From: Mesotoga sp. BH458_6_3_2_1 | GTDB taxonomy: Bacteria > Thermotogota > Thermotogae > Petrotogales > Kosmotogaceae | Direction: 5' to 3' | Assembly: GCF_003664995.1 (NCBI RefSeq) | Contig: NZ_JFHL01000002.1 | Span: forward strand, 186,001-250,000 | Length of the DNA stretch: 64,000 nt | In this document: positions 1 through 64,000 of the stretch, one piece after another | How the letters are laid out: every line of letters starts with the position of its first letter | How positions within the stretch are numbered: the first letter of the stretch is position 1 | Made by a program: the position numbers and the translations under genes | The notes under the pieces: model-generated | What the model was told of the DNA's origin: nothing | Seen by the model: the letters and a program-made list of their open reading frames with translations, nothing else | Databases searched by the model: none

Positions 1-138
1 CTCTACTCCAATTTGCTCTGGGATATTCCTCCCAGGGGAGTGATGTTATGGCTAGAGATATTAATTGCGGCAGTTACAGCAATAAGTGGCGCCAATTACC
101 TGCTTAAGAATATAGATATTTTCAAGGGGGGAAAGTAA
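1..138 (+). CDS. pgsA: CDP-diacylglycerol--glycerol-3-phosphate 3-phosphatidyltransferase, C-terminal end (partial)
   Basis: The window opens inside an open frame of 45 codons that ends at TAA 136-138. The visible peptide is a hydrophobic stretch (MLWLEILIAAVTAISGANYL) followed by a short basic tail, which fits the last membrane helix of PgsA, where an SG.YL-like ending is usual. PgsA makes phosphatidylglycerophosphate in the inner membrane. The catalytic CDP-alcohol phosphotransferase motif lies outside the window, so the call rests on the tail and on position upstream of thpR-recA. The TTG of the next gene follows the stop by one base. Another polytopic membrane protein cannot be excluded. 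Confidence 0.55.
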   Translation, partial: LYSNLLWDIPPRGVMLWLEILIAAVTAISGANYLLKNIDIFKGGK

Positions 139-139
139 A

Positions 140-712
140 TTGCGCTCGTTTATTGCAGTAGATACAGGAGAGAAAGTTCCGGCGATGATAGATGGTATTT
201 CGGAAAGACTTAGGAGAATGGGATTCAAAGCTTCATGGGTTCCGGGCACAAACGCCCATCTTACCCTAGCCTTTCTAGACAATATTGAACCGGAGAGACT
301 TTCTTTGATAGCATCAATGCTATCGCGTAGACTTAGGGGTTTCCCTTCGTTTACACTTGAAACTGGAAGGATAGGTTATTTTAAACATAAGGAGTTGCCA
401 AAAGTGATCTGGGTAGCGATAGAGCGGAATCAAAGTCTTCTGAATCTCCAGAGGGAAACCAAAGTTGTTTTGGAGGCGATGAATCTGCCGGTTGACGGAA
501 ACTTCAGACCTCACTTGACCGTTGGAAGAATGAAGTTCAGCCCGCCAATGTGGCGCAAATTCCTAAGCACTATTGAAGATGAACGAATAATCTTTCCCGT
601 TGGAGAAGTATCGGTATTCGAATCTATCCTCTCCAGGGATGGAGCGAGGTACAGGAAGGTCTTCACATGCAGCTTTGAAGGAGGACTGATTGAACATGCT
701 GTCGAAGGATAA
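140..712 (+). CDS. thpR: RNA 2',3'-cyclic phosphodiesterase (2H phosphoesterase, LigT/ThpR family)
   Basis: A 190-residue protein with the two signature HxT motifs of the 2H phosphoesterase superfamily: HLTLAF near residue 40 and HLTVGR near residue 125. Family members open 2',3'-cyclic phosphates on RNA ends, or ligate tRNA halves in vitro; the cellular role is uncertain. The length is normal for bacterial ThpR. The TTG start at 140 has a GGGGGG-rich ribosome site at 126-131 and lies one base after the pgsA-like stop. Its 3' end overlaps recA by 23 bases, so the two are probably translated from one mRNA. Confidence 0.9.
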
Positions 713-1745
713 GAAGAACGCACTCGAAAGAGCGATAAAGGATATCGAAAAGCAGTTTGGAAAGGGTTCGGTTATGTTGATGGGAGAGAAGGAAGACCGA
801 AAAAACATTGAGGTAATCTCGACCGGGTCACTTGCAGTTGATATCGCCCTCACAGTGGGAGGATATCCTAGAGGTAGAGTTGTTGAGGTCTACGGTGCGG
901 AATCAAGCGGAAAAACAACAATAGCCTTGCATGCCATCGCAGAAGTTCAGAAACGTGGCGGAATAGCTGCCTTTATTGATGCAGAACATGCCCTGGATAT
1001 TCATTACGCTCAAAATCTTGGCGTGGACGTTGATAATCTTCTGATATCTCAACCGGACTACGGTGAACAGGCCCTCGATATCGTAGATGGTTTGATCAGG
1101 TCAAATGCAGTGGACCTCATTGTAGTAGATTCGGTTGCCGCACTCGTGCCTAGAACTGAAATAGAGGGCGCTATGGGTGAGTTACAAGTAGGTTTGCAAG
1201 CTCGTTTGATGTCACAGGCATTGAGGAAGATTTCGGGAAATGTGAGCAAGTCAAAATGCATTGTGATATTCATCAATCAAACGAGAATGAAAATCGGAGT
1301 AGTCTATGGTAACCCTGAAACCACTACAGGAGGTGTCGCACTGAAGTTTTATGCTTCGGTCAGGCTAGAAGTCAGAAGAGGCAGTGCGATAAGAGAAGGA
1401 AATACAGTCTTGGGGAATGAAACAACCATTAAAGTTGTCAAGAACAAAGTTGCTCCCCCTTTCCGCGAAGCGAAGGTAGACATAATCTACGGACAGGGAA
1501 TAGAACACGCGAATGAGCTTTTCAATCTTGCACTCTCAGAAAACATGATTGATAGAAAAGGTGCATGGTATGCATACATTGCCACCGATGGTAATGAAGT
1601 AAGCCTTGGCCAGGGAAAGGCCAACGGAGTGGAGTTCATGAAGGAGAACCCCGAGTTAATGCTGGAAATGGAAAACAGACTGAGAACGAAATTTAATCTG
1701 CCGCTTCTGGAAGTGAAGAAAGAGGAGAAGGACGAGGATAGCTGA
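690..1745 (+). CDS. recA: Recombinase RecA
   Basis: RecA, the DNA-strand-exchange and SOS coprotease ATPase, 351 residues. Visible are the Walker A motif GAESSGKT (about 69-76), the MAW-like DAEHALD segment, the Walker B core [10 protein letters not shown], loop L1/L2 features and the family signature ALRKISG. The C-terminal tail is acidic (EEKDEDS), as in other RecA proteins. AAGGAGGA at 678-685 lies 4 to 5 bases before TTG 690 and 10 bases before ATG 696; either could be the start. No SOS box can be judged because the promoter lies upstream. The stop overlaps the recX ATG by one base. Confidence 0.97.
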
Positions 1746-2182
1746 TGCTTTCCGATCCGTTGAAAGATGCTCTGAGATATTTGAGATACAGGTTAAGATC
1801 AAGAAAGGAAATCCGCACACAGCTCTTCAAGAAGGGGTATTCCGAAGAAGAGATTGAAGAGGTCATTGAGAAGTTGGAAAAGCAGAATCTACTGAACGAC
1901 AGGGTCTTTGCCAGATTTTATATCAGTGATGGGCTGAATGTTTATTATAAGGGACCTTTCAGACTGAAACAAGAGCTTCTGAAGCTTGGCGTTTCGGAAG
2001 AGCTTATTAGAGATTCGATGGACAAAGAATTAGAGAATTGCGACTTGCAAGAGGTTGCAAAGAAGGCAGCAGGTAACACAGAACAGACAGATCCTGATAA
2101 GATTAGAAGAAAACTCTACAGAAAGGGTTTTTCGTCTACGATAATCGACGAGATTATTGGTGAGATAAAACAGAAATCATGA
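1745..2182 (+). CDS. recX: Regulatory protein RecX
   Basis: RecX inhibits RecA filament growth by binding in the filament groove. The 145-residue product is built of three-helix repeats. Typical pieces are YLRYRLRSRKEIRTQL near the start, EEVIEKLEKQNLLND followed by FARFYISD in the middle, and a final RRKLYRKGFSSTIIDEII repeat. The ATG overlaps the recA stop as TGATG, so translation is coupled to recA, an arrangement known from many bacteria. The length is at the short end for the family but all three repeats are visible. Confidence 0.93.
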   Translation: MLSDPLKDALRYLRYRLRSRKEIRTQLFKKGYSEEEIEEVIEKLEKQNLLNDRVFARFYISDGLNVYYKGPFRLKQELLKLGVSEELIRDSMDKELENCDLQEVAKKAAGNTEQTDPDKIRRKLYRKGFSSTIIDEIIGEIKQKS

Positions 2183-2236
2183 AGGGAGGGAGCTGGTTTC
2201 CTCGAAGGCTAGTTAAAGGACCAGCGACGAGAAACT

Positions 2237-3772
2237 ATGATGCTATTGATTGGTATAATCGCCGGCCTGGCGGCAGGAATAGCGCTGGCTTATTTTATAC
2301 TTACCCCCTTGGCCGTGAAGAAGGCAAAGGAGGATCTGGAGCTTCAGCTAAAATCTGCAAAGCAAGATTCTGAATCGATCATCAAGAGGGCCCAGGAAGA
2401 GGCCGATCATATGAAGAAAAAGGCTCTAATCGAAGGTCGTGAAGAACTTCACAGACTTCGTGAAGAGCAGGAGAAGGATTTCAAGAGAGATCGTGAAGAA
2501 TTGAAGCAGTGGGAAGACAGGATTTCCAGAAGAGAAGACAACATCGACAAGAAGGAAGAGGCTATTGAAAAGACGCGGCAGCTACTCGATTCAGAAAGGG
2601 TTCGCGTTGAAGAAATGAAAGAAGAGGCTGAAAAGAAGCTCTTTAGTCTGGCCGATCTTTCTATGGAAGAAGCCAGGGAGATTGTCCTGAAGAGAGCTGA
2701 AGAGATCTATGAACACGATCTTGCTCAGAGATTGAAGGAAATGAAGGATCATTATGATGAAGAAGGGAATCGATATGCGAAATGGGTCATCGTAAACTCT
2801 GTGCAGCGTTACGCTGCAGACTATACAGGCGATGTGACAGTAAGCGCAGTAAGTCTCCCTTCCGATGAAATGAAGGGAAGAATTATCGGAAGAGAGGGAA
2901 GAAACATCAGGGCCTTCGAAAAGCTTACTGGTTCGGATCTTGTGATCGATGATACACCAGAGGTAGTCGTTGTATCTTGTTTCAATCCTCTTAGGAGAGC
3001 GATAGCGAAAATGACTCTAGATAAACTCGTTGAAGACGGAAGAATCCATCCGGCAAGAATCGAAGAGATGTACGAGAAGTCGAAAAAAGAAGTCTACAGC
3101 GAGATAAAGGAGGCCGGCCAGGAGGCCCTGATGAAAGTGGGGATTCCCTCCATGCATCCTGAGCTTGTCAAATTGCTTGGGAGGCTGAAGTTCAGAACCA
3201 GTTACGGTCAGAACGTGTTGCAACACTCTGTTGAGGTGGCTCATCTGGCAGCTCTAATGGCTTCGGAACTGGGCTTGAATATTGACAAGGTGAAGAGGGG
3301 GGCAATTCTTCACGACATAGGTAAGGCGATTGACCATGAAGTTGAGGGATCACACGCAATTATTGGCGGTGAAATTGCAAAGAGATATGGAGAAAAGGCT
3401 CATGTAATTAATATGATACAGTACCATCATGGTGAAACCGAGGCACTAACCCCTGAAGCTGTCCTCGTGGCTGCAGCGGACGCGGTCTCTGCTTCAAGGC
3501 CTGGAGCAAGAAGAGAATCTCTAGACATGTATATAAAGAGATTGGAGAACCTCGAGAACATTGCGACCGGATTCAAGCACATAGAAAAGGCTTACGCTAT
3601 TCAAGCAGGGAGGGAGATTCGCGTGATTGTCGAACCTGAGAAGGTCGACGATCTTCTGGCCGAGAAGATGGCTGTAGATATTGCTAAGAAGATAGAAGAG
3701 GAACTTGAGTATCCAGGCGTCATCAAGGTAACTGTTATAAGAGAGAGAAGAAGCGTCTCTTATGCTTCCTGA
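2237..3772 (+). CDS. rny: Ribonuclease Y
   Basis: Membrane-anchored endoribonuclease that initiates mRNA decay. The 511 residues show, in order, an N-terminal transmembrane helix (about 3-23), a long charged coiled coil (25-170), a KH RNA-binding domain with GRIIGREGRNIRAFE (about 215-228), and an HD phosphodiesterase domain with HSVEVAH and the ILHDIG metal-binding motif (about 325-360). Length and order are exactly those of RNase Y. An in-frame TAG just upstream leaves ATG 2237 or 2240 as the only starts. The ribosome site is weak: the only purine-rich run (2180-2190) is about 45 bases away, so initiation may depend on recX translation. Confidence 0.96.
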   Translation: MMLLIGIIAGLAAGIALAYFILTPLAVKKAKEDLELQLKSAKQDSESIIKRAQEEADHMKKKALIEGREELHRLREEQEKDFKRDREELKQWEDRISRREDNIDKKEEAIEKTRQLLDSERVRVEEMKEEAEKKLFSLADLSMEEAREIVLKRAEEIYEHDLAQRLKEMKDHYDEEGNRYAKWVIVNSVQRYAADYTGDVTVSAVSLPSDEMKGRIIGREGRNIRAFEKLTGSDLVIDDTPEVVVVSCFNPLRRAIAKMTLDKLVEDGRIHPARIEEMYEKSKKEVYSEIKEAGQEALMKVGIPSMHPELVKLLGRLKFRTSYGQNVLQHSVEVAHLAALMASELGLNIDKVKRGAILHDIGKAIDHEVEGSHAIIGGEIAKRYGEKAHVINMIQYHHGETEALTPEAVLVAAADAVSASRPGARRESLDMYIKRLENLENIATGFKHIEKAYAIQAGREIRVIVEPEKVDDLLAEKMAVDIAKKIEEELEYPGVIKVTVIRERRSVSYAS

Positions 3773-3776
3773 CGGA

Positions 3777-3805
3777 TTGACATGTGAAAAGCAGTAATAT
3801 AGAAT
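3777..3805 (+). promoter_or_regulatory. Sigma-70-type promoter for tRNA-Thr
   Basis: A perfect TTGACA at 3777-3782 is separated by 17 bases from TAGAAT at 3800-3805. The expected transcription start near 3812 is only five bases before the mature tRNA 5' end. This is the best consensus promoter in the window. It sits just after the rny stop, so the tRNA is probably transcribed separately from rny. Confidence 0.85.
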
Positions 3806-3816
3806 TGAAGTCGGGT

Positions 3817-3892
3817 GCCAACGTAGCTCAACCGGTAGAGCGGCTCATTCGTAATGAGCAGGTTGGGGGTTCAAGTCCCTTCGTTGGCTCCA
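3817..3892 (+). tRNA. tRNA-Thr (anticodon CGT)
   Basis: A 76-nucleotide cloverleaf can be drawn by eye. Acceptor arms are GCCAACG (3817-3823) and CGTTGGC (3882-3888), followed by discriminator T and an encoded CCA (3890-3892). The D stem is GCTC/GAGC and the anticodon stem is GCTCA/TGAGC with loop TTCGTAA. The anticodon CGT at 3850-3852 reads ACG. The T arm has loop TTCAAGT and a stem with two G-U pairs. ACG-reading tRNA-Thr is normally a supplementary isoacceptor. It may be cotranscribed with tilS, but a hairpin follows it. Confidence 0.95.
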
Positions 3893-3893
3893 G

Positions 3894-3920
3894 ATGCGCC
3901 CTTAGCGGGCGCATTATTAT
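3894..3920 (+). terminator. Hairpin after tRNA-Thr, possible weak terminator
   Basis: ATGCGCCC (3894-3901) pairs perfectly with GGGCGCAT (3907-3914) around the loop TTAGC. The following tract is only TATTAT, so termination would be partial, allowing read-through into tilS. It could also act in tRNA 3'-end maturation. Confidence 0.6.
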
Positions 3921-3934
3921 TGGTGGTGAAAGAG

Positions 3935-5326
3935 ATGGATCAATTTGAGTTTGAAGTCCTAGATTTCATAAAGAAATGGCACCTAATCAAAAGGGATCAG
4001 AAGATACTGGTTGCTGTCTCAGGCGGGAAAGACTCGATGGCACTCCTAAACATTCTGATCAACCTGAAGGCAGAGTTGGGGATAAAGCTTTTCGCGGCTA
4101 ATCTAGATCATTGCCTTCGAAAGGAAGGTCCTGATCAAGAGGCGAGGATGATTGATGATTTTTGCCGAGAGAGATCTGTGCCTTTCTACCATGAGAAACG
4201 TGATGTAAGAGATCTAATGAAGAAAAAGCGCGGCCTATCTATTGAGTCGGCTGCGAGAGAGGTCAGGTACGATTTCTTAAGAGATGTGAAGTCTGCGGTC
4301 GAAGCCGACCTGATAGCTGTAGGTCATAATCGTGACGATCTAGTCGAGAATATTCTACTAAGGTTAGCGAGGGGAACGGGTATGAAAGGTGTAGTGGGAC
4401 TGCGCCCATTCAGTGGTGATTTGATCAGACCTTTGCTGTTCAGCGATATGCAACGTATTATAGATTATGTTACAATTAACAGGGTTACATTTATGGAGGA
4501 TCAAACCAACTCTGAGGATGATTTTGAGCGCAATTACGTTCGTTTGCGAATCATCCCCGAGTTGAAAAAGATGAATCCGGCCCTCAATGAAGCCATATGG
4601 CGGTTCTTTGAAAATATATACGATGGATATGAAATTATCCATGCGAAGGTTGAAATGATTCTCGACCAATTTGAACTTGTGGACGATGTATATTTCATAG
4701 AAAGCTCAAAGCTGATTACAGTCGAAAAAGCCGTAGTTCTCGAGATGGCAAGAGAAATAGTCTCAGACTTGAGTTACGACAGTTATCCGCCTTCAAGAGA
4801 GCGTGTCATAGCTTTTTACAATCTTCTCACCTCCGCTAAAGGAAGATGGACAGTAGAGTTTAGGAAGGATGTAAAGGCCTCGAAAATCGGAAAGTATGTC
4901 TTCTTCCATGTGGGAGAGCTGTTATTGAAGGGGTTGAAGGAAAGAATCATTGATTTTTTGCCTTTTGCCTGTTCCTATAATAGATGGGAGATTACACTGA
5001 AAAGGCTGACTAAGAAGCCGAGAGAGGAATTTGAGAAACTAGACGGTGCTTTCTACAGTATATGTTCTGCCAACAGGGTTGTATTACCGATGAGGTTGAG
5101 AACAATGAAAGCGGAAGATACAATCATTCCGTTTGGAATGAAGCGAAAGAAGAAAGCGGTTAGTGTGCTTTCAGAGAAAGGTTTGAAGGGCTTCTCAAGT
5201 AAGATTCTGGTTCTTGAAAACGCTTCTGGAGAGATCCTTTGGATTCCAGGTGTTGTCACGAGCGAGCTTTGTAGAGTTGGCCCCTCCAGTCTTGATACTG
5301 TAGCTTTTTGCCTTGAAAGGAGGTAG
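3935..5326 (+). CDS. tilS: tRNA(Ile)-lysidine synthase TilS
   Basis: TilS converts C34 of tRNA-Ile(CAU) to lysidine, making it read AUA. The N-terminal PP-loop ATPase domain carries SGGKDSM (about 28-34) and the DHCLR and GHNRDD segments typical of the family. A C-terminal domain completes the 463 residues. The frame is open back to 3854 inside the tRNA, but ATG 3935 is the sensible start: a GGTGGTG ribosome site lies at 3922-3928 and the protein then begins just before the PP-loop domain. It overlaps the ribosome site of ftsH, which suggests one operon. Confidence 0.93.
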   Translation: MDQFEFEVLDFIKKWHLIKRDQKILVAVSGGKDSMALLNILINLKAELGIKLFAANLDHCLRKEGPDQEARMIDDFCRERSVPFYHEKRDVRDLMKKKRGLSIESAAREVRYDFLRDVKSAVEADLIAVGHNRDDLVENILLRLARGTGMKGVVGLRPFSGDLIRPLLFSDMQRIIDYVTINRVTFMEDQTNSEDDFERNYVRLRIIPELKKMNPALNEAIWRFFENIYDGYEIIHAKVEMILDQFELVDDVYFIESSKLITVEKAVVLEMAREIVSDLSYDSYPPSRERVIAFYNLLTSAKGRWTVEFRKDVKASKIGKYVFFHVGELLLKGLKERIIDFLPFACSYNRWEITLKRLTKKPREEFEKLDGAFYSICSANRVVLPMRLRTMKAEDTIIPFGMKRKKKAVSVLSEKGLKGFSSKILVLENASGEILWIPGVVTSELCRVGPSSLDTVAFCLERR

Positions 5327-5330
5327 TTCT

Positions 5331-7238
5331 GTGGATCAGAAGCCCAGGATTGGAATGATCTTGTTTTACGTTGTTTTGGGCATTTTTCTGCTGATTGCTC
5401 TCAGGGGCCTATATCCATCTGAGACAAGTGTTGTAGTTCCCTACACGAAGTTCCTGGATGACTTCAATAACATTATTGATATAGTTATTTATGACAACGG
5501 GAAGGTCATGTACATAACAGGAGATAATCCGAGAAGATCTCTTGAGACTTATGTCCCTTCTCAAACTCTCGTAACCCAGACTTTTCAGAATCACATTGAC
5601 CGTTTAGCTGAAAGGGGAGTAAATATAACATTTGAACGAGGTAGTGACTCTCTCTTCTGGGTCAACCTGCTAGGTACTATCATTCCTTTGGCGATAATAA
5701 TTTTCATCTGGTTCTTCCTTATGAGATCAATGTCAGGAAGAAACTCTCAGGCTTTCACATTCACTAAGAGCCCTGCGAAGAAATACGTCAGTACAGACAA
5801 AAAGGTGACCTTCAAAGATGTTGCGGGAGTAGAGGAAGCTCAACAAGAACTGGCTGATATTGTGAGCTATCTTAAGGATCCGACTGTTTTTGCTGATACG
5901 GGTGCGAGAATGCCGAAAGGACTGTTGCTTGTCGGTCCTCCTGGAACAGGAAAGACACTTCTTGCAAGGGCAGTTGCAGGTGAAGCCGGTGTTCCCTTTT
6001 TCTTCATAAGCGGTTCAGATTTCGTGGAACTTTTCGTTGGAGTTGGAGCTGCAAGGGTTAGAGATCTCTTCACCCAGGCTAAGTCCTCGGCACCTGCTAT
6101 TCTCTTTATTGATGAAATCGATGCCGTGGGAAGGCATAGAGGAGCTGGACTTGGTGGCGGCCACGATGAGAGAGAACAAACACTGAATCAGATCCTCGTA
6201 GAAATGGACGGTTTTGATGCAAAGACGGATGTAATTGTAATCGCTGCAACAAATAGGCCCGATATTCTTGACAAGGCTTTGTTAAGGCCTGGAAGATTCG
6301 ACAAGAAAATCTCCGTTGATCCGCCAGATTTGAAGGGAAGATCGGAAATTCTCAAAATTCACATGCGTGGAAAACCAATAGATCCCGAGGTAGATGTGCA
6401 GCTTCTCGGTAGGAGAACTCCTGGATTTGTAGGGGCTGATCTTGAGAACCTGATTAATGAGGCAGCGATTCTATCGGCCAGAAAGAAGAAAAAGATGATA
6501 GGAATGACCGAACTTGAAGAAGCTATCGACAGAGTGCTCGCGGGCCCGGCAAAAAGGTCCAGGATAATAAGTGAAAGAGAGAAAAAGATACTTGCCTATC
6601 ATGAGCTTGGTCACGCCGTGGTCGGATTGATACTTCCAAAGGCCTTTCCAGTCCACAAAGTTACGATTATTCCTCGTGGGACTTCAACGCTGGGCTTCAC
6701 GGAGAGCCTTCCCTTGGAAGATAGGTATCTCATAACCAAGTCTGAACTCCTGGATAACATGTCTCAAGCACTGGGAGGCAGGGCCGCCGAGGATCTTGTA
6801 TTTGGTGAAATAACGACGGGAGCTGCAAGTGATCTTGAAAGGGCAAGCGCCATGGCAAGAAGCATGGTTACTCAGTTCGGAATGAGTGAGAGATTGGGGC
6901 CAATTGCCTGGGGCAAGGAAGAAGATGAGGTCTTTCTTGGAAGAGAACTGACCAGAATGAAGAATTATTCAGAGGAGATTGCCAGTGAAATCGATTCTGA
7001 GGTAAAGACAATAGTTCTTACTTGTTATGAAAAGGCGAAGAGAGTTCTCTCCGATCATAGGAAGAAGCTCGATGAAGCGGCAGATTACCTTCTCCAGAAG
7101 GAGACCATCTCCGGCAGAGAACTTGCAGAGATTCTGGAACTGAAAGCCGGCAACTATTATAAGGATGACCTTGAAGCGGTAGATATTGCGCCTGGAGCAA
7201 ATGCATCAGATCCTGAGATCACCAAAAAACTGGAGTGA
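5331..7238 (+). CDS. ftsH: ATP-dependent zinc metalloprotease FtsH
   Basis: Membrane AAA+ protease that degrades damaged membrane proteins and short-lived regulators. With GTG 5331 as start there are 635 residues: transmembrane helix 1 (about 9-25), a small periplasmic domain, helix 2 (about 112-131), Walker A GPPGTGKT (202-209), Walker [10 protein letters not shown] (257-265), the second region of homology with AATNRPD, and the zinc site HELGH (424-428). AAAGGAGGT (5316-5324) lies 6 bases before GTG, which rules out the longer TTG 5313 frame that starts within it. The tilS-ftsH order is common in bacteria. Confidence 0.96.
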
Positions 7239-7245
7239 CTGCCGA

Positions 7246-7653
7246 ATGCTGGATTTCGAGCATTTAAAGTCGTTGATAGGCAAGAAATACACCGAAGCGG
7301 TGACTCTAACCGATGTATCGTTGAGATGGTCAGAGAGATACGATTTTGAACTGCTGAACCTCCTTTCCACGAGCGGTTTGATGAAGATTGTTCATAATTG
7401 TGGTCACAAAATTATCGCTGACTTTGAATCTGAGTCCCTTGTCTCGGTAGTATCTGAGAGTTTTATCAGGCATCATTCTCCTCTGTTGATGGATGAGGAG
7501 CTGTTAGTACATATAAAGATTGAATCCGTTTCTGACAATGCCGAGGTTCGATTTTCGGGGTCGGTAGACCAACTTGGTTCGGAAGCAGGTTCTTTTGAGT
7601 TCTCGCGGAAATTCATCTCTACTGACTTTCTCAGGAGAGTGTTTGGTGCGTAG
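7246..7653 (+). CDS. Hotdog-fold thioesterase-like protein (FlK-like)
   Basis: A 135-residue protein whose pattern resembles small hotdog thioesterases related to fluoroacetyl-CoA thioesterase: an initial helix with a LLSTSGLMKIVH segment, then strands with SESFIRHHSPLLMDEELLVHIKIESV, and a closing SFEFSRKFISTDFLRR. FlK-type enzymes use Thr, Glu and His. A Thr and a His are at plausible positions, but the match is by eye only. The ATG at 7246 has GGAG at 7232-7235. It starts seven bases after ftsH and overlaps the radical SAM gene by eight bases, so it is in the same transcript. The substrate is unknown. Confidence 0.55.
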   Translation: MLDFEHLKSLIGKKYTEAVTLTDVSLRWSERYDFELLNLLSTSGLMKIVHNCGHKIIADFESESLVSVVSESFIRHHSPLLMDEELLVHIKIESVSDNAEVRFSGSVDQLGSEAGSFEFSRKFISTDFLRRVFGA

Positions 7654-9121
7654 ACCGAGAGACAAAAGAAGCTGGGATGAGTACGAATTAGTTTCTAATC
7701 TTAAATCTAGGGAACGGTTTATTAAGAATCTGGAGAGTTTTGGAGATGTAAGAGTGGCAATCATTTATCCAAACTCTTATGAAGTAGGAAGCGCAAGTTT
7801 GTCAACTCACGTGTTACTGAAGAAGTTTAATGAAATAGGGAGTGTGAGAGCGGAGAGGTTTTTTTACAGCAGTGGTTTTTCGAAGTACTATTCCTTTGAT
7901 TCGCTTACGCCCCTAGATGAATTCAGAATCTGGTCTTTTTCGGTACATTTTGAACTCGATTTGCTAAACGTCTTTGACATTCTTAATAGGTTCTCCATTC
8001 CCCTCAAGAGAGAGGAAAGGAACAGTTTTCACCCGGTAATCCTCATTGGTGGTGCCATGACTTACTTCAGTGACGTCCTTCTTGCCGAAGTTGGTGATGT
8101 TGTCTACAAAGGAGATTTGAGCGAAGAGTTCCTCGGTTGTCTCTCTTCTGTAGACCATCGAATGAGTAGAGAAGAGATTGTCGCTGCTATGACTACAAAA
8201 CGAGTGGAACCGGCCTTCTCGAACTCTCTTGGAGAAAGTGTCTACATTACCCCAGATTCTGTTTTTGGAGATCGATACCTAATTGAGATCGGCAGAGGAT
8301 GCTACAGAAAATGCAAGTTCTGTGTAGCGGGACACAGATTCGGTAGGCCAAGGTTTAGAGGATTGAAGGATACAATTGATCTCATGGATTCCGTTTCTCC
8401 AATAACTAAGAGATTTGGCCTTGTGGCAGCAACGGTTACTGACTATCCGAATGTTGAGGAAGTAGCCGGACACTGTATAGAAAAAGGCTATGAGCTGTCC
8501 GTTTCTTCACTCAGACTGGATTCTCTTTCAAGTACTCTATTGAAAACACTTAGGCTTTCAAAGCAGAGCTCATTTACAATTGCTCCAGAAGGAGGAAGTC
8601 AAAGAATGAGGGATGCCTTTTCAAAAGGGATAAGTGACAGAGATATTGTGAAGGCGCTCGAACTTGGAAGGGAGAACGGGTTCCGGAAAGTGAAGATGTA
8701 CTATATTTTTGGTGCGGTATTTGAAGACTCTGAAGACAGGCAAGGGATAGTGAGAACGGCCAAAAAAGCAAAAAGAATGGGATACTCAAGTGTTACTTTG
8801 AGTCTCAATCCTCTGATTCCGAAACCGGGAACTCCATTTGAAGGAATGCCAATGGAGTCAATAGGAAATCTTAGAAAGTATGAAAGGGAGATTCGATCGG
8901 AATTGGCAATGGAGGGAATAAAGATTGATTTCGAGAGCCTTAGAGAGTCGCAAATTCAATTTGCCCTTGCCAATATCGATAAGGAAAGATGTAGAGAATT
9001 ACTCGGATACGTAGTACGTGGAATTGATCCAACACCTATTCTGAGCAAATATGCAGAGGAAGTGAATTCGAAACGGAAGGAGTGGAATAAGCATGGCAAA
9101 GAAGAGTATTCTGGTCGTTGA
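7646..9121 (+). CDS. Radical SAM protein (COG1032-like Fe-S oxidoreductase)
   Basis: A 491-residue enzyme with the radical-SAM cluster motif CYRKCKFC (CxxxCxxC), about residue 220. Before it is an N-terminal domain of the B12-binding-like type, beginning VRVAIIYPNSYEVGSAS. After it come the GG and IAPEGGSQRMR elements of the SAM-binding barrel. The reaction cannot be named from sequence; relatives act in tRNA or cofactor modification. The GTG start at 7646 has AGGAGA at 7633-7638. The first half of the longer open frame (from 7574) lies inside the upstream gene and is not needed. The 3' end overlaps the response regulator by 29 bases. Confidence 0.85.
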   Translation: MRRPRDKRSWDEYELVSNLKSRERFIKNLESFGDVRVAIIYPNSYEVGSASLSTHVLLKKFNEIGSVRAERFFYSSGFSKYYSFDSLTPLDEFRIWSFSVHFELDLLNVFDILNRFSIPLKREERNSFHPVILIGGAMTYFSDVLLAEVGDVVYKGDLSEEFLGCLSSVDHRMSREEIVAAMTTKRVEPAFSNSLGESVYITPDSVFGDRYLIEIGRGCYRKCKFCVAGHRFGRPRFRGLKDTIDLMDSVSPITKRFGLVAATVTDYPNVEEVAGHCIEKGYELSVSSLRLDSLSSTLLKTLRLSKQSSFTIAPEGGSQRMRDAFSKGISDRDIVKALELGRENGFRKVKMYYIFGAVFEDSEDRQGIVRTAKKAKRMGYSSVTLSLNPLIPKPGTPFEGMPMESIGNLRKYEREIRSELAMEGIKIDFESLRESQIQFALANIDKERCRELLGYVVRGIDPTPILSKYAEEVNSKRKEWNKHGKEEYSGR

Positions 9122-9812
9122 CGATGAACCTTCGATCGTGGAACTCCTAACTTTCAATCTGAAGAAGGAGGGCTATGATGTACTTAAAGCCTATGATGCC
9201 GAAGAAGCATTGAAGATCGCCGAAGATAACGAAACAGACATGTTCATCGTCGATATTATGCTTCCTGGAATGGATGGATTCGAGCTGGTCAGAAATCTCA
9301 GAGCCACTGAAAAGTTCAGACAGACACCTGTGATTTTTTTGAGTGCCAAGAGTGAAGAATTCGACAAGGTGTTGGGGCTTGAGCTTGGCGCAGATGATTA
9401 CATCACTAAGCCATTCAGTGTAAGAGAAGTGTTAGCTAGAATCAGAGCAGTGTTTAGAAGAATTCAGCAAAGTGCTCAGGCAAAAGAGGAAAGGCCAAAG
9501 AAGATACTTGCCAGAGATCTTGAGATCGATACTGAGAAGTATGAAGTGAGAGTCAGGAACAGAATGGTAAGTCTCACTCCCTTGGAATTCGAGCTTCTAA
9601 GGTTCTTAGCCGAAAACGAGGGAAAAGTATTCAGTCGTGATGTTCTTCTCGACAAGCTCTGGGGATACGATTACTACGGCGATACCAGGACTGTTGACGT
9701 ACATATAAGAAGATTGAGAACGAAGATCGAAGAAGACGCTTCCAATCCGAAGTACATTATTACTGTTAGGGGCAAAGGTTACAAGTTTAGAGATCCCGGA
9801 AAGGAAGACTGA
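9093..9812 (+). CDS. Response regulator, OmpR/PhoB family
   Basis: A 239-residue two-component regulator. The receiver domain has the acidic pair D10-D11, phospho-acceptor D54 in VDIMLPGMDG, the conserved SAK and KPF with its Lys. The C-terminal winged helix contains LTPLEFELLRFL and the recognition segment DTRTVDVHIRRLRTKI, typical of PhoB-like DNA binding. The partner kinase starts four bases downstream. No phosphate transport genes are nearby, so the stimulus cannot be inferred from context. The ATG lies inside the radical SAM gene with AAGGAG about ten bases before it. Confidence 0.93.
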   Translation: MAKKSILVVDDEPSIVELLTFNLKKEGYDVLKAYDAEEALKIAEDNETDMFIVDIMLPGMDGFELVRNLRATEKFRQTPVIFLSAKSEEFDKVLGLELGADDYITKPFSVREVLARIRAVFRRIQQSAQAKEERPKKILARDLEIDTEKYEVRVRNRMVSLTPLEFELLRFLAENEGKVFSRDVLLDKLWGYDYYGDTRTVDVHIRRLRTKIEEDASNPKYIITVRGKGYKFRDPGKED

Positions 9813-9816
9813 TTCG

Positions 9817-11067
9817 TTGCTTTATGCTGTCCTCGCTACTGTTGCGGTGATAGCTTTTCTCTTTTTGATTCTGTTCAGACACGAAAAACAGAAAAATGAG
9901 AGATTAGAAGCCGCCAAAAGGCGCTTCGCGGATCTCGTTGAAGTTCCAAGAAGCGCCGAGTTTATCTTCATATATAAGAAGGTCCAGCAACTGGTCTCGA
10001 AAATCGAAGAGGATATGTCCTCTCTTAACGCCAGAATCGAGAATCTAGTCACAATTTTCGATAATCTTAGCGATGCCTTCTTGATAGTAGCAGAGGATGG
10101 AAAGATAGAATACGCAAACAAAGCCGCCCAAGAGCTTTCCAGCAAGCAAATTGTTGGAAGAAAAATAAGCGAAGGGATAGATAACTACTACATCGGTGAT
10201 TTGTTTGAAGATTCGGTTAGAACTCAGGAAAACCAGGAATCCGAGATAACTATATACTATCCCAAGAGAACAATAAGAGAGTGCAAAATAATGAGAGTGC
10301 CTCTTAAAAACGACGTTAGATACCTCATACTTTTGCGAGACATAACTAAAGAAAAGGAAGTCGAGGCAATGAGAAGAGACTTTGTTGCCAACGTTTCTCA
10401 CGAACTCAGGACACCCCTGACATCAATTCATGGGTATGCTGAAACGCTTGCTGAAGATGATCTTGAAGACAAAGAGACGGTCTACAGGTTCCTGTCAATT
10501 ATCGAAAACGAATCCGCCAGAATGACGAGACTGATCAACGATTTGCTTGATCTGGAGAAGCTTGAATCTGGTGAAGCCTCTTTCAGTAAGGAAGATGTCG
10601 AACTTGGAGAAGTAGTCAAGTATGTCATGAGGATTGTTGAACCGCTCGCAAACGAGAAAGATGTCTCTGTCAATGTTGACATGGAAGAGGGAATCTTTGT
10701 AGAGGGTGACTTTGACAGACTCGTACAGCTTCTTCTAAATCTGATTGATAACGCCGTTAAGTATACTTTTGCAAAGGAACACGGGCCGAGAGAGATCTGG
10801 CTGAGAGCTTTTGCGCAGAACAACCATGCGATGATAGAAGTGGAAGACACTGGAGTTGGGATACCTGAAGATTCTCTAAATCATATTTTCGAGCGCTTTT
10901 ATAGAGTAGATAAGGCACGATCTAGAAAGATGGGTGGTACCGGCTTGGGGCTGGCAATTACGAGGTTCATAATCGAGAAACACGGAGGCGCGATTTCTCT
11001 TGAAAGTGAATATGGAACGGGGACAATCATAAAGGTAAAGCTACCACTTAAGAAGGTGTTTGAATGA
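9817..11067 (+). CDS. Sensor histidine kinase, PhoR-like
   Basis: A 416-residue membrane kinase: one N-terminal helix (about 2-20), a linker helix, a PAS domain (about 75-175) with AEDGKIEYANKAAQEL, a HisKA domain with HELRTPL at H195, and a HATPase domain with NLIDNAVKY, DTGVGIP and GTGLGLAI boxes. With a single helix and no periplasmic loop it most likely senses an intracellular or membrane signal through PAS, as PhoR does. The TTG start 9817 is only moderately supported (GGAAAGGA about 13 bases upstream). It overlaps the next ATG as ATGA. Confidence 0.92.
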   Translation: MLYAVLATVAVIAFLFLILFRHEKQKNERLEAAKRRFADLVEVPRSAEFIFIYKKVQQLVSKIEEDMSSLNARIENLVTIFDNLSDAFLIVAEDGKIEYANKAAQELSSKQIVGRKISEGIDNYYIGDLFEDSVRTQENQESEITIYYPKRTIRECKIMRVPLKNDVRYLILLRDITKEKEVEAMRRDFVANVSHELRTPLTSIHGYAETLAEDDLEDKETVYRFLSIIENESARMTRLINDLLDLEKLESGEASFSKEDVELGEVVKYVMRIVEPLANEKDVSVNVDMEEGIFVEGDFDRLVQLLLNLIDNAVKYTFAKEHGPREIWLRAFAQNNHAMIEVEDTGVGIPEDSLNHIFERFYRVDKARSRKMGGTGLGLAITRFIIEKHGGAISLESEYGTGTIIKVKLPLKKVFE

Positions 11068-12365
11068 GGACATACGACATAATCATGAAAAAGCGAAACG
11101 GACTCCCGAACACAAAGGAAGAGCTTTGTTCTCTAATAAGGGGTTTTGTTAGTGGCGATGTGCCCGATTATCAGATGGCAGCATGGTTAATGTCAGTGTA
11201 TTTTAATCACCTAAATTCAGAAGAGAGATTCTATTTGACAGAAATAATGATTGATTCCGGAGAGAAGATTCAGCTTTCATCCATTAATGGCACGAAAGTA
11301 GATAAGCACTCTACTGGAGGTGTCGGGGACAAAGTGACATTGGTTGTTGGACCTATCGTTGCGGCTGCAGGTCTAGTCTTCGCCAAGTTATCTGGAAGAG
11401 GTCTGGGTCATACGGGTGGGACTATTGATAAACTTGAGTCAATTCCAGGGTTTGTGACTTCACTGAGTATTGAGGAGTTTGAGCAACAGTCAGAGCGGAT
11501 TGGAATTGCACTGGCCGGTCAGACTGCACAGGTTGCGTTAGCAGACAAGAAGCTGTACGCCTTGAGAGACGTTACTGCGACAGTTGATGAGATTTCACTT
11601 ATTGCCTCAAGTATAATGAGCAAGAAACTCGCAATCGATTCAGATGGAATACTGCTTGATGTCAAAATTGGGACAGGCGCCTTCATGAAGTGTCTAGAAG
11701 AAGCCAGAGAGCTTGCACTTGCTATGATCGATATAGGAAAGAGGAAGGGGAGGACGACAAAGGCTGTAATAAGCGATATGAATCAGCCTTTGGGGATCGC
11801 TGTCGGTAACTCGTTGGAAGTCGCAGAAGCAATAGAGACACTTAAGGGAGCCGGTCCCGGTGACTTCAGTCACCTTTGCAGAGTTATTGCGAGTCAGATG
11901 CTAGTAATTGGTGGCGTTGCAAATGTGAAAGATGCCGAAGAGGTTGTTGATCGTCTAATAGTCTCCGGAGAAGCAGTAAGCAAGTTCGATGAATTCGTCA
12001 GTGCTCAAGGTGGGCCTGAAGGTTTTTCAGAGCAGTATGACACATATTTCAGAAGAGCCGCTTTTGTGAAGGAAGTCAGATCTAGTTCCGATGGATATGT
12101 GAGATCTGTCGACGCAGAATCAATAGGGCTTATCTGTATGAGACTGGGTGCTGGAAGAGCGAAGAAGGAAGATGTCGTGGATCCTTCCGTGGGCTTGGAG
12201 GTCTTGAAGAAAATTGGAGATAGAGTCCAAGAGGGTGAGCCTATCGCAATAATTCATGTGAATAATGAAAATATGATTGAGAAGGAGATCGAAGCGATTA
12301 AAAAGAGCTTTGTGCTTTCAGAACAGAAGTCCACACCTCCTCCTATAGTCTACGAAGTGCTTTAA
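11064..12365 (+). CDS. Pyrimidine-nucleoside phosphorylase / thymidine phosphorylase
   Basis: Cleaves uridine, thymidine or deoxyuridine with phosphate to the free base plus (deoxy)ribose 1-phosphate. The 433 residues match the family length. The signature KHSTGGVGDKVTL is at about 79-91, and SGRGLGHTGGTIDKLESI is the glycine-rich phosphate-binding region. The C-terminal barrel-sandwich domain is also present (SSDGYVRSVDAESIG). The ATG overlaps the kinase stop as ATGA, so a salvage enzyme is cotranscribed with the two-component system. Uridine-accepting Pdp versus DeoA cannot be separated by eye. Confidence 0.93.
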   Translation: MRTYDIIMKKRNGLPNTKEELCSLIRGFVSGDVPDYQMAAWLMSVYFNHLNSEERFYLTEIMIDSGEKIQLSSINGTKVDKHSTGGVGDKVTLVVGPIVAAAGLVFAKLSGRGLGHTGGTIDKLESIPGFVTSLSIEEFEQQSERIGIALAGQTAQVALADKKLYALRDVTATVDEISLIASSIMSKKLAIDSDGILLDVKIGTGAFMKCLEEARELALAMIDIGKRKGRTTKAVISDMNQPLGIAVGNSLEVAEAIETLKGAGPGDFSHLCRVIASQMLVIGGVANVKDAEEVVDRLIVSGEAVSKFDEFVSAQGGPEGFSEQYDTYFRRAAFVKEVRSSSDGYVRSVDAESIGLICMRLGAGRAKKEDVVDPSVGLEVLKKIGDRVQEGEPIAIIHVNNENMIEKEIEAIKKSFVLSEQKSTPPPIVYEVL

Positions 12366-12377
12366 GGAGTGCATTCA

Positions 12378-14051
12378 ATGAGACGAATTTTCGTTATTTG
12401 TTTTCTGTTTCTTTCGTTCGTTTCCTCAGCAAAGAATCTGATTTATCTCGACGAAAGAGGACAGACGAGGGTATTTACTGATGCAGTAGTTACTGAGCGG
12501 TCTATGGATTTCGTTAAACTTGAAATAATTGGAGAGCTCATAAGGGGCGTAGTTGTTTCTCAGTCTCTTCGTCAGGAAGAGACAATAATGATTCTTCCTT
12601 CAGGGATCATCGTATCTCTCTCCCATGAGAATCAGAGGGCTACAGTCGAGTTTGGGAGCGAATTTGAAAACTCACTGATTATAAAAGACGACAAGGTCCA
12701 CGTCAACGCAGAATTGCTTGCGGCGATAACCGGTAAGTCTTTTTTCAGCGAAAGCGAGGCGCTGATACTTTATTCTCAGCCGCTAACTGTCAAAAGTATT
12801 GACAATCGGCAGGATTCAATATCGATAACGTTAGACAGAGATATACTTCCAGATTTTTTTACGATATGGTGGACTGGGAGCGGTTCGTTGGCCGTGACTC
12901 TAAGGCCCGCGAAGATTGATCCATTCCTGGCATATGATGGAATGACTGTGACCACGGGGAGGGGTTTCGTGAAGATATCTGCTGAGAAACCGTGGCCTGA
13001 CGTCGAGTATGAGATAAAGGGAAGAACGTTGATTCTTAGGGGAAAGAGTGGAATGGGGAGGACTATACAGCAGGAAACCAGTTTTGATTTTGATCTGAAC
13101 ATATTCGAATCCTATGCGGGCGGTCAGAAATTCACAATGTCCTTCCTTGAAATGAATAGTGCAAAGTTCTCTTTCGAAATTGAGCTTGCAAATGATAGAA
13201 TCTCCGGACTGGAAAAGGCAACTGACACTCTCAGAAGAAGCGGTGCGCAGATAATGATAAACGGTGGCTATTTCGATCAGAATCAGAATCTTCCTATCGG
13301 TCTTCTTGTGAGAAATGGAGAGGTCCTCGGACTCCCTACTCTTGGTAGACCCGCAATTTACTTCACTGAGGAGGGCAGAGTCCACGTTTCCAGGATGGAC
13401 ATAATCTATCTGGCAAGATTCGATGACCGTTTTGTACAGATCACGGGAGTCAATTCTCCGTACAGAGGAGAGGCGGTTCTATACACTGACGAATACCGTA
13501 ACGGTATCCCAGAATTTGACGACTTCGTTTACCTTTCAATAAGAGACGGTAGGATAATTAGCAAGGGTTTTGTTTCTAGAGTGGAGAAGGGCTTAGATGT
13601 TCTCGTTCTTTCACCTTCATCGCTTCAGAAAATATCGGATTCAGTCTCAGTGGGTAGAGCAGTTTCGCTGGAGCTTCTGAATTCCTATGGCGAGAGGATA
13701 ACGGGAGCCGTCGAAGGTGGACCAATGATCATACATAATAGTAGGCCGGTCACTGATTACGAAAGGAACTACTATTCAGCATCGCTTCTTGATGTCAGAG
13801 CTCCAAGAACACTTGTTGGAGTAAAAGTGACTGGGGAAGTTGTTTTTATAGTGATCGACGGCTACCAACAGAGCAGCTATGGCTTAACTTTCAAAGAGAT
13901 GATAGAATTTTTCAAAGACAAGGGATTCTTTTCCTTGATGTGTCTTGATGGTGGGAAGTCTTCTGTAATGTCTGTGAATGGTGAAATAATCAACTCACCT
14001 TCTTCAGGAGTGCCTTCTCTACCCGTAATTATTACTGGGTCGCGTAAATAG
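12378..14051 (+). CDS. Exported phosphodiester glycosidase-domain protein (NAGPA/DUF2233)
   Basis: A 557-residue secreted protein. Residues 1-18 are a signal peptide (RRIFVICFLFLSFVSSA). The middle region (about 130-230) is beta-rich and AMIN-like. The C-terminal 320 residues are a phosphodiester glycosidase domain of the NAGPA type, recognised by MINGGYF, RAPRTLVGV and the closing LDGGKSSVM segment. Family members act on N-acetylglucosamine-1-phosphodiesters or related cell-envelope polymers; the substrate here is unknown. AAGGAG (12364-12369) is eight bases before ATG 12378, which is preferred over GTG 12369. Confidence 0.82.
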   Translation: MRRIFVICFLFLSFVSSAKNLIYLDERGQTRVFTDAVVTERSMDFVKLEIIGELIRGVVVSQSLRQEETIMILPSGIIVSLSHENQRATVEFGSEFENSLIIKDDKVHVNAELLAAITGKSFFSESEALILYSQPLTVKSIDNRQDSISITLDRDILPDFFTIWWTGSGSLAVTLRPAKIDPFLAYDGMTVTTGRGFVKISAEKPWPDVEYEIKGRTLILRGKSGMGRTIQQETSFDFDLNIFESYAGGQKFTMSFLEMNSAKFSFEIELANDRISGLEKATDTLRRSGAQIMINGGYFDQNQNLPIGLLVRNGEVLGLPTLGRPAIYFTEEGRVHVSRMDIIYLARFDDRFVQITGVNSPYRGEAVLYTDEYRNGIPEFDDFVYLSIRDGRIISKGFVSRVEKGLDVLVLSPSSLQKISDSVSVGRAVSLELLNSYGERITGAVEGGPMIIHNSRPVTDYERNYYSASLLDVRAPRTLVGVKVTGEVVFIVIDGYQQSSYGLTFKEMIEFFKDKGFFSLMCLDGGKSSVMSVNGEIINSPSSGVPSLPVIITGSRK

Positions 14052-14079
14052 ATTGAAATAGATTTGGAGGTGGTCAGAT

Positions 14080-16152
14080 ATGGACAAGATTCCGATCGAT
14101 GCCAAAAGAGACATTACACTCATTGGGCACCACGGGTCTGGTAAAACTCAAATTGTTGATGCCATGCTTTTCAATGCAAAGTTAATCGATCGAATAGGCA
14201 TCCTGGCAACTGATTCTGAAGAAGTTGAAAAAGAGAAGAAAGCAAGTTTCTCTATGGGAGTCACAAGTTTACCCCATAACGACAGCAGAATCTATGTTAT
14301 CGATACCCCTGGCATGTCGGATTTCTATGCGGAGACTGCAAGCGGCATCTTTGCGTCAGAGAATATTGTGGCGGTCATAAACTCAACAGCCGGGCTAGAG
14401 ATACAGACCGAGAGGTTTGGGACAATCGCAAAAGAGCTTGGAAAAGGAGTAATTGCGTTCTTCAACATGATGGACAAGGAAAGAGCCGGCTATGAAGAGA
14501 CCCTTACAGACGTCGCAGACACTTTTGAAAGAACTCCAGTCCTCGTTCAGCTACCGATAGGACGAGAAAACGACTTCAGAGGTCTAGTAGATCTTGTGAA
14601 GATGAGGGCATTTATTGTTGAAGACGGAGGAAGATGCAGTGAAGAAGATATCCCCGCGGATCTGCAGTCTTCTGCCGCAGAGGCAAGAACAAAAATGATT
14701 GAGGATATCGTCCAGAACGATGAAGAACTGATGATGAAGTATCTGGAGGGAGAAGAACTCTCGACCGAAGAACTGCTTTCAGCCTTCAGGAAGGCCTACC
14801 TGGCGAATGAAGTAATACCGGTCCTTCTAGGTTCGGCCGCTAAGAATATTGGAATTCAGCAGCTCCTGGAGTTCGTGATTGAAGTAGGGAGAAAACCTTC
14901 TGAGACTTCTGCGAAGCCGGCTAAACTTCTCTCTGGAGAAAGAATTGAAGTCAAGCCCACAGAAGAGGAACCTCTTGTGGCTTACATCTTTAAGTCTGTC
15001 GTTGATCCGTTCGTTGGGAAGCTTACTTTTATGAAGGTACTCTCCGGTACTCTGAAGCAGGGGGACTCCTTCGTTGTTGTCGATCAGGATTCCTCTGAGA
15101 AGGTTGGTCACGTCATGTTACCAGAGGGTACAAAGGAAATTGAGGTAGATGAGGCAACGGTTGGAGATATAGTCAAGCTGAGCAAACTGAAGAAAAGCGC
15201 CGCAGGAAACACTGTGGCTCACAAGGATAGACAGCTGACGCTTGAGCTTCCTTTGATGCCTGAACCGATGATTTCGAAGTCGATTCAGCCGAAATCAAAG
15301 GGAGACATAGATAAGATAAGCGGAGGTTTAGCAAGACTGGCTGAATCCGACCCGACTTTTAAGTGGGAAAATGATCCCGAAACCAATGAAACGGTTATCA
15401 GCGGTCTTGGTTCTGTGCATCTCGAAATAATGATAGAAAGGCTGAAGAAACTTTTCTCTGTAGATGTCGAAGTTGGAAAACCAAAGATTGCATACAGAGA
15501 GACTGTCAGGAAGACTGTTGAAGCTGAATATAAGCACAAGAAACAGACCGGGGGACATGGTCAGTATGGACATGTTCAGATAAAGATTGAGCCAAATGAG
15601 CGTGGCGGTGGTTTTGAGTTTATAGATAAAATCGTTGGTGGGGTTGTTCCAAAGAATTACATACCTGCTGTCGAGAAGGGTGTAGTTGAGGCAATGAAGA
15701 AGGGCGTGCTGGCTTCTTATCCAGTAGTCGATTCGAAAGTAACGCTATTCTACGGTTCTTACCATGATGTAGATTCTTCAGATATGTCTTTCCAGATAGC
15801 TGGCAGGCAGGCGTTCAAGAATGGCATGGGAGAAGCCAATCCCGTAATTCTTGAACCTTTGATGGATGTAGATGTCTTCGTTCCCGAAGAAGCGACAGGG
15901 GACATAATGGGTGAGATAACTTCTAGAAGGGGCAGACCAATGGGCATGGAACCTCAAGGGAAGGGTACTTCGAAAGTCGTTGCTCAGGTACCACTTGCGG
16001 AAATGCTTGATTTTGCAAACAAGTTAAGCTCCATAACCAGCGGGCGAGGTTACTTTACTATGAGATTCAATGGTTATCAGGAAACGCCGCCCGACGTCCA
16101 GCAGAAAATCATTTTGGAGAGACAAAGAGAGCTCGAAGAACAGCAGAAGTAG
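14080..16152 (+). CDS. Elongation factor G-like GTPase (EF-G paralogue)
   Basis: A 690-residue translational GTPase with all five EF-G domains. G1 is GHHGSGKT (about 17-24), G3 is DTPGM and G4 is NMMD, where canonical EF-G has NKMD. Domain IV begins near KKQTGGHGQYGHVQI and domain V ends the protein. It is not in a str operon and belongs to the EF-G-like (EF-G2) group found in Thermotogota and other phyla. That group may act in ribosome recycling or under stress rather than as the main translocase. An AGGTGG ribosome site precedes ATG 14080. A strong terminator follows. Confidence 0.88.
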   Translation: MDKIPIDAKRDITLIGHHGSGKTQIVDAMLFNAKLIDRIGILATDSEEVEKEKKASFSMGVTSLPHNDSRIYVIDTPGMSDFYAETASGIFASENIVAVINSTAGLEIQTERFGTIAKELGKGVIAFFNMMDKERAGYEETLTDVADTFERTPVLVQLPIGRENDFRGLVDLVKMRAFIVEDGGRCSEEDIPADLQSSAAEARTKMIEDIVQNDEELMMKYLEGEELSTEELLSAFRKAYLANEVIPVLLGSAAKNIGIQQLLEFVIEVGRKPSETSAKPAKLLSGERIEVKPTEEEPLVAYIFKSVVDPFVGKLTFMKVLSGTLKQGDSFVVVDQDSSEKVGHVMLPEGTKEIEVDEATVGDIVKLSKLKKSAAGNTVAHKDRQLTLELPLMPEPMISKSIQPKSKGDIDKISGGLARLAESDPTFKWENDPETNETVISGLGSVHLEIMIERLKKLFSVDVEVGKPKIAYRETVRKTVEAEYKHKKQTGGHGQYGHVQIKIEPNERGGGFEFIDKIVGGVVPKNYIPAVEKGVVEAMKKGVLASYPVVDSKVTLFYGSYHDVDSSDMSFQIAGRQAFKNGMGEANPVILEPLMDVDVFVPEEATGDIMGEITSRRGRPMGMEPQGKGTSKVVAQVPLAEMLDFANKLSSITSGRGYFTMRFNGYQETPPDVQQKIILERQRELEEQQK

Positions 16153-16170
16153 TAGCGAGACAGTAATTCA

Positions 16171-16197
16171 AGCGGGGGTTATCCCCCGCTTTCTTTT
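16171..16197 (+). terminator. Rho-independent terminator after the EF-G-like gene
   Basis: AGCGGGGG (16171-16178) pairs with CCCCCGCT (16183-16190) around a TTAT loop and is followed by TTCTTTT. It ends the transcription unit that began upstream. Confidence 0.92.
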
Positions 16198-16256
16198 GAA
16201 CGGTAGTTGAGTGATAAATGTCATAGACTTAAGACTTCAGAAACCTGGAGGGTAAA

Positions 16257-16535
16257 ATGCATGTGGGTTACATGACATATCTGTTACGGCTATATGGGGT
16301 CGGTTCTCTGAAGGAGAAGCGTGCGGTAATTAGACCTCTAATCAGTGATCTCAGAAAAAACTTCAACGCTTCTGTCGTCGAAACCGGTAAACATGATTCG
16401 AAGAAGGAGGCGGAATTAACGGTAAGCATAGTTGCAAACGAGAGAGGTGAATTAGATTCACTCTTCCAATCGGTTTGGCAGCGCATTATCTGGAATGGCA
16501 TTGAGATCATCGGAGAGAATGGAGAGATTTGGTGA
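16257..16535 (+). CDS. DUF503 family protein
   Basis: A 92-residue protein of the DUF503 (YlxP-like) family. It is recognised by GSLKEKRAVIRPLISDLRKNFNASV, the compact alpha-beta pattern and the HDSKKEAEL segment. In Firmicutes the homologue sits beside infB and rbfA and is linked to ribosome or 16S maturation, but no biochemical role is established. GGAGGG at 16247-16252 precedes ATG 16257. It starts a new unit after the terminator at 16197. A weak promoter is possible in 16207-16235 (TTGAGT, 17 bases, TAAGAC). Confidence 0.85.
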   Translation: MHVGYMTYLLRLYGVGSLKEKRAVIRPLISDLRKNFNASVVETGKHDSKKEAELTVSIVANERGELDSLFQSVWQRIIWNGIEIIGENGEIW

Positions 16536-16551
16536 GAAGTGGAGGTGAAAA

Positions 16552-17775
16552 ATGAGAAAGGGAATTACTTTTGCAATACTTATTTTTCTTGCGGTTGTTT
16601 CGTTTTCCGAACAGCTTTATATTTTCAACGGATTCTCGATTTTGACGGGAGAGCTGACATTTGAGGGGGGAGTAGCTGTCATAGAAGTGCCGTTTGGGGT
16701 CCAGGTCTCTCCTGAGACTCTTTCGGTGCTGGATGTGCCGAAAAGCACCGTGATCAACTTCATTCCCGGTGATAGTGTTCAGTCACTATATGAGAAGAGC
16801 ATCGGAAAGGAAATCAAGTACTTTTTTGACGATGGAAGAGTTGAAATGCTCGAAGTTATCTCCTCGTTTCCTGTCTTCAGAAATTCTTACGGAGAGATTC
16901 TTGTTAATCCAAAAGGTTCTCCTGTTTTCACCGGAGAATTCAATCCTAATGGTCAGTTTTTGCTAACCGCTCCCGATAGTTTCAATGGGCGTTCATCCTT
17001 TGCATACCAAATGAGAAACAACAGCTGGACCGTGAAGTACTCCCTGTCACTAGAAGATTTTATGATTACCGGTCTTATGGTCGTCTATTTGGAGTTTGAT
17101 ACTGAAGGCAACGTGACTCTGGTTTCTTCTAATCCAAGCTACGGCTATGCGATGAGAGAGATGGCAGCTAAGGCAGCAAATGAATCTTACTCAGTATCTC
17201 CCGCTACTTCCGATGCGGAAACTAGACTCTACGACATTTCTGTCCCGTTGAAACGCGGGACCAACCACATTGCTTTCCTCTGCGAGGTGTTTGCTGGAAA
17301 GAAGAGACTCGTGTTCAGAGCCAACAGAGGGGAAAGCGGCTTCTCCGGTGTCGATATAGATGTATCTTTGGACGAAGTACCGATTGATCTCCCATCTGGA
17401 AACATAGAGATCTGGAGTGGTTCAGTATATATTGGATCTGCTGGAATAGGCAACATAGCGGCTGGGGAAAGCATTACTCTGCAAAGCATCGCCAGATCGA
17501 TCGAGATCACAGGTAGAAGGAGCTCAGTAACAACGAAAGTTGATTCCAGTCACAGATATTACAAAAACACGTATTATTTGAGAAACCTTTCAGAGGAAAC
17601 AATAGATGTGGAAATCGAGGACTATCTTGGTCAAAACGCTGATCAGTTTCTCACAAACTTCGGAGGCAGATTCGAATATGTAAAGGAATCGGGAATTTGG
17701 TCTGCCACAATCTCAGTCAAACCAAATGAGACAGCGGAGGTTGAGATTGAATATCGAATACGATACGCTAATTGA
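16552..17775 (+). CDS. Exported protein of unknown function (possibly DUF4139-like)
   Basis: A 407-residue protein with a signal peptide (about 1-19, cleavage near SFS-EQ) and otherwise beta-rich sequence. I do not recognise it firmly. The arrangement of a central YQMRNNSWTVKYSLSLEDF segment and repeated strand patterns ending in NPNETAEVEIEYRIRY-like text resembles the DUF4139 beta domain. That domain often pairs with a coiled coil, which is missing here. GGAGGTG precedes ATG 16552. The last 29 bases overlap the YqeK-like gene. It is probably periplasmic or outer-sheath (toga) associated; this is inference from the signal peptide only. Confidence 0.7.
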   Translation: MRKGITFAILIFLAVVSFSEQLYIFNGFSILTGELTFEGGVAVIEVPFGVQVSPETLSVLDVPKSTVINFIPGDSVQSLYEKSIGKEIKYFFDDGRVEMLEVISSFPVFRNSYGEILVNPKGSPVFTGEFNPNGQFLLTAPDSFNGRSSFAYQMRNNSWTVKYSLSLEDFMITGLMVVYLEFDTEGNVTLVSSNPSYGYAMREMAAKAANESYSVSPATSDAETRLYDISVPLKRGTNHIAFLCEVFAGKKRLVFRANRGESGFSGVDIDVSLDEVPIDLPSGNIEIWSGSVYIGSAGIGNIAAGESITLQSIARSIEITGRRSSVTTKVDSSHRYYKNTYYLRNLSEETIDVEIEDYLGQNADQFLTNFGGRFEYVKESGIWSATISVKPNETAEVEIEYRIRYAN

Positions 17776-18340
17776 AGTTGTCCGAGACAAAGCAAGAAAA
17801 ATGTGTTCCGAAGAGAGACTGAAGCACGTTTTTGGAGTAGAAAGACTCGCAAGGAAGCTAAGCAGAATACACGGTATTGATTCTTCAAAGGCTGGGTTAG
17901 TCGCTGTTTCGCACGATATCTTTCGGGATCATGATGAAGACGAGCTCCTACGCTTGTCGGTTTTCTACGGAATAGAAGCCACGGAGATCGAGAGAAATGC
18001 TCCGGTTCTTCTTCATGGCAAAATAGCAGCCTTTCATCTGAGGGAAGAACACGGCGTGCAAGAAGACGTTTTTCAGGCTTTGTACTGGCATGTAAGCGGA
18101 GTCCCGGGTATGACTCTTCTAGGAAAAATACTTATGATTTCGGATATTGGCGAGGAAGGTAGATCCTTTCCAGAAGCCCTTCAGATTCGGAAAGCGGCTG
18201 AGGTCGATCTAGAAAAATCATTTGCTGACGTGATAAGATTGAAGATAGCATGGGCCATTAATACAGGCAGTCTTTTGCTTCCCGAGACTGTATGGACGTG
18301 GAATGAATTGCTTGGAGGTGCCAATCATGTCTCTAATTAA
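17747..18340 (+). CDS. HD-domain hydrolase, YqeK-like
   Basis: A 197-residue HD-superfamily protein. The H...D pattern is KHVFGVERLAR, then AVSHDIFRD (the HD pair) and later LLHGKIAAF. It resembles YqeK, a symmetrical diadenosine tetraphosphatase that hydrolyses Ap4A to ADP, and the downstream LCP gene matches the yqeK-LCP order seen in several phyla. The expected rsfS is not next. TTG 17747 is preferred because AGCGGAGG (17733-17740) lies six bases upstream; ATG 17726 would overlap it. The gene sits in an operon with its neighbours. Confidence 0.75.
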   Translation: MNIEYDTLIEVVRDKARKMCSEERLKHVFGVERLARKLSRIHGIDSSKAGLVAVSHDIFRDHDEDELLRLSVFYGIEATEIERNAPVLLHGKIAAFHLREEHGVQEDVFQALYWHVSGVPGMTLLGKILMISDIGEEGRSFPEALQIRKAAEVDLEKSFADVIRLKIAWAINTGSLLLPETVWTWNELLGGANHVSN

Positions 18341-19037
18341 GCCAAAGAGACGACGTGGTCCAAAGTTGTTGTGGCTGATTCTCGTTATAGTAATAGTTGT
18401 TGCAGCTGGTGCAGGTTACGTATATTTCACAATCAACGGTGTGAAAAACAGCGATGAAATGAAGGCGGGAAATGTCGACTATCTCTTCTACTGGCAGGAG
18501 GGTGACGATTCTCTCTACTACTACTTGAGAACTACTGCTGGAGGCAGAACTTCAGTGGTTACTTTCCCTGTCTATGCCACTATTGAGAATTCGCAAGAAG
18601 TTCTAGATCCCAAAACGGGAGTGGCAGCAATCGATCTAATCCATAGTTGGCTTGGTACTAACGGTGATTTCTCGTATTTTGCTAACCTCTCTCCTGAGTT
18701 TATCGATACGCTTGCCTCCAGGCTTAGTGTTGATGCACTGAATCCCGTTCAGCTAATCGATGCAATAGCACTGAGGGGATTCAAGATACTGGATTACTGG
18801 AAGATAGCAGGCTATGCCGAGACCTTCAAGGAGTACGATGGTGCTTCTACCATGACTCCCAAGGCAGTTGCTGTGCTTCTCGAAAGACTCGGTAACTCGT
18901 CGAGAATGGCCTATCAACTGGAGACATCGACACAGTTTCCTATGAAGATCTCTGTAGGGGTTGGAGAAGAGAGCATAAGCCGTCTCTATCTAAAACCTGA
19001 TTCTCTGGAGAACGTAAAGAGAGCACTTTCAAACTGA
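18327..19037 (+). CDS. Single-pass membrane protein of unknown function
   Basis: A 236-residue protein with a basic N-terminus (KPKRRRGPK), one transmembrane helix (about 15-40) and an extracytoplasmic domain of about 195 residues. The domain begins with VDYLFYWQEGDDSLYYYLRT, and its repeated beta pattern is of the kind seen in extracytoplasmic partners of LCP proteins. I do not recognise a named family. TTGGAGGTG precedes ATG 18327. The stop abuts the LCP start with a one-base overlap (ATGATG), so the two products are probably made together and may interact at the membrane. Confidence 0.75.
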   Translation: MSLIKPKRRRGPKLLWLILVIVIVVAAGAGYVYFTINGVKNSDEMKAGNVDYLFYWQEGDDSLYYYLRTTAGGRTSVVTFPVYATIENSQEVLDPKTGVAAIDLIHSWLGTNGDFSYFANLSPEFIDTLASRLSVDALNPVQLIDAIALRGFKILDYWKIAGYAETFKEYDGASTMTPKAVAVLLERLGNSSRMAYQLETSTQFPMKISVGVGEESISRLYLKPDSLENVKRALSN

Positions 19038-20239
19038 TGAAATCCGTTCATCTCTCATTGGTTGTCCTTGTGATCTTTCAGGTTGTTCTTTTCTTCTTCC
19101 TGATCTTTCTGATGTTCAAGGAAGCGTATAGTTCTATGTTGGGGAGAGATCTTGCGGGTGAGACTTTCCTGATAGTTGGGACTGATACCGGTGGAGACTC
19201 TGAAAATGCTGTCGGTGGAAGAACAGACTACATATCGGTAGCTTACTTCGGATCCTCAGGGACTTTGTTGCTGAAAAGCATCCCAAGAGACACGATCATT
19301 ACACACGAGTCGGAAAGAAGAAAGATCAACTCTCTATTTAACTCTTTTGGAATGGAGGTACTAATTCGAGAAGTCGAGAAGCTCACAGAGAGAAAAATCA
19401 CTGGTTCAGTTTCTATAGACTTCAATACAGTCACTGAAGTAACAAAGTTTTCCGGTCCCATTCGCGTGGAAGTTACCTCTCTTATGCACCACGATGATTT
19501 TCAACAAGGACTACACATTCACTTTGAACCCGGTATTCATTTTCTTGAAGGGGAGGATTTGCTCAAATTCCTTCGCTACAGGGAGGCGGATTCGGGAGAC
19601 CTAGGTCGTATTGAAAGGCAGAAGCAAGTTGTCGAGCAGTTTGTCCAAAACCTGATTAAGGCGGGGCCATCGAAAATAATCGAGATGATAGACTTTGTGA
19701 TTGAAAGAACTGATATCAGTATAGATAAGAAGTCGCTGACAGATTTGGCAGTTGGGTTTTTCACCGGGCAAAGAGCTGTAAGGTTCACACAAATAGACTA
19801 CTATATTGATGACAACGGCCGAATAATTCCTTCTGGACCGGGCGAGAATGAACCAGAAGCAGTTAAGGCGGAGGGCGCCTCTCCAAAGATCCTCGTGGTG
19901 AACAACATTCCGGACTTCAGCGCAAAATTCGGTGATTTTGCCGAGACAATAAAGGGTCAGTGGTCTTCGCTGGCCGGAGTGAAGGTAGGAGCAACGGGTA
20001 TCGTTCCTGATGTATCAGGAATTGAGAAGCGTGACACATATCTCTTCATTAACTCGAGAGCTTCTGAGATCAGAGAGCTTTTCTCGAAGGCCCATGTTTA
20101 TCACAGACCTTTTGTCATTGTTACTTCTAGCTTCGGAGGGCTTGAGTATTACTACTCGCTAATAGATTCCCTGTCGAAAAATAGATTTTATCAATCCGGC
20201 TACGATGCATATGTATTGCTTGGTGTAGGAGGAAAGTAA
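19037..20239 (+). CDS. LytR-CpsA-Psr (LCP) family protein
   Basis: LCP proteins transfer lipid-linked polymers onto peptidoglycan or other acceptors. The 400 residues show one N-terminal helix (about 8-27), then an LCP domain (about 40-250) with GRTDYISVAYF and LKSIPRDTI, where the Arg-Asp of the pyrophosphate-binding site is intact. FLRYREADSGDLGRIERQ provides the second set of conserved Arg and Asp. A LytR_C-like domain ends the protein. The context with a YqeK-like gene is frequent. What is attached in an organism with a toga outer envelope is unknown. Confidence 0.88.
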   Translation: MKSVHLSLVVLVIFQVVLFFFLIFLMFKEAYSSMLGRDLAGETFLIVGTDTGGDSENAVGGRTDYISVAYFGSSGTLLLKSIPRDTIITHESERRKINSLFNSFGMEVLIREVEKLTERKITGSVSIDFNTVTEVTKFSGPIRVEVTSLMHHDDFQQGLHIHFEPGIHFLEGEDLLKFLRYREADSGDLGRIERQKQVVEQFVQNLIKAGPSKIIEMIDFVIERTDISIDKKSLTDLAVGFFTGQRAVRFTQIDYYIDDNGRIIPSGPGENEPEAVKAEGASPKILVVNNIPDFSAKFGDFAETIKGQWSSLAGVKVGATGIVPDVSGIEKRDTYLFINSRASEIRELFSKAHVYHRPFVIVTSSFGGLEYYYSLIDSLSKNRFYQSGYDAYVLLGVGGK

Positions 20240-20243
20240 CGAG

Positions 20244-21191
20244 ATGAGGAGTATCTTCAGGGATTTCACATACGATTTCTTCGGTATTCTGAACTATCCG
20301 AAAGAACAATGGAACGATTTCTGGGTACTTTATAGAGAGAGACATCCAAGAGTTCTCGAAGAATACATGTTCAAAAACAACCTTGACGAAACGTTGCTTG
20401 CTCAAGCACTGGATGGCCTTGAAAGGAGAGAAATCGATAGGCTTTCTCACTATTGGGAAACTCAAGGTCCAATCGAAAAGACGAAGGTGCTCAAAGAGCT
20501 GGGAAGAATGTCGTCACAACTTCACCTGGAAAGGGAAGACTTCGTGATCCACATACTGGGTGCTCTTGGAAAACAACAACACCTGATTGTTCCAACGTCA
20601 AAGGGAAATGTAGTAATGATAGATCTTCTCTATTGCTGGAAAGAGAATACGGTAAGGGACTTCCTTAGTGTGGTTTTAAGTGCTCTTGATGACTTTATCG
20701 ACTATTCAAGCATGAATGTTCGTCATTATATGCGTGGTTCAGAAAAGGCAGCAAGGCTCAAGAGAGTATTCGAGCGCATTGACAAGAAGGTACAGGGACA
20801 TTCTCTGGAAGAAAAGCTAACGATTGTTTCGAAGCTGCTTGATAAATTTGTCGATTATTATAATTGGACTGGATTCTATCTTGTTAATAATAACTCCCTG
20901 GTTCTTGGTCCCTATGTGGGTGAACCTACCGAACACGTTAAGATCAATTTCGGAAGTGGCATATGCGGCCAAGCGGCGGAGACTAAGAGGGTTTTTCTTG
21001 TGCCTGACGTTTCCAAGGAATCCAACTATCTTTCTTGCAGTGCAAGAACGAAAGCAGAAATAGTTCTTCCACTTTTGGTTGGAGGGACGGTAATAGGTGA
21101 ACTAGACATTGACAGTCATTTTCAAAATAGTTTCGATGATCTCGATCGGGAATTTCTCGAAAAAACTTGCAGACTCCTCATCGAAAGCTGA
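20244..21191 (+). CDS. GAF-domain protein resembling free methionine-R-sulfoxide reductase, with an extra N-terminal domain
   Basis: A 315-residue protein. The last ~125 residues are a GAF domain close to fRMsr (YtsP/YebR): NWTGFYLVNNNSLVLGP, then GSGICGQAAE, SCSARTKAEIVLPL and GELDIDSHF. fRMsr reduces free Met-R-sulfoxide with three cysteines. Here the ICG and SCS cysteines are present, but the position ten residues before ICG, usually Cys, is His. The first ~190 residues are helical, unlike the stand-alone 150-160-residue enzymes, and I recognise no family in them. It could be a reductase with altered chemistry or a small-molecule sensor. It starts four bases after the LCP stop. Confidence 0.7.
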   Translation: MRSIFRDFTYDFFGILNYPKEQWNDFWVLYRERHPRVLEEYMFKNNLDETLLAQALDGLERREIDRLSHYWETQGPIEKTKVLKELGRMSSQLHLEREDFVIHILGALGKQQHLIVPTSKGNVVMIDLLYCWKENTVRDFLSVVLSALDDFIDYSSMNVRHYMRGSEKAARLKRVFERIDKKVQGHSLEEKLTIVSKLLDKFVDYYNWTGFYLVNNNSLVLGPYVGEPTEHVKINFGSGICGQAAETKRVFLVPDVSKESNYLSCSARTKAEIVLPLLVGGTVIGELDIDSHFQNSFDDLDREFLEKTCRLLIES

Positions 21192-21277
21192 AAGCGGCTA
21201 ATATTGGGCGATATAGTTTTGTAACTTTATTAAACTATAAATGACATTTTATCTTTGGCATTCCTTCATAGTATCGA

Positions 21278-21286
21278 TGCTACAAT
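21278..21286 (+). promoter_or_regulatory. Extended -10 promoter candidate for the decarboxylase gene
   Basis: TGCTACAAT (TG at 21278-21279, TACAAT at 21281-21286) forms an extended -10. A TTGGCA at 21255-21260 is 20 bases upstream, too far for a standard -35. The gene start at 21318 is preceded by TAGGAGGGA. The 126-base gap after the GAF gene is AT-rich and holds no visible terminator. Confidence 0.5.
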
Positions 21287-21317
21287 AACTTGATTATTTT
21301 ATAGGAGGGATGCCGTA

Positions 21318-22481
21318 GTGCACATTACCCCTGAGGTAAGAAAGGCCGCAAGAGAAGTGAAGACACCATTCTTGATAATGGATATGGATTACGTCAGAAA
21401 CAACTATTTCGACATTGTAAGCCATGTTAGGAATGTTCAGGTGTTTTACGCGGTTAAAGCGAATTCACACCCCAGGATTATCGAGACTCTTCGGGACCTC
21501 GGCAGTAATTTTGATGTAGCTTCTCGCGGTGAGATTGAGAAACTTCTCTCGCTTGGAATTGGTCCAGATAGAATGAGTTTTGGAAACACAATCAAGAAAG
21601 TGGAGGACATTGCATACGCTTATTCCGTTGGAATAGATTACTATGCTGTCGACTCTGAAATGGAAGTTGAGAAAATAGCCGCTCACGCTCCCGGAAGCAA
21701 AGTATATGGAAGAATTGCTACCAGCGGTGGCGATTGTGACTGGCCTCTCTCCAGAAAGTTTGGAACCGATGTTAATCATGTCATTTCAATAATGGAATAT
21801 GCAGATCAGCTGGGACTTGATGCATATGGGGTAAGCTTCCATGTTGGTTCTCAGAATTACAACGTCAATAGCTGGGACGACGCGATAAGTGATGCCGCAG
21901 AGGTTTTCAAGACTCTACGCTCCAGGGGTATCGACCTTCGAATGTTGAACCTTGGTGGAGGTATGCCAGTTAAACATGTCAGAGAAATCAAGTCTGTCAA
22001 GGCATATGGTGACATTATTAACAAAGCGCTTGACAGATATATGTCTTCGATCCCCGATCTTGAGCTTTTCATAGAGCCAGGAAGATCAATGGTTGGGAAT
22101 TCGGCGATTCTCGTGAGCCAGGTTATTCTCAGAAGCAAGAAGGGTAATGAAAACTGGGTCTACATAGATGCAGGTGTCTTTCACGGCCTCACGGAGACAA
22201 TCGAAGGGTTCAGATACGAGGTCCTTACCGAAGGAAAGGTTGATGACACAAAGATCTCTTTTCATCTTGCAGGACCCACATGTGATTCTGTTGACACGAT
22301 CTACCACGAAATTGATTTGCCGAAGAATATAGGCTACGGAGATATTCTGTATTTTATCAACGCGGGTGCTTATACAACAGAATACGCAACCAATTTCAAT
22401 GGGATAGATGCTCCTAGAGTGCTTTTCGTAGAAGACTTCATAGATGCAAGAACACCAATTGACGGTGATTTCATAGAATAA
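21318..22481 (+). CDS. PLP-dependent ornithine/lysine/diaminopimelate decarboxylase-family enzyme (fold type III)
   Basis: A 387-residue alanine-racemase-fold decarboxylase. The PLP lysine is in FYAVKANS (about residue 48). Other signatures are SFHVGSQ, NLGGGMPV, EPGRSMVGNS and GPTCDSVDTIY, the last carrying the catalytic Cys-Asp pair supplied to the partner subunit. The lineage is that of short bacterial and archaeal ornithine/lysine decarboxylases, so a polyamine role (putrescine or cadaverine) is likely; substrate choice cannot be read. The start is GTG 21318. A terminator overlaps the stop by one base. Confidence 0.88.
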   Translation: MHITPEVRKAAREVKTPFLIMDMDYVRNNYFDIVSHVRNVQVFYAVKANSHPRIIETLRDLGSNFDVASRGEIEKLLSLGIGPDRMSFGNTIKKVEDIAYAYSVGIDYYAVDSEMEVEKIAAHAPGSKVYGRIATSGGDCDWPLSRKFGTDVNHVISIMEYADQLGLDAYGVSFHVGSQNYNVNSWDDAISDAAEVFKTLRSRGIDLRMLNLGGGMPVKHVREIKSVKAYGDIINKALDRYMSSIPDLELFIEPGRSMVGNSAILVSQVILRSKKGNENWVYIDAGVFHGLTETIEGFRYEVLTEGKVDDTKISFHLAGPTCDSVDTIYHEIDLPKNIGYGDILYFINAGAYTTEYATNFNGIDAPRVLFVEDFIDARTPIDGDFIE

Positions 22482-22506
22482 TTGGAGCCCCGAAAGGGGC
22501 TCCAAT
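22481..22506. terminator. Bidirectional terminator between convergent genes
   Basis: ATTGGAGCCCC (22481-22491) pairs perfectly with GGGGCTCCAAT (22496-22506) around GAAA. AT-rich sequence flanks both sides, so it can stop the decarboxylase transcript and the opposite rhomboid operon. Confidence 0.88.
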
Positions 22507-22510
22507 TAAA

Positions 22511-23359
22511 TTATAGAAATTTTCTCAGCCTCTCGAATTCCTCCTGAGAAATCAGATCTCGTTTATATAGTTCCCATAGTACTTTTGAGGCTATCTCTTG
22601 ATCTTTCAAGCTGCTCAATTCACTCCTGAGCTGAGCTACTCTTACTGTTCTTTCTTCCGATCTTTCGTCCTTTAGGGTGTTCAGTAAAGGAATGTACTTA
22701 ACAAGAATATCTCTTGAGGTTTCTTCAGGGCTCTTTTCTTTCACCTTTGTATAGACCCTTCTGGAGCGACCAAACCTAACATAGGCAGGCTTTGCAAACC
22801 ACCCAATGATTGCTCCAACCACAAGACCCCCGATATGAGCTGCGTTACTTATTCCGGGGATACTGAATCCAAGAAACAAGTTTATCAGTATAATGGGCAA
22901 AAGGGAATACCCTGTAATCGACTTCAATGCAACCGGAGTGTCCTTCTTGAGCCCTAGGGTGAAGAGGATGCCAACAAGGCCGAAGATCGCACTGCTCGAA
23001 CCGATTGTGAAAGCATTCGAAAAGGCGGCAGCGCTGAGACTTCCGCCGATTCCTGTGGCAAAGTAGAAGAATAGATACCACTTCATACCGTATACACCTT
23101 CGACCACATGACCCAGCTGGAAAAGGGCCCACATATTGAAAAGAATATGCATGAGGTTCCCATGGAGAAAGAGGGCCGTAAGCGGCGTATATATCAAGCC
23201 GTTTGAAAGGGCAAACCTGCTGACTCCACCGTATATCGTGATAAGGTCACGATAACTAATTCCCTGAGGACCTCTAAAGAGCCCCATAATTGCAACCAGG
23301 AGATATACAGCCACATTTATGACTATCAAAGTTATCGTTGCGCTTCTAAATCGGATCAA
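22511..23359 (-). CDS. Rhomboid family intramembrane serine protease with C-terminal SHOCT-like tail
   Basis: A 282-residue polytopic protein. The catalytic serine is in GSSSAIFG (usually GASGAIFG) and the partner histidine in SNAAHIGG. HGNLMHILFNMWALFQLG is the family's H-x-x-x-N region. Six hydrophobic helices precede a soluble tail ending EEFERLRKFL, a short helical SHOCT-like motif that also ends the neighbouring membrane protein. The start is TTG at 23359, preceded by AGGAGGAAAG. The much longer open frame upstream runs through the neighbour's coding region and is rejected. It is the last gene of a long operon. Confidence 0.9.
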   Translation of the reverse strand: MIRFRSATITLIVINVAVYLLVAIMGLFRGPQGISYRDLITIYGGVSRFALSNGLIYTPLTALFLHGNLMHILFNMWALFQLGHVVEGVYGMKWYLFFYFATGIGGSLSAAAFSNAFTIGSSSAIFGLVGILFTLGLKKDTPVALKSITGYSLLPIILINLFLGFSIPGISNAAHIGGLVVGAIIGWFAKPAYVRFGRSRRVYTKVKEKSPEETSRDILVKYIPLLNTLKDERSEERTVRVAQLRSELSSLKDQEIASKVLWELYKRDLISQEEFERLRKFL

Positions 23360-23372
23360 TTCTTTCCTCCTG

Positions 23373-24293
23373 CTAAACCAAAAGTCTGATGAGCTTATTG
23401 AACTCGTTTTCAGTGAGTAACTGCTTGGAAAGCAAATTTCTGAGCAAAGACCTGGCCTGATCGGATTTAAGACTACCGAGATCTCTGAATAGAGAAGCAA
23501 TGACCTCTTTTCGTTCTTCACTTTCATCAGTTGAGGCAAGGCTCTCAGAGTATTTCTCAATAATCTCTTCACCAACTGACGTTTGCGTAAGGTTCTTCTT
23601 GATCTTCTGAGCTTCCACAGCTTTTTCTCTGAAGGAAACTTCAAGCTCGTCCAGCTTCCTCTCAATCTGATTGTGGAATCTCTGCACAGCAGCGAGCCTG
23701 TATCTCATGAACCAACTGAAAAGTCCGTAAGTGACGAGAGTAAAAACTACCATTAGAGCAATAGATAGAGGCTTGATAATCAGCACAGGTATATTCCTGT
23801 GTTTGCTCTCGAGTGACTGTATTTTCATCTCATCGTTGTACAAAATCGTGATAAGTTTTCCGTAAAGAAATAGAGCTGCAATTCCAGTTATGAAAAACAA
23901 CCAGCTGGAAAGAATATAACCAGTACCCAGCAACTCAATGAGCTCGTCTACGTTCGCAGAATTAAGGCCGATGTCCACATGCTCCACAATAGCCTTGATA
24001 ATGTACAATCCGGTGAAATTCATTGTCAAATAAGCTGCAGAATAGAATACCACCCAGAACCTAGAATTCCCTGTTATCTTGAGCTCAGCGAGGTTTTCCG
24101 GTTCAACAAGACCTTTCTTCTTCATTTCTGCCAGATGCCGGTCGCGATTCCAGGCAAGAATATACCATATATATAGACTTATCGTCATTCCAATAACCGA
24201 CATTGTCATTGAGACTACTGCGCTTGAGAAGAAAATCGAGGCGTAAGTTAGAAAGCCTCCCAGGAAAAATATATATGGCGGAAGTCTTATCAA
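23373..24293 (-). CDS. Polytopic membrane protein of unknown function with SHOCT-like tail
   Basis: A 306-residue protein with about five or six transmembrane segments: two in the first 50 residues, then near 78-100, 128-150 and 170-195. A coiled-coil region of about 70 residues follows. The end, LLSKQLLTENEFNKLIRLLV, resembles the tail of the rhomboid next to it (ELYKRDLISQEEFERLRKFL). The TTG start overlaps the RqcH stop as TTGA. It could be a partner or substrate-delivery factor for the rhomboid, but nothing in the sequence fixes a function. Confidence 0.75.
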   Translation of the reverse strand: MIRLPPYIFFLGGFLTYASIFFSSAVVSMTMSVIGMTISLYIWYILAWNRDRHLAEMKKKGLVEPENLAELKITGNSRFWVVFYSAAYLTMNFTGLYIIKAIVEHVDIGLNSANVDELIELLGTGYILSSWLFFITGIAALFLYGKLITILYNDEMKIQSLESKHRNIPVLIIKPLSIALMVVFTLVTYGLFSWFMRYRLAAVQRFHNQIERKLDELEVSFREKAVEAQKIKKNLTQTSVGEEIIEKYSESLASTDESEERKEVIASLFRDLGSLKSDQARSLLRNLLSKQLLTENEFNKLIRLLV

Positions 24294-25978
24294 TTTCCTT
24301 CCACCATCTCTTTCGTAAGATCTACAGTGATTGTTTTCCCGCTTCTATATAGAACCATTCCTGGTTTTGCTCCTTTTGGTTTCTTGACGTTCTGAACTTC
24401 CGTATAGACAACATCTACCTTTCCTGATTGCCTGCCTTTCGAATACTTTGCGGCCAGCATAGAGCCGAAGTGGATTGCATCTACTGAAATCTCAATACCT
24501 GCTCTTTTAAGTATAACATGTGCTCCTGGAATACCTCTGGCGTGAAACCAGATATCGTTCCTGGAGGCGTTCTTCGTGATTCCATCATTTTCGACGTTGT
24601 TTCTTCCAACGAGATATTTGAAACCATCTCTTTCAAAGATCCTTGGGCCAGATCTCTTAAGCTTTTTCCTTTCATTTCTAGCATTCTTCGGCTTTCGGAT
24701 TATACCGGCCTCTTCAAGTTCAGATGAGAACTCACGAATTTCATCGATTGATTCGGCTTGAAGAAGCATTTCTTTGAGTTGCTCCAAGTATTCGCTCTCC
24801 CCGTGAAGGACTCTCAGCCTTTTCTTAATATGAAGCTCCTTCCTATGAGATTTGCCAAAGTACTTGAAGAATAGCTGAGCATTTTCTGAGGGTGTAAGTT
24901 TCTTGTCTAGAGAAATCGTTGTCATCTTACCAGTTTCCCAGTCTTCAAGTTCAACTTCCTTCTGTCTTTCCTTCAGTCTGTATAAGTTTGCGACGAGAAG
25001 CTCTCCGTACCTCCTGTATACTTCGTAGTTTTCAAGTTCGGCTAGCTCCTTCTCCAGCTTCTCAATCAATTTGACAATCCGTTTAGAGGATTTCTCAATT
25101 TTCCTGACAATGGAAGTCTTTCGCCTGTCAATCTCAGTTTCAATGCCAGCAGATTCGAGCGCGCGCTTTATCGCCTCGGATGCTCTAACTCTCTCACAAC
25201 GGTTTTTGTGATCGAGTGGGATGGGAGAGATCTCAGTACCATCTTCCCCCTCGAGAATAAAAAGGTGGTTGTCGCTACTATTACTGGAAAGATTACTCAG
25301 AAATTCAGCTGCTTCAGAAAGCCTTTCCTCTTCAATCATTTCTGGGGGAATATCTTCGAGTTGAAGATAACCGATGATATTCTCGGCCGTCGCCCTGGAA
25401 AAACCTGTAAAGGACTTTCTGATAGCGGACGATAGAATATCGGTCGACTTAAGTAGATGAGACTTGATCTCTTCTCTAGACAGCCCTCTGAGAGATTTGC
25501 AGGGTGTGTCAGGAGAGTAATACTTCAAGCCCCGGGCAATGGTTCTCTTAGAGGTCACCATCTCCCTAAAAGCCTGTGCTATCATGTCTTGTTCATCCAG
25601 TACAACAATGTTCGAGCCCGGTCCAATAAACTCCATGATCAGCGAGTATTGCTTTTTCTCTCCAAAGGCGTCTCTTCCTTCGAAGTCAAATCTAAGTATC
25701 CTGTCCATTCCCTTCTGCTCTAGATTGATTAGGAAGAATCCGTTGAGATGTCTTCTCAAGAAGAGGCTGAACGGTGTTTCCAGTGACGGAGAGTTATGTT
25801 TCCTCTCTCCTTTTGCGATGTATGGGGAAGACGGGTTAATTGAGACCTCAATACCGGTTTTCGACAACCTGAAGAAGAACTCCGTCCTACCTATTTGATA
25901 TTGCTGTTTCAGCTGCATTCCTCTGCTATCCGAGATCTCTGCAGCAGCTCTTTGAAGAGTCAGCCCGTCGAAAACCAT
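24290..25978 (-). CDS. rqcH: NFACT/RqcH family ribosome quality-control factor (Rqc2 homologue)
   Basis: A 562-residue protein with the NFACT architecture: NFACT-N domain (about 1-200, MVFDGLTLQRAAAEI...), two helix-hairpin-helix segments, a coiled coil (about 280-400) and NFACT-R with NDIWFHARGIPGAHVIL. RqcH binds stalled 50S-peptidyl-tRNA and directs addition of alanine tails that mark the peptide for degradation. Older databases call it fibronectin-binding protein A. The ATG lies 19 bases inside ispE. Cotranscription with a rhomboid protease is notable. Confidence 0.93.
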   Translation of the reverse strand: MVFDGLTLQRAAAEISDSRGMQLKQQYQIGRTEFFFRLSKTGIEVSINPSSPYIAKGERKHNSPSLETPFSLFLRRHLNGFFLINLEQKGMDRILRFDFEGRDAFGEKKQYSLIMEFIGPGSNIVVLDEQDMIAQAFREMVTSKRTIARGLKYYSPDTPCKSLRGLSREEIKSHLLKSTDILSSAIRKSFTGFSRATAENIIGYLQLEDIPPEMIEEERLSEAAEFLSNLSSNSSDNHLFILEGEDGTEISPIPLDHKNRCERVRASEAIKRALESAGIETEIDRRKTSIVRKIEKSSKRIVKLIEKLEKELAELENYEVYRRYGELLVANLYRLKERQKEVELEDWETGKMTTISLDKKLTPSENAQLFFKYFGKSHRKELHIKKRLRVLHGESEYLEQLKEMLLQAESIDEIREFSSELEEAGIIRKPKNARNERKKLKRSGPRIFERDGFKYLVGRNNVENDGITKNASRNDIWFHARGIPGAHVILKRAGIEISVDAIHFGSMLAAKYSKGRQSGKVDVVYTEVQNVKKPKGAKPGMVLYRSGKTITVDLTKEMVEGN

Positions 25979-26829
25979 GTTTTACTCAGCTCCTCTGAAC
26001 TAATGAATTTGTGCTTTCCCATTCTGCCTTGAAAAAGTGAGAAGATTGTTGATCCTGATCCTGTCATCATCGTAACTACTGCATTAGGTTTCTCCAACAG
26101 GGATTTCGAATAATGGTCTTTGATCTCCGCGAAACGACTGAAAATTGGATTCTGAAATGAGTTTAGTGAATCATTTTTTAGCCTAACGGTATCACGAGCT
26201 TTCAGAGCCTCATAGTATTGCCTGGCTCCTCTCTCGTCAATGCAATGAAATGAATCCAATTCATCTATTAGTCTGTATGCCAATACTGTCGAGACCTCAA
26301 CCTCTGGAAAGCTCAAATCAACTGAATAACCCGTCACATCGCCGGGATAACTCAGAATCTCACCTCTTCCCGAAGCTATGGCTGTTCCGCCTCTAAGAAA
26401 GAATGGGACGTCGCTACCGACCGCCGATGCCATTTCGATCACTCTTTCAGTTTCGATCTCGAATGCCTTAGCAAAGAATCTCAATAAAGAAGCGGCATCT
26501 GAACTACCTCCGCCCAAACCTCCTCCTGAAGGAATCCTCTTCTTCAATTCCATTCCGATTTCGATTTTTCTACCAGTCTGCCTTTCAACCTCAGCAAGCG
26601 CTTTGTGAAGAGTATTCTCATGATTCCAGCTAAGGTCGGTATTGCATTTGAAGTAAGAATCAGTGACTCCTGGAGTAAGGATCAACTCGTCAAATAAGTC
26701 TATCGTCTGGAAGACGGTGCTTATGTTATGAAATCCGTCACTTCTCCTCTTATCTACCGCAAGATACAGATTTATCTTTGCCGGGCATTTCAATGAGACA
26801 GAAGGTATTCCAAAACTATTTGAGACCAT
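25960..26829 (-). CDS. ispE: 4-diphosphocytidyl-2-C-methyl-D-erythritol kinase
   Basis: IspE phosphorylates CDP-methylerythritol in the MEP isoprenoid pathway, with ATP. The 289-residue GHMP kinase shows AKINLYLAV with a conserved Lys near the start, GFHNI, and the ATP-binding glycine loop PSGGGLGGGSSDAA (about 100-113). Near the end is MTGSGSTIFSLF, the third GHMP motif. ATG 26829 lies 40 bases inside the Nudix gene; an internal TTG just before KCPAKIN is possible but lacks a ribosome site. Length matches the family. Confidence 0.95.
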   Translation of the reverse strand: MVSNSFGIPSVSLKCPAKINLYLAVDKRRSDGFHNISTVFQTIDLFDELILTPGVTDSYFKCNTDLSWNHENTLHKALAEVERQTGRKIEIGMELKKRIPSGGGLGGGSSDAASLLRFFAKAFEIETERVIEMASAVGSDVPFFLRGGTAIASGRGEILSYPGDVTGYSVDLSFPEVEVSTVLAYRLIDELDSFHCIDERGARQYYEALKARDTVRLKNDSLNSFQNPIFSRFAEIKDHYSKSLLEKPNAVVTMMTGSGSTIFSLFQGRMGKHKFISSEELSKTWFSTG

Positions 26830-27368
26830 GTTTCCATCTTCTCCCTGTACCTGGAAAGCTTTGCCAGGTCAACCATCTCACCGGTGAACTTCTCCACTTC
26901 ATTAAATCCGTTGAAATCCACTTCTGCCAAGTAGACAACTCCCATGTGGACCCTGCTTACAGCTGTATGAAGGTCATTCAAGATCCCCATGTAATCCATT
27001 GAATGGATGTTAACTGAGACCTCTTCTCGGATTTCCCGTTCGAAGCCATTCTCAAAAGCCTCCCAGGGGAATGCTCCATCTTCTGGATTTATATGACCCC
27101 CAACACCTATTGAATACATGTCGTGAAGACGCACTTCGCCTTGTTTTCTTGTTCTCTTCATAAGGAGATGTTCATTCCCATTCTTGAAAACCGCATAAGG
27201 TATTATTTGCCTCATCGATTCATCGTTTTCAGCTTCAGAGCGACGTACAAACCTTCCGAATCTCTCGACTCTCATCTTTATCTCATCTAAAGGAAGAGCC
27301 AGCAACCCGTTTCGGGTTGCCAGCTCTCCTAGACAGTCAACATCGACTACGAGAACTCTTTCTTCCAA
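26790..27368 (-). CDS. Nudix-family phosphoesterase (COG4112-like)
   Basis: A 192-residue Nudix protein. The core REIREE helix is present with the Glu eight residues upstream, though the first Gly of the consensus box is offset by one. YAVFKNGNEHLLMKRTRKQG and YSIGVGGHINPED before the box match the predicted Nudix phosphoesterase group COG4112. The substrate is unknown. The N-terminus VLVVDVDCLGEL is an extension also seen in that group. Its end overlaps ispE by 40 bases, so the two are coupled. Confidence 0.82.
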   Translation of the reverse strand: MEERVLVVDVDCLGELATRNGLLALPLDEIKMRVERFGRFVRRSEAENDESMRQIIPYAVFKNGNEHLLMKRTRKQGEVRLHDMYSIGVGGHINPEDGAFPWEAFENGFEREIREEVSVNIHSMDYMGILNDLHTAVSRVHMGVVYLAEVDFNGFNEVEKFTGEMVDLAKLSRYREKMETWSQIVLEYLLSH

Positions 27369-27382
27369 ATTTTTCTCCTTTA

Positions 27383-28453
27383 CTACCAGTTTTGATCCGG
27401 GAACAGCACCATCGAAGAGCCTCTCAGAACGCTAAATGCAATTGCTTCTTCATTGAAGCTGCTTGAGGGTGCGGTCTTCTCTACTACGATGACCCCGAAA
27501 TAGTAGTTCTCATCCCACAGATGTTTAGATGGTCCAACAATATTCGTCTCGTTGAACGTAAAGTCTACGAAAGTTCCCACGGCTTCTTCCTCGAACTCAT
27601 CAGAAGAAGTGCTGTAATAGTTGTTAATTCTTACCAAATGAGTTGCCAGATTGTCACTTTTTCGCGCTCTGAACAGCCAAAGGTCATCTGTAAAACGATC
27701 AATGTTTTCAACGCTTACCTTCCAACCCGTTGCTCTCCAACCACTGAAGTTGACTGGTTTGATTCGAATACTCCAATTATCGGAAACTGGTGCACTGTTG
27801 AATAGTGTCGTCATCTGGCTTGATGAGTACCCACTTTTCGTGAGACTTTGCCAGTTTTGGAAGAAGACCTCCCCTTGACTGAATATGCCGCTCGCAGACA
27901 TTGGTAGTATTCCCAACAACAGCCTCTGGGCGAATGGATCAAATCCTACAGCGGATTCTAGATAATTCTCTCTGTATCTTACGAAAGTTGGGACTCTTAC
28001 TGATGGAAAGCTAGTTCCACTAAACCAAATGGATGGTTCATTAAATAGAGCACCGATTTTTTCAAAAACCTCAACCAGAACGGATTCCTTTACATTGTAG
28101 TTGATTTCTTCGCTTCTTGATACATAACCACCGCTGAAATTCGCATATACAGTGACTTTTACTTCGCTGTTTTCGGGGACAGTGGGGAGATATACTACCG
28201 CAGTGTCGAAGCTTTTCTTTTTGAGATTCTGAGAGGTAATATTATCTCCGTTCTTATTTTCTACTTTCCAATCGTAACTGGTTACATCTACAGTACCGAT
28301 ATTCTCGACCTTAATGAGGATTGGTTTTCCAGGTTCTCTGTTACTTTCTTGAATAAACAAAACGGGAATCGGAAGCTTAGGAATGCACGAAGAAAATGTG
28401 AAAACAAGTATTACAAACAGACCCAGCATTACGAACAACTTTGCTCTTTTCAT
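27383..28453 (-). CDS. Predicted lipoprotein of unknown function
   Basis: A 356-residue protein with a lipoprotein signal: basic start, hydrophobic core and FSSC with the lipidated Cys near residue 23. Residues 40-125 look like an immunoglobulin-like or CARDB-like beta domain (PGKPILIKVENIGTVDVTSYDWKV...). The remainder, rich in Ser, Trp and aromatic residues, is not recognised. The ATG has AAGGGAGGGGATAG upstream. It lies two bases after the tRNA nucleotidyltransferase fusion in the same operon, with no obvious functional link. Confidence 0.75.
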   Translation of the reverse strand: MKRAKLFVMLGLFVILVFTFSSCIPKLPIPVLFIQESNREPGKPILIKVENIGTVDVTSYDWKVENKNGDNITSQNLKKKSFDTAVVYLPTVPENSEVKVTVYANFSGGYVSRSEEINYNVKESVLVEVFEKIGALFNEPSIWFSGTSFPSVRVPTFVRYRENYLESAVGFDPFAQRLLLGILPMSASGIFSQGEVFFQNWQSLTKSGYSSSQMTTLFNSAPVSDNWSIRIKPVNFSGWRATGWKVSVENIDRFTDDLWLFRARKSDNLATHLVRINNYYSTSSDEFEEEAVGTFVDFTFNETNIVGPSKHLWDENYYFGVIVVEKTAPSSSFNEEAIAFSVLRGSSMVLFPDQNW

Positions 28454-28455
28454 TT

Positions 28456-31044
28456 CTATCCCCTCCCTTTCAGGTATTCCCTGACAAACTCATCTTCCTT
28501 CTCTTCAGCAAGACCATCCAGCCTTGCACATAACAACTCTTCGAGAAGTTCCCTGATTTCCGGACCTTCTTTCATGCGGTATTTTTCTATTAGCACAGTT
28601 CCATCAACTGTCAGCCTAATTTCGTTCAGCCCTCTCAAATAAGTTAGAAACAGAAGATCTTGTTCTTCATCGAGACAGGAATCAACGAAATTCAAGGTTT
28701 CCGACTTTCTTGACTTCAACAGGATGTGAAACTGAGAAGGCTTTCTTGGCTTCTCAACTACTATTCTACCAGCAGTACTCATTGCATCAGTAAGCCTGTC
28801 GAGAAAGTTTCTCGTAAGTCCGTAACGTTCTATACACCATTCAACAGCCTCGTTGTCGCTGTTTCTAAGCATTATCATCAAGAGAGTATAGAAAATCCTG
28901 TCCTCTCCAACCAGTGAAGCGTTCCTGGCTCTTCTGCTGAAATATCTGTCGAGCATGAGGTCAGTCTCTCTATCAAACTTCGATTGCGGGAAGAGTTTTT
29001 CAGTTACGCCAAGACTGGAAAGTCTCCTAAGTGCCTTCAGTGGAAGGGGCTCTTGTAGAGTCTTGATCAACTCATCTCGCAGCCGCTGTCCGGTGACTCT
29101 ATTCAAATATCCTTCAGCAGCGCACAGTTTTAGCAGTTCGGCAGTCCGAATCTCAATTTCAAATCCAAAACGTTGCTCGAATCTCACAGCTCTGAGAATT
29201 CTTGTCGGATCTTCTATAAAGCTAAGCGGATGAAGAGCCCTAATTACTCCATTTGAAAGGTCCTTCCTTGAACCGAAAAAATCAATCAGAATACCGAACT
29301 CCTCTTGATTAAGCTTCACCGCCATTGCGTTGATGGAAAAATCCCTTCTGTAGAGATCCTTCTTGATTGTGCTCATCTCGATTTCAGGAAGCATTGCAGG
29401 TTTCTTGTAATACTCGGTCCTGGCGGTTGCCACATCGATTCGCAGACCGTCGTTGAAAAACATCGAACTTGCAAGGAACTCCTTGTGTTCCACTATCTTT
29501 ATGTTGAAGTATTTCTTGAAAGTTTCTGCAAAAGTATTTGCATTGCCCTCAACAACGATATCCAGATCTAGATTATGCTTGTTGAGCAACAGATCCCTTA
29601 CAAACCCTCCCACAATATACGTCGGCATGTTGAGTTCTGAACCGACAGCACCAAGAAATCTTAACATCGTTACTATGCGTTTCTCTGTGCGCTCCTCTAT
29701 GAAATCTTCTACCGGGAACTTTGCGTAATTCTGTTCTCCATGGCTTTCTCCGGGATCAATTATTCTTCTTCTGCCAAAAGTACTTCTCAACAGATCAGTT
29801 CGTGTCACTATTCCACTTAATATGCCGTTGTCAAGAATTAGAATTGCAGTTGTGTTGTTCTCCACCATCTTGTCGGTCACCAACTGAACGGAATCATCTG
29901 CTGAAGATGTTACGAAGAACCTGTCAATAACTTCAACAACTCTCTTTTCAGAGAGACCGTGACGTACAGCCTTCTCGATATCTCTGTATTTGGAAACGCC
30001 CACGATTTTCTCATGGTCCACTACCGGGAGAGAGTGATGGCCAGTTCGCTGCATGATTTTGAAGACGTCCTCGACTCTCATATCGACAAGAACGGTCCTG
30101 ACAGGTGAGGACATAATCTCCCTAACCTTTATCAAGCGTTCAATATTGTCTTCGAAGTTTCTTACTATTCTTTCTTCTGCCTCCGTTGCAGAGCAGTTTT
30201 CGAAGTAACCTAGTGTGTAAGACCCTCCGCCATTCCTGAGAATGCCTTCGAGCTCAGCTGTTTCGAGATTCATGTAGCGCGACCTAAGTGTGAAGTAGAC
30301 CCTATTATTTGTTTCGAGAAGCACTACTAGGTTCTCTACACCAAGGAATGACCAGAGCTTTTCGACCGCAAGACTGAACCCGGCGGGCAGTGAATTCCTC
30401 TTTGCAGTAGCCATATTGATTTCCACACCCCTTATCGATGTGCTCTTGAGGCCCAATATAAGAGACTCGACAAGTCTTTGCTGGGAGGAGCTCAACTTAT
30501 AACTCGAATAGACTCCTAGGCCGTCGGGTTGTGCTCCGATGTCTATTAGCCAGGCGGCCGTCCTTAGATCCTGGGCCTTGGTCGAGGCGTGAGTGAAGTT
30601 CCCTGTTTCTCTATAGATAGCTGTAGCGAAGAGCACTGCTTCACTTTGAGTCACTTCTTTCCTCTTCTTTCTTAGTTGGTTACACATGAGAGTGGTGCAA
30701 GATCCAAGTTCCTTGAAAACCCCATGCTGCGATTCCGAAAGAGTTGTGTTGTGATGATCAAAGAATCTGACTTCGGTGCTCTTACCTATCATTTGCTGAA
30801 GAACAGAGGGAATTCTTTTCACGTCTGAAGTGTCGACAACGACTAGGGAAGAGAGACTGAAGATCTTCAGCTCATTCACATTGTAGAATGATAACAAAAG
30901 ACTTTTGGATGAAAGGAATCCCTTCAATGCAGGAACAAGTTGTCCTCCAAAGACAATCACATGATCTGGGTAGAGCTTCTGAGCAGCTACTGCAGACGCA
31001 AATGCATCAAAATCGGGGTTCCGGTGTGTTGTTATTACTTTCAC
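28456..31044 (-). CDS. DHH - CBS - tRNA nucleotidyltransferase/poly(A) polymerase fusion protein
   Basis: An 862-residue fusion. Residues 1-300: DHH/DHHA1 phosphoesterase with THRNPDFDAFAS, VVDTSD, FFDHHNT and GGGSYTLGY. Residues about 310-430: two CBS domains, likely adenine-nucleotide sensing. Residues about 470-862: class II nucleotidyltransferase head with GGFVRDLL and LDLDIVV, then RDFSINAMA and DPTRILRAVRFE, and an RNA-binding tail. Such fusions add CCA or A to tRNA ends. GTG 31044 is preferred over GTG 31050 because GAGGTGGAG sits directly against the latter. The gene overlaps the regulator by 38 bases. Confidence 0.92.
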   Translation of the reverse strand: MKVITTHRNPDFDAFASAVAAQKLYPDHVIVFGGQLVPALKGFLSSKSLLLSFYNVNELKIFSLSSLVVVDTSDVKRIPSVLQQMIGKSTEVRFFDHHNTTLSESQHGVFKELGSCTTLMCNQLRKKRKEVTQSEAVLFATAIYRETGNFTHASTKAQDLRTAAWLIDIGAQPDGLGVYSSYKLSSSQQRLVESLILGLKSTSIRGVEINMATAKRNSLPAGFSLAVEKLWSFLGVENLVVLLETNNRVYFTLRSRYMNLETAELEGILRNGGGSYTLGYFENCSATEAEERIVRNFEDNIERLIKVREIMSSPVRTVLVDMRVEDVFKIMQRTGHHSLPVVDHEKIVGVSKYRDIEKAVRHGLSEKRVVEVIDRFFVTSSADDSVQLVTDKMVENNTTAILILDNGILSGIVTRTDLLRSTFGRRRIIDPGESHGEQNYAKFPVEDFIEERTEKRIVTMLRFLGAVGSELNMPTYIVGGFVRDLLLNKHNLDLDIVVEGNANTFAETFKKYFNIKIVEHKEFLASSMFFNDGLRIDVATARTEYYKKPAMLPEIEMSTIKKDLYRRDFSINAMAVKLNQEEFGILIDFFGSRKDLSNGVIRALHPLSFIEDPTRILRAVRFEQRFGFEIEIRTAELLKLCAAEGYLNRVTGQRLRDELIKTLQEPLPLKALRRLSSLGVTEKLFPQSKFDRETDLMLDRYFSRRARNASLVGEDRIFYTLLMIMLRNSDNEAVEWCIERYGLTRNFLDRLTDAMSTAGRIVVEKPRKPSQFHILLKSRKSETLNFVDSCLDEEQDLLFLTYLRGLNEIRLTVDGTVLIEKYRMKEGPEIRELLEELLCARLDGLAEEKEDEFVREYLKGRG

Positions 31045-32365
31045 AGACACTCCACCTCTTTAGCTTCTCGTAAAGCGTGCTCTTACTTATTCCGAGGATC
31101 CTTGCCACCTTTGTCTTGTTTCCTTTATGTCGATCGATCAACCACCTAACATAGCACCTTTCAAGCTCATCAAGAGTGACTTCTTCGAATTTGAACTCTG
31201 TTTCTTCGGGATTAACCCGCTCGGGGAGAACTGAATGTGAAAGATTTTCAAGCCTGCCGTGCATTGCAAGAATCGATAGGAGTCTGTTCCTCAGTTCACG
31301 GATATTTCCTGGCCAATCGTACTCCTTCATCCTTTTGACAAAACTCTCCGGCACTTTTGGGACTTTCTTTAGTCCCAGTTCATCACACAGCTTTGGCAGA
31401 AAGTAGTCTATCAAGAGTGGAATGTCTTCTCTCTTCTCCCTGAGCGGTTCGATTTTTATCTTAACAACATTCAATCTATAGTACAGATCGCTTCTGAAAT
31501 CCCCTTCTCCAACTGCCGATTCGAGTTCTCGGTTTGAAGCTGCGATAACCCGGAGATCAAGCTTACGGAAAGAATTACCGCCCAGCCTTTGGCTTGAGGA
31601 AGTTTCCAACACGCGGAGCAACTTAACCTGCATCGCAAGTGGCATCTCGGATATTTCATCAAGAAAGAGTGTTCCACGGTGTGATTCTTCGACAAGACCA
31701 GGCTTCGAATTCAATGCTCCAGTGAAGGCTCCTTTTTCATATCCAAAGAGTTCGCTTTCGAATAGGGTTTCCGGTATTGCACCGCAGTTTATCGGAACGA
31801 ACTTTCTCCTTCCGCTTTGCTGGTGGATTGACCTTGCAACGACCTCTTTGCCTGTCCCACTCTCTCCCTCAAGAAGGACCGTTACTTTTTTTTGTGCAAT
31901 AATGGCAATTGTCTCCCTTAGTTGAAGGATATTGTTGCTGTTGCCTACTATCTCAACAGACGGTTCGATAGAGATTCTTTCAGCGAGACTGTCCCTCTCT
32001 TGTGAAAGCTCTGAAAACTCAATGGCCCTCTTAACTTCAAGAAGAGCATGAGTTAGGTCGAAGGGCTTCTCCAGGAAATTGAAGGCTCCCTTTCTCACCG
32101 CATCAATAGCTGTATTTATATCCCCATGAGCAGAAACGACTATCACGGGCGCATTATTCGAGGCTTCAGGGAGAATGTCAAGTCCTGAACCATCGGGGAG
32201 TCTCACGTCCAGTATAAGGCAGTCAAAGAATTCTTCTGAAATTTGCTTTTTTGCCTGAACAAGATTGTAAACCTGAACGACTTCGTACCCCTCTTCTTCC
32301 AGAGCGGAGCCCAGCAAGCCATTAAAGGCGAGATCATCGTCGACTAACAGAACCTTACTCTTCAT
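31007..32365 (-). CDS. Sigma-54-dependent response regulator, NtrC family
   Basis: A 452-residue regulator. Receiver domain: acidic DDD (9-11), phospho-acceptor D53, Lys in EKPF. AAA+ domain: Walker A GESGTGKE (167-174), the sigma-54-contact loop GAFTGA (212-217) intact, Walker B GTLFLDEI, and RVIAASNREL. A Fis-type helix-turn-helix closes the protein (KTKVARILGISKSTLYEKL). An intact GAFTGA loop implies that the genome carries rpoN. AGGAGGCAAAGAG precedes ATG 32365. The partner kinase is immediately upstream, overlapping by 11 bases. Confidence 0.95.
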   Translation of the reverse strand: MKSKVLLVDDDLAFNGLLGSALEEEGYEVVQVYNLVQAKKQISEEFFDCLILDVRLPDGSGLDILPEASNNAPVIVVSAHGDINTAIDAVRKGAFNFLEKPFDLTHALLEVKRAIEFSELSQERDSLAERISIEPSVEIVGNSNNILQLRETIAIIAQKKVTVLLEGESGTGKEVVARSIHQQSGRRKFVPINCGAIPETLFESELFGYEKGAFTGALNSKPGLVEESHRGTLFLDEISEMPLAMQVKLLRVLETSSSQRLGGNSFRKLDLRVIAASNRELESAVGEGDFRSDLYYRLNVVKIKIEPLREKREDIPLLIDYFLPKLCDELGLKKVPKVPESFVKRMKEYDWPGNIRELRNRLLSILAMHGRLENLSHSVLPERVNPEETEFKFEEVTLDELERCYVRWLIDRHKGNKTKVARILGISKSTLYEKLKRWSVCESNNNTPEPRF

Positions 32366-33650
32366 CTCTTTGCCTCCTGAAGGTTAATACAAACACGGTT
32401 CCCCTTCCTGGAATACTTCTCATCTTCAATCTTACATCGTTCTCTTCACAGAAATTGCGGACAAGGTACAGTCCCAATCCCGATCCTTCGGCCTTTGTAG
32501 AGAAGAATGGTTTGAATACATTCTGCAAAGCGGCAGAATCAATTCCCTTTCCTGTATCGGCAATAATAAGCGTAACAATCTCTCTAGATGTCCGGACTTT
32601 AGAGATGATTGAGCTCTCTCCCGGTATGCTTGCTTCAACGGCGTTCATGAGTAAGTTTTTTAGAACATTTTCAAGCCTTCCCCGCTGAATGAGAACGATT
32701 CCTTTGTCGAGAGAGACAACCTTGAACTGTATCTTTTTTTCCGAGAAGATCGAAGACATGAAGGAAGCTACCTTCATCACGTGTTCAGAAAGATCTACCC
32801 TATCGAACTCTTCGCCATATCTGAAGATCTGCAGAATTCCCCCAATCCTACTTTGGAATGAGTTGAGTTCTTTTGAAAGAGTCTCCATATACTCCGGCTT
32901 GTTTGTTCTCTTGTAAAGATCAAGAGCCAACTTAACATTTGCTAGAGGCTGTTTTAGACCGTGTGCGAGATCGGCAACTGTCTGGGCATCTACTGCGTAC
33001 CTTCTTGTCTTTTCCAGAAGTTGTTTTGTTTTCCACTGGCTGGTCTTGTCTGTCAGAGTCAGCAGAAAACCGCTCTTCTTTTTGTGGGCTACCGATACGA
33101 GGTAGCGTTTCCCAAGCTTCCTGCTGTAAACCTCGTACTGGCCTTCCTGAAGTGGGAAGATAAGACCTGTTCTTCTCGTGAATCTGTCGATACGGAGATA
33201 TCTTCCTCCCTGACCACCATAGGAGAAGCTTCGGATAAAAGAATCGTTAACGAGATCAAAGTTGCCTTTTTCGTCAACCGAGACTACGGCAATGTCAAGT
33301 GTGTTTAAAAGCTCTGAGTAATCCCTGTATAGTTTTTCGTAATAATTTCTCTCCTCTTCTATCTGTAGTGAGAGGTTTCTGTAGAAGCCATATATCTCAT
33401 TAAACTGCCCCTCAAGTTCGCCAATCGATTTCTTTTCTCCCGTACGGATAAGTCTAATGAGCCTTTCAAGCTGCCTTACCAATGTAAGATATACGGTAAT
33501 AACTGACGCAAGTGCGAGAAGAATTACAAGTGACATTCTTTCTAGACTGAAGCCGTATACGAGAGAGAATAGAACTCCCGCTCCCATGACTACCCCACCG
33601 ACTATATAGTGGTAGCCAGGATTGAACAATCCTTTGTCAAACTTTGACAA
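32355..33650 (-). CDS. Sensor histidine kinase, NtrB/AtoS-like, with atypical H-box
   Basis: A 431-residue kinase. Two N-terminal helices (about 13-33 and 38-57) are separated by a very short loop, so sensing is probably intramembrane or cytoplasmic. A PAS-like domain (about 105-205) follows. The H-box is AHGLKQPLANV: phospho-acceptor H230 is followed by Gly instead of the usual Glu or Asp. The ATPase domain has NLLMNAVEA, DTGKGID, FFSTKAEGSGLGLYLV. The start is TTG 33650, with a rather distant AGAAGGGG; it overlaps the SAM hydrolase end by 14 bases. Confidence 0.9.
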   Translation of the reverse strand: MSKFDKGLFNPGYHYIVGGVVMGAGVLFSLVYGFSLERMSLVILLALASVITVYLTLVRQLERLIRLIRTGEKKSIGELEGQFNEIYGFYRNLSLQIEEERNYYEKLYRDYSELLNTLDIAVVSVDEKGNFDLVNDSFIRSFSYGGQGGRYLRIDRFTRRTGLIFPLQEGQYEVYSRKLGKRYLVSVAHKKKSGFLLTLTDKTSQWKTKQLLEKTRRYAVDAQTVADLAHGLKQPLANVKLALDLYKRTNKPEYMETLSKELNSFQSRIGGILQIFRYGEEFDRVDLSEHVMKVASFMSSIFSEKKIQFKVVSLDKGIVLIQRGRLENVLKNLLMNAVEASIPGESSIISKVRTSREIVTLIIADTGKGIDSAALQNVFKPFFSTKAEGSGLGLYLVRNFCEENDVRLKMRSIPGRGTVFVLTFRRQRDEE

Positions 33651-34419
33651 GTGTAATGGGTTCCCCTTCTTCTAAAGAAAGGAACTCTCGGGCACTCCCT
33701 TTGTTCACAGTGATTTCTAGGAATCCGCTTGAATCGAAATGGGCTAGCAGATTCCCCGAATTCACATCATAGTATGTCTTTCCGAATGTTGCCTTGAATG
33801 GTCTTCTCCCCTTCCCAATTTCAATTACGTCACCTTCCTCGAGATCATTTCCAAGGTCTACAGGGATGTTAGTTTCAAGATTTCCAAAGTGATCATAAAA
33901 CGCCACTTCACCGACAATCGTGTTTCCTTCCCTGCCGGGTTTCTTGAATTTCAGATACTCGAAGTTCATCAGTCTTGAACCCAGCTTTTCCGGTTCCAGT
34001 CCGGCGGCTACATGAGCAGCTACGGGAGCGAAGATATCTCTTCCGTGAAAGCTTCTTGAGTTCCCCCAGTGATACTCCTTGTTCTCGAGGTCCCGGATCT
34101 CGTGAACTCCGTATTCTTCGGCCGCAAAGGTGAACAGGCCGTTATCAGGTCCCACGAGCCTCATCCCATTCTTGAGAACCATTAGTATCGGTTTTCTCGA
34201 CGTGCCCACCCCGGGGTCAACTACTGCCAAAAAGACAACACTTTCAGGCATATCTTTGAGTGTCCTATGAATGATGTAGGCACCTTGTCTTATGTTGAAG
34301 GGTTTGATTTCGTGACTAACATCAATTACCTCAACCTTCCTATTCAGCTCCCTAATAACAGCCTTTGCTACCCCGACATAATAGCTGTCGGAACCCCAGT
34401 CAGTCAAAAAAGCTATCAC
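33637..34419 (-). CDS. SAM hydrolase/adenosyltransferase-fold protein (DUF62, SAM hydroxide adenosyltransferase)
   Basis: A 260-residue protein of the fluorinase/chlorinase fold family. Signatures are FLTDWGSDSYYVGVAKAVI at the start, DVSHEI, VVDPGVGT, GPDNGLF and the RDIFAPVAAHVAAG segment. Family members usually hydrolyse S-adenosylmethionine to adenosine and methionine. The longer open frame back to 34638 lies inside DUF123; GTG 34419, nine codons before the family's first strand and preceded by GGAGGGATAA, is the start. It overlaps the upstream gene by 20 bases. Confidence 0.92.
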   Translation of the reverse strand: MIAFLTDWGSDSYYVGVAKAVIRELNRKVEVIDVSHEIKPFNIRQGAYIIHRTLKDMPESVVFLAVVDPGVGTSRKPILMVLKNGMRLVGPDNGLFTFAAEEYGVHEIRDLENKEYHWGNSRSFHGRDIFAPVAAHVAAGLEPEKLGSRLMNFEYLKFKKPGREGNTIVGEVAFYDHFGNLETNIPVDLGNDLEEGDVIEIGKGRRPFKATFGKTYYDVNSGNLLAHFDSSGFLEITVNKGSAREFLSLEEGEPITLVKV

Positions 34420-34822
34420 ACTTATCCCTCCATTTGCAAACGATAGAAGAAAAGACTCTCTCAATACTCCTTGATTCGAGTCTGTAGAGATTCGAGTCAG
34501 TTGAGCAGTCTGAAGCTCCAAATTTGGGGACTGCTTCACCATACTCGGAGACGAAATTCGAAAGCTCTTCCTCTCTCTGCTCTTCTGTCGGAAGAAGCAG
34601 AGCGGCCACGACCTCGGCTTTCTCCCTAAAGTAATCAATATGCCAGAATTTTCTCTTTTCTTCGATTAGGTGTCTTTTCACTCTTTCTGCTAGAGAGCTC
34701 ATTGCCGAACCGATATACATGTAATAGCCCGCATCAAGGGTCCAGCTCCTGCAAAGGCTTGAAATCACAACCGCCTCTTTGAGAAAGAAAAGAACAACAT
34801 AATCACCTTTATTGTAATCCAT
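34400..34822 (-). CDS. DUF123 family GIY-YIG-like protein (Uri superfamily)
   Basis: A 140-residue protein matching DUF123/COG1833: LDAGYYMYIGSAMSSLAERVKRH and the KRKFWHIDYF motif. The family is related to GIY-YIG/Uri endonucleases but lacks demonstrated activity in most cases. It is the first gene of the eleven-gene minus-strand block. The ATG at 34822 follows a weak AGGTGAT-type site. No clear promoter can be assigned in the 92 bases shared with the divergent racemase gene. Confidence 0.8.
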   Translation of the reverse strand: MDYNKGDYVVLFFLKEAVVISSLCRSWTLDAGYYMYIGSAMSSLAERVKRHLIEEKRKFWHIDYFREKAEVVAALLLPTEEQREEELSNFVSEYGEAVPKFGASDCSTDSNLYRLESRSIERVFSSIVCKWRDKCDSFFD

Positions 34823-34891
34823 AATGTAGATATTATACGACAGCTTCAGTGCGAGATGACTGGCGGCTGGAACTTGGTGGCAAGCTTAATA

Positions 34892-34897
34892 TATAAT
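34892..34897 (+). promoter_or_regulatory. -10 box (TATAAT) upstream of the racemase gene
   Basis: A perfect TATAAT lies 17 bases before the start codon at 34915, with GAGGTGAT as ribosome site between. No convincing -35 is at the right distance; TTGGTG at 34874-34879 is only 12 bases away. The leader would be about ten bases. Confidence 0.4.
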
Positions 34898-34914
34898 TTA
34901 TTGAGGTGATCTAG

Positions 34915-35976
34915 ATGGCTTACGTTGAAGTGAATAAGAATAGCATAGCGAAGAATTCAAGAAAGATCGTGGAGCTTGCCAAAAGTAATGGTGTTGAGGT
35001 CGCTGGAGTAACTAAAGTTGTGTGCGGAGATCCTGAGGTAGCGGTATCTTTAGTTGAAAACGGGATTACGGAAATTGGCGAATCAAGACTTGAGAATGTC
35101 GCGAGGATGAAAGGCGCAGGCATCAATCCGAGTTTTATTCTGCTCAGACTTCCAGAGAAGTCTCGATTCCCGCAAGTTGTAGAGCTTGTTGATTCAGTGC
35201 TTATTGGAGATCTTGAGAATCTTTCCAGACTAAAGGAGATTTCATCGGAAACTGAGAAAAAACTGAAGTTCATATATATGGTAGATACTGGAGACCTTAG
35301 AGAGGGAGTCATGTTTTATGAGGCTCAAGAAGTTCTCGAGAAAGCATTCGCTATCGTCGGTAAGGACCTTGATGGGATCGGCACCAATCTTGGATGTTTT
35401 GGAGGGGTAATTGCAACTCCGGAAAAATTCGAAATCCTTCTCAATCTGGGCGAATCTCTGAAGAGGACTACCGGTTACCCAGTTAGGAGATACTCTGCCG
35501 GAAACACAGCTTCATTACCCCTGCTTGAAGATAAGAGTCTTCCAGAAGGCATAAACCACTTTCGACTGGGAGAGTCGATAATGTGTGGAACAGATGTCAC
35601 AAACAATCGAAGAGTTCCGGGAACCCTGCAAAACACATTCACTCTCGTAGGAGAGATCATTGAACTTGCAGAGAAGCCCTCATTACCAATTGGAGATATC
35701 GGTCATGATGCCTTTGGTCGGATTCCAAGGTTTTTAGATAAAGGGAATAGAATGAAGGCAATACTTGATCTTGGCGAACAAGATGTGGTTCCCTCAGGAT
35801 TGACGCCTTTAGAAACTGGATGTGAAATAATTCATGCTTCCAGCGATCATCTAATAGTGGATATAACCGATTCCGAGAAGTCCTTTGCTGTTGGTGACTC
35901 GATTCCCTTCAGAATGTCTTACGGAGCACTGCTGAGAGTTATGACATCCCCCTATGTGAGGAAAGTGTACCTATGA
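34915..35976 (+). CDS. Alanine/ornithine racemase-family PLP enzyme (fold type III)
   Basis: A 353-residue PLP enzyme of the YhfX/ornithine-racemase type. VAGVTKVVCGDPEVA holds the PLP lysine (about residue 34). TEIGESRLEN and SAGNTASLPLL are typical of the group, and SYGALLRVMTSPYVRKVY closes it. Thermotogota use such enzymes as lysine or ornithine racemases, supplying D-amino acids to peptidoglycan. The stop overlaps the GNAT start as ATGA, so both act from one mRNA. Substrate preference cannot be read from sequence. Confidence 0.85.
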   Translation: MAYVEVNKNSIAKNSRKIVELAKSNGVEVAGVTKVVCGDPEVAVSLVENGITEIGESRLENVARMKGAGINPSFILLRLPEKSRFPQVVELVDSVLIGDLENLSRLKEISSETEKKLKFIYMVDTGDLREGVMFYEAQEVLEKAFAIVGKDLDGIGTNLGCFGGVIATPEKFEILLNLGESLKRTTGYPVRRYSAGNTASLPLLEDKSLPEGINHFRLGESIMCGTDVTNNRRVPGTLQNTFTLVGEIIELAEKPSLPIGDIGHDAFGRIPRFLDKGNRMKAILDLGEQDVVPSGLTPLETGCEIIHASSDHLIVDITDSEKSFAVGDSIPFRMSYGALLRVMTSPYVRKVYL

Positions 35977-36788
35977 TAAAGCGACTTGAGAAGGTAGATC
36001 ATTTGAGGGTTATGGAAATCGTAGAGACAATATGGGAAGGTGATGATTACATTCCACAAGTCTTTGAGAAGTGGGTTCGCGATCCTTCGTGCTATTTCAT
36101 GGGGCTCTGGAAGGGAGGAAAACTGATTGGTATAGACAACCTCAGGCTGTTCAGTCGCCAAGTGGGTTGGATGGAAGGAATGAGAATAGACCCCGCCTTT
36201 CAGGGAAGGGGATACGGGAAAGAGTTAGGCAAAGAGATGTTGCAGTTGACCAGAAATCTGGGGATTGAAAGGTTGTATTTTGCAACTTACTTTGACAACA
36301 CAGCTTCGATCAAAATGAACGAAGCTTTTGGCTTCGAACGAATAGCTGTCTTCACAAATCTGGAGAAGGAGATTGACGAATTGACTTCCCATTCCGTTGA
36401 TCTAGTGGAATGCAGTGAAATTCCACAAATCAGCTGTCACATAAGCGAAGACTGGTCATTTATTCCAAAAGAAGTTCCAAACAAGACCAGTTTCCTGATA
36501 CATCCTGTGCAGCTTTCAGATGGCGCTAACTGGGCGGTTTTGTCGATGAACTCCAAGTTCAATGATTGCCTTGACATCAATTTCATTGAAATGGTGGACA
36601 GGGAGAGTATTGAGGTTTTCGTGAAGGAGCTTGTGTTTTACGCGAAGGCGAAAGGTTTCGGCCGGATGCATACCATGGCCAGCGAGGATTTCAATCTAGA
36701 ACCCTTTCTGCTGAATGGATTCAAGCCTTTCGAGAGAACAAAGGATGTATTCCTCTATTACGCCGATGGTTCAACTCTTCAAATCTGA
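35973..36788 (+). CDS. GNAT-family N-acetyltransferase
   Basis: A 271-residue protein. The N-terminal half is a GNAT domain with the acetyl-CoA-binding RIDPAFQGRGYGKELGKEM (motif A) and NTASIKMNEAFGFE (motif B). The C-terminal half (about 140-271) may be a degenerate second GNAT fold; I see no motif A there. It is translationally coupled to the racemase, hinting at acetylation of an amino acid or D-amino acid, which is inference only. Confidence 0.82.
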   Translation: MIKRLEKVDHLRVMEIVETIWEGDDYIPQVFEKWVRDPSCYFMGLWKGGKLIGIDNLRLFSRQVGWMEGMRIDPAFQGRGYGKELGKEMLQLTRNLGIERLYFATYFDNTASIKMNEAFGFERIAVFTNLEKEIDELTSHSVDLVECSEIPQISCHISEDWSFIPKEVPNKTSFLIHPVQLSDGANWAVLSMNSKFNDCLDINFIEMVDRESIEVFVKELVFYAKAKGFGRMHTMASEDFNLEPFLLNGFKPFERTKDVFLYYADGSTLQI

Positions 36789-37125
36789 TCTCCACAAGTC
36801 GTTTTCGACTATATCTTGTGACAGTGGTTCTCGGCGATCTTGGATAGTTTTTTCGTTTCTAGAAGAGATGGTGTTGAGCTGAGCGAGAGCGGAATGGCTG
36901 TTACGAACTCTAGTTGCTTCAGTTCCGCATCTAGAGACTGGGGTATCCTACAATTACCAGGACGGTTTCTGATGGCATCAATTGCCGGGACTCAATACAG
37001 TAATGAGATCTACGCAAAGATTCAGTTTTGCTTTCATCTCAATCTTTGGTATGATTCCGAAGATTGGAGTCTGTATCAAGATTCCTTCTGTTTCATAATG
37101 ACGCATTTTGAAGATGAGGTGGAAG
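36789..37125. other. 337-base gap between the GNAT and DUF4932-like genes
   Basis: It contains a small hairpin AGTCG-TTTT-CGACT (36797-36810) just after the GNAT stop, too weak for a sure terminator, and a promoter candidate near its 3' end. An open frame from a TTG at 36840 crosses it but has no ribosome site and an unconvincing composition. Nothing else is visible. Confidence 0.5.
37028..37055 (+). promoter_or_regulatory. Promoter candidate for the DUF4932-like gene
   Basis: TTGCTT (37028-37033), 16 bases, then TATGAT (37050-37055). The start codon at 37126 is about 64 bases after the expected transcription start. Confidence 0.5.
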
Positions 37126-38133
37126 ATGAAGGTCGAAGTTGACAAGCGGATCCGAGTGATGGCAATAGCCCTTATGACATCAGAGCTGAATCAAAGTGCA
37201 AATCAGAAGCCCCACAGACACCACCCTCTCTATTTGGATACAGAGAACTTCATTATAGGCAGTAAGGTCCGTTTTCATGAGCTTGAAAGGCTACTGAGAG
37301 ATGGAACACCGTCCTATTTTCTCTTCACTTACATTCTTAGCCATTCATGGCCTGGTCTCGAGCCAATTGAATTTCCATCATTTCTCGAAAGATACGAACC
37401 GGGTTTATGCAGGAGCGGGTTGAACAAGGAGATCAGGGGGGTTCTCGAGTCCGGAACTCTGGAGAAACTCTGGGAAAGCCAGAAGCCGCTATGGAATGAG
37501 ATTGAGAAAGATGCTATCGAAGCTTTGGTTGGTAATTGTATTGAAAGAGTTATTGGCGGTTTCTTTGGAGTAATTGACAAGGAGCTCGTTTTCGCTCCAA
37601 ATCCGCTTTATCCTGAACTTGTTTCCCTTGGTGTATCTGGATCTGACGGGCTCTACTGTATTGCAAGATATCCAGGCAAAGCGACCGAGAAGTGGCCCTA
37701 TGAGCCAGGGGTCACGGCGCCCGATGAGGAATTCTCCAGTTATTCTGAGAACTTCGTCTGGTCCAGAATCGTTGCTTTTCACGAGTTCTGTCACCCGCTT
37801 TTAGATCCCTTTCTCTCGCGGAATGCCGAACTCGTCAAAAGACTCGAGCATTCACCTTTCTCGCTTGGAGTTCTCGAGTCTTACGGAAAGAGGTATCCTT
37901 CCTGGGAGGATATGTTCGCCGAGTTTCTTATCTACGGGATGACATATGCCTACCTGCTGGACGAATTTGGAGAGGAGGTTGCAGAAAGCTTCCATAAGAC
38001 CATGGAAGGCAAGGCAGGCTTCACGATGAGCGATGTTGTTGGAAGACAGCTTTACCTTTACCTGAAAGCTTCAAGAGAAGGGAGGGTTATGAAGTTTGAA
38101 GATGAGCTTGCCGAGATTTTCGGCACAGAATAG
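37126..38133 (+). CDS. Putative zinc metallopeptidase, DUF4932-like
   Basis: A 335-residue protein without signal peptide or membrane segment. The motif VAFHEFCHPLLDP is an HExxH zinc site, about residue 223, and a downstream acidic SWEDMFAEFLIYG segment may provide the third ligand, as in DUF4932 proteins. Substrate and location are unknown; it is probably cytoplasmic. ATG 37126 has GAGGTGG (37115-37121) upstream and is preferred over ATG 37108. It converges on the sugar transporter genes 57 bases away. Confidence 0.72.
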   Translation: MKVEVDKRIRVMAIALMTSELNQSANQKPHRHHPLYLDTENFIIGSKVRFHELERLLRDGTPSYFLFTYILSHSWPGLEPIEFPSFLERYEPGLCRSGLNKEIRGVLESGTLEKLWESQKPLWNEIEKDAIEALVGNCIERVIGGFFGVIDKELVFAPNPLYPELVSLGVSGSDGLYCIARYPGKATEKWPYEPGVTAPDEEFSSYSENFVWSRIVAFHEFCHPLLDPFLSRNAELVKRLEHSPFSLGVLESYGKRYPSWEDMFAEFLIYGMTYAYLLDEFGEEVAESFHKTMEGKAGFTMSDVVGRQLYLYLKASREGRVMKFEDELAEIFGTE

Positions 38134-38190
38134 ACGGCATCTTTTCGACAGAGCTCTGAGTGATGACTGAGAAGGATCGCCTAGAGTTCT

Positions 38191-39003
38191 CTAGCCTTTT
38201 ACCGAACCAGCAAGAAGCCCTCTCAGAAAGTACTTTCCGAGCAGTATATAGACTATCAATGTTGGTAGAGCGGCCAGCAGCGCACCTGCCATCTGGACAT
38301 TCCACTCGACAACCTGACTCCCCGCTAGATTCACAAGGGCAACAGTAATTGGTTGTTTTGTGGGGTCACTGGTAACGGTCACGGCGAAAAGAAATTCATT
38401 CCAGATATTCGTGAACTGCCATATGACTACTACCACAAAACCAGGAAGGGATATCGGAAATAGAACCTTCAGGTATGTCTTGAATATACCTGCTCCGTCT
38501 ATTCCGGCCGCTTCAATTAATTCAGTAGGCACTTCACTGTAGTAGTTCCTGAAAATCAGGGTGGTTATTGGCAAACCATAGACTACGTGAACCAATACCA
38601 ATCCCCATATAGAGCCGTAAAGCCCGATATCTTGTAGAAAGCGTATTAGAGGAAAAAGGACACTCTGATAAGGAATAAACATTCCGAAAAGAACAAGAGC
38701 GAAGAGAAGATCTGAGCCCCTGAACTTCAATTTAGACAAAACATATCCATTTATCGATCCTATGATTGCCGAGAAAAGCGTTGCAGGGATGACCAACAGG
38801 AACGAGTTTCTTAAGTTAGGTGCAAGACGGCTGAAGGCCTTGGCAAACCCATCGAAGGAAAGATCGTTCGGAGGAAACCACATTCGCTCAAGCCCCACTT
38901 CTTTAAGGGGTTTGAGACTTGTTGCCAACAACACATAGACAGGCATCAGAAAGAACAATGCGAAAACAGTAAGAAGGATATAGATTAGGATTTTTTTGGT
39001 CAT
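38191..39003 (-). CDS. Carbohydrate ABC transporter permease, MalG/CUT1 type
   Basis: A 270-residue inner-membrane permease with six helices. The EAA loop, contacting the ATPase, reads [29 protein letters not shown], matching the CUT1 consensus (EAAxxDGAxxxxxxxxIxLP). It starts with a four-base overlap with the other permease. No ATPase gene is nearby, as is common when a shared MsmX/UgpC-type ATPase serves several sugar importers. Confidence 0.93.
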
Positions 39004-39944
39004 ATCCTCTTCTCCTTTCTGAAAGCAGAAGCAAGGTAAGGGATTATGACTACGGCGACCATCAGAAGCATGATTATCGCTATTGCTGAGCCGGTCGCAT
39101 ATTTATTCGCTCTGAAAGTGGTTTCGAACATGTAGATAGCCGGTACGTCGGTTACGTTGTTTGGGCCGCTGCCGGTCATAGCGTAAACAAGATCAAAGAT
39201 CTTCAGCGAAATGTGACCTAAAATAATCATCGCGCTTAGAGTTATCGGTCTTAGAATAGGAAACTTGATTTTCCAGAAGATCTGCCAGCCGGTTGCTCCA
39301 TCAACTTCGGCAGCCTCCACGAGATCCTGGGATATCCCACGAAGCCCTGCAAGATACATGGCCATTGTATAGCCTGACATCTGCCATACAGCTGCGATTA
39401 TCACTGGAATCAGCGCTATATTGAAATTTAGGAAACTCTCAGTGCTGGTGAACCACTTCCACTGAAAAAAATCCAGTCCTACCAGATTGAATAGAAGATT
39501 CATACCTTGAGGACTGCTTGGTAGAATTCCAGGAGCGAAGATCCATCTCCAGACTGCGCCTGTCACAACGAATGAAAGCGCCATTGGAAACAGATAAATA
39601 TTTCTGAATACACTTGATCCCTTGAGGTTACGATCAATCAGTACAGCTAAAACAATTCCCAGCAGAAGACACCCTAGAATAAAGAAAAGTGTGAAATACA
39701 GAGTGTTCCACAGATCGGTTTGAAATCGCGGGTCTTCGAAAAGCCTGAAATAGTTGCGCAGTCCGACAAATTCGAATTCGCCTTTAAGAAGCCTGGCAAA
39801 ACTATTCCAGTTGGAAAGGGAAGTTCTACTCGTCCAACCAATGAAGAAATATACGAAGATTCCTATTGCCGCAAAGGTTGGCGAAAGAATGAAAAAGGAA
39901 ATAATCCCGCGTTTTGTCTTCCTCTTGATCTGGAACACCTCCAA
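39000..39944 (-). CDS. Carbohydrate ABC transporter permease, MalF/CUT1 type
   Basis: A 314-residue permease with six predicted helices. The EAA motif is [27 protein letters not shown] (about 215-240). It is the second gene of the importer, preceded by a stable hairpin after the binding-protein gene. An AGGTGTTC site precedes the ATG. The relatives by gist are glucose- and trehalose-type importers of thermophiles. Confidence 0.93.
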
Positions 39945-39945
39945 T

Positions 39946-39973
39946 AATGGGGCCCACAGATGCGGGCCCCATT
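39946..39973 (-). other. Intercistronic hairpin between binding protein and permease genes
   Basis: AATGGGGCCC (39946-39955) pairs perfectly with GGGCCCCATT (39964-39973) around an 8-base loop. No T tract follows on the minus strand. Such hairpins after binding-protein genes protect the upstream mRNA from 3' decay or attenuate permease transcription, making binding protein more abundant than permease. Confidence 0.75.
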
Positions 39974-39982
39974 TCGCAAGGA

Positions 39983-41218
39983 TTAATAGATGTAGTCTTC
40001 AGCAGCGTTTTCTATGGCACTCAGGAAAGCCGCCCTATCCTTTGTAGTAATAAAGATGTTAACAGCGTCGTTCAGCTCGGTTATGAAGCCTTCAGGCGCA
40101 GCAGATCCATGAGCTATAGAGGGACATAGCGCGTTTGTAGAAAAGTCCTCCATAGACCATGTCAGGTAAGGATCGTAGAGTGATTTGTCTGCATCCAGTC
40201 TCGCAGGAATCGAACCTTTTATCGGGTTAAATGCATCTTGACCTTCGACTGAAGCAACAATTTCGAGCCATTTAAGTGCGTTTTCTCTGTTTGGAGCGCC
40301 CTTCGGCAGGCCAAACGTATCCGTTACTACCATGAAGGAGCCCTCGGTTCCGGGAACTGCCATCCAGCTGAACTCCTCTCCCGGTGTCCATCCCAGAGTT
40401 TTCAGATAACCTTCTGCCCAGTCTCCCATTACGTTGAAGGCAGCCCTTCCATCGAAGACCATCCTTGTAGCATCTTGCCAGGTGAGAGCTGCATGGTCTT
40501 CATTTACATACTTAATTAGTTCTTCGAAAATTATGATAGCTCTTTCAATTCCTGGATCTTCGAAGCCTGTAGTTCCGTCCCATAAGCCGTTGTACTTATC
40601 TGGTCCCAAAGCCGAAAGCAACACGGTCTCAAACAGGTGCCCGGCCTCCCACTTATCCTTGTCTCCAAGGGATAGTGGAATATAACCGGCATCTTCAATC
40701 CTTGCACAGACTTCCAAGAATCCCGGTCCATCGGTAGGGACCTTGTCTATACCGACTTTCGTAAGGATTTCGTTGTTAATAAAGACTACGTTTCCTCTGT
40801 GAACGTTTACGGGAATCGAGTAGACTTCTCCTTCGTAGCTACATATTGTCATAATGTCTTCGGGGAATTTATCGAGAATTCCCCAGCTTTCCAGAATGTC
40901 GGTGAGCGGCTCCATCATATCGGTAATCACATAAGTGTCGATTAGTTCCATACCTCCATGCACCTGAAAGGAGTCAGGAGGATTACCACCCAGCATTCTT
41001 GTTTTCAAGACAGCTTTTGCGTTTGTACCGGCTCCACCGGCGACGGTTGCGTTAATTATCTCGACGTCGAGATACTTGGTTCTAAATACCTCATAGATGG
41101 CAGCAAGTCCTTCCTCTTCTCCTCCACCAGTCCACCAGCTGAAAATCTCAACACTTCCCGAGGCAAAGAGCAGACTTACGGAGAGAAGAAGAACTGCCAA
41201 AAGACACTTTTTCATCAA
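39983..41218 (-). CDS. Sugar ABC transporter substrate-binding protein
   Basis: A 411-residue exported protein with a signal peptide (about 1-20, LLFASG). It begins SVEIFSWWTGGGEEEGLAA, the opening typical of glucose/glucoside CUT1 binding proteins in Thermus and Thermotogota. SYEGEVYSIPVNVHRGNVVFIN is the usual hinge-region motif. It delivers sugar to the two permeases downstream. The divergent GH4 glycosidase suggests a glycoside or uronide as ligand. Confidence 0.9.
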   Translation of the reverse strand: MMKKCLLAVLLLSVSLLFASGSVEIFSWWTGGGEEEGLAAIYEVFRTKYLDVEIINATVAGGAGTNAKAVLKTRMLGGNPPDSFQVHGGMELIDTYVITDMMEPLTDILESWGILDKFPEDIMTICSYEGEVYSIPVNVHRGNVVFINNEILTKVGIDKVPTDGPGFLEVCARIEDAGYIPLSLGDKDKWEAGHLFETVLLSALGPDKYNGLWDGTTGFEDPGIERAIIIFEELIKYVNEDHAALTWQDATRMVFDGRAAFNVMGDWAEGYLKTLGWTPGEEFSWMAVPGTEGSFMVVTDTFGLPKGAPNRENALKWLEIVASVEGQDAFNPIKGSIPARLDADKSLYDPYLTWSMEDFSTNALCPSIAHGSAAPEGFITELNDAVNIFITTKDRAAFLSAIENAAEDYIY

Positions 41219-41230
41219 AACACCCCCTGT

Positions 41231-41253
41231 TTGTTCGGCTTCACGCCGCGCAA
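41231..41253. promoter_or_regulatory. 23-base imperfect inverted repeat, candidate operator of the sugar importer
   Basis: TTG-TT-CGGC-TTCAC-GCCG-CG-CAA: arms TTGnnCGGC and GCCGnnCAA are symmetric about a 5-base centre. It lies between the importer's candidate -10 and its start codon, as expected for a repressor site in the 5' leader. LacI/ROK-type operators are of similar size; no regulator gene is adjacent. Confidence 0.5.
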
Positions 41254-41294
41254 TAGTCTTCTTTATCCCCAGACCGAATGAGAACCTAATGAAG

Positions 41295-41325
41295 ATTATA
41301 CTACTGTTAACATTTCACTAAGCAA
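41295..41325 (-). promoter_or_regulatory. Promoter candidate of the sugar importer operon
   Basis: On the minus strand, TTGCTT (41325-41320) is followed after 19 bases by TATAAT (41300-41295). The spacing is slightly long. Transcription would start near 41288, giving a leader of about 70 bases that contains the inverted repeat at 41231-41253. Confidence 0.5.
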
Positions 41326-41468
41326 CTCCTTTGAATAGAAGCCGGTGATTATTTGTCGAGAGATAACTGCACTCCTTTACGCGCAGCCCTCTAATTCAAT
41401 GTATTGGGGCTGAAATCTGAGATTTATGGCAGTTTTCTCCCGCCAGTTTTCTTCGACTCGCACGGTAG

Positions 41469-41477
41469 TGGTATCAT
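41469..41477 (+). promoter_or_regulatory. Extended -10 candidate for the GH4 gene
   Basis: TGGTATCAT (TG at 41469-41470, TATCAT at 41472-41477). No good -35 is visible. It is about 30 bases before the start codon, and the GGGAGGGA ribosome site lies between. Confidence 0.35.
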
Positions 41478-41506
41478 TTACTCATAAACTATTGGGAGGG
41501 ATTGGA

Positions 41507-42925
41507 TTGTCGGCAGTTAACATAAGCATAGTTGGTGCGGGAAGTGCGGTGTTTTCTCTGAGGCTGGTTAGTGATCTCTGCAAGACGATTGGTCTTCATG
41601 GTAGCACGATAACATTGATGGACATTGACGAGCGGAGACTTGACGCAGTTCAGGTCCTTGCATCAAAGTTTGCAGAAGAGATGGGCACAAGTCTTGAGTT
41701 TACTAAGACTGTGGAGTTGGAAGAAGCTATAGAGGGAAGCGATTTTGTGATTAACTCGGCACTGGTTGGAGGACACGCTTTTCTGGAAAGAGTAAGGGCA
41801 ATCGGCGAGAAGCACGGCTATAGCAGAGGGATAGACACTCAAGAGTTCAACATGGTCTCAGATTACTATACTCTGACTAACTGGAACCAACTATCGCACT
41901 TCTTAGGAATCGCGGAAATCATGGAGAAGCGTGCACCGAATGCATGGCTTCTTCAGGCAGCCAATCCAGTTTTCGAGGGTACAACTCTGATAAGGAGGCG
42001 CTCGAAAATCAATATGGTAGGATTCTGTCACGGCCATTACGATGTTCTGGAGGTAGCCGCGACACTTGGAGTGAATACATCTGAACTTGACTGGCAGGTT
42101 GCCGGCGTAAACCACGGGATATGGCTAAATAGGTTTAGGAGAAACGGGGAGGACCTCTATCCTTTGTTTGAGGATTACGTGTCAAAGTATGAATGCAATG
42201 AGTTCAAGCCGTCAAATCCTTTCAATGTCCAGATGTCACCTGCTGCTCTTGACATGTATTCATTCTACGGTTTGGTTCCAATCGGAGATACCGTACGAAA
42301 TAGCGGGTGGAAGTATCATTACGACCAGCAGACCATGGAAAAGTGGTATGGAAGTCCTTGGGGCAGCCCGGATTCCGTGCCTGGCTGGAGGTGGTACAGA
42401 GAGCAGCTTGGAGAGGTTACTGATGCAACTCTTGCTCTTGCAAAGGCAATCGAGCAGTTTCCGGATGCGAGTCTGGATAAGCTTATAATTGAGGGTACGA
42501 AAGGTCTGTCCAGTGATTTCACGAGAGAGGCAAATCAACTTTACGATAAAGATTCTATGAGTGGTGAGCAGCATATTCCCTTCATTGACGCAATTGTAAA
42601 TGGGAATTCTGCAAGATTAGTTGTTAACACTCTGAATGAGGGTGTTATTGCAGATATTGATGACGATGTTGCAATTGAAGTTCCTGCGATAGTAGACAAA
42701 GATGGGATTCACGTAGAGGCGATTGATCCGGCATTGCCCGAAAGAGTCATTCAGTGGTACTTGAAACCAAGAATACTCAGGATGGAGTGGGCTCTCGAAG
42801 CCTTCGAAGAGAAGAACCCCGATCTTATTGTCGAGATTCTTCTAAAGGATCCTAGAACGAAATCTTATGAGCAGGCAAAAGCGGTTGTTCAAGAAATATT
42901 CGATTCGGAAGGATGGGACAAATAG
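41507..42925 (+). CDS. NAD-dependent glycoside hydrolase family 4 enzyme (alpha-glucuronidase-type CHGx motif)
   Basis: GH4 enzymes cleave glycosides by transient oxidation with NAD and Mn. The 472 residues show the Rossmann start NISIVGAGSAVFS, the AANP substrate motif, metal-binding CHGH (in GFCHGHYD) and AGVNHGIWL. A CHGx tetrad is the pattern described for GH4 alpha-glucuronidases, as against CHSV or CHEV in other subgroups, so a uronide is a likely substrate. Start TTG 41507 has GGGAGGGA upstream; the longer frame from 41426 has no support. It is divergent from the importer. Confidence 0.85.
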   Translation: MSAVNISIVGAGSAVFSLRLVSDLCKTIGLHGSTITLMDIDERRLDAVQVLASKFAEEMGTSLEFTKTVELEEAIEGSDFVINSALVGGHAFLERVRAIGEKHGYSRGIDTQEFNMVSDYYTLTNWNQLSHFLGIAEIMEKRAPNAWLLQAANPVFEGTTLIRRRSKINMVGFCHGHYDVLEVAATLGVNTSELDWQVAGVNHGIWLNRFRRNGEDLYPLFEDYVSKYECNEFKPSNPFNVQMSPAALDMYSFYGLVPIGDTVRNSGWKYHYDQQTMEKWYGSPWGSPDSVPGWRWYREQLGEVTDATLALAKAIEQFPDASLDKLIIEGTKGLSSDFTREANQLYDKDSMSGEQHIPFIDAIVNGNSARLVVNTLNEGVIADIDDDVAIEVPAIVDKDGIHVEAIDPALPERVIQWYLKPRILRMEWALEAFEEKNPDLIVEILLKDPRTKSYEQAKAVVQEIFDSEGWDK

Positions 42926-43068
42926 AGTGCCAAGTCGTTTTTAGAAACATGAAGGGCTCTTACAATCTGTTTTTGTGAATCGCATTGTCAGTTAACTGCT
43001 TTTTCAGAGAAACAGGGAAATGATTCTTCGGAATCGGAAAAAACTCGAACTCTGTGGAGTGAAAAAAT

Positions 43069-43641
43069 CTGACAGCTAATATACGTTGCCCCTGGGCCGA
43101 AATGGATGATGTGTACATCAAATACCACGATACTGAGTGGGGTGTTCCCGTTCATGAAGACAAGAAGTGGTTTGAGTTTCTTGTTCTGGAAGGAGCTCAG
43201 GCTGGTCTCAGTTGGCGCACAGTGCTAAGAAAGAGAGAAAGTTACAGGGAGGCCTTTGCAGGTTTTGACCCTCTTATTGTTGCAAAGTTTGATGAGGATG
43301 AGATAGAAAAGCTAATGGCAGATTCCGGAATTATCAGAAATCGAAGAAAGATAGAATCAGCTATTAACAATGCAAAGAAATTTCATCAAATTGAAGTGGA
43401 GTTTGGCACATTTGATAGATTTATCTGGAGTTTTGTTGATTACAAGCAGGTGGTGAATGTCTGGGCTAATGTCTCAGAAATCCCGGCAGTGAGTAAAAAA
43501 GCTCATCAGATTTCGCACGCTCTAAAAGATAAGGGCTTTACTTTCGTTGGACCAACAATCGTCTATGCTCTAATGCAGGCAGCCGGCTTGGTGAACGATC
43601 ATCTTGTATACTGCTTCAGGTATACAGAGGTGCAAACCTAG
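43069..43641 (+). CDS. tag: DNA-3-methyladenine glycosylase I, with non-canonical start
   Basis: Removes 3-methyladenine from alkylated DNA. KYHDTEWGVPVHEDKKWFEFLVLEGAQAGLSW-type sequence and HLVYCFRY near the end are diagnostic. The zinc site needs an N-terminal Cys, seen here as RCPWAE at codon 43087, upstream of the first ATG (43102). Between an in-frame TGA (43060-43062) and that ATG no ATG, GTG or TTG exists. CTG 43069, nine bases after GGAG, or ATA 43081 is the likely start; from CTG the protein has 190 residues, close to the 187 of E. coli Tag. Confidence 0.88.
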   Translation: MTANIRCPWAEMDDVYIKYHDTEWGVPVHEDKKWFEFLVLEGAQAGLSWRTVLRKRESYREAFAGFDPLIVAKFDEDEIEKLMADSGIIRNRRKIESAINNAKKFHQIEVEFGTFDRFIWSFVDYKQVVNVWANVSEIPAVSKKAHQISHALKDKGFTFVGPTIVYALMQAAGLVNDHLVYCFRYTEVQT

Positions 43642-43676
43642 ATTGAGAATTCTCATCTCCCTTCATCGTTTGATGA

Positions 43677-43682
43677 TATAAT
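43677..43682 (+). promoter_or_regulatory. -10 box (TATAAT) upstream of the putative peptidase
   Basis: A perfect TATAAT in the 80-base gap after tag, 40 bases before ATG 43722. No -35 is at standard distance; TTGAGA at 43643 is too far. GGGGTGATC is the ribosome site. Confidence 0.4.
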
Positions 43683-43721
43683 ATCTCTTGCTTAATTAGA
43701 TAGCTGCGTGGGGTGATCTAG

Positions 43722-44693
43722 ATGAGCTGTTTTCATACAGAAGAGATTTTTGCCCTAATAGACTTGCTTGATTCCAGAAATGGTTCTTACGATGAAAAAG
43801 CGAGCAAAATCCTTGCTTCGCCGCTTGCAAAAATGTTTGGACAGTTCCGCATCTGTGATTCAGAGGTAGAAGAATGTCTGAATGCTGCTTTTTCTGGAAG
43901 AGAAGATCTTTCCGGTCTCTCTAAGGATTGCACGGAGCTGATCTTCTATGTAGAGAAGATCAGAGAGAGGGAACCTGAGCTAAGAACCTTCTTTGATTTC
44001 ATCAAGAGAGATGAAAAGCAGATCAGATCGAAGGCTATCTCAATGGCCGAAGAGTATCTTCCAAAAGGGGCATCATTCGAAGGGCTAAACGTCTTCTTTA
44101 TTCCAATGCCTTACAACGCCAATGCAGATCATAAAGGCGTCTACTTCGATCCGATTTTTGCTCTAGATGTGGGTATAGAGGCTATCGAAGAAGTAATGGC
44201 TCATGAAGCTCATCACATAGCAAGAAATTCAATTACCAGAGAGAGACTCGAGTTCGACGAGACGCCGCTTGACCAATTGGTTTACAGATTTGTGAGTATA
44301 GAGTGTGAAGGAATTGCGAATCTTGTGAGCGACGTGTCAAAGATTCCTGTAATGAAACGAGTTGCGCTGTCGAGAGAGAAGATAATGGGAGAGTTTGAGA
44401 AGCATCTTGAGATGCTTCAGGAGGTCTTTCTTAATCTTGCGCAGAATAACATCTCCGATAACGAGGCCCGTCTGATCATGCAGAGAAGCTGGTTTGGCAT
44501 CGGAAGTCTTGCTCCGGTTGGAATGAAAATGGCTACGGAAATCGAGAAAGAGCTGGGAAGAGAAAAACTGATTGCGACTGTGGGTGATACTGTTGCCTTC
44601 CTAAGAACCTACCAGGAGGTAGCATTTAGGAAATCCTACTACCTCCTGGAAGACGAGACCTTTCTTATGTTGGGGAAACTTCTTGGAGTTTAG
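43722..44693 (+). CDS. Putative zinc-dependent peptidase (DUF5700/DUF2268-like)
   Basis: A 323-residue protein with no signal peptide. EVMAHEAHHIARNS contains an HExxH zinc site (about residue 166), and a later IECEGIANLVSDVS has the Glu of a gluzincin-type third ligand. It resembles the DUF5700 and DUF2268 peptidase families, assigned by pattern and not by search. It is cytoplasmic by default. The substrate is unknown. It converges on the flavodiiron gene with four bases between. Confidence 0.68.
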   Translation: MSCFHTEEIFALIDLLDSRNGSYDEKASKILASPLAKMFGQFRICDSEVEECLNAAFSGREDLSGLSKDCTELIFYVEKIREREPELRTFFDFIKRDEKQIRSKAISMAEEYLPKGASFEGLNVFFIPMPYNANADHKGVYFDPIFALDVGIEAIEEVMAHEAHHIARNSITRERLEFDETPLDQLVYRFVSIECEGIANLVSDVSKIPVMKRVALSREKIMGEFEKHLEMLQEVFLNLAQNNISDNEARLIMQRSWFGIGSLAPVGMKMATEIEKELGREKLIATVGDTVAFLRTYQEVAFRKSYYLLEDETFLMLGKLLGV

Positions 44694-44697
44694 TTCC

Positions 44698-45885
44698 TCA
44701 CAGCTTCGAAGCGAAAGCCTTGCCGAATTCTCTGCAATCGTTAAGGCTTAGGTCATCTGGTGACCAGAGTTTCTTCAAACCGGGTTGTATGATCTCAAAT
44801 CCGGCTTCTTCAACCATTTTGCCGAGAACATCTATTGATTCGCCGCTCCAACCGTACGTACCGAATACAGCTGCCTTCTTGTTCTTGAAGGCGAGGCCTT
44901 TCACTTCGTGAAGCATACCTGACAAAGGTGCGAGAATCCCCTTGTTCACAGTTGGAGAGCCAAACAGAACGGCCTTTGACTTGAATATCTCCGTCACAAT
45001 GTCGTTCTTGTCCATCTTCCCCGCGTTGTAGAGTTTGACCGGCGTACCTTTGCTCGCACTGTCAATGCCTTCAGCAATAGCTTCGGCCATCTTTCTAGTG
45101 CCTTCCCACATTGTATCGTAGACAATAGTCACTTGGTCTTCCTGATAATTGTCTGCCCATTTCAAGTAATTCTTCACTATTTGTGCAGGGTCTTTTCTCC
45201 AGATCACACCGTGGCTTGGGCAGATCATGTTCAATGGAAGATCGAAGGACAGGACTTCTTCAATCTTTCTCACAACGAGCTTACTGAAAGGAGTGAGAAT
45301 ATTAGCATAATACTTGATCGCTTCTTGATAAAGTTCTGCCTGGTCTACAAGATCGTTATACATAAGTTCGGTGGCATAGTGCTGCCCAAACGCATCGTTG
45401 CTGAAAAGAATCGCGTCACCATCCAGGTACTCAAACATCGAATCTGGCCAGTGAAGCATCGGTGCTTCCACGAAGGTAAGAGTCTTCTTACCAAGACTCA
45501 AAGTATCACCTGTTTTTACCGTGACAAAATTCCAGTCTTCATGAAACTGCCCTTTCAGAGATTTTGTTGCGTTTTCCGTACAGTAAATCGGGGTGTTGGG
45601 AATCTCTCTCATCAATGCCACAAGTCCACCGCTGTGATCGATCTCTCCATGGTTCGCTATGACATAGTCAATCTCTGAAAGATCAATGACTTTTTTTAGG
45701 TTCTCCACAAATTCCTCTGCAAAAGGAGCCCAGACCGTATCTATCAGAGCTGTTTTCTCGTCTTTTACTAGATATGCGTTGTAACTCGACCCTCTGTGAG
45801 TTGAATAATCTTCTCCGTGAAACTTTTTCAGTTCCCAGTCAATCTTGCCGACCCAAGTTACACTATCGGTAATCTTCCTTCCCAT
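44698..45885 (-). CDS. FprA-type flavodiiron protein (A-type flavoprotein)
   Basis: Reduces O2 to water or NO to N2O with electrons from rubredoxin. The 395 residues have a metallo-beta-lactamase domain with diiron ligands in NHGEIDHSGG, MLHWPDSM, SNDAFGQH and CPSHGVIW, then a flavodoxin domain with TIVYDTMWEGTRKMAEA (FMN loop) and YGWSGE. ATG 45885 has GGGAGG at 45891-45896 on the complementary strand; the 20 codons upstream in frame are dismissed. An inverted repeat lies 54 bases upstream. It belongs to the oxidative-stress defence of anaerobes. Confidence 0.95.
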   Translation of the reverse strand: MGRKITDSVTWVGKIDWELKKFHGEDYSTHRGSSYNAYLVKDEKTALIDTVWAPFAEEFVENLKKVIDLSEIDYVIANHGEIDHSGGLVALMREIPNTPIYCTENATKSLKGQFHEDWNFVTVKTGDTLSLGKKTLTFVEAPMLHWPDSMFEYLDGDAILFSNDAFGQHYATELMYNDLVDQAELYQEAIKYYANILTPFSKLVVRKIEEVLSFDLPLNMICPSHGVIWRKDPAQIVKNYLKWADNYQEDQVTIVYDTMWEGTRKMAEAIAEGIDSASKGTPVKLYNAGKMDKNDIVTEIFKSKAVLFGSPTVNKGILAPLSGMLHEVKGLAFKNKKAAVFGTYGWSGESIDVLGKMVEEAGFEIIQPGLKKLWSPDDLSLNDCREFGKAFASKL

Positions 45886-46299
45886 ATGAACACCTCCCAT
45901 ACTGATTATAAGTCTACCAAAATTGAACGATTTAATCGGTAACATTTGTTACGTATTCTCTCGGAAACCTAGCTAAAAAAGTCTTCACTTGATTCCGAAG
46001 AAATTGTCCTGGTGAAGTCAGTTCAATCATAACTGTCGATTCTAAGACTTTTCACAAATCGAGTCCCATAAAACGGATTCCAATCTGAACGTTTGAATTC
46101 AAATCCAGCTGTAGTGAGAATCGGTTCTTCAGGCATGCTCATTTCCAGTTGGTTGAATGGCTACACAGTAGAAGTATTTCAATGTGCGTGATATTCTTAG
46201 AACGAGCATAAATTCAGGTTCTTGAGTTCGGTTCATACAACAGAGAGTCTCCTTGGGAAGGATTAGCGGGGAAAATATGTCTATGATGGGAGTGTTTTG
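45886..46299. other. 414-base intergenic region between divergent flavodiiron and HAD genes
   Basis: It holds the inverted repeat at 45939-45952 and a possible minus-strand -10 (TATAAT as ATTATA at 45905-45910). A second palindrome, TTTGAATTCAAA, is at 46092-46103. A weak plus-strand promoter is possible (TTGGGA 46253-46258, 17 bases, TATGTC). No open frame with a ribosome site is seen. It is the largest non-coding stretch in the window. Confidence 0.55.
45939..45952. promoter_or_regulatory. Perfect 14-base inverted repeat, candidate operator of the flavodiiron gene
   Basis: GTAACA (45939-45944), TT, TGTTAC (45947-45952). It lies 54 bases before the flavodiiron start, just upstream of a TATAAT (45905-45910, minus strand). 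The position suits a redox- or NO-responsive regulator, which is inference. Confidence 0.45.
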
Positions 46300-46953
46300 G
46301 TGAAGGAACGTATCACATATTTGTTTGATCTTGACGGTACACTAAGCGCTGTTTCTGATGAGGATTTCGCAAGGCGATATTTTCAACTTGTTTTCAGCTC
46401 GGCAGAAGGGAGAGTCGTCTTAGAAAAACTTATGTCTGCTTTGGAGGTCTCACTCAAAGCTCTTTTTGGCGATAGAGACAACTTCAAGAATAATTATGAC
46501 CTTTTCATGGAGAGGTTTGTAGAATCGATGGGTGATCATGATCAAAATTGGTATGAACAGTTTTTCAATGAGTTCTACGACGGTGATTACAACAAGTTGG
46601 AAGAACTGGTGGCGCCCCGAGAGAATGTAGTAAAGGTGTTGAAGGATTTGAGGAAGGCAGGGAAAGGAATTATCATCGCAACAAATCCAATTTTTCCGGG
46701 AAAGGCTATCAACAAGAGACTTGAATGGGTCGGAGTGGAGAAGAAATTCTTAGACTACGTGACGACCATGGAAAACTCACATTACGTTAAGCCCGATTTA
46801 AGATACTATCGTGAGATTTTGGAGGTCAACGGTCTTGAGGCAAGCAACTGTGTGATGATCGGAAATGACATGAGCATGGATGGTGTTTGCTCAGATGTTG
46901 GAATCGAATACATCGACGTCTCTTCAATTCAGTCTATCTGGAAAACAACCTAG
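46300..46953 (+). CDS. HAD-superfamily hydrolase
   Basis: A 217-residue phosphatase-like protein. Motif I is FDLDGTL (about 9-15), motif II IIATNP, motif III the Lys in YVKPDLRY, and motif IV IGNDMSMD. A helical cap lies between motifs I and II (C1 type). Substrate unknown; many such enzymes dephosphorylate sugar phosphates or nucleotides. GTG 46300 is preferred over TTG 46297, with GGGAG seven bases upstream. The end overlaps the convergent deoxynucleoside kinase by 20 bases. Confidence 0.85.
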   Translation: MKERITYLFDLDGTLSAVSDEDFARRYFQLVFSSAEGRVVLEKLMSALEVSLKALFGDRDNFKNNYDLFMERFVESMGDHDQNWYEQFFNEFYDGDYNKLEELVAPRENVVKVLKDLRKAGKGIIIATNPIFPGKAINKRLEWVGVEKKFLDYVTTMENSHYVKPDLRYYREILEVNGLEASNCVMIGNDMSMDGVCSDVGIEYIDVSSIQSIWKTT

Positions 46954-47578
46954 ACTGTACTCCCGCCATTAGTTCTGCCGTGAATCTCGAGATCAGGTGA
47001 AGGACATCAGCTCTGTCCTGAGCGCTTTCAATGAAATCGTACTTGTCACCGTCAATGATTAGTTTTCTGCAAAACTTAACTCTCTCTATCCAGGCATCGT
47101 ATAATCCGTTGAGTCTTTCGATATATTCTTCACTTACATCGCTCTCAAAGCCTCTACCTCTCTTCTTTATCCTCTTCAACAACACATTCTTCGAGCATTT
47201 TATATACACAATTCCGTCTGGAGTTGTTAGGTGATCTGAGAGTGTCTCATAAGTGTCAAGATAGAGTCTCCAGTCTCTTTCATTGATGTAGCCCATTAGT
47301 TGTAGGTTGCGGGCAAATATTTCCACATCTTCGTATATCGTTCTGTCCTGTAAAATCACCGCACCCTCAGTAACAACTCTCTTGAGGAAATCAAAGCGTT
47401 TGACAAGAAAGAACAGCTGCGAATGAAAGGCCCAGCTTTTCATATCGGAGTAGAAGTCTTCAAGAAAAGGGTTTTCATCAACGGCTTCGTAGACACCTCT
47501 GAACCCAAGCTCCTCCTCCAGCAAATTAGTGAGAGATGATTTCCCAGCTCCGATGTTTCCGCATATTCCCAATATCAT
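46934..47578 (-). CDS. Deoxynucleoside kinase, dCK/dAK-like
   Basis: Phosphorylates deoxyadenosine or deoxycytidine for dNTP salvage. The 214 residues contain the P-loop GNIGAGKSS (7-15), the ENPFLEDFY segment, and LQDRTIYEDVEIFARN, which matches Bacillus deoxycytidine/deoxyadenosine kinase. The arginine-rich lid is RIKKRGRGFE. Its start overlaps the second kinase stop as ATGA. The end overlaps the HAD gene on the other strand by 20 bases. Confidence 0.88.
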   Translation of the reverse strand: MILGICGNIGAGKSSLTNLLEEELGFRGVYEAVDENPFLEDFYSDMKSWAFHSQLFFLVKRFDFLKRVVTEGAVILQDRTIYEDVEIFARNLQLMGYINERDWRLYLDTYETLSDHLTTPDGIVYIKCSKNVLLKRIKKRGRGFESDVSEEYIERLNGLYDAWIERVKFCRKLIIDGDKYDFIESAQDRADVLHLISRFTAELMAGVQSRLFSR

Positions 47579-48192
47579 AAGATCGCCTCGATTCTCTCAA
47601 AAACCCTTTTGAGGTCTTCGGGATTTCTCACAAAATCGATGTTCGAAGTATCAATTCTGAGAACCTGGCTTTCGGCCACGTTCTTCATGTAATTCTCATA
47701 AGCATCACCTAGCATCGAGATGTAGGTCCTGTCCATTCTTCTCTCAAACGGTCTATCTCTAAGAGCAATTCTATTCATTAGGGTATCGATGTCTGCGTAT
47801 AGATAGACTATAAGGTCTGGATGAAGAACCTGCTCTTTAAGAGCATTAAATATCTTCTCATATAGTCTGAATTGTTCCCCCTTGAGATTGAGAGATGCGA
47901 ATAAATGATCCTTTATAAAAGCATAGTCAGAGACCACTCCCTGTCCCTGCGAAGCTGCCTTCTTGACGTTCGACTGCTGATCAAACCGACTTATCAAGAA
48001 AAAGAGCTGAGTTTGAAAAGCCCATCTTTCCATATCTTCATAGAAACGAGCAAGAAATGGATTTTCTTCGACAACTTCCAGTACAGTTGGCATAGTGTAT
48101 TTTCTAGAGAGAATTTTAACAAGGGTTGTCTTACCAACTCCTATTACTCCTTCCACAGAAACAAACTTTCCGCTTAGATTAGAAAACATCAT
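47575..48192 (-). CDS. Deoxynucleoside kinase, dGK-like
   Basis: A 205-residue paralogue of the downstream kinase. P-loop GVIGVGKTT, EENPFLARFYEDMERWAFQTQLFF, and VVSDYAFIKDHLFA, where dGK of Bacillus has a DYHIYK-type sequence instead of the DRT of the other kinase. Lid: RIALRDRPFE. It is probably a deoxyguanosine kinase. Gene order and overlap recall Lactobacillus, where dAK and dGK form a heterodimer. The ribosome site is weak (TCTGGATG). Confidence 0.86.
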   Translation of the reverse strand: MMFSNLSGKFVSVEGVIGVGKTTLVKILSRKYTMPTVLEVVEENPFLARFYEDMERWAFQTQLFFLISRFDQQSNVKKAASQGQGVVSDYAFIKDHLFASLNLKGEQFRLYEKIFNALKEQVLHPDLIVYLYADIDTLMNRIALRDRPFERRMDRTYISMLGDAYENYMKNVAESQVLRIDTSNIDFVRNPEDLKRVFERIEAIL

Positions 48193-48303
48193 CCAGATTC
48201 ACTGCTCCAATTCTGAAAGAGATGATGGATATCTCGCCTCCAAACAGTGCCAATCTCTTTCATTAAAGAATGAACTTGCCGGTCGCGTAGATATCGACCA
48301 TAA

Positions 48304-48789
48304 TTAGCTATTTATATCCTGAATTCTCTCAGATGCTCTTAGCCCGTCAAAAAAGGGTTTCAAGTAGTTTAGAACGGATTCCAGGTAATAATGGACAGTT
48401 TCGTGATAACCGGGAACAGAGAGTACTATTGAATCCCCAATGGTTCCTGCTCCAACCCGATATAGGCAAAGAGAAGGGTCAGCGACAATTGCATTCCTAA
48501 GCATTGCCGTCTCAATTCCTGTCGCCCTTTTATCGACAAGAGACAAGACAACTTCGGGTCCTATGTCTTCCCTGTAAAGCCCAGTTCCTCCAAGAACTAG
48601 AACTATGTCATTTGAACAGGAATCGGCATATATTGCTTCTTTAAGGTCACTCATCACTGGGTCAACATCAGTAGAACCTGTGTACGTAAAACCATGATCT
48701 TCAAGAATCCTTTTTGAAATCTCTATCGATTCAGAGATTTCATCGAAAAAACCAGACTCAAGTATCCTAATTATCTTACAGCTATACAT
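48304..48789 (-). CDS. MoaB/MogA-like molybdopterin-binding fold protein
   Basis: A 161-residue protein with the MoCF-biosynthesis fold: NDIVLVLGGTGLYREDIGPEVV resembles the TGGTG.s.rDvTPE motif and SVPGYHETVHYYLESVL the closing helix. The motif is degenerate: Ser-Pro before Arg-Asp is missing, so cofactor synthesis is doubtful. No other molybdopterin genes are here. It is the third gene of the SNase-like/pullulanase unit, 15 bases after pullulanase. Confidence 0.65.
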   Translation of the reverse strand: MYSCKIIRILESGFFDEISESIEISKRILEDHGFTYTGSTDVDPVMSDLKEAIYADSCSNDIVLVLGGTGLYREDIGPEVVLSLVDKRATGIETAMLRNAIVADPSLCLYRVGAGTIGDSIVLSVPGYHETVHYYLESVLNYLKPFFDGLRASERIQDINS

Positions 48790-48804
48790 ACCACACCTCC
48801 GGGT

Positions 48805-51357
48805 TTACTTGAAGAAGACATAGGTGGATATAGGTTCAAGTGTGACTTTGCCTGAGAGCCTTTCGAGCGGGGCATCCGAGACTCTGACCCCGTCTGATGC
48901 GAGATTCCAGCTATCGTCAGGGAGGGTAATCTCAGAAGGTTCTAGATTGCCGTTGAAGATTACCAGTATTTCCTCCCAAGAATCGCCGGCCGACTCTCCA
49001 TTTATGGTGAACGCAACTATATTTCTTGGTGCGTCAAGGAATGTAAGATTGTTGCTGATCTGCTCAGATGAAGTCATCCTGAAGGCTGGATGATTCTTTC
49101 TCAGGGCTATTAGATCCTTGTAATAGGTGAAAAGATCAATGAACTCGGCCTTCCTAGAGTAATCCATTTTATTTAACTCTACTCCGGCGTTATAGCTGTT
49201 TTCGTTCCCGTACTTCGTGCGTGCGAAATCTACTCCTCCGTGAAGGAAGGGAATTCCCTGTGAAAGGATAATTATTGCATTTGAAAGCTTCTGCGCACTC
49301 AAGAGAAGATCTCTTGGGGCATCCGGCATCGCAGCGCTATTTTTGTCCCACAAGGTCTGATTATCGTGGGCCGAAACGTAGTTTATAGTCTCTGCCGGAT
49401 CGTCTGCAAAGTCCTTAATGTCGTTACTGTATTCGATGCTACCCACTATACCACGCATTATCCTCCGCTCTTTTGCCCTGCTTCCAAGGGCAAAGCCCTT
49501 CACCTTCTCATCGAAAACACTTCCTCGGATAGCGTCTCTTAGGTTGTCGTTGAACACGCTTACGCCGGTTCCCTTCTGATCACCCTTTCCAAAAGTAATA
49601 GTCGCTCCCCAACCTCCCCAGGGCTCGCCGTAGAGGAGAATCGATTCATCGATGGCGTGAAGCTCCCGGTCTATTGCAAGAATTGTCTCTCTGTCTATTA
49701 GACCCATAAGGTCGAATCTGAACCCATCGATTCTATATTCAGTAACCCACATCTTCAGAGTATCGAGAATGTGCTTTCTCATCATCGGTCTTTCGGTAGC
49801 TATCTCATTACCGACTCCTGTTCCGTTCAAATAGGCTCCAGTTCTATCTGTTCTGTAGTAGTAATAGGGAACCGTCTGATCGAAGGGTGAAGAAGAGCCA
49901 GTTGTCGCCGTGTGATTGAATACAGTATCGAGAATGACCCTGATCCCGTTTTCGTGGAATTTCTTTATCATTATCTTAGACTCGATTATTCTGCTAAGAG
50001 GATCGGAAGGATCGATGCTGTAATGTCCCTCAGGAACCATATATAGATAAGGATCATAACCCCAGCCGTACTGTCCCTCTTCTCCCTCGATTATGTAATG
50101 AATATCATTAAAGGGCATTATGTGTACATGGGTTACGCCAAGTTCAACAATGTGATCCAGTCCAACAGACACACCCTCTGGGCCTGTCCTGCCCGTTTCT
50201 GCAAGTCCGAGATACTTGCCCTTATTCTCCACAGTTGTATTCAGATCGGAGGTCATGTCTCCAACATGAATCTCGTATATTATTGCGTTCTCCGGATTCT
50301 CCAAGGGTGGCACTTTATGATCGTTCCAACCATCGAAAACGACCTTCTCTTGATCTATTACGACTGATCTCTCACTGTTTCTTGTTACCGCGTGTGAGTA
50401 AATATCTACAGTGCTTCTTTCCTTACCGTAGGAAGAAAACTTGTATTTGTAGGCTTTAAGATGCTGATCTCCTTTAACGACTGTTTCCCATACTCCGTTC
50501 TTTCCTCTACTCATGGGGAGTTCAACGTAACCATCGGAAAAGAGATCTTCAAATAGAAGCACCGATGCTGAAGAAGACACGGGCGACCAGACTCTGAAAA
50601 CGGTCTCGCTCTTTGAGTAAATTGCTCCGAGCTGATTTCCATAGAAGAATTGCGGGTCGTCAAGCGCCTTCCTGACAATAATCTCACTTGAAAGGAAACC
50701 CTCAATATTCAGGGAAAGCTCTTCACAAACAGATTCTGCGGGAAGCGGTTTTGCCAGCTTTATCTTAACATAGTTAGTAACAGATATATCGGTCGGATCA
50801 GCCTTCTCGAAGGTTTCAATCTCAATGGGAGAACCATTCACAAAGACTTCAGGGGTTACTATTCTGGTGTCAACGGGAGCCGAAAGAGATGCAAATACCT
50901 CACTCAATGAATCTAAAAAAGCGATCTTCACTCTAGGAGTGAGATCAATCTTCTCTGGACTGAACAGAAACTCTTCTTCGCCTTCGATTACCCAAATTTC
51001 GGCCACCCCTGATTCGGGAATGTCGACAAATCTATCGACAGTAACGTCCTTTTTCTCCCACTCTCTGAGCCTCACTATGAAACCAACTCTAGAGTGTTTT
51101 TCGTCAAGTTTTACGGTTGCGGACACTCCAAAATCATCTGTTCTGTCGAAAGCATATGACTTTCCATCCATACTTTTGGGCTTATCGGGCCAAATCCAGA
51201 GATTCCAGCCATCATAGTTTTCGTCGTACCTGTGATAATGAACAATCAATACAGTTCCTGCATCATAATCTGCTGCGTTTTTTCCCATACTTTCTCCCGT
51301 AAAAGCAAAAATTGTTGCTCCGAAGATGATGAATAAGAAGAACAACACCCTTTTCAT
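48805..51357 (-). CDS. pulA: Secreted type I pullulanase
   Basis: Hydrolyses alpha-1,6 bonds of pullulan and branched starch. The 850-residue protein has a signal peptide (about 1-18), a CBM41-type domain with GWNLWIW (about 30-120), a CBM48 domain (about 240-330) and the GH13_14 barrel. Catalytic regions: DTVFNHT, GFRFDLMG (nucleophile Asp), YGEPWGG (acid/base Glu) and VSAHDNQTL. The pullulanase signature reads YGWGYDP rather than YNWGYDP. AGGGAGGC precedes the start. It follows the SNase-like gene in the same unit. Confidence 0.95.
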   Translation of the reverse strand: MKRVLFFLFIIFGATIFAFTGESMGKNAADYDAGTVLIVHYHRYDENYDGWNLWIWPDKPKSMDGKSYAFDRTDDFGVSATVKLDEKHSRVGFIVRLREWEKKDVTVDRFVDIPESGVAEIWVIEGEEEFLFSPEKIDLTPRVKIAFLDSLSEVFASLSAPVDTRIVTPEVFVNGSPIEIETFEKADPTDISVTNYVKIKLAKPLPAESVCEELSLNIEGFLSSEIIVRKALDDPQFFYGNQLGAIYSKSETVFRVWSPVSSSASVLLFEDLFSDGYVELPMSRGKNGVWETVVKGDQHLKAYKYKFSSYGKERSTVDIYSHAVTRNSERSVVIDQEKVVFDGWNDHKVPPLENPENAIIYEIHVGDMTSDLNTTVENKGKYLGLAETGRTGPEGVSVGLDHIVELGVTHVHIMPFNDIHYIIEGEEGQYGWGYDPYLYMVPEGHYSIDPSDPLSRIIESKIMIKKFHENGIRVILDTVFNHTATTGSSSPFDQTVPYYYYRTDRTGAYLNGTGVGNEIATERPMMRKHILDTLKMWVTEYRIDGFRFDLMGLIDRETILAIDRELHAIDESILLYGEPWGGWGATITFGKGDQKGTGVSVFNDNLRDAIRGSVFDEKVKGFALGSRAKERRIMRGIVGSIEYSNDIKDFADDPAETINYVSAHDNQTLWDKNSAAMPDAPRDLLLSAQKLSNAIIILSQGIPFLHGGVDFARTKYGNENSYNAGVELNKMDYSRKAEFIDLFTYYKDLIALRKNHPAFRMTSSEQISNNLTFLDAPRNIVAFTINGESAGDSWEEILVIFNGNLEPSEITLPDDSWNLASDGVRVSDAPLERLSGKVTLEPISTYVFFK

Positions 51358-51370
51358 TATAAAGCCTCCC

Positions 51371-52333
51371 TTAATCGAGTGGGGTTACAATGAAGCCACT
51401 TATCCTTCTGTCATATTCATATTCGAAGAGAGTCTCGATTCCGTCTCGACCTCTGATTCTGATATAACCGCCTCTGGGATCGAGGTAGCTTTCCCATAGA
51501 TAATCGTAATCAAAAGTAACTTGACGGGATCGATCGAGTGTAACGAATATTTTAAGCTGTTCCTGCATTTCTAGAACACCTTCAGATGCAAAGAAAAAAA
51601 GGTCTTCATCCAGACGACTTTCTGATCTGGAGACAATTGATAGAGTAGAGCCGTCGAAACGCCCACCCTCTGAGGCAGTGAGAACAATCATCGCGTACTC
51701 ACCATTCTCGAAAATATCTATTTCAGATATGACCAATTTCGCGTCAAGCAGGGAATGATTCTGGAGCGATTCCTTTGTTTCAGCCTGGTGAACATCTTCC
51801 TGGATTGTCGCTTTAACTACGTCCGGCTCTTCGTCCCAAATGCCGAGAGCTCTTTTGGAGGCATACTCTTCAGCATTGGACAGATCGATTTCTCCTTCGC
51901 CAACTGCTCGTCCTAGGCCGCTGGAAACAACGATCGACTGAATCAAATAGGATTCCCCATCGAGTTGAATCCAGATGTAAGCAGCAGTACCTTCTGACGA
52001 GGAGGCTCTTTGAACGGCGGCTTGAAGTCCAATCGTACTTCTCAAGAAGGACAGAAGCCTTCTGCTATAGAGCTCTGACGAGTCATATTGGGGAATATCA
52101 AGCCCAGCCAGTACAAATCTCAGGAGGGTGCCTTCTCTCAAAATCATGAGATCGAAATTATTCACTGTACCAACTATCAATCCCGAAAATCCTGATGTCG
52201 TGGCATTAAGGGAGACATAGTGGAGTTCGTCCATGGTCCACGAATCTGCCAGAATAACTGAAGGGGAAAGGCAGGAAATGAAAAGAAATAGGAACATCAA
52301 AGACGCCGTACTCCATAAGTTCTTCTCGACCAA
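51371..52333 (-). CDS. Exported protein with SNase-like and LTD-like domains
   Basis: A 320-residue exported protein (hydrophobic segment about 9-25, with a Cys in FISCLSPS that is a weak lipobox). Residues 50-170 follow the order of a staphylococcal-nuclease fold: LRFVLAGLDIPQYDSSELYSRRLLSFLRS, YIWIQLDGESYLIQSIVVSSGLG, and AEEYASKRALGIW. The usual catalytic Arg and Asp residues are not clearly placed, so activity is doubtful. Residues about 190-300 resemble a lamin-tail domain. TTG 52333 has GGGAGG eight bases upstream. The combination is inferred by eye. Confidence 0.6.
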   Translation of the reverse strand: MVEKNLWSTASLMFLFLFISCLSPSVILADSWTMDELHYVSLNATTSGFSGLIVGTVNNFDLMILREGTLLRFVLAGLDIPQYDSSELYSRRLLSFLRSTIGLQAAVQRASSSEGTAAYIWIQLDGESYLIQSIVVSSGLGRAVGEGEIDLSNAEEYASKRALGIWDEEPDVVKATIQEDVHQAETKESLQNHSLLDAKLVISEIDIFENGEYAMIVLTASEGGRFDGSTLSIVSRSESRLDEDLFFFASEGVLEMQEQLKIFVTLDRSRQVTFDYDYLWESYLDPRGGYIRIRGRDGIETLFEYEYDRRISGFIVTPLD

Positions 52334-52365
52334 ATAACACACCTCCCATCACATGGTCAAAAAAA

Positions 52366-52389
52366 GTATATCATCACGGCCTTGTGATA
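52366..52389 (-). promoter_or_regulatory. -10 box and inverted repeat upstream of the SNase-like/pullulanase unit
   Basis: On the minus strand TATACT is at 52371-52366. Directly upstream lies ATCAC-GGCCTT-GTGAT (52374-52389), a perfect 5-base-arm repeat in the expected spacer between -35 and -10. This is where a repressor would act. No -35 is convincing. Confidence 0.45.
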
Positions 52390-52439
52390 AATGTATTTTG
52401 AAACTTCTCACGAAGAAGGAATGATTCGACTCAGTTCAG

Positions 52440-52814
52440 TTATGATTTAGAACTACTGTCTTCCGGAAATATTTGCAGGCGCCGGATGAATAAGAAGATG
52501 AGTACGGGAATCATCCAACCGAAATAATTGAACACAATGTCGATTGCATCGAAATGTCTGTACGGAGATAGAATCTGGAGAAACTCGAGGACAATCGGAC
52601 CTATAACGAGGAACAAGATAAACGGAATTTTTATGAACCCTTTCACTCCAATCTTCGAACAAAGCAGGAAGAGGAGTCCGCCGAAGAAGAAGCCAACGAA
52701 ATGGAGAAATTTGTCGCTTCCGACTACAAACCTGGGTGCTCCTGGTTTTAAATAGAAATATACCGTTGCCACCATATACATAATTGACAATAACATTAGC
52801 AGAAGTCTCTTCAT
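52440..52814 (-). CDS. VanZ-like family membrane protein
   Basis: A 124-residue membrane protein with four hydrophobic helices. SDKFLHFVGFFFGGLLF and EFLQILSPYRHFDAIDIVFNYFGW are the VanZ-like signatures (Asp-Lys-x-x-H and P-x-R-x-x-D-x-x-D-x-x-x-N). VanZ confers low-level teicoplanin resistance; most VanZ-like proteins have no known role. A real ATG with GAAG upstream fits. It is divergent from rpmB. Confidence 0.85.
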   Translation of the reverse strand: MKRLLLMLLSIMYMVATVYFYLKPGAPRFVVGSDKFLHFVGFFFGGLLFLLCSKIGVKGFIKIPFILFLVIGPIVLEFLQILSPYRHFDAIDIVFNYFGWMIPVLIFLFIRRLQIFPEDSSSKS

Positions 52815-52884
52815 TAACCAAGATTATGCTTGCCTCGGACAGGAAAGTCAATGACGCTGAATCCAGAATCCGAAAACTCCAGAG

Positions 52885-52913
52885 TTGAAAAGCTGGTCTT
52901 TCTTTACTATAAT
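52885..52913 (+). promoter_or_regulatory. Sigma-70-type promoter of rpmB
   Basis: TTGAAA (52885-52890), 17 bases, then TATAAT (52908-52913). Transcription would start near 52920, with a leader of about 29 bases holding a GAGAGGAGG ribosome site. Confidence 0.85.
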
Positions 52914-52948
52914 GAAGTGTATTGTAAATTGAGAGGAGGACACGACTC

Positions 52949-53140
52949 ATGTCCAAGGTTTGCGAAATATGTGGAAAGGCACCAACTACAGGAAATATGG
53001 TCTCCCACTCAAATAAAAAAACCAAGCGCTGGTGGAAGCCAAATGTTCATAAGGTACGCGTCATGATTGATGGCGAGGTGAAAAGAGTAAGAGTTTGTGT
53101 GAAGTGCCTCAAAGCTGGAAAAGTGACGAGAGCAATATAG
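52949..53140 (+). CDS. rpmB: 50S ribosomal protein L28
   Basis: A 63-residue ribosomal protein. [26 protein letters not shown] and the final [12 protein letters not shown] carry two CxxC pairs, the zinc-binding type of L28. Length is normal. It is monocistronic: promoter at 52885-52913 and terminator at 53145-53166. Confidence 0.96.
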
Positions 53141-53144
53141 CTGG

Positions 53145-53166
53145 AGCGCGCGTGGCGCGCTTTTTT
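53145..53166 (+). terminator. Rho-independent terminator after rpmB
   Basis: AGCGCGC (53145-53151), loop GTG, GCGCGCT (53155-53161), followed by a T tract to 53166. The alr start codon is 18 bases later, so alr must rely on read-through or a very close promoter. Confidence 0.9.
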
Positions 53167-53183
53167 CGCTAAGAAGGTATGTC

Positions 53184-54293
53184 ATGAACAGTCGAAAGAC
53201 CTTCGCTTTGATCGATCTGTCTGCTTATATGCAGAATCTTCATTATTTGTCAAGGAAAGCATCTCCGGCGAAGTTGATGGTTGTTGTGAAAGCTGACGCT
53301 TATGGTCACGGCGCAGTGGAGTTATCGAGGGCCGCTCGGGATATCGGCATTGAGCAGCTAGCAGTCGCTTTTCTTGAAGAAGGTATCAAGATTCGAGAAG
53401 GTGGGGTCGATCTGCCAATTCTTATACTGAACTATGTTGACAGACACGAAATCCCTATCGCCAGGAAATTCGGCTTGACACCAACTCTTTGCTCATTTGG
53501 CCAGCTTGAGGAAATTGTTGACCTCGAAGTGTCGCTTCCCGATTTTCATATTGTTGTGGACACAGGAATGAGGCGTCTCGGTATGGAGTGGGAGGACTCG
53601 TTGCGATTATATGAGTCGGCCATCTCGAAAGGAATTAGAATCACTGGCGCGTACACGCATTTTGCTACTGCAGATGAGAAAGAGAGTGACTTTGTGTCTG
53701 AGCAGCAAGATTCTTTTGATAGATTCCTGGCAGGTTTAGGAAAAAAACCATTTGGCGGTTTCAAAACTCACATATCTAACAGCGCCGGGACTATTTTTCT
53801 CGACAACTCGAGATACGACTATGTGAGAGCGGGAATTGCTACCTATGGCTTGCAACCCTCGATTATTGCAGATAATAATCTCAAGCCAATACTTGAGTGG
53901 AAGACTTGTATCTCCTATTTGAAGGAGATACATGCCGGTTATTCGGTTAGCTATGGTAGGACCTTCCTTGCCAACCACGATATGCTGGTGGCAACGATTC
54001 CGGTTGGTTATGCCGATGGTTACAGTCGACTCTTATCAAACAAGGGTTATGTTATCATTGCGGGCAAGAGATGCAGGGTATTAGGCAGGGTTTGCATGGA
54101 TCAATTTGTGGTCGATGTCTCTCACATAGAGAGAAAGCTCTCCGTAGGAGATGAAGTGGTTATCATTGGTTCTCAGGAAGGGGAGAGAATCACGGCTGAG
54201 GAGATAGCGGATCTTTGCGGCACCATCAACTACGAGGTTGTCTGCTCGATCTCTTCAAGAGTTCCAAGGATCTATCGGAAAGGAGAAAATTGA
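53184..54293 (+). CDS. alr: Alanine racemase
   Basis: Makes D-alanine for peptidoglycan. The 369-residue fold-III PLP enzyme has VVVKADAYGHG with the PLP Lys (about 36), the RRLGMEW segment, and VSYGRTF with the catalytic Tyr in the C-terminal domain. GRVCMDQF is the usual signature around the active-site Met-Asp. Weak AAGGT precedes ATG 53184. The stop overlaps the yhaM ATG. Ddl, which uses D-Ala, lies three genes downstream. Confidence 0.95.
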   Translation: MNSRKTFALIDLSAYMQNLHYLSRKASPAKLMVVVKADAYGHGAVELSRAARDIGIEQLAVAFLEEGIKIREGGVDLPILILNYVDRHEIPIARKFGLTPTLCSFGQLEEIVDLEVSLPDFHIVVDTGMRRLGMEWEDSLRLYESAISKGIRITGAYTHFATADEKESDFVSEQQDSFDRFLAGLGKKPFGGFKTHISNSAGTIFLDNSRYDYVRAGIATYGLQPSIIADNNLKPILEWKTCISYLKEIHAGYSVSYGRTFLANHDMLVATIPVGYADGYSRLLSNKGYVIIAGKRCRVLGRVCMDQFVVDVSHIERKLSVGDEVVIIGSQEGERITAEEIADLCGTINYEVVCSISSRVPRIYRKGEN

Positions 54294-55345
54294 TGAAACT
54301 CCGCGATATTATTGGAAATGAGATTTTGAATCAGATAAATGCTGATCAGGATAAGACCAACAAGGATGGATTTCCCTTTGTTTCAGATCTTCGTCCGGGA
54401 AGTTCCGTGCTGTCTGTTTTCAAAGTGCATTCGAAGAGAATTCAGGAGGCCAGAGATGGGAAGAAATTCTTGCTTCTCACTCTCTCCGATAAGACGGGCG
54501 CCATTAGGGCTATAGATTGGTTCAATGCTGAGCAGAACGACAGCGCTTTGGAACAGGGAACTGTTGTAAGAGTTTCGGCTCGTGTAGTTGTTTATGAAGA
54601 CAGGCAGCAGCTTAACCTTGATTCGGAAGGGATTCAAGTTCTTGAGATAGGACAATACGATCCCGAAAGGTTTATGGCTGTAACAACGAAGGATATCCCC
54701 CAGATGTACGATGATCTTCTCAGTTTTATCAACAGTATCAGTGACCAGTACATAAGGACACTGCTCAAAGAGATGTTTGAGAACGACAAGAAATTCATCG
54801 AGAAGTTCATAATCTCACCCGCTGCGTCAAAGGTTCATCACGCGTATAAGGGAGGCCTTCTGGAACATACAATGTCAGTTGCAGAACTGTGTGCCTTTTT
54901 CGCAGTTAAGTACAATGAGTCCGTAGACAAAGATCTCTTGATAGCCGGCGCCTTATTGCATGATGTTGGCAAAGTATACGAATACGCTGTCACTCCGTCA
55001 GGAATTGACAGGACCAATGACGGTGAACTGGTCGGGCATATCGCGATGGGCATAGAGATGATTGGCAGAGCCATTTCTAAGATTCAGGGTTTTCCGCGTT
55101 ATCTTCAAACGGAGATCAAACATCTTCTTCTTTCTCATCATGGAGAGATGGAGTGGGGTTCTCCAGTTATTCCAAAAACGACCGAAGCGATTGTCCTTCA
55201 CATGGCCGATGATTTGGATTCTAAGGTTGCCCAGTTTCGAGAGATAGAAGAGAGAGAGTTCAATGGTTCTACGTCTTCCTGGAGCAACTATGACCGGTTC
55301 CTGAATAGAAGAGTATTCATGAAGAATCGAAGATCGGGCGACTGA
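54293..55345 (+). CDS. yhaM: 3'-5' exoribonuclease YhaM family protein
   Basis: A 350-residue protein with an N-terminal OB-fold nucleic-acid domain (about 35-125, LLLTLSDKTGAIRAIDW) and a C-terminal HD domain with GGLLEHTMSV, LLHDVGK and LSHHGEMEWGSP. YhaM-type enzymes degrade RNA and some DNA from the 3' end. ATG 54293 has GGAGAAAA before it and overlaps the alr stop as TGATG; the 26 codons upstream in frame lie inside alr. Confidence 0.92.
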   Translation: MKLRDIIGNEILNQINADQDKTNKDGFPFVSDLRPGSSVLSVFKVHSKRIQEARDGKKFLLLTLSDKTGAIRAIDWFNAEQNDSALEQGTVVRVSARVVVYEDRQQLNLDSEGIQVLEIGQYDPERFMAVTTKDIPQMYDDLLSFINSISDQYIRTLLKEMFENDKKFIEKFIISPAASKVHHAYKGGLLEHTMSVAELCAFFAVKYNESVDKDLLIAGALLHDVGKVYEYAVTPSGIDRTNDGELVGHIAMGIEMIGRAISKIQGFPRYLQTEIKHLLLSHHGEMEWGSPVIPKTTEAIVLHMADDLDSKVAQFREIEEREFNGSTSSWSNYDRFLNRRVFMKNRRSGD

Positions 55346-55363
55346 AGAAGTAGGAGTGATATC

Positions 55364-57583
55364 TTGCCAGACAAGCTTGTAATCGTTGAATCGCCAGCGA
55401 AGGCGAAGACAATTGGTAGATTCTTAGGAAAGAACTACGAAGTTACCGCTTCCAAGGGACACGTCAGAGATCTGCCAGAATCGAATTTGGGATTGAATCC
55501 TGATACCTTTGAGCCGACATATGAGGTTTTGAAAGGTAAAGAGAAGGTAGTTCAAGAACTCGCGAAGAAATCAAAAGGCAAGAAAGTCTTTCTTGCTTCT
55601 GACCTTGACCGCGAAGGCGAAGCAATCGCATGGCATATTTCTGAGCTTCTGGGTCTTCCTCAAAACGAAAAGAATAGAATAGTCTTCAATGAGATTACTG
55701 AATCGGCAATAAAAAGTGCAATACTGGATCCGAGAGAAATAGACATGTCGAAAGTCGAGGCTCAGGTAGCCAGGAGAGTTCTCGACAGAATTGTGGGTTA
55801 TAAAATTAGTCCAATTCTCTGGAGAACGATGACAAAGGGATTGAGTGCCGGAAGAGTTCAGTCTGTAGCCTTGAAGTTCATGGTCGAGCTTGAGAAGAAG
55901 ATCGCTGTCTTCGTACCACATAAATTCTTCAAAATCTTTGCCCAGGTCGGCGAAGATCGATTCTCTCTTTCGCAGATTGATGGCAAGAAGTTTAACAATA
56001 AATCTATAACAAGCGAAGAGAAGAGAGACGAGGTAGTACATGAGCTCTCAAAGGCCAATCTCCGTGTAAAAGATGTCAGAAAGCGTACTTCGAAAAGAAA
56101 TGCTCCGATGCCTTTCATTACATCAACTCTTCAGCAAGGCGCGATTGGCGAGCTCGGGTGGAGTGCGAGCAAGACGATGAAGATTGCACAGCAACTATAT
56201 GAAGGAATAGAAACTGATAAGGGCCAGATAGCCTTTATAACATACATGAGAACTGACTCTACTAGAATTTCTAGCGTGGCGAGAGAAAAGGCTGTAGAGA
56301 TCGTCACTAGAAAATTTGGAAAGGAATACGTTGGTTCGGTACGATCTGCCGGGAAGGGCAAGAAGATTCAGGATGCACATGAAGCGATAAGGCCCACCTA
56401 TCCCGAAAACGATCCGGAGACAGCTAAGAAGCTTATATCCGGTGATAATCTGAGGCTTTACACGCTTATTTGGAACAGGTTCATCGCTTCTCAGATGGCT
56501 AGTGCAGAATATGCAGTGACAGATGTACAGCTAGAAGACGAGAACAAGAAGTATATACTCAGCTTAACCGGTGAACGAAGACTGTTCGATGGCTTTGAAA
56601 GAATTATCTCGAGATCATCGAAGAGTGAGATTGGTCGCGATTACAAGAAGTGTGAAGAGATCAAGCCTTCTAAGATAGAATTCGAGGAAGATACAACCAA
56701 ACCGCCCTCCAGATTTAGCGAAGCTTCTCTAGTAAAAGAACTCGAGAAGAGAGGAATCGGTCGTCCCTCAACTTATGCGACAATTATCTCCACACTACTA
56801 GACAGAAAATACGTACTTCGACAGTCCAGAGAGTTAAGGCCAACACTACTAGGTTCGATTGTAAATGAGTTTCTCAATGATTATTTTCCTGATGTCGTTG
56901 ACATGAATTTTACCGCAAACATGGAGGAAGAACTTGACGATGTAGAAAATGGTGCCAAGAAGTGGCAAGATGTTGTCCAGGGCTTCTATGGCGGCTTCAA
57001 GACGGATCTGGATCAGATTGATAAGAAGATCAAGAAGGGGGAGCTTAGAATTGAGTTCCTGACAGACAAAGAATGCTCTTGTGGCGGCAATTTCAAGATA
57101 GTCTTCGGAAGGTATGGCGGGTATTTGAAGTGTCAATCATGTGAAAAGAACGAATCTGTCGATATGACCTCTTTCACCTGCGTGATAGACGGGAAAGTCT
57201 TGTTGAAGGATGTTGCAGCCAATCAGAAAATGGAAGTGGAGATAGATGAGAAGTGTCCGGAATGTGGTTCCGCTCTTGTTAAGAGAAAGGGCAGGTACGG
57301 TGAGTTCATCGCATGCTCGGCTTACCCGAAATGCAAGTACACAAGAAACGTGAGAATAGACGCCCCATGTCCCAAGTGCGGAGGGGTGGTTGAGAAACTC
57401 CGTAGCAAGAAAGGTAAGAATTACTACAAGTGTTCAGAATGTGGAGAGCTTTACTGGAATGAGCCCGCAAAGGAGAAATGCGAAATCTGTGATTCTCGTC
57501 TCTTTCTCAAAATCAAGCGGGGAGGAAAAAAGGTCCATTACTGCGAAAAGTGCAAGAAAGAGTTCGAAATGGAGGAAGGTTGA
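55364..57583 (+). CDS. topA: DNA topoisomerase I
   Basis: Type IA topoisomerase relaxing negative supercoils. The 739 residues show a Toprim domain with VESPAKAKTI (8-17) and LASDLDREGEA, the catalytic Tyr294 in YMRTDSTR, and three C-terminal Cys4 zinc ribbons (CSCGGNF...CQSC; CPECG...C; CPKCG...CSECG) plus a fourth CEIC...CEKC pair. Start TTG 55364 has GGAG eight bases upstream. Stop overlaps the ddl ATG. Confidence 0.96.
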   Translation: MPDKLVIVESPAKAKTIGRFLGKNYEVTASKGHVRDLPESNLGLNPDTFEPTYEVLKGKEKVVQELAKKSKGKKVFLASDLDREGEAIAWHISELLGLPQNEKNRIVFNEITESAIKSAILDPREIDMSKVEAQVARRVLDRIVGYKISPILWRTMTKGLSAGRVQSVALKFMVELEKKIAVFVPHKFFKIFAQVGEDRFSLSQIDGKKFNNKSITSEEKRDEVVHELSKANLRVKDVRKRTSKRNAPMPFITSTLQQGAIGELGWSASKTMKIAQQLYEGIETDKGQIAFITYMRTDSTRISSVAREKAVEIVTRKFGKEYVGSVRSAGKGKKIQDAHEAIRPTYPENDPETAKKLISGDNLRLYTLIWNRFIASQMASAEYAVTDVQLEDENKKYILSLTGERRLFDGFERIISRSSKSEIGRDYKKCEEIKPSKIEFEEDTTKPPSRFSEASLVKELEKRGIGRPSTYATIISTLLDRKYVLRQSRELRPTLLGSIVNEFLNDYFPDVVDMNFTANMEEELDDVENGAKKWQDVVQGFYGGFKTDLDQIDKKIKKGELRIEFLTDKECSCGGNFKIVFGRYGGYLKCQSCEKNESVDMTSFTCVIDGKVLLKDVAANQKMEVEIDEKCPECGSALVKRKGRYGEFIACSAYPKCKYTRNVRIDAPCPKCGGVVEKLRSKKGKNYYKCSECGELYWNEPAKEKCEICDSRLFLKIKRGGKKVHYCEKCKKEFEMEEG

Positions 57584-58494
57584 TGACCAAGAAAGTTGCG
57601 GTTGTCTACGGCGGTTTTTCAAACGAGAGAGATGTGTCAATCAAGAGTGGAATAAACATTGCCAAGTCTCTGGAAAGGTTAGGAGTTGAGGTTTTGCCGT
57701 TTGATCTTAAGAGAGACACAATTGCCGACCTCCTTGAAGTGAAGACCGATCTCTTTTTCCTTGCTCTCCACGGCAAGTTTGGCGAAGACGGGACTATTCA
57801 AGGCATGCTGGAACTTGCGGGTCTTCCTTATACCGGTTCCGACTCAATAACGAGTGCGATTTGCTTTGATAAGGAGATTACCTACAGACTGGTCGATGGA
57901 ACTGCAGACCTGCCAGTATGGAAGAGAGTTGAAAGGGTAAAAGACGTTGAGGGGTGGGAGATATTCCCGTGCGTTATAAAGCCTGTGAGAGAAGGATCCA
58001 GCATAGGGGTTTACATCTGCGATGATCAATCGATTCTTGAGGAGAGAACCGGAGAACTGCTAGCCGCTTACGATTCTCTTCTTCTAGAAGAACATATCGC
58101 GGGAAGAGAAGTGACAGTATCGGTAATCGATTCTAAAGAGGGTCCTGTAGTGCTTCCAATTCTTGAGATCAGACCCAAGAAGCGTTTCTATGACTATGAA
58201 GCTAAGTACATAGCGGGATTTACAGACTTTGTGGTACCTGCTCCTTTAGAAGAGAGTGTTCAAAAAGCGATCATCGAGAAGTCGGTCGCCATATACCAGC
58301 TTCTAGGTTGCCGTGATCTTTCGAGGATCGACGGTATACTCAGGGAAGACACGTTTTACTTTCTTGAAGTAAATACCATACCCGGAATGACTGACTTAAG
58401 CGATCTTCCAATGTCTGCGAGGGCAGTGGGAATGAGTATCGAAGATGTTGTCGGCGGCGTGGTTGAGGTAGCTGAAAGAAGGAACAGGAGGTAA
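57583..58494 (+). CDS. ddl: D-alanine--D-alanine ligase
   Basis: ATP-grasp enzyme joining two D-Ala for the peptidoglycan stem. The 303 residues have [17 protein letters not shown] at the N-terminus, [15 protein letters not shown] (ATP-binding loop), [15 protein letters not shown] and [11 protein letters not shown] with the Mg ligands. ATG 57583 overlaps the topA stop as TGATG; the 11 codons upstream in frame are within topA. It works downstream of alr in the same run. Confidence 0.95.
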
Positions 58495-58496
58495 TC

Positions 58497-59045
58497 ATGC
58501 AGGATATTCACGGAACGACCATACTTGTTCTTAGGAAAAATGAGAAGACGGTCATGATAGGAGATGGTCAGATCACGATCGGAGATACCGTTATGAAAGG
58601 AACAGCCAGGAAGGTCAGAAAACTTGGCGACGGTTCGGTTTTGGCAGGTTTTGCAGGTTCTGTGGCCGATGCAATGACCCTTTTTGAGAAATTTGAAGAG
58701 AAATTGAGGGAAGTCAACGCGAATCTTAAAAGAGCGGCCGTAAACCTAGCCAAAGAGTGGAGGACAAACAAGGTCCTTAGAAATCTTCAGGCACTTCTTT
58801 TGGTTGCCGACAAGGATAGCATTCTTCTGGTATCGGGCAACGGGGAAGTTATAGAACCAGATGGAGATGTTCTTGCTATAGGATCTGGTGGCTCCTACGC
58901 CCTCGCAGCTGCAAGGGCACTAATAAGATACAGTAGTCTTGAGGCGGAAGAGATAGCGACGAAAGCGATGGAGATTGCCAGCGAAATCTGCATTTATACG
59001 AACACGAAATTCACTCTGGAAACACTTGGAGGAGAAAAGCAATGA
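58497..59045 (+). CDS. hslV: ATP-dependent protease subunit HslV
   Basis: Threonine protease of the HslUV complex. Residues 1-6 are a propeptide (MQDIHG) removed to expose Thr7, the nucleophile of [22 protein letters not shown] and [14 protein letters not shown] are signatures. The mature chain is about 176 residues, normal. AGGAGGTAATC precedes the ATG. Stop overlaps the hslU ATG as ATGA. Confidence 0.96.
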
Positions 59046-60430
59046 ATAGAGAAGAATTGGACGACTTGACTCCGAAAAGAATTGTCGAGGAACTAGACAA
59101 ATACATAGTTGGACAGGAAAAGGCCAAGAGGGCAGTTGCTGTTGCGATGAGAAATAGAATTCGAAGGCAGAAGCTTCCGGAAGAGATGAGAAAAGACGTC
59201 ATACCAAAGAACATACTTATGATGGGTCCCACGGGAGTAGGGAAGACCGAGATAGCAAGAAGGCTGGCAGAACTCACTGGTTCTCCTTTTACTAAGGTTG
59301 AGGCAACTAGGTTTACTGAAGTGGGTTACGTGGGTAAAAACGTTGAGTCGATAATAAGGGAACTCGTTGAAGTCGGTGTCAACATGGTCAAACAGGAAAA
59401 AATGAGTGAAGTAGAGGGTAAAGCAACTTATCAAGTAGAAGAGAGAATCCTCGAATCTCTTGTTCCCGGGCCACAGAGTAAGGGAAGTGGTGCAAGGAAC
59501 ATTCTTGAGCTTTTCCAAGGTCAGCAGCAGCCAAAACCCAGTCAGGAAGAAATCGATAGAATAAGAAGCCGCAGGGAAGACTACAGAGAACGTCTGAGAA
59601 GTGGAGATCTCGAAGAACTGGAAATTGAGATCGAAGTCGAAGACCATAGTCAACCAATGATAATGATTCCTGGAATGGAGGATATGGGAATAGACATGTC
59701 GGGAGTTCTGGGAGGAATGGTACCGAAAAAGACAAAGAGGCGCAGAATGAGAATCGCCGATGCTAGAAGAACTCTTCTGCCTTTGGAAGCAGAGAAGCTT
59801 CTTGATATGGATAAAGTTGTGGCGGAAGCGATTGAAAGAGTGCAGAATCGCGGAATAGTTTTCGTAGACGAAATTGATAAGATCACATTCAGAAGTGGTT
59901 CCCACGGACCTGATGTCTCAAGGGAAGGCGTTCAAAGAGATCTTCTACCGATTATCGAAGGAACGACCGTTACTACTAAACACGGGCAGATAAGAACTGA
60001 CTACATACTATTCATTGCGGCGGGAGCCTTCCATACTGCGAAGCCGTCTGATTTGATTCCGGAGTTTCAGGGGAGGTTTCCAATAAGAGTTGAACTTGAT
60101 GCCCTTACTCAGAAGGATTTTTTGAGGATTCTAGTCGAACCTAAGAATGCTATAACAAAGCAGTATGCTGCGTTGCTGGAAACCGAAGGGGTAAGAGTGG
60201 TTTTTGAAGAGGACGGTTTGAGAGAGATAGCCAGGGTTTCTCACAATCTGAATGAGAAGATCGAAAACATTGGAGCGAGAAGGCTTTACACGGTAGTTGA
60301 AAAGGTTCTCGAGGAGACTTCATTCAACGCACCAGAAGTTCCAGAAGAACTCATAGTGAACAGGAAGTACGTTAATGACAAGATCGGCGAGATAGCTGCC
60401 GATGAGGACTTAAGCGCTTTCATACTGTAA
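59042..60430 (+). CDS. hslU: ATPase subunit HslU of the HslUV protease
   Basis: AAA+ unfoldase feeding HslV. The 462 residues include Walker [10 protein letters not shown] (about 60-68), [16 protein letters not shown] with the pore-loop GYVG, a long I-domain rich in charged residues (about 110-230), Walker [10 protein letters not shown] and the sensor region NIGARRLYT. The C-terminus (DLSAFIL) is the conserved tail that inserts into HslV. Overlaps hslV and dprA by 4 and 1 bases. Confidence 0.97.
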
Positions 60431-61449
60431 TGGAAAGAACAGAATATGCTGCAATAGCTCTTTCTGGTGATTTCGTACCTTCTGAGATGTGTAAGATAGA
60501 GAGCGTGGGGCTTAGTAGCTCTCAACTATTTCATTCGCAAATAGATCTCAGCAGAAGCAAATTGAAGAATTACTGCAAGAATTTTTCTTCCGTGGTAAAA
60601 ACCATTTCGAAATACAGGAACTTCATTACTTTCAATGATGAACAATATCCCGATGCCCTCAGAAACATATTTGAACCGCCTGCTGTTCTGTTCTATGAAG
60701 GAGAGCTTTCGCTCATCAATTCGCAGAGTATTCTAGCCGTTGTGGGTTCCAGAAAAGCAGACAGGTATGGTGTCTCGATTGCGAAGGAATACTCCAGATC
60801 ACTTTCCGAAACCGGTATTACGATAGTCAGTGGTCTCGCCGTCGGAATCGATGCACAAGCCCATCTAGGAGCTCTCGAAGGCAGCGGTTCAACAGTGGGG
60901 ATACTTGGAACGGGGATCGATATTGCTTATCCCGCAACCAACAGACAACTTATAAGATTGGTGATGGAAAGAGGCTGTGTCCTTTCTGAGTATCTTCCCG
61001 GAACTCCTCCGCTAAAACATAACTTCCCAAGGAGAAATAGAATCATTGCCGGCTTATCTAGAGCGGTTTTTGTAGTGCAGGCTACTCTGAGAAGCGGTTC
61101 TTTGATTACAGCGAGACTTGCTATAGAGAACGGAAGAGATGTCTTCGCTATTCCAGGGGACATAAGTAGGAGAAACTCAGAAGGGACTAATTGGCTGATT
61201 AAGAACGGAGCGAAACTGGTTTCCGAATGCAAAGACATAGTGGAAGAGTTTCCCGAGATACTCATGCGCGAGGTTTCCAAAGAAAGAATAGAATCACAAG
61301 TTCTGGAAGTTCTGGGAGACGGTTCTCTTACTTTCGAAGAACTCCTTCTGAGAGCAAACTTATCGAGCAAGGATCTGATTGTTGAACTGACAAATCTGCA
61401 ATTGGGAGGTTACGTTTACGAGGAAAACGGGCGTTGGAATAGAACTTAG
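60430..61449 (+). CDS. dprA: DNA-processing protein DprA
   Basis: Loads RecA on incoming single-stranded DNA in natural transformation. The 339 residues contain a Rossmann-like fold with AVVGSRKADRYG, TIVSGLAVGIDAQAH, GTGIDIAYPATN, and PRRNRIIAGLS. A C-terminal winged-helix part follows (about 275-335). The start overlaps the hslU stop by one base. No other competence genes are in this window. Confidence 0.95.
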   Translation: MERTEYAAIALSGDFVPSEMCKIESVGLSSSQLFHSQIDLSRSKLKNYCKNFSSVVKTISKYRNFITFNDEQYPDALRNIFEPPAVLFYEGELSLINSQSILAVVGSRKADRYGVSIAKEYSRSLSETGITIVSGLAVGIDAQAHLGALEGSGSTVGILGTGIDIAYPATNRQLIRLVMERGCVLSEYLPGTPPLKHNFPRRNRIIAGLSRAVFVVQATLRSGSLITARLAIENGRDVFAIPGDISRRNSEGTNWLIKNGAKLVSECKDIVEEFPEILMREVSKERIESQVLEVLGDGSLTFEELLLRANLSSKDLIVELTNLQLGGYVYEENGRWNRT

Positions 61450-61460
61450 TGGATTTGAGC

Positions 61461-61469
61461 TGGTATAAT
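61461..61469 (+). promoter_or_regulatory. Extended -10 promoter of fba
   Basis: TGGTATAAT: TG at 61461-61462 and a perfect TATAAT at 61464-61469, an extended -10. No -35 is seen, which an extended -10 tolerates. The fba ATG at 61513 is preceded by TTGGAGGGGAG. Confidence 0.6.
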
Positions 61470-61512
61470 CTTGATGAAATGTAGATGTTGAAACGAGATT
61501 GGAGGGGAGAAA

Positions 61513-62457
61513 ATGCCGTACGTAAATACCAAGGAAATACTGGAGAAAGCAAATAAAGGATTTTATGCTGTACCGGCTCTGAATATTAACAATCTTGAGT
61601 TTCTTCAGGCAATTATTGATGCCGGAGTTGAAGAGCGTTCTCCAGTGATAATAGAGACCTCTGAAGGAGCAATTAAGTACGCGGGAAATGGGGATGCTAA
61701 ACTTGGAGCGAGATTATTTGTTTCAATGGTGAAAGGCTATGCCGATACAGTGGAAATTCCTGTTTCACTTCATGTTGACCATGGAAAGAACTTCGATATT
61801 CTTATGGCTGCAATTCAGTCGGGTTATTCATCAGTAATGATTGATGCTTCGGAGTATCCGTTTGAAAAGAATGTGAAAGAGACTAAGAAGATAGTGGAGA
61901 TCGCCCACAGTCTGGGGGTATCGGTTGAAGCAGAATTGGGCAGGTTGGTTGGAATAGAAGACAACGTTGTGGTCGAATCTCACGAGGCAGCACTTGTTGA
62001 TCCGGATGAGGCGAAACGGTTTGTCGAAGAGACTGAAATTGATTTTCTTGCGCCGGCTATTGGTACGAGTCACGGTGCCTTCAAGTTCAAAGGAGAAGCA
62101 AAGCTTGACTTTGAAAGGCTCAAGAAAGTGAAGGAACTTACTGATCTTCCGCTTGTTCTTCATGGGGCTTCCAGTGTTCCTGAAGAGGTAAAGAACCTCG
62201 CTGAAGAATATGGGGCCGATTTCAAAGGGGCCAAGGGTGTTCCGGGGGAGATTCTGGCTGAATCCGTTAGGTTTGGAATAAACAAAGTAAATACTGATAC
62301 AGATTTGAGAATGGCCTTCATTGCTTCATTAAGAGAGTTTCTTGCAAAGAATCCCGGTGAATTCGATCCGAGAAAATACTTCAAGACACCGAAGGAATTA
62401 GTAAAGAATGTGATAAAAGCCAGGTTGAGACTTCTAGGTTGTTCTAATAAAGCATAG
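61513..62457 (+). CDS. fba: Fructose-bisphosphate aldolase, class II
   Basis: Cleaves fructose 1,6-bisphosphate to DHAP and glyceraldehyde 3-phosphate in glycolysis. The 314-residue zinc enzyme has LHVDHGKNFD (catalytic Asp and Zn His), VEAELGRLVG, IGTSHGAFKF, LHGASSVPEE with the third Zn His, and the NVNTD-like KVNTDTDLRMA segment. A strong ribosome site precedes it. ackA follows after 13 bases. Confidence 0.96.
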   Translation: MPYVNTKEILEKANKGFYAVPALNINNLEFLQAIIDAGVEERSPVIIETSEGAIKYAGNGDAKLGARLFVSMVKGYADTVEIPVSLHVDHGKNFDILMAAIQSGYSSVMIDASEYPFEKNVKETKKIVEIAHSLGVSVEAELGRLVGIEDNVVVESHEAALVDPDEAKRFVEETEIDFLAPAIGTSHGAFKFKGEAKLDFERLKKVKELTDLPLVLHGASSVPEEVKNLAEEYGADFKGAKGVPGEILAESVRFGINKVNTDTDLRMAFIASLREFLAKNPGEFDPRKYFKTPKELVKNVIKARLRLLGCSNKA

Positions 62458-62470
62458 ACGGGGGTGTCAA

Positions 62471-63700
62471 ATGAAGATTCTTGTAATCAATTGCGGCTCT
62501 TCCTCAATCAAGTACCAGCTTCTGGATGCCGCAAGTGAAAATGTAATGGCCAAAGGCTTGCTCGAAAGAATTGGCATATCTGGATCAAAACTATCTCACA
62601 AAAAGGGCGACAAGAAATTTGAGTTTGAGAAGGATATTGCCGATCACACTGAGGGGCTAGAACTAATAATCAATGTATTGCAGGCTGAAGAGACAGGTGT
62701 TGTGAAGAACATAGATGAAATTGAGGCAGTTGGCCATCGTGTCGTTCATGGAGGAGAAAGATTCGCTTCTTCGGTTCTCATTGACGATGAAGTTGTAAGG
62801 GAAATCGAGGCAAACAATTTCCTTGCCCCTCTTCATAATCCAGCGAATATTGAAGGAATAGTGGCGGCGAAGAAGATACTCCCGTCCGTACCCCATGTCG
62901 GAGTTTTCGACACTGCGTTTCATCAATCCATGCCTGAATCATCATATTTATATGCATTACCCTATGAGCTCTACAGAAAATACAGGATAAGAAGATATGG
63001 TTTCCACGGCACAAGTCACAGATATGTTGCAGAAAGGGCCGCTTCCTTGCTAGGCAAACCGTTGAAATCCCTTAAAATAATTACTGCCCATATAGGCAAC
63101 GGCGCATCTGTCGCGGCGGTAAAGAACGGTAGATCTGTGGATACCTCAATGGGCTTCACACCTCTGGAAGGACTGGTTATGGGGACCCGGTCTGGCGACA
63201 TTGATCCCGCAATCGTTCCTTTCTTACAGGAGCAAGAAGGCCTATCTGCAGGAGAAGTCAACAGTCTGCTAAATAAGGAAAGCGGTATGTATGGACTTAC
63301 AGACCGACAGTTCAGTGATATGAGGGATATAGAGGATCTGGCGATGAAGGACGAGCCTGTATGTAAGAGGGCTCATGACGTCTATGAGTACAGATTGGCA
63401 AAGTATATTGGAGCATACGCGGCTGCGATGAATGGAGTCGATGCGATTGTCTTCACGGCAGGAGTGGGAGAAAACAGCCCATACCTGAGAGCCAATATTA
63501 TCAATAAGTATCTTGGTTATCTTGGTATAACAATAGATGAGGAAAAGAACAAAGTTAGAGGGAAGGAAATGGTTATTTCTACAGAAGATTCAAGAGTCGG
63601 AGTTTTCGTGATCCCTACAAATGAAGAACTGGTCATTTCAAGGGACACACGTAAAATTGTCAAAGAAGGATTGAAGGAACTGAAACTCTGGGAAGAGTGA
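62471..63700 (+). CDS. ackA: Acetate kinase
   Basis: Converts acetyl phosphate and ADP to acetate and ATP, the usual ATP-yielding step of fermentation. The 409-residue ASKHA-fold protein shows INCGSSSIKYQL, VVHGG, FDTAFH, RRYGFHGTSHRYV, IGNGAS, GTRSGDIDP and VFTAGVGENS. With fba upstream it forms a sugar-fermentation pair. GGGTGT precedes the ATG. Confidence 0.97.
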   Translation: MKILVINCGSSSIKYQLLDAASENVMAKGLLERIGISGSKLSHKKGDKKFEFEKDIADHTEGLELIINVLQAEETGVVKNIDEIEAVGHRVVHGGERFASSVLIDDEVVREIEANNFLAPLHNPANIEGIVAAKKILPSVPHVGVFDTAFHQSMPESSYLYALPYELYRKYRIRRYGFHGTSHRYVAERAASLLGKPLKSLKIITAHIGNGASVAAVKNGRSVDTSMGFTPLEGLVMGTRSGDIDPAIVPFLQEQEGLSAGEVNSLLNKESGMYGLTDRQFSDMRDIEDLAMKDEPVCKRAHDVYEYRLAKYIGAYAAAMNGVDAIVFTAGVGENSPYLRANIINKYLGYLGITIDEEKNKVRGKEMVISTEDSRVGVFVIPTNEELVISRDTRKIVKEGLKELKLWEE

Positions 63701-63716
63701 AAGGTGATGAAGGGTC

Positions 63717-64000
63717 ATAAAGGAGATAGTATTAGAGGGTGATACCAAGCTCGCCGTCTGTGGTGAAAAGGCTGATGCTTACTACATAGTATCGTCTGGC
63801 GGTCTCATCCTCAAGGGATCAGATTCTGAAGACAGGGTTTACATGGAGGGAGATCTCGCTGACCCGCTTTCTATAGTTGGTGGAGAGCACAGTGGAGATC
63901 TTCTTTCCGTGGGTGATTCTTCAATTCTTGTTGGCGACAAAGATGAGTTGAAGGAGTATCTAATCTCAAGGCCTTCAAGACTAGAAAGGTTTTTCTTCGA
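63717..64000 (+). CDS. Cyclic nucleotide-binding-like protein, 5' part, start uncertain or frameshifted
   Basis: An open frame runs from a TGA at 63708-63710 to the window end. The peptide IKEIVLEGDTKLAVCGEKAD and YYIVSSGGLILKG look like the opening of a cyclic nucleotide-binding (CRP-type) beta barrel. No ATG, GTG or TTG precedes the domain; the first is ATG 63841-63850 inside it. ATG 63708-63710 in the neighbouring frame would enter it if one G of GGG (63712-63714) were absent. It may be a frameshift, an ATA start or a sequencing error. The rest lies beyond the window. Confidence 0.55.
   Translation, partial: MKEIVLEGDTKLAVCGEKADAYYIVSSGGLILKGSDSEDRVYMEGDLADPLSIVGGEHSGDLLSVGDSSILVGDKDELKEYLISRPSRLERFFF

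Follow-up and report, generated by a model that had tools for sequence, protein, structure and literature searches.

Within a window of 64,000 nucleotides from a Mesotoga contig (the whole stretch of DNA that was analyzed), the open reading frame at 20244-21191 on the plus strand encodes a protein of 315 amino acids. Its C-terminal GAF domain resembles free methionine-R-sulfoxide reductase (fRMsr) but carries a His in place of one of three conserved cysteines, and a domain without a family name (N-domain) precedes it. We asked whether such a protein is still a reductase, recycled by a different partner, or a sensor that signals through its N-terminal part, as a sequence-only reading had proposed as alternatives. 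AlphaFold2 produced a confident two-domain model of the full protein (mean pLDDT of 93.7), in which the junction between the N-domain and the GAF domain is a short helical transition. The features of the locus are listed in Table 1. The LytR-CpsA-Psr (LCP) gene and the gene for the N-domain-fRMsr protein are probably cotranscribed. A pyridoxal phosphate (PLP) decarboxylase gene was found beside the N-domain locus in 12 of 16 cases in f1, in all 8 fetched cases in f3, and at the single f6 locus (f1 to f11 are family codes for groups of Thermotogota genomes).

Table 1. Positions of the gene's domains, key codons, and neighbors within the window
Feature	Position	Strand	Remark
N-terminal domain (residues 1-165)	20244..20738	+	Thermotogota-specific, no named family
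Type II fRMsr GAF domain (residues ~166-315)	20739..21188	+	Assigned by sequence and structure matches
Trp208 codon	20865..20867	+	Position conserved, 69/69 rows
His231 codon	20934..20936	+	Site of the first Cys of type I fRMsr
Cys241 codon (GICG)	20964..20966	+	Equals TafRMsr Cys60 by alignment
Cys265 codon (YLSC)	21036..21038	+	Equals TafRMsr nucleophile Cys84 by alignment
Glu272 codon	21057..21059	+	Conserved
Asp288-Ile-Asp290 codons	21105..21113	+	Conserved
Upstream gene, LytR-CpsA-Psr (LCP) family	19037..20239	+	Ends 4 bases before the start of the fRMsr gene
Downstream PLP decarboxylase (Orn/DAP/Arg type)	21318..22481	+	

The GAF part matched every solved fRMsr enzyme; in sequence, the E value was 2.9e-26 for the Staphylococcus aureus fRMsr and 2.3e-19 for the type II enzyme 4mmn. 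Comparison of the model with solved structures by VIA gave a Z score of 25.5 (rmsd of 1.4 over 149 residues) for S. aureus 3ksf and of 21.5 (rmsd of 2.1 over 132 residues) for 4mmn of Thermoplasma acidophilum (TafRMsr), which confirmed the closeness to fRMsr that had been read from the sequence. Superposition on the solved enzymes started at about residue 162. Since the residues from about 162 to 166 onward already belong to the GAF fold, the previous figure of about 190 helical residues ahead of this domain was an overcount; the preceding part comprises about 162 to 165 residues and is mixed alpha/beta, with strands at residues 100 to 105, 113 to 117, and 122 to 127.

The Cys-to-His change noticed earlier was also found by alignment, as His231 lies exactly ten residues ahead of Cys241 in the GICG motif. 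Pairwise alignments placed a Cys of the type I enzymes, which have one residue fewer in this region, at the His231 site, so that the resolving Cys carried by type I enzymes ten residues ahead of their GxCG Cys is absent here. Cys241 and Cys265 are retained and the third type I Cys is missing, again in agreement with the first description. TafRMsr, for which Kim et al. 2014 is reportedly the primary paper, carries the same His (GEKTDHVEI, compared to GEPTEHVKI in the Mesotoga protein). According to the accessible part of a review (PMC6211008), TafRMsr is active with two cysteines only, Cys60 and Cys84; Cys84 acts as the nucleophile, no disulfide is formed between the two, and a separate thiol has been proposed to resolve Cys84, with thioredoxin serving in vitro. 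Judged by its sequence, the Mesotoga GAF domain belongs to the known type II of fRMsr, and its Cys-to-His change is real and not odd.

To place this change, we followed position 231 through two sets of sequences. The first comprised the Mesotoga protein and 68 further open reading frames, all from Thermotogota, with a few duplicates of one gene among them and with GGDEF fusions included. Trp208, His231, Cys241, Cys265, Glu272, Asp288, and Asp290 were present in 69 of 69 aligned rows; in fRMsr structures, the positions of Trp208, Glu272, Asp288, and Asp290 serve in substrate binding. In the second set (48 open reading frames, 3 from Thermotogota and 45 from other phyla), 29 sequences had His, 17 had Cys, and 2 were partial, and no residue other than His or Cys was found at this position. 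In the other phyla, His231 was seen in 26 of 43 classifiable loci and Cys in the remaining 17. One of the Cys rows (L154) was assigned by eye where the aligner had left a gap, and one His row (L170) has Ser at the position of Trp208. A quick tree of 118 rows was calculated with column 231 omitted and with two partial GAF rows (L143 and L148) and identical rows dropped beforehand. The His/Cys state switched only once on this tree; the 17 Cys rows formed one clade (SH-aLRT of 99), and the His rows, depending on the root, may be a grade. Because a single change separates the two states and the Cys rows form one clade, the His marks type II, and the central anomaly of the locus is a subtype signature. 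A chance substitution or sequencing error was ruled out as the origin of His231, which is invariant in the Thermotogota relatives and common beyond them, and a degenerate GAF domain with a lost active site was ruled out as the residues are kept. In total, fRMsr was detected in 91 of 103 Thermotogota genomes. One f2 genome contains a second copy of the N-domain-fRMsr gene that is interrupted by stops (G035:C8:614-1529).

We conclude, with a probability of roughly 0.8, that the Mesotoga protein is an active fRMsr of type II and that an external thiol recycles it. In the proposed mechanism, the GAF pocket would bind free Met-R-sulfoxide, and Cys265 would attack the sulfoxide; methionine would then leave, and Cys265 would be left as a sulfenic acid. 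As the type I resolving Cys is replaced by His231, the sulfenic acid would have to be resolved by an external thiol, either thioredoxin (as for TafRMsr) or an AhpD-like CxxC protein. A thiol within the protein itself was looked for as well, since a third cysteine elsewhere had been named as the observation that would speak against a different partner. In 37 aligned rows of the N-domain, neither a Cys nor a His is conserved, and Cys occurs in at most 6 of the 37 rows of any column. A hidden third Cys was thereby ruled out, and so was the N-domain as thiol donor.

The AhpD-like protein (PF02627) is a candidate on account of its gene arrangement. Among genomes with a full-length His-type GAF domain not fused to the N-domain, 14 of 42 had an AhpD-like domain or gene fused or adjacent to fRMsr, compared to 0 of 17 genomes with type I (Fisher test, 0.006). 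The association extends over several phyla. The two are fused in six Thermotogota genomes (L056, L060, L061, L062, L163, and L164), and adjacent genes on the same strand were found in two Thermotogota and six other genomes (L058, L123, L124, L127, L128, L135, L165, and L167); among the latter six, one adjacency involves a partial open reading frame only and one a distance of 160 bases. No AhpD-like gene was adjacent to the N-domain-fused loci, many of which have only about 1.5 kb of flank. In f7, DUF1667 is fused to the type II fRMsr instead (L059:2560-3405), and an AhpD-like gene was undetected in that genome. A different fusion joins an AhpD-like domain to a domain that looks by eye like the Sua5/YwlC type (L177:3209-4588).

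The presence of both genes was then compared across 82 good Thermotogota genomes, which remained after 21 of the 103 were excluded for completeness below 90% or contamination above 5%. Counts compiled by hand from presence tables gave 60 genomes with both genes, 14 with fRMsr only, none with the AhpD-like gene only, and 8 with neither. The corresponding Fisher value of 9e-6 is too optimistic given shared ancestry. None of the 8 good genomes lacking the GAF domain has an AhpD-like gene; three GAF-lacking genomes that have one (G007, G071, and G079) were among those excluded, and G055, scored as lacking fRMsr, carries a GAF fragment (E value of 3.9e-5). The AhpD-like gene is missing from 14 of the 74 good fRMsr-bearing genomes, so the AhpD-like protein is not the only donor; 13 of these belong to f2, where thioredoxin or another thiol must serve. 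Outside Thermotogota, strong AhpD-like matches were obtained in 13 of 28 type II genomes, 6 of 17 type I genomes, and 9 of 242 others, with no difference between the two types. Thus, the AhpD-like gene goes with fRMsr generally, whereas its adjacency was seen with type II only.

Of 22 distinct AhpD-like sequences, 21 retain an intact E-x11-C-x2-C-x3-H motif, including the Mesotoga copy, which lies on another contig upstream of a gene recognized by eye as polA. The same spacing is described for Glu36, Cys48, Cys51, and His55 of PA0269, its proton-relay residues, in the accessible part of the corresponding paper (PMC3141380). These data suggest that an AhpD-like CxxC protein supplies the external thiol in place of the missing resolving Cys, and the gene fusions make it a concrete and easily assayed candidate for the reductant that type II fRMsr uses physiologically. 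Literature searches found no link between CMD/AhpD proteins and fRMsr; the single text found to name both AhpD and fRMsr does no more, in its accessible part, than list the two. The first of the two initial proposals, a reductase with a different partner, therefore fits best, both with the external thiol reported for type II and with the AhpD-like fusions and adjacencies.

The N-domain had been regarded as belonging to no known family, and this held in our searches: Pfam gave no match to the Mesotoga N-domain even at an E value of 10, and a PDB sequence search with it returned nothing of note. Relatives showed scattered weak matches to unrelated Pfam families, none of them shared by more than 2 of 37 members (best E value of 0.0015; curated cutoffs were not printed). 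The domain is by no means rare, however. A 37-row profile detected it in 100 of 103 Thermotogota genomes and in all 82 good ones, so that a domain for which we found no family name or function spans the phylum. Over the N-domain, identity to the nearest named relatives (Mesotoga, Kosmotogaceae) is 91%. All 37 rows contain W23 and R61, and 35 contain D65 and D127. Outside Thermotogota, the profile matched 1 of 287 genomes (G318, E value of 2e-4), and this match was rejected as chance, the protein being by eye an HsdS-like restriction specificity subunit. Fusion of the N-domain to fRMsr was seen in 74 genomes, and a separate N-domain in 26; 17 of the latter carry fRMsr elsewhere, and six f11 genomes (92 to 99% complete) possess the N-domain while fRMsr was undetected. 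On a quick tree, the fusion state required 5 changes, although a single fused clade was not rejected (AU test, P value of 0.188). The enzyme was probably joined to the N-domain within Thermotogota; the domain is phylum-wide, and its fusion is not rare. The six f11 genomes suggest that the N-domain also functions independently of fRMsr, and since the domain sometimes stands alone, its role can be tested apart from the enzyme.

Modeled alone, the N-domain reached a pLDDT of 90.5. Foldseek found no significant match among PDB folds (best E value of 0.99), and a viral-fold search gave nothing usable. When 470 chains were realigned with VIA, the best Z score among the matches listed was 5.1 (rmsd of 3.4 over 102 residues), in a range (below 8) where, by VIA's own caution, a score can reflect a common arrangement. 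Of the best 20 of the 470 chains, 18 were metallopeptidases or zincin-like proteins by their titles, including anthrax lethal factor (partly its first domain), Acel_2062, Wss1, the DPC-repair protease, selecase, jannalysin, MMP-11, and BlaR1; the other two were HPr kinase and an AB5 toxin chain. None of the 104 N-domain hits (the chance hit included) contains an HExxH motif within its first 175 residues. Therefore, the N-domain is no peptidase and, if a zincin at all, a dead one. It probably represents a noncatalytic domain with a predicted zincin-like fold and with its own role in redox or sulfur stress physiology.

Gene neighborhoods bear on what this role may be. In f5, a Rrf2-type regulator gene lies directly upstream of the stand-alone N-domain and a rubredoxin gene follows on the same strand in 10 of 10 genomes (L039, L040, L042 to L045, L087, L088, L174, and L175); at L087, the N-domain frame continues into rubredoxin. 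In f3, where 10 genomes have the N-domain and 8 were fetched, a Rrf2-type regulator gene directly precedes the fused N-domain in all 8, and the decarboxylase follows. In f11, the fetched genomes that carry the fusion encode MnmA upstream, and the six in which fRMsr was undetected have an OTC-like gene downstream of the N-domain. In f8, the N-domain adjoins either an HD_5 (HD-domain) gene or one that looks by eye like disA. In f10, which we take to be Fervidobacterium-like, four sequences (L048, L084, L085, and L090) continue from the N-domain-fRMsr part into a long stretch with GGDEF at its end and reach about 780 amino acids in all; GGDEF similarity was seen in all four, and one of them was scanned with Pfam. 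Open frames of about 780 amino acids exist in nine f10 genomes. Besides the four sequences, two f10 genomes have an N-domain-fRMsr gene whose end is overlapped by a GGDEF gene.

Such neighbors could mean that an active type II fRMsr is at the same time read by the N-domain, which would pass on the redox cycle of the enzyme, in f10 to GGDEF. The intact active site, the regulatory neighbors, and the six f11 genomes with an N-domain alone agree with this double role, but neither Cys nor His is conserved in the N-domain, and we consider it somewhat unlikely. Conversely, the N-domain could be a mere stability or dimerization module with no separate function, as the short helical transition in the model and the frequency of the fusion (74 of 100 N-domain genomes) would allow. 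This is unlikely, since the domain stands alone in 26 of the 100 genomes, shares a short operon with Rrf2 and rubredoxin in 10 of 10 f5 genomes, and occurs in six genomes where fRMsr was not detected. Finally, the protein could be a sensor whose GAF domain binds Met-R-sulfoxide or senses oxidants via Cys265 and Cys241, with the N-domain transmitting the signal and catalysis being of secondary importance or lost. This would suit the GGDEF, Rrf2, and HD_5/disA neighbors but is improbable, as no residue for catalysis or binding varies among the 69 rows, GGDEF fusions included, the His belongs to a proven enzyme subtype, and the Mesotoga protein has no fused output domain and lies between an LCP gene and a decarboxylase gene; the second initial proposal, a sensor instead of an enzyme, is thus unsupported even though some f10 relatives precede GGDEF.

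Among the other methionine sulfoxide reductase genes, MsrA (PF01625) was detected in 53 of 103 Thermotogota genomes, Mesotoga included, and MsrB (PF01641) in 33; the MsrA of Mesotoga is present but divergent. As MsrB was undetected in all ten genomes of the genus Mesotoga, fRMsr may be its only means of repairing the R form of methionine sulfoxide. While the His change itself was already known, the N-domain and the AhpD-like association are new. It is possible, though doubtful, that a two-part methionine sulfoxide reductase system, made up of type II fRMsr and an AhpD-like CxxC protein dedicated to it, takes the place of the built-in resolving Cys, and that in Thermotogota the enzyme is also docked on a phylum-specific dead zincin-like domain tied to Rrf2/rubredoxin redox regulation and in f10 on a diguanylate cyclase, through which methionine oxidation could give rise to a c-di-GMP signal.

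Compared to known systems, the N-domain bears a weak resemblance (Z scores from 5.1 to 3) to zincin-like folds such as Acel_2062 (3e11), Wss1, the DPC protease (6mdx), and selecase. The candidate partner shares its motif spacing with the AhpD proteins of the CMD family (PF02627), such as PA0269 and Mycobacterium tuberculosis AhpD; in Mesotoga, it is encoded by a separate gene, and we infer its partnership with fRMsr. The type I enzymes (Escherichia coli YebR/MsrC and those of Neisseria meningitidis, S. aureus, and yeast [YKL069W]) share the GAF fold and the equivalents of Cys241 and Cys265 but have three cysteines, with a Cys in place of His231. A further counterpart is Ta0848, the T. acidophilum type II fRMsr (PDB 4mmn and 4mn7), which lacks the N-domain and shows a pairwise identity of about 31 to 32%, but which shares the GAF fold, has its two cysteines at the same places, and, like the Mesotoga protein, carries a His for the first type I Cys.
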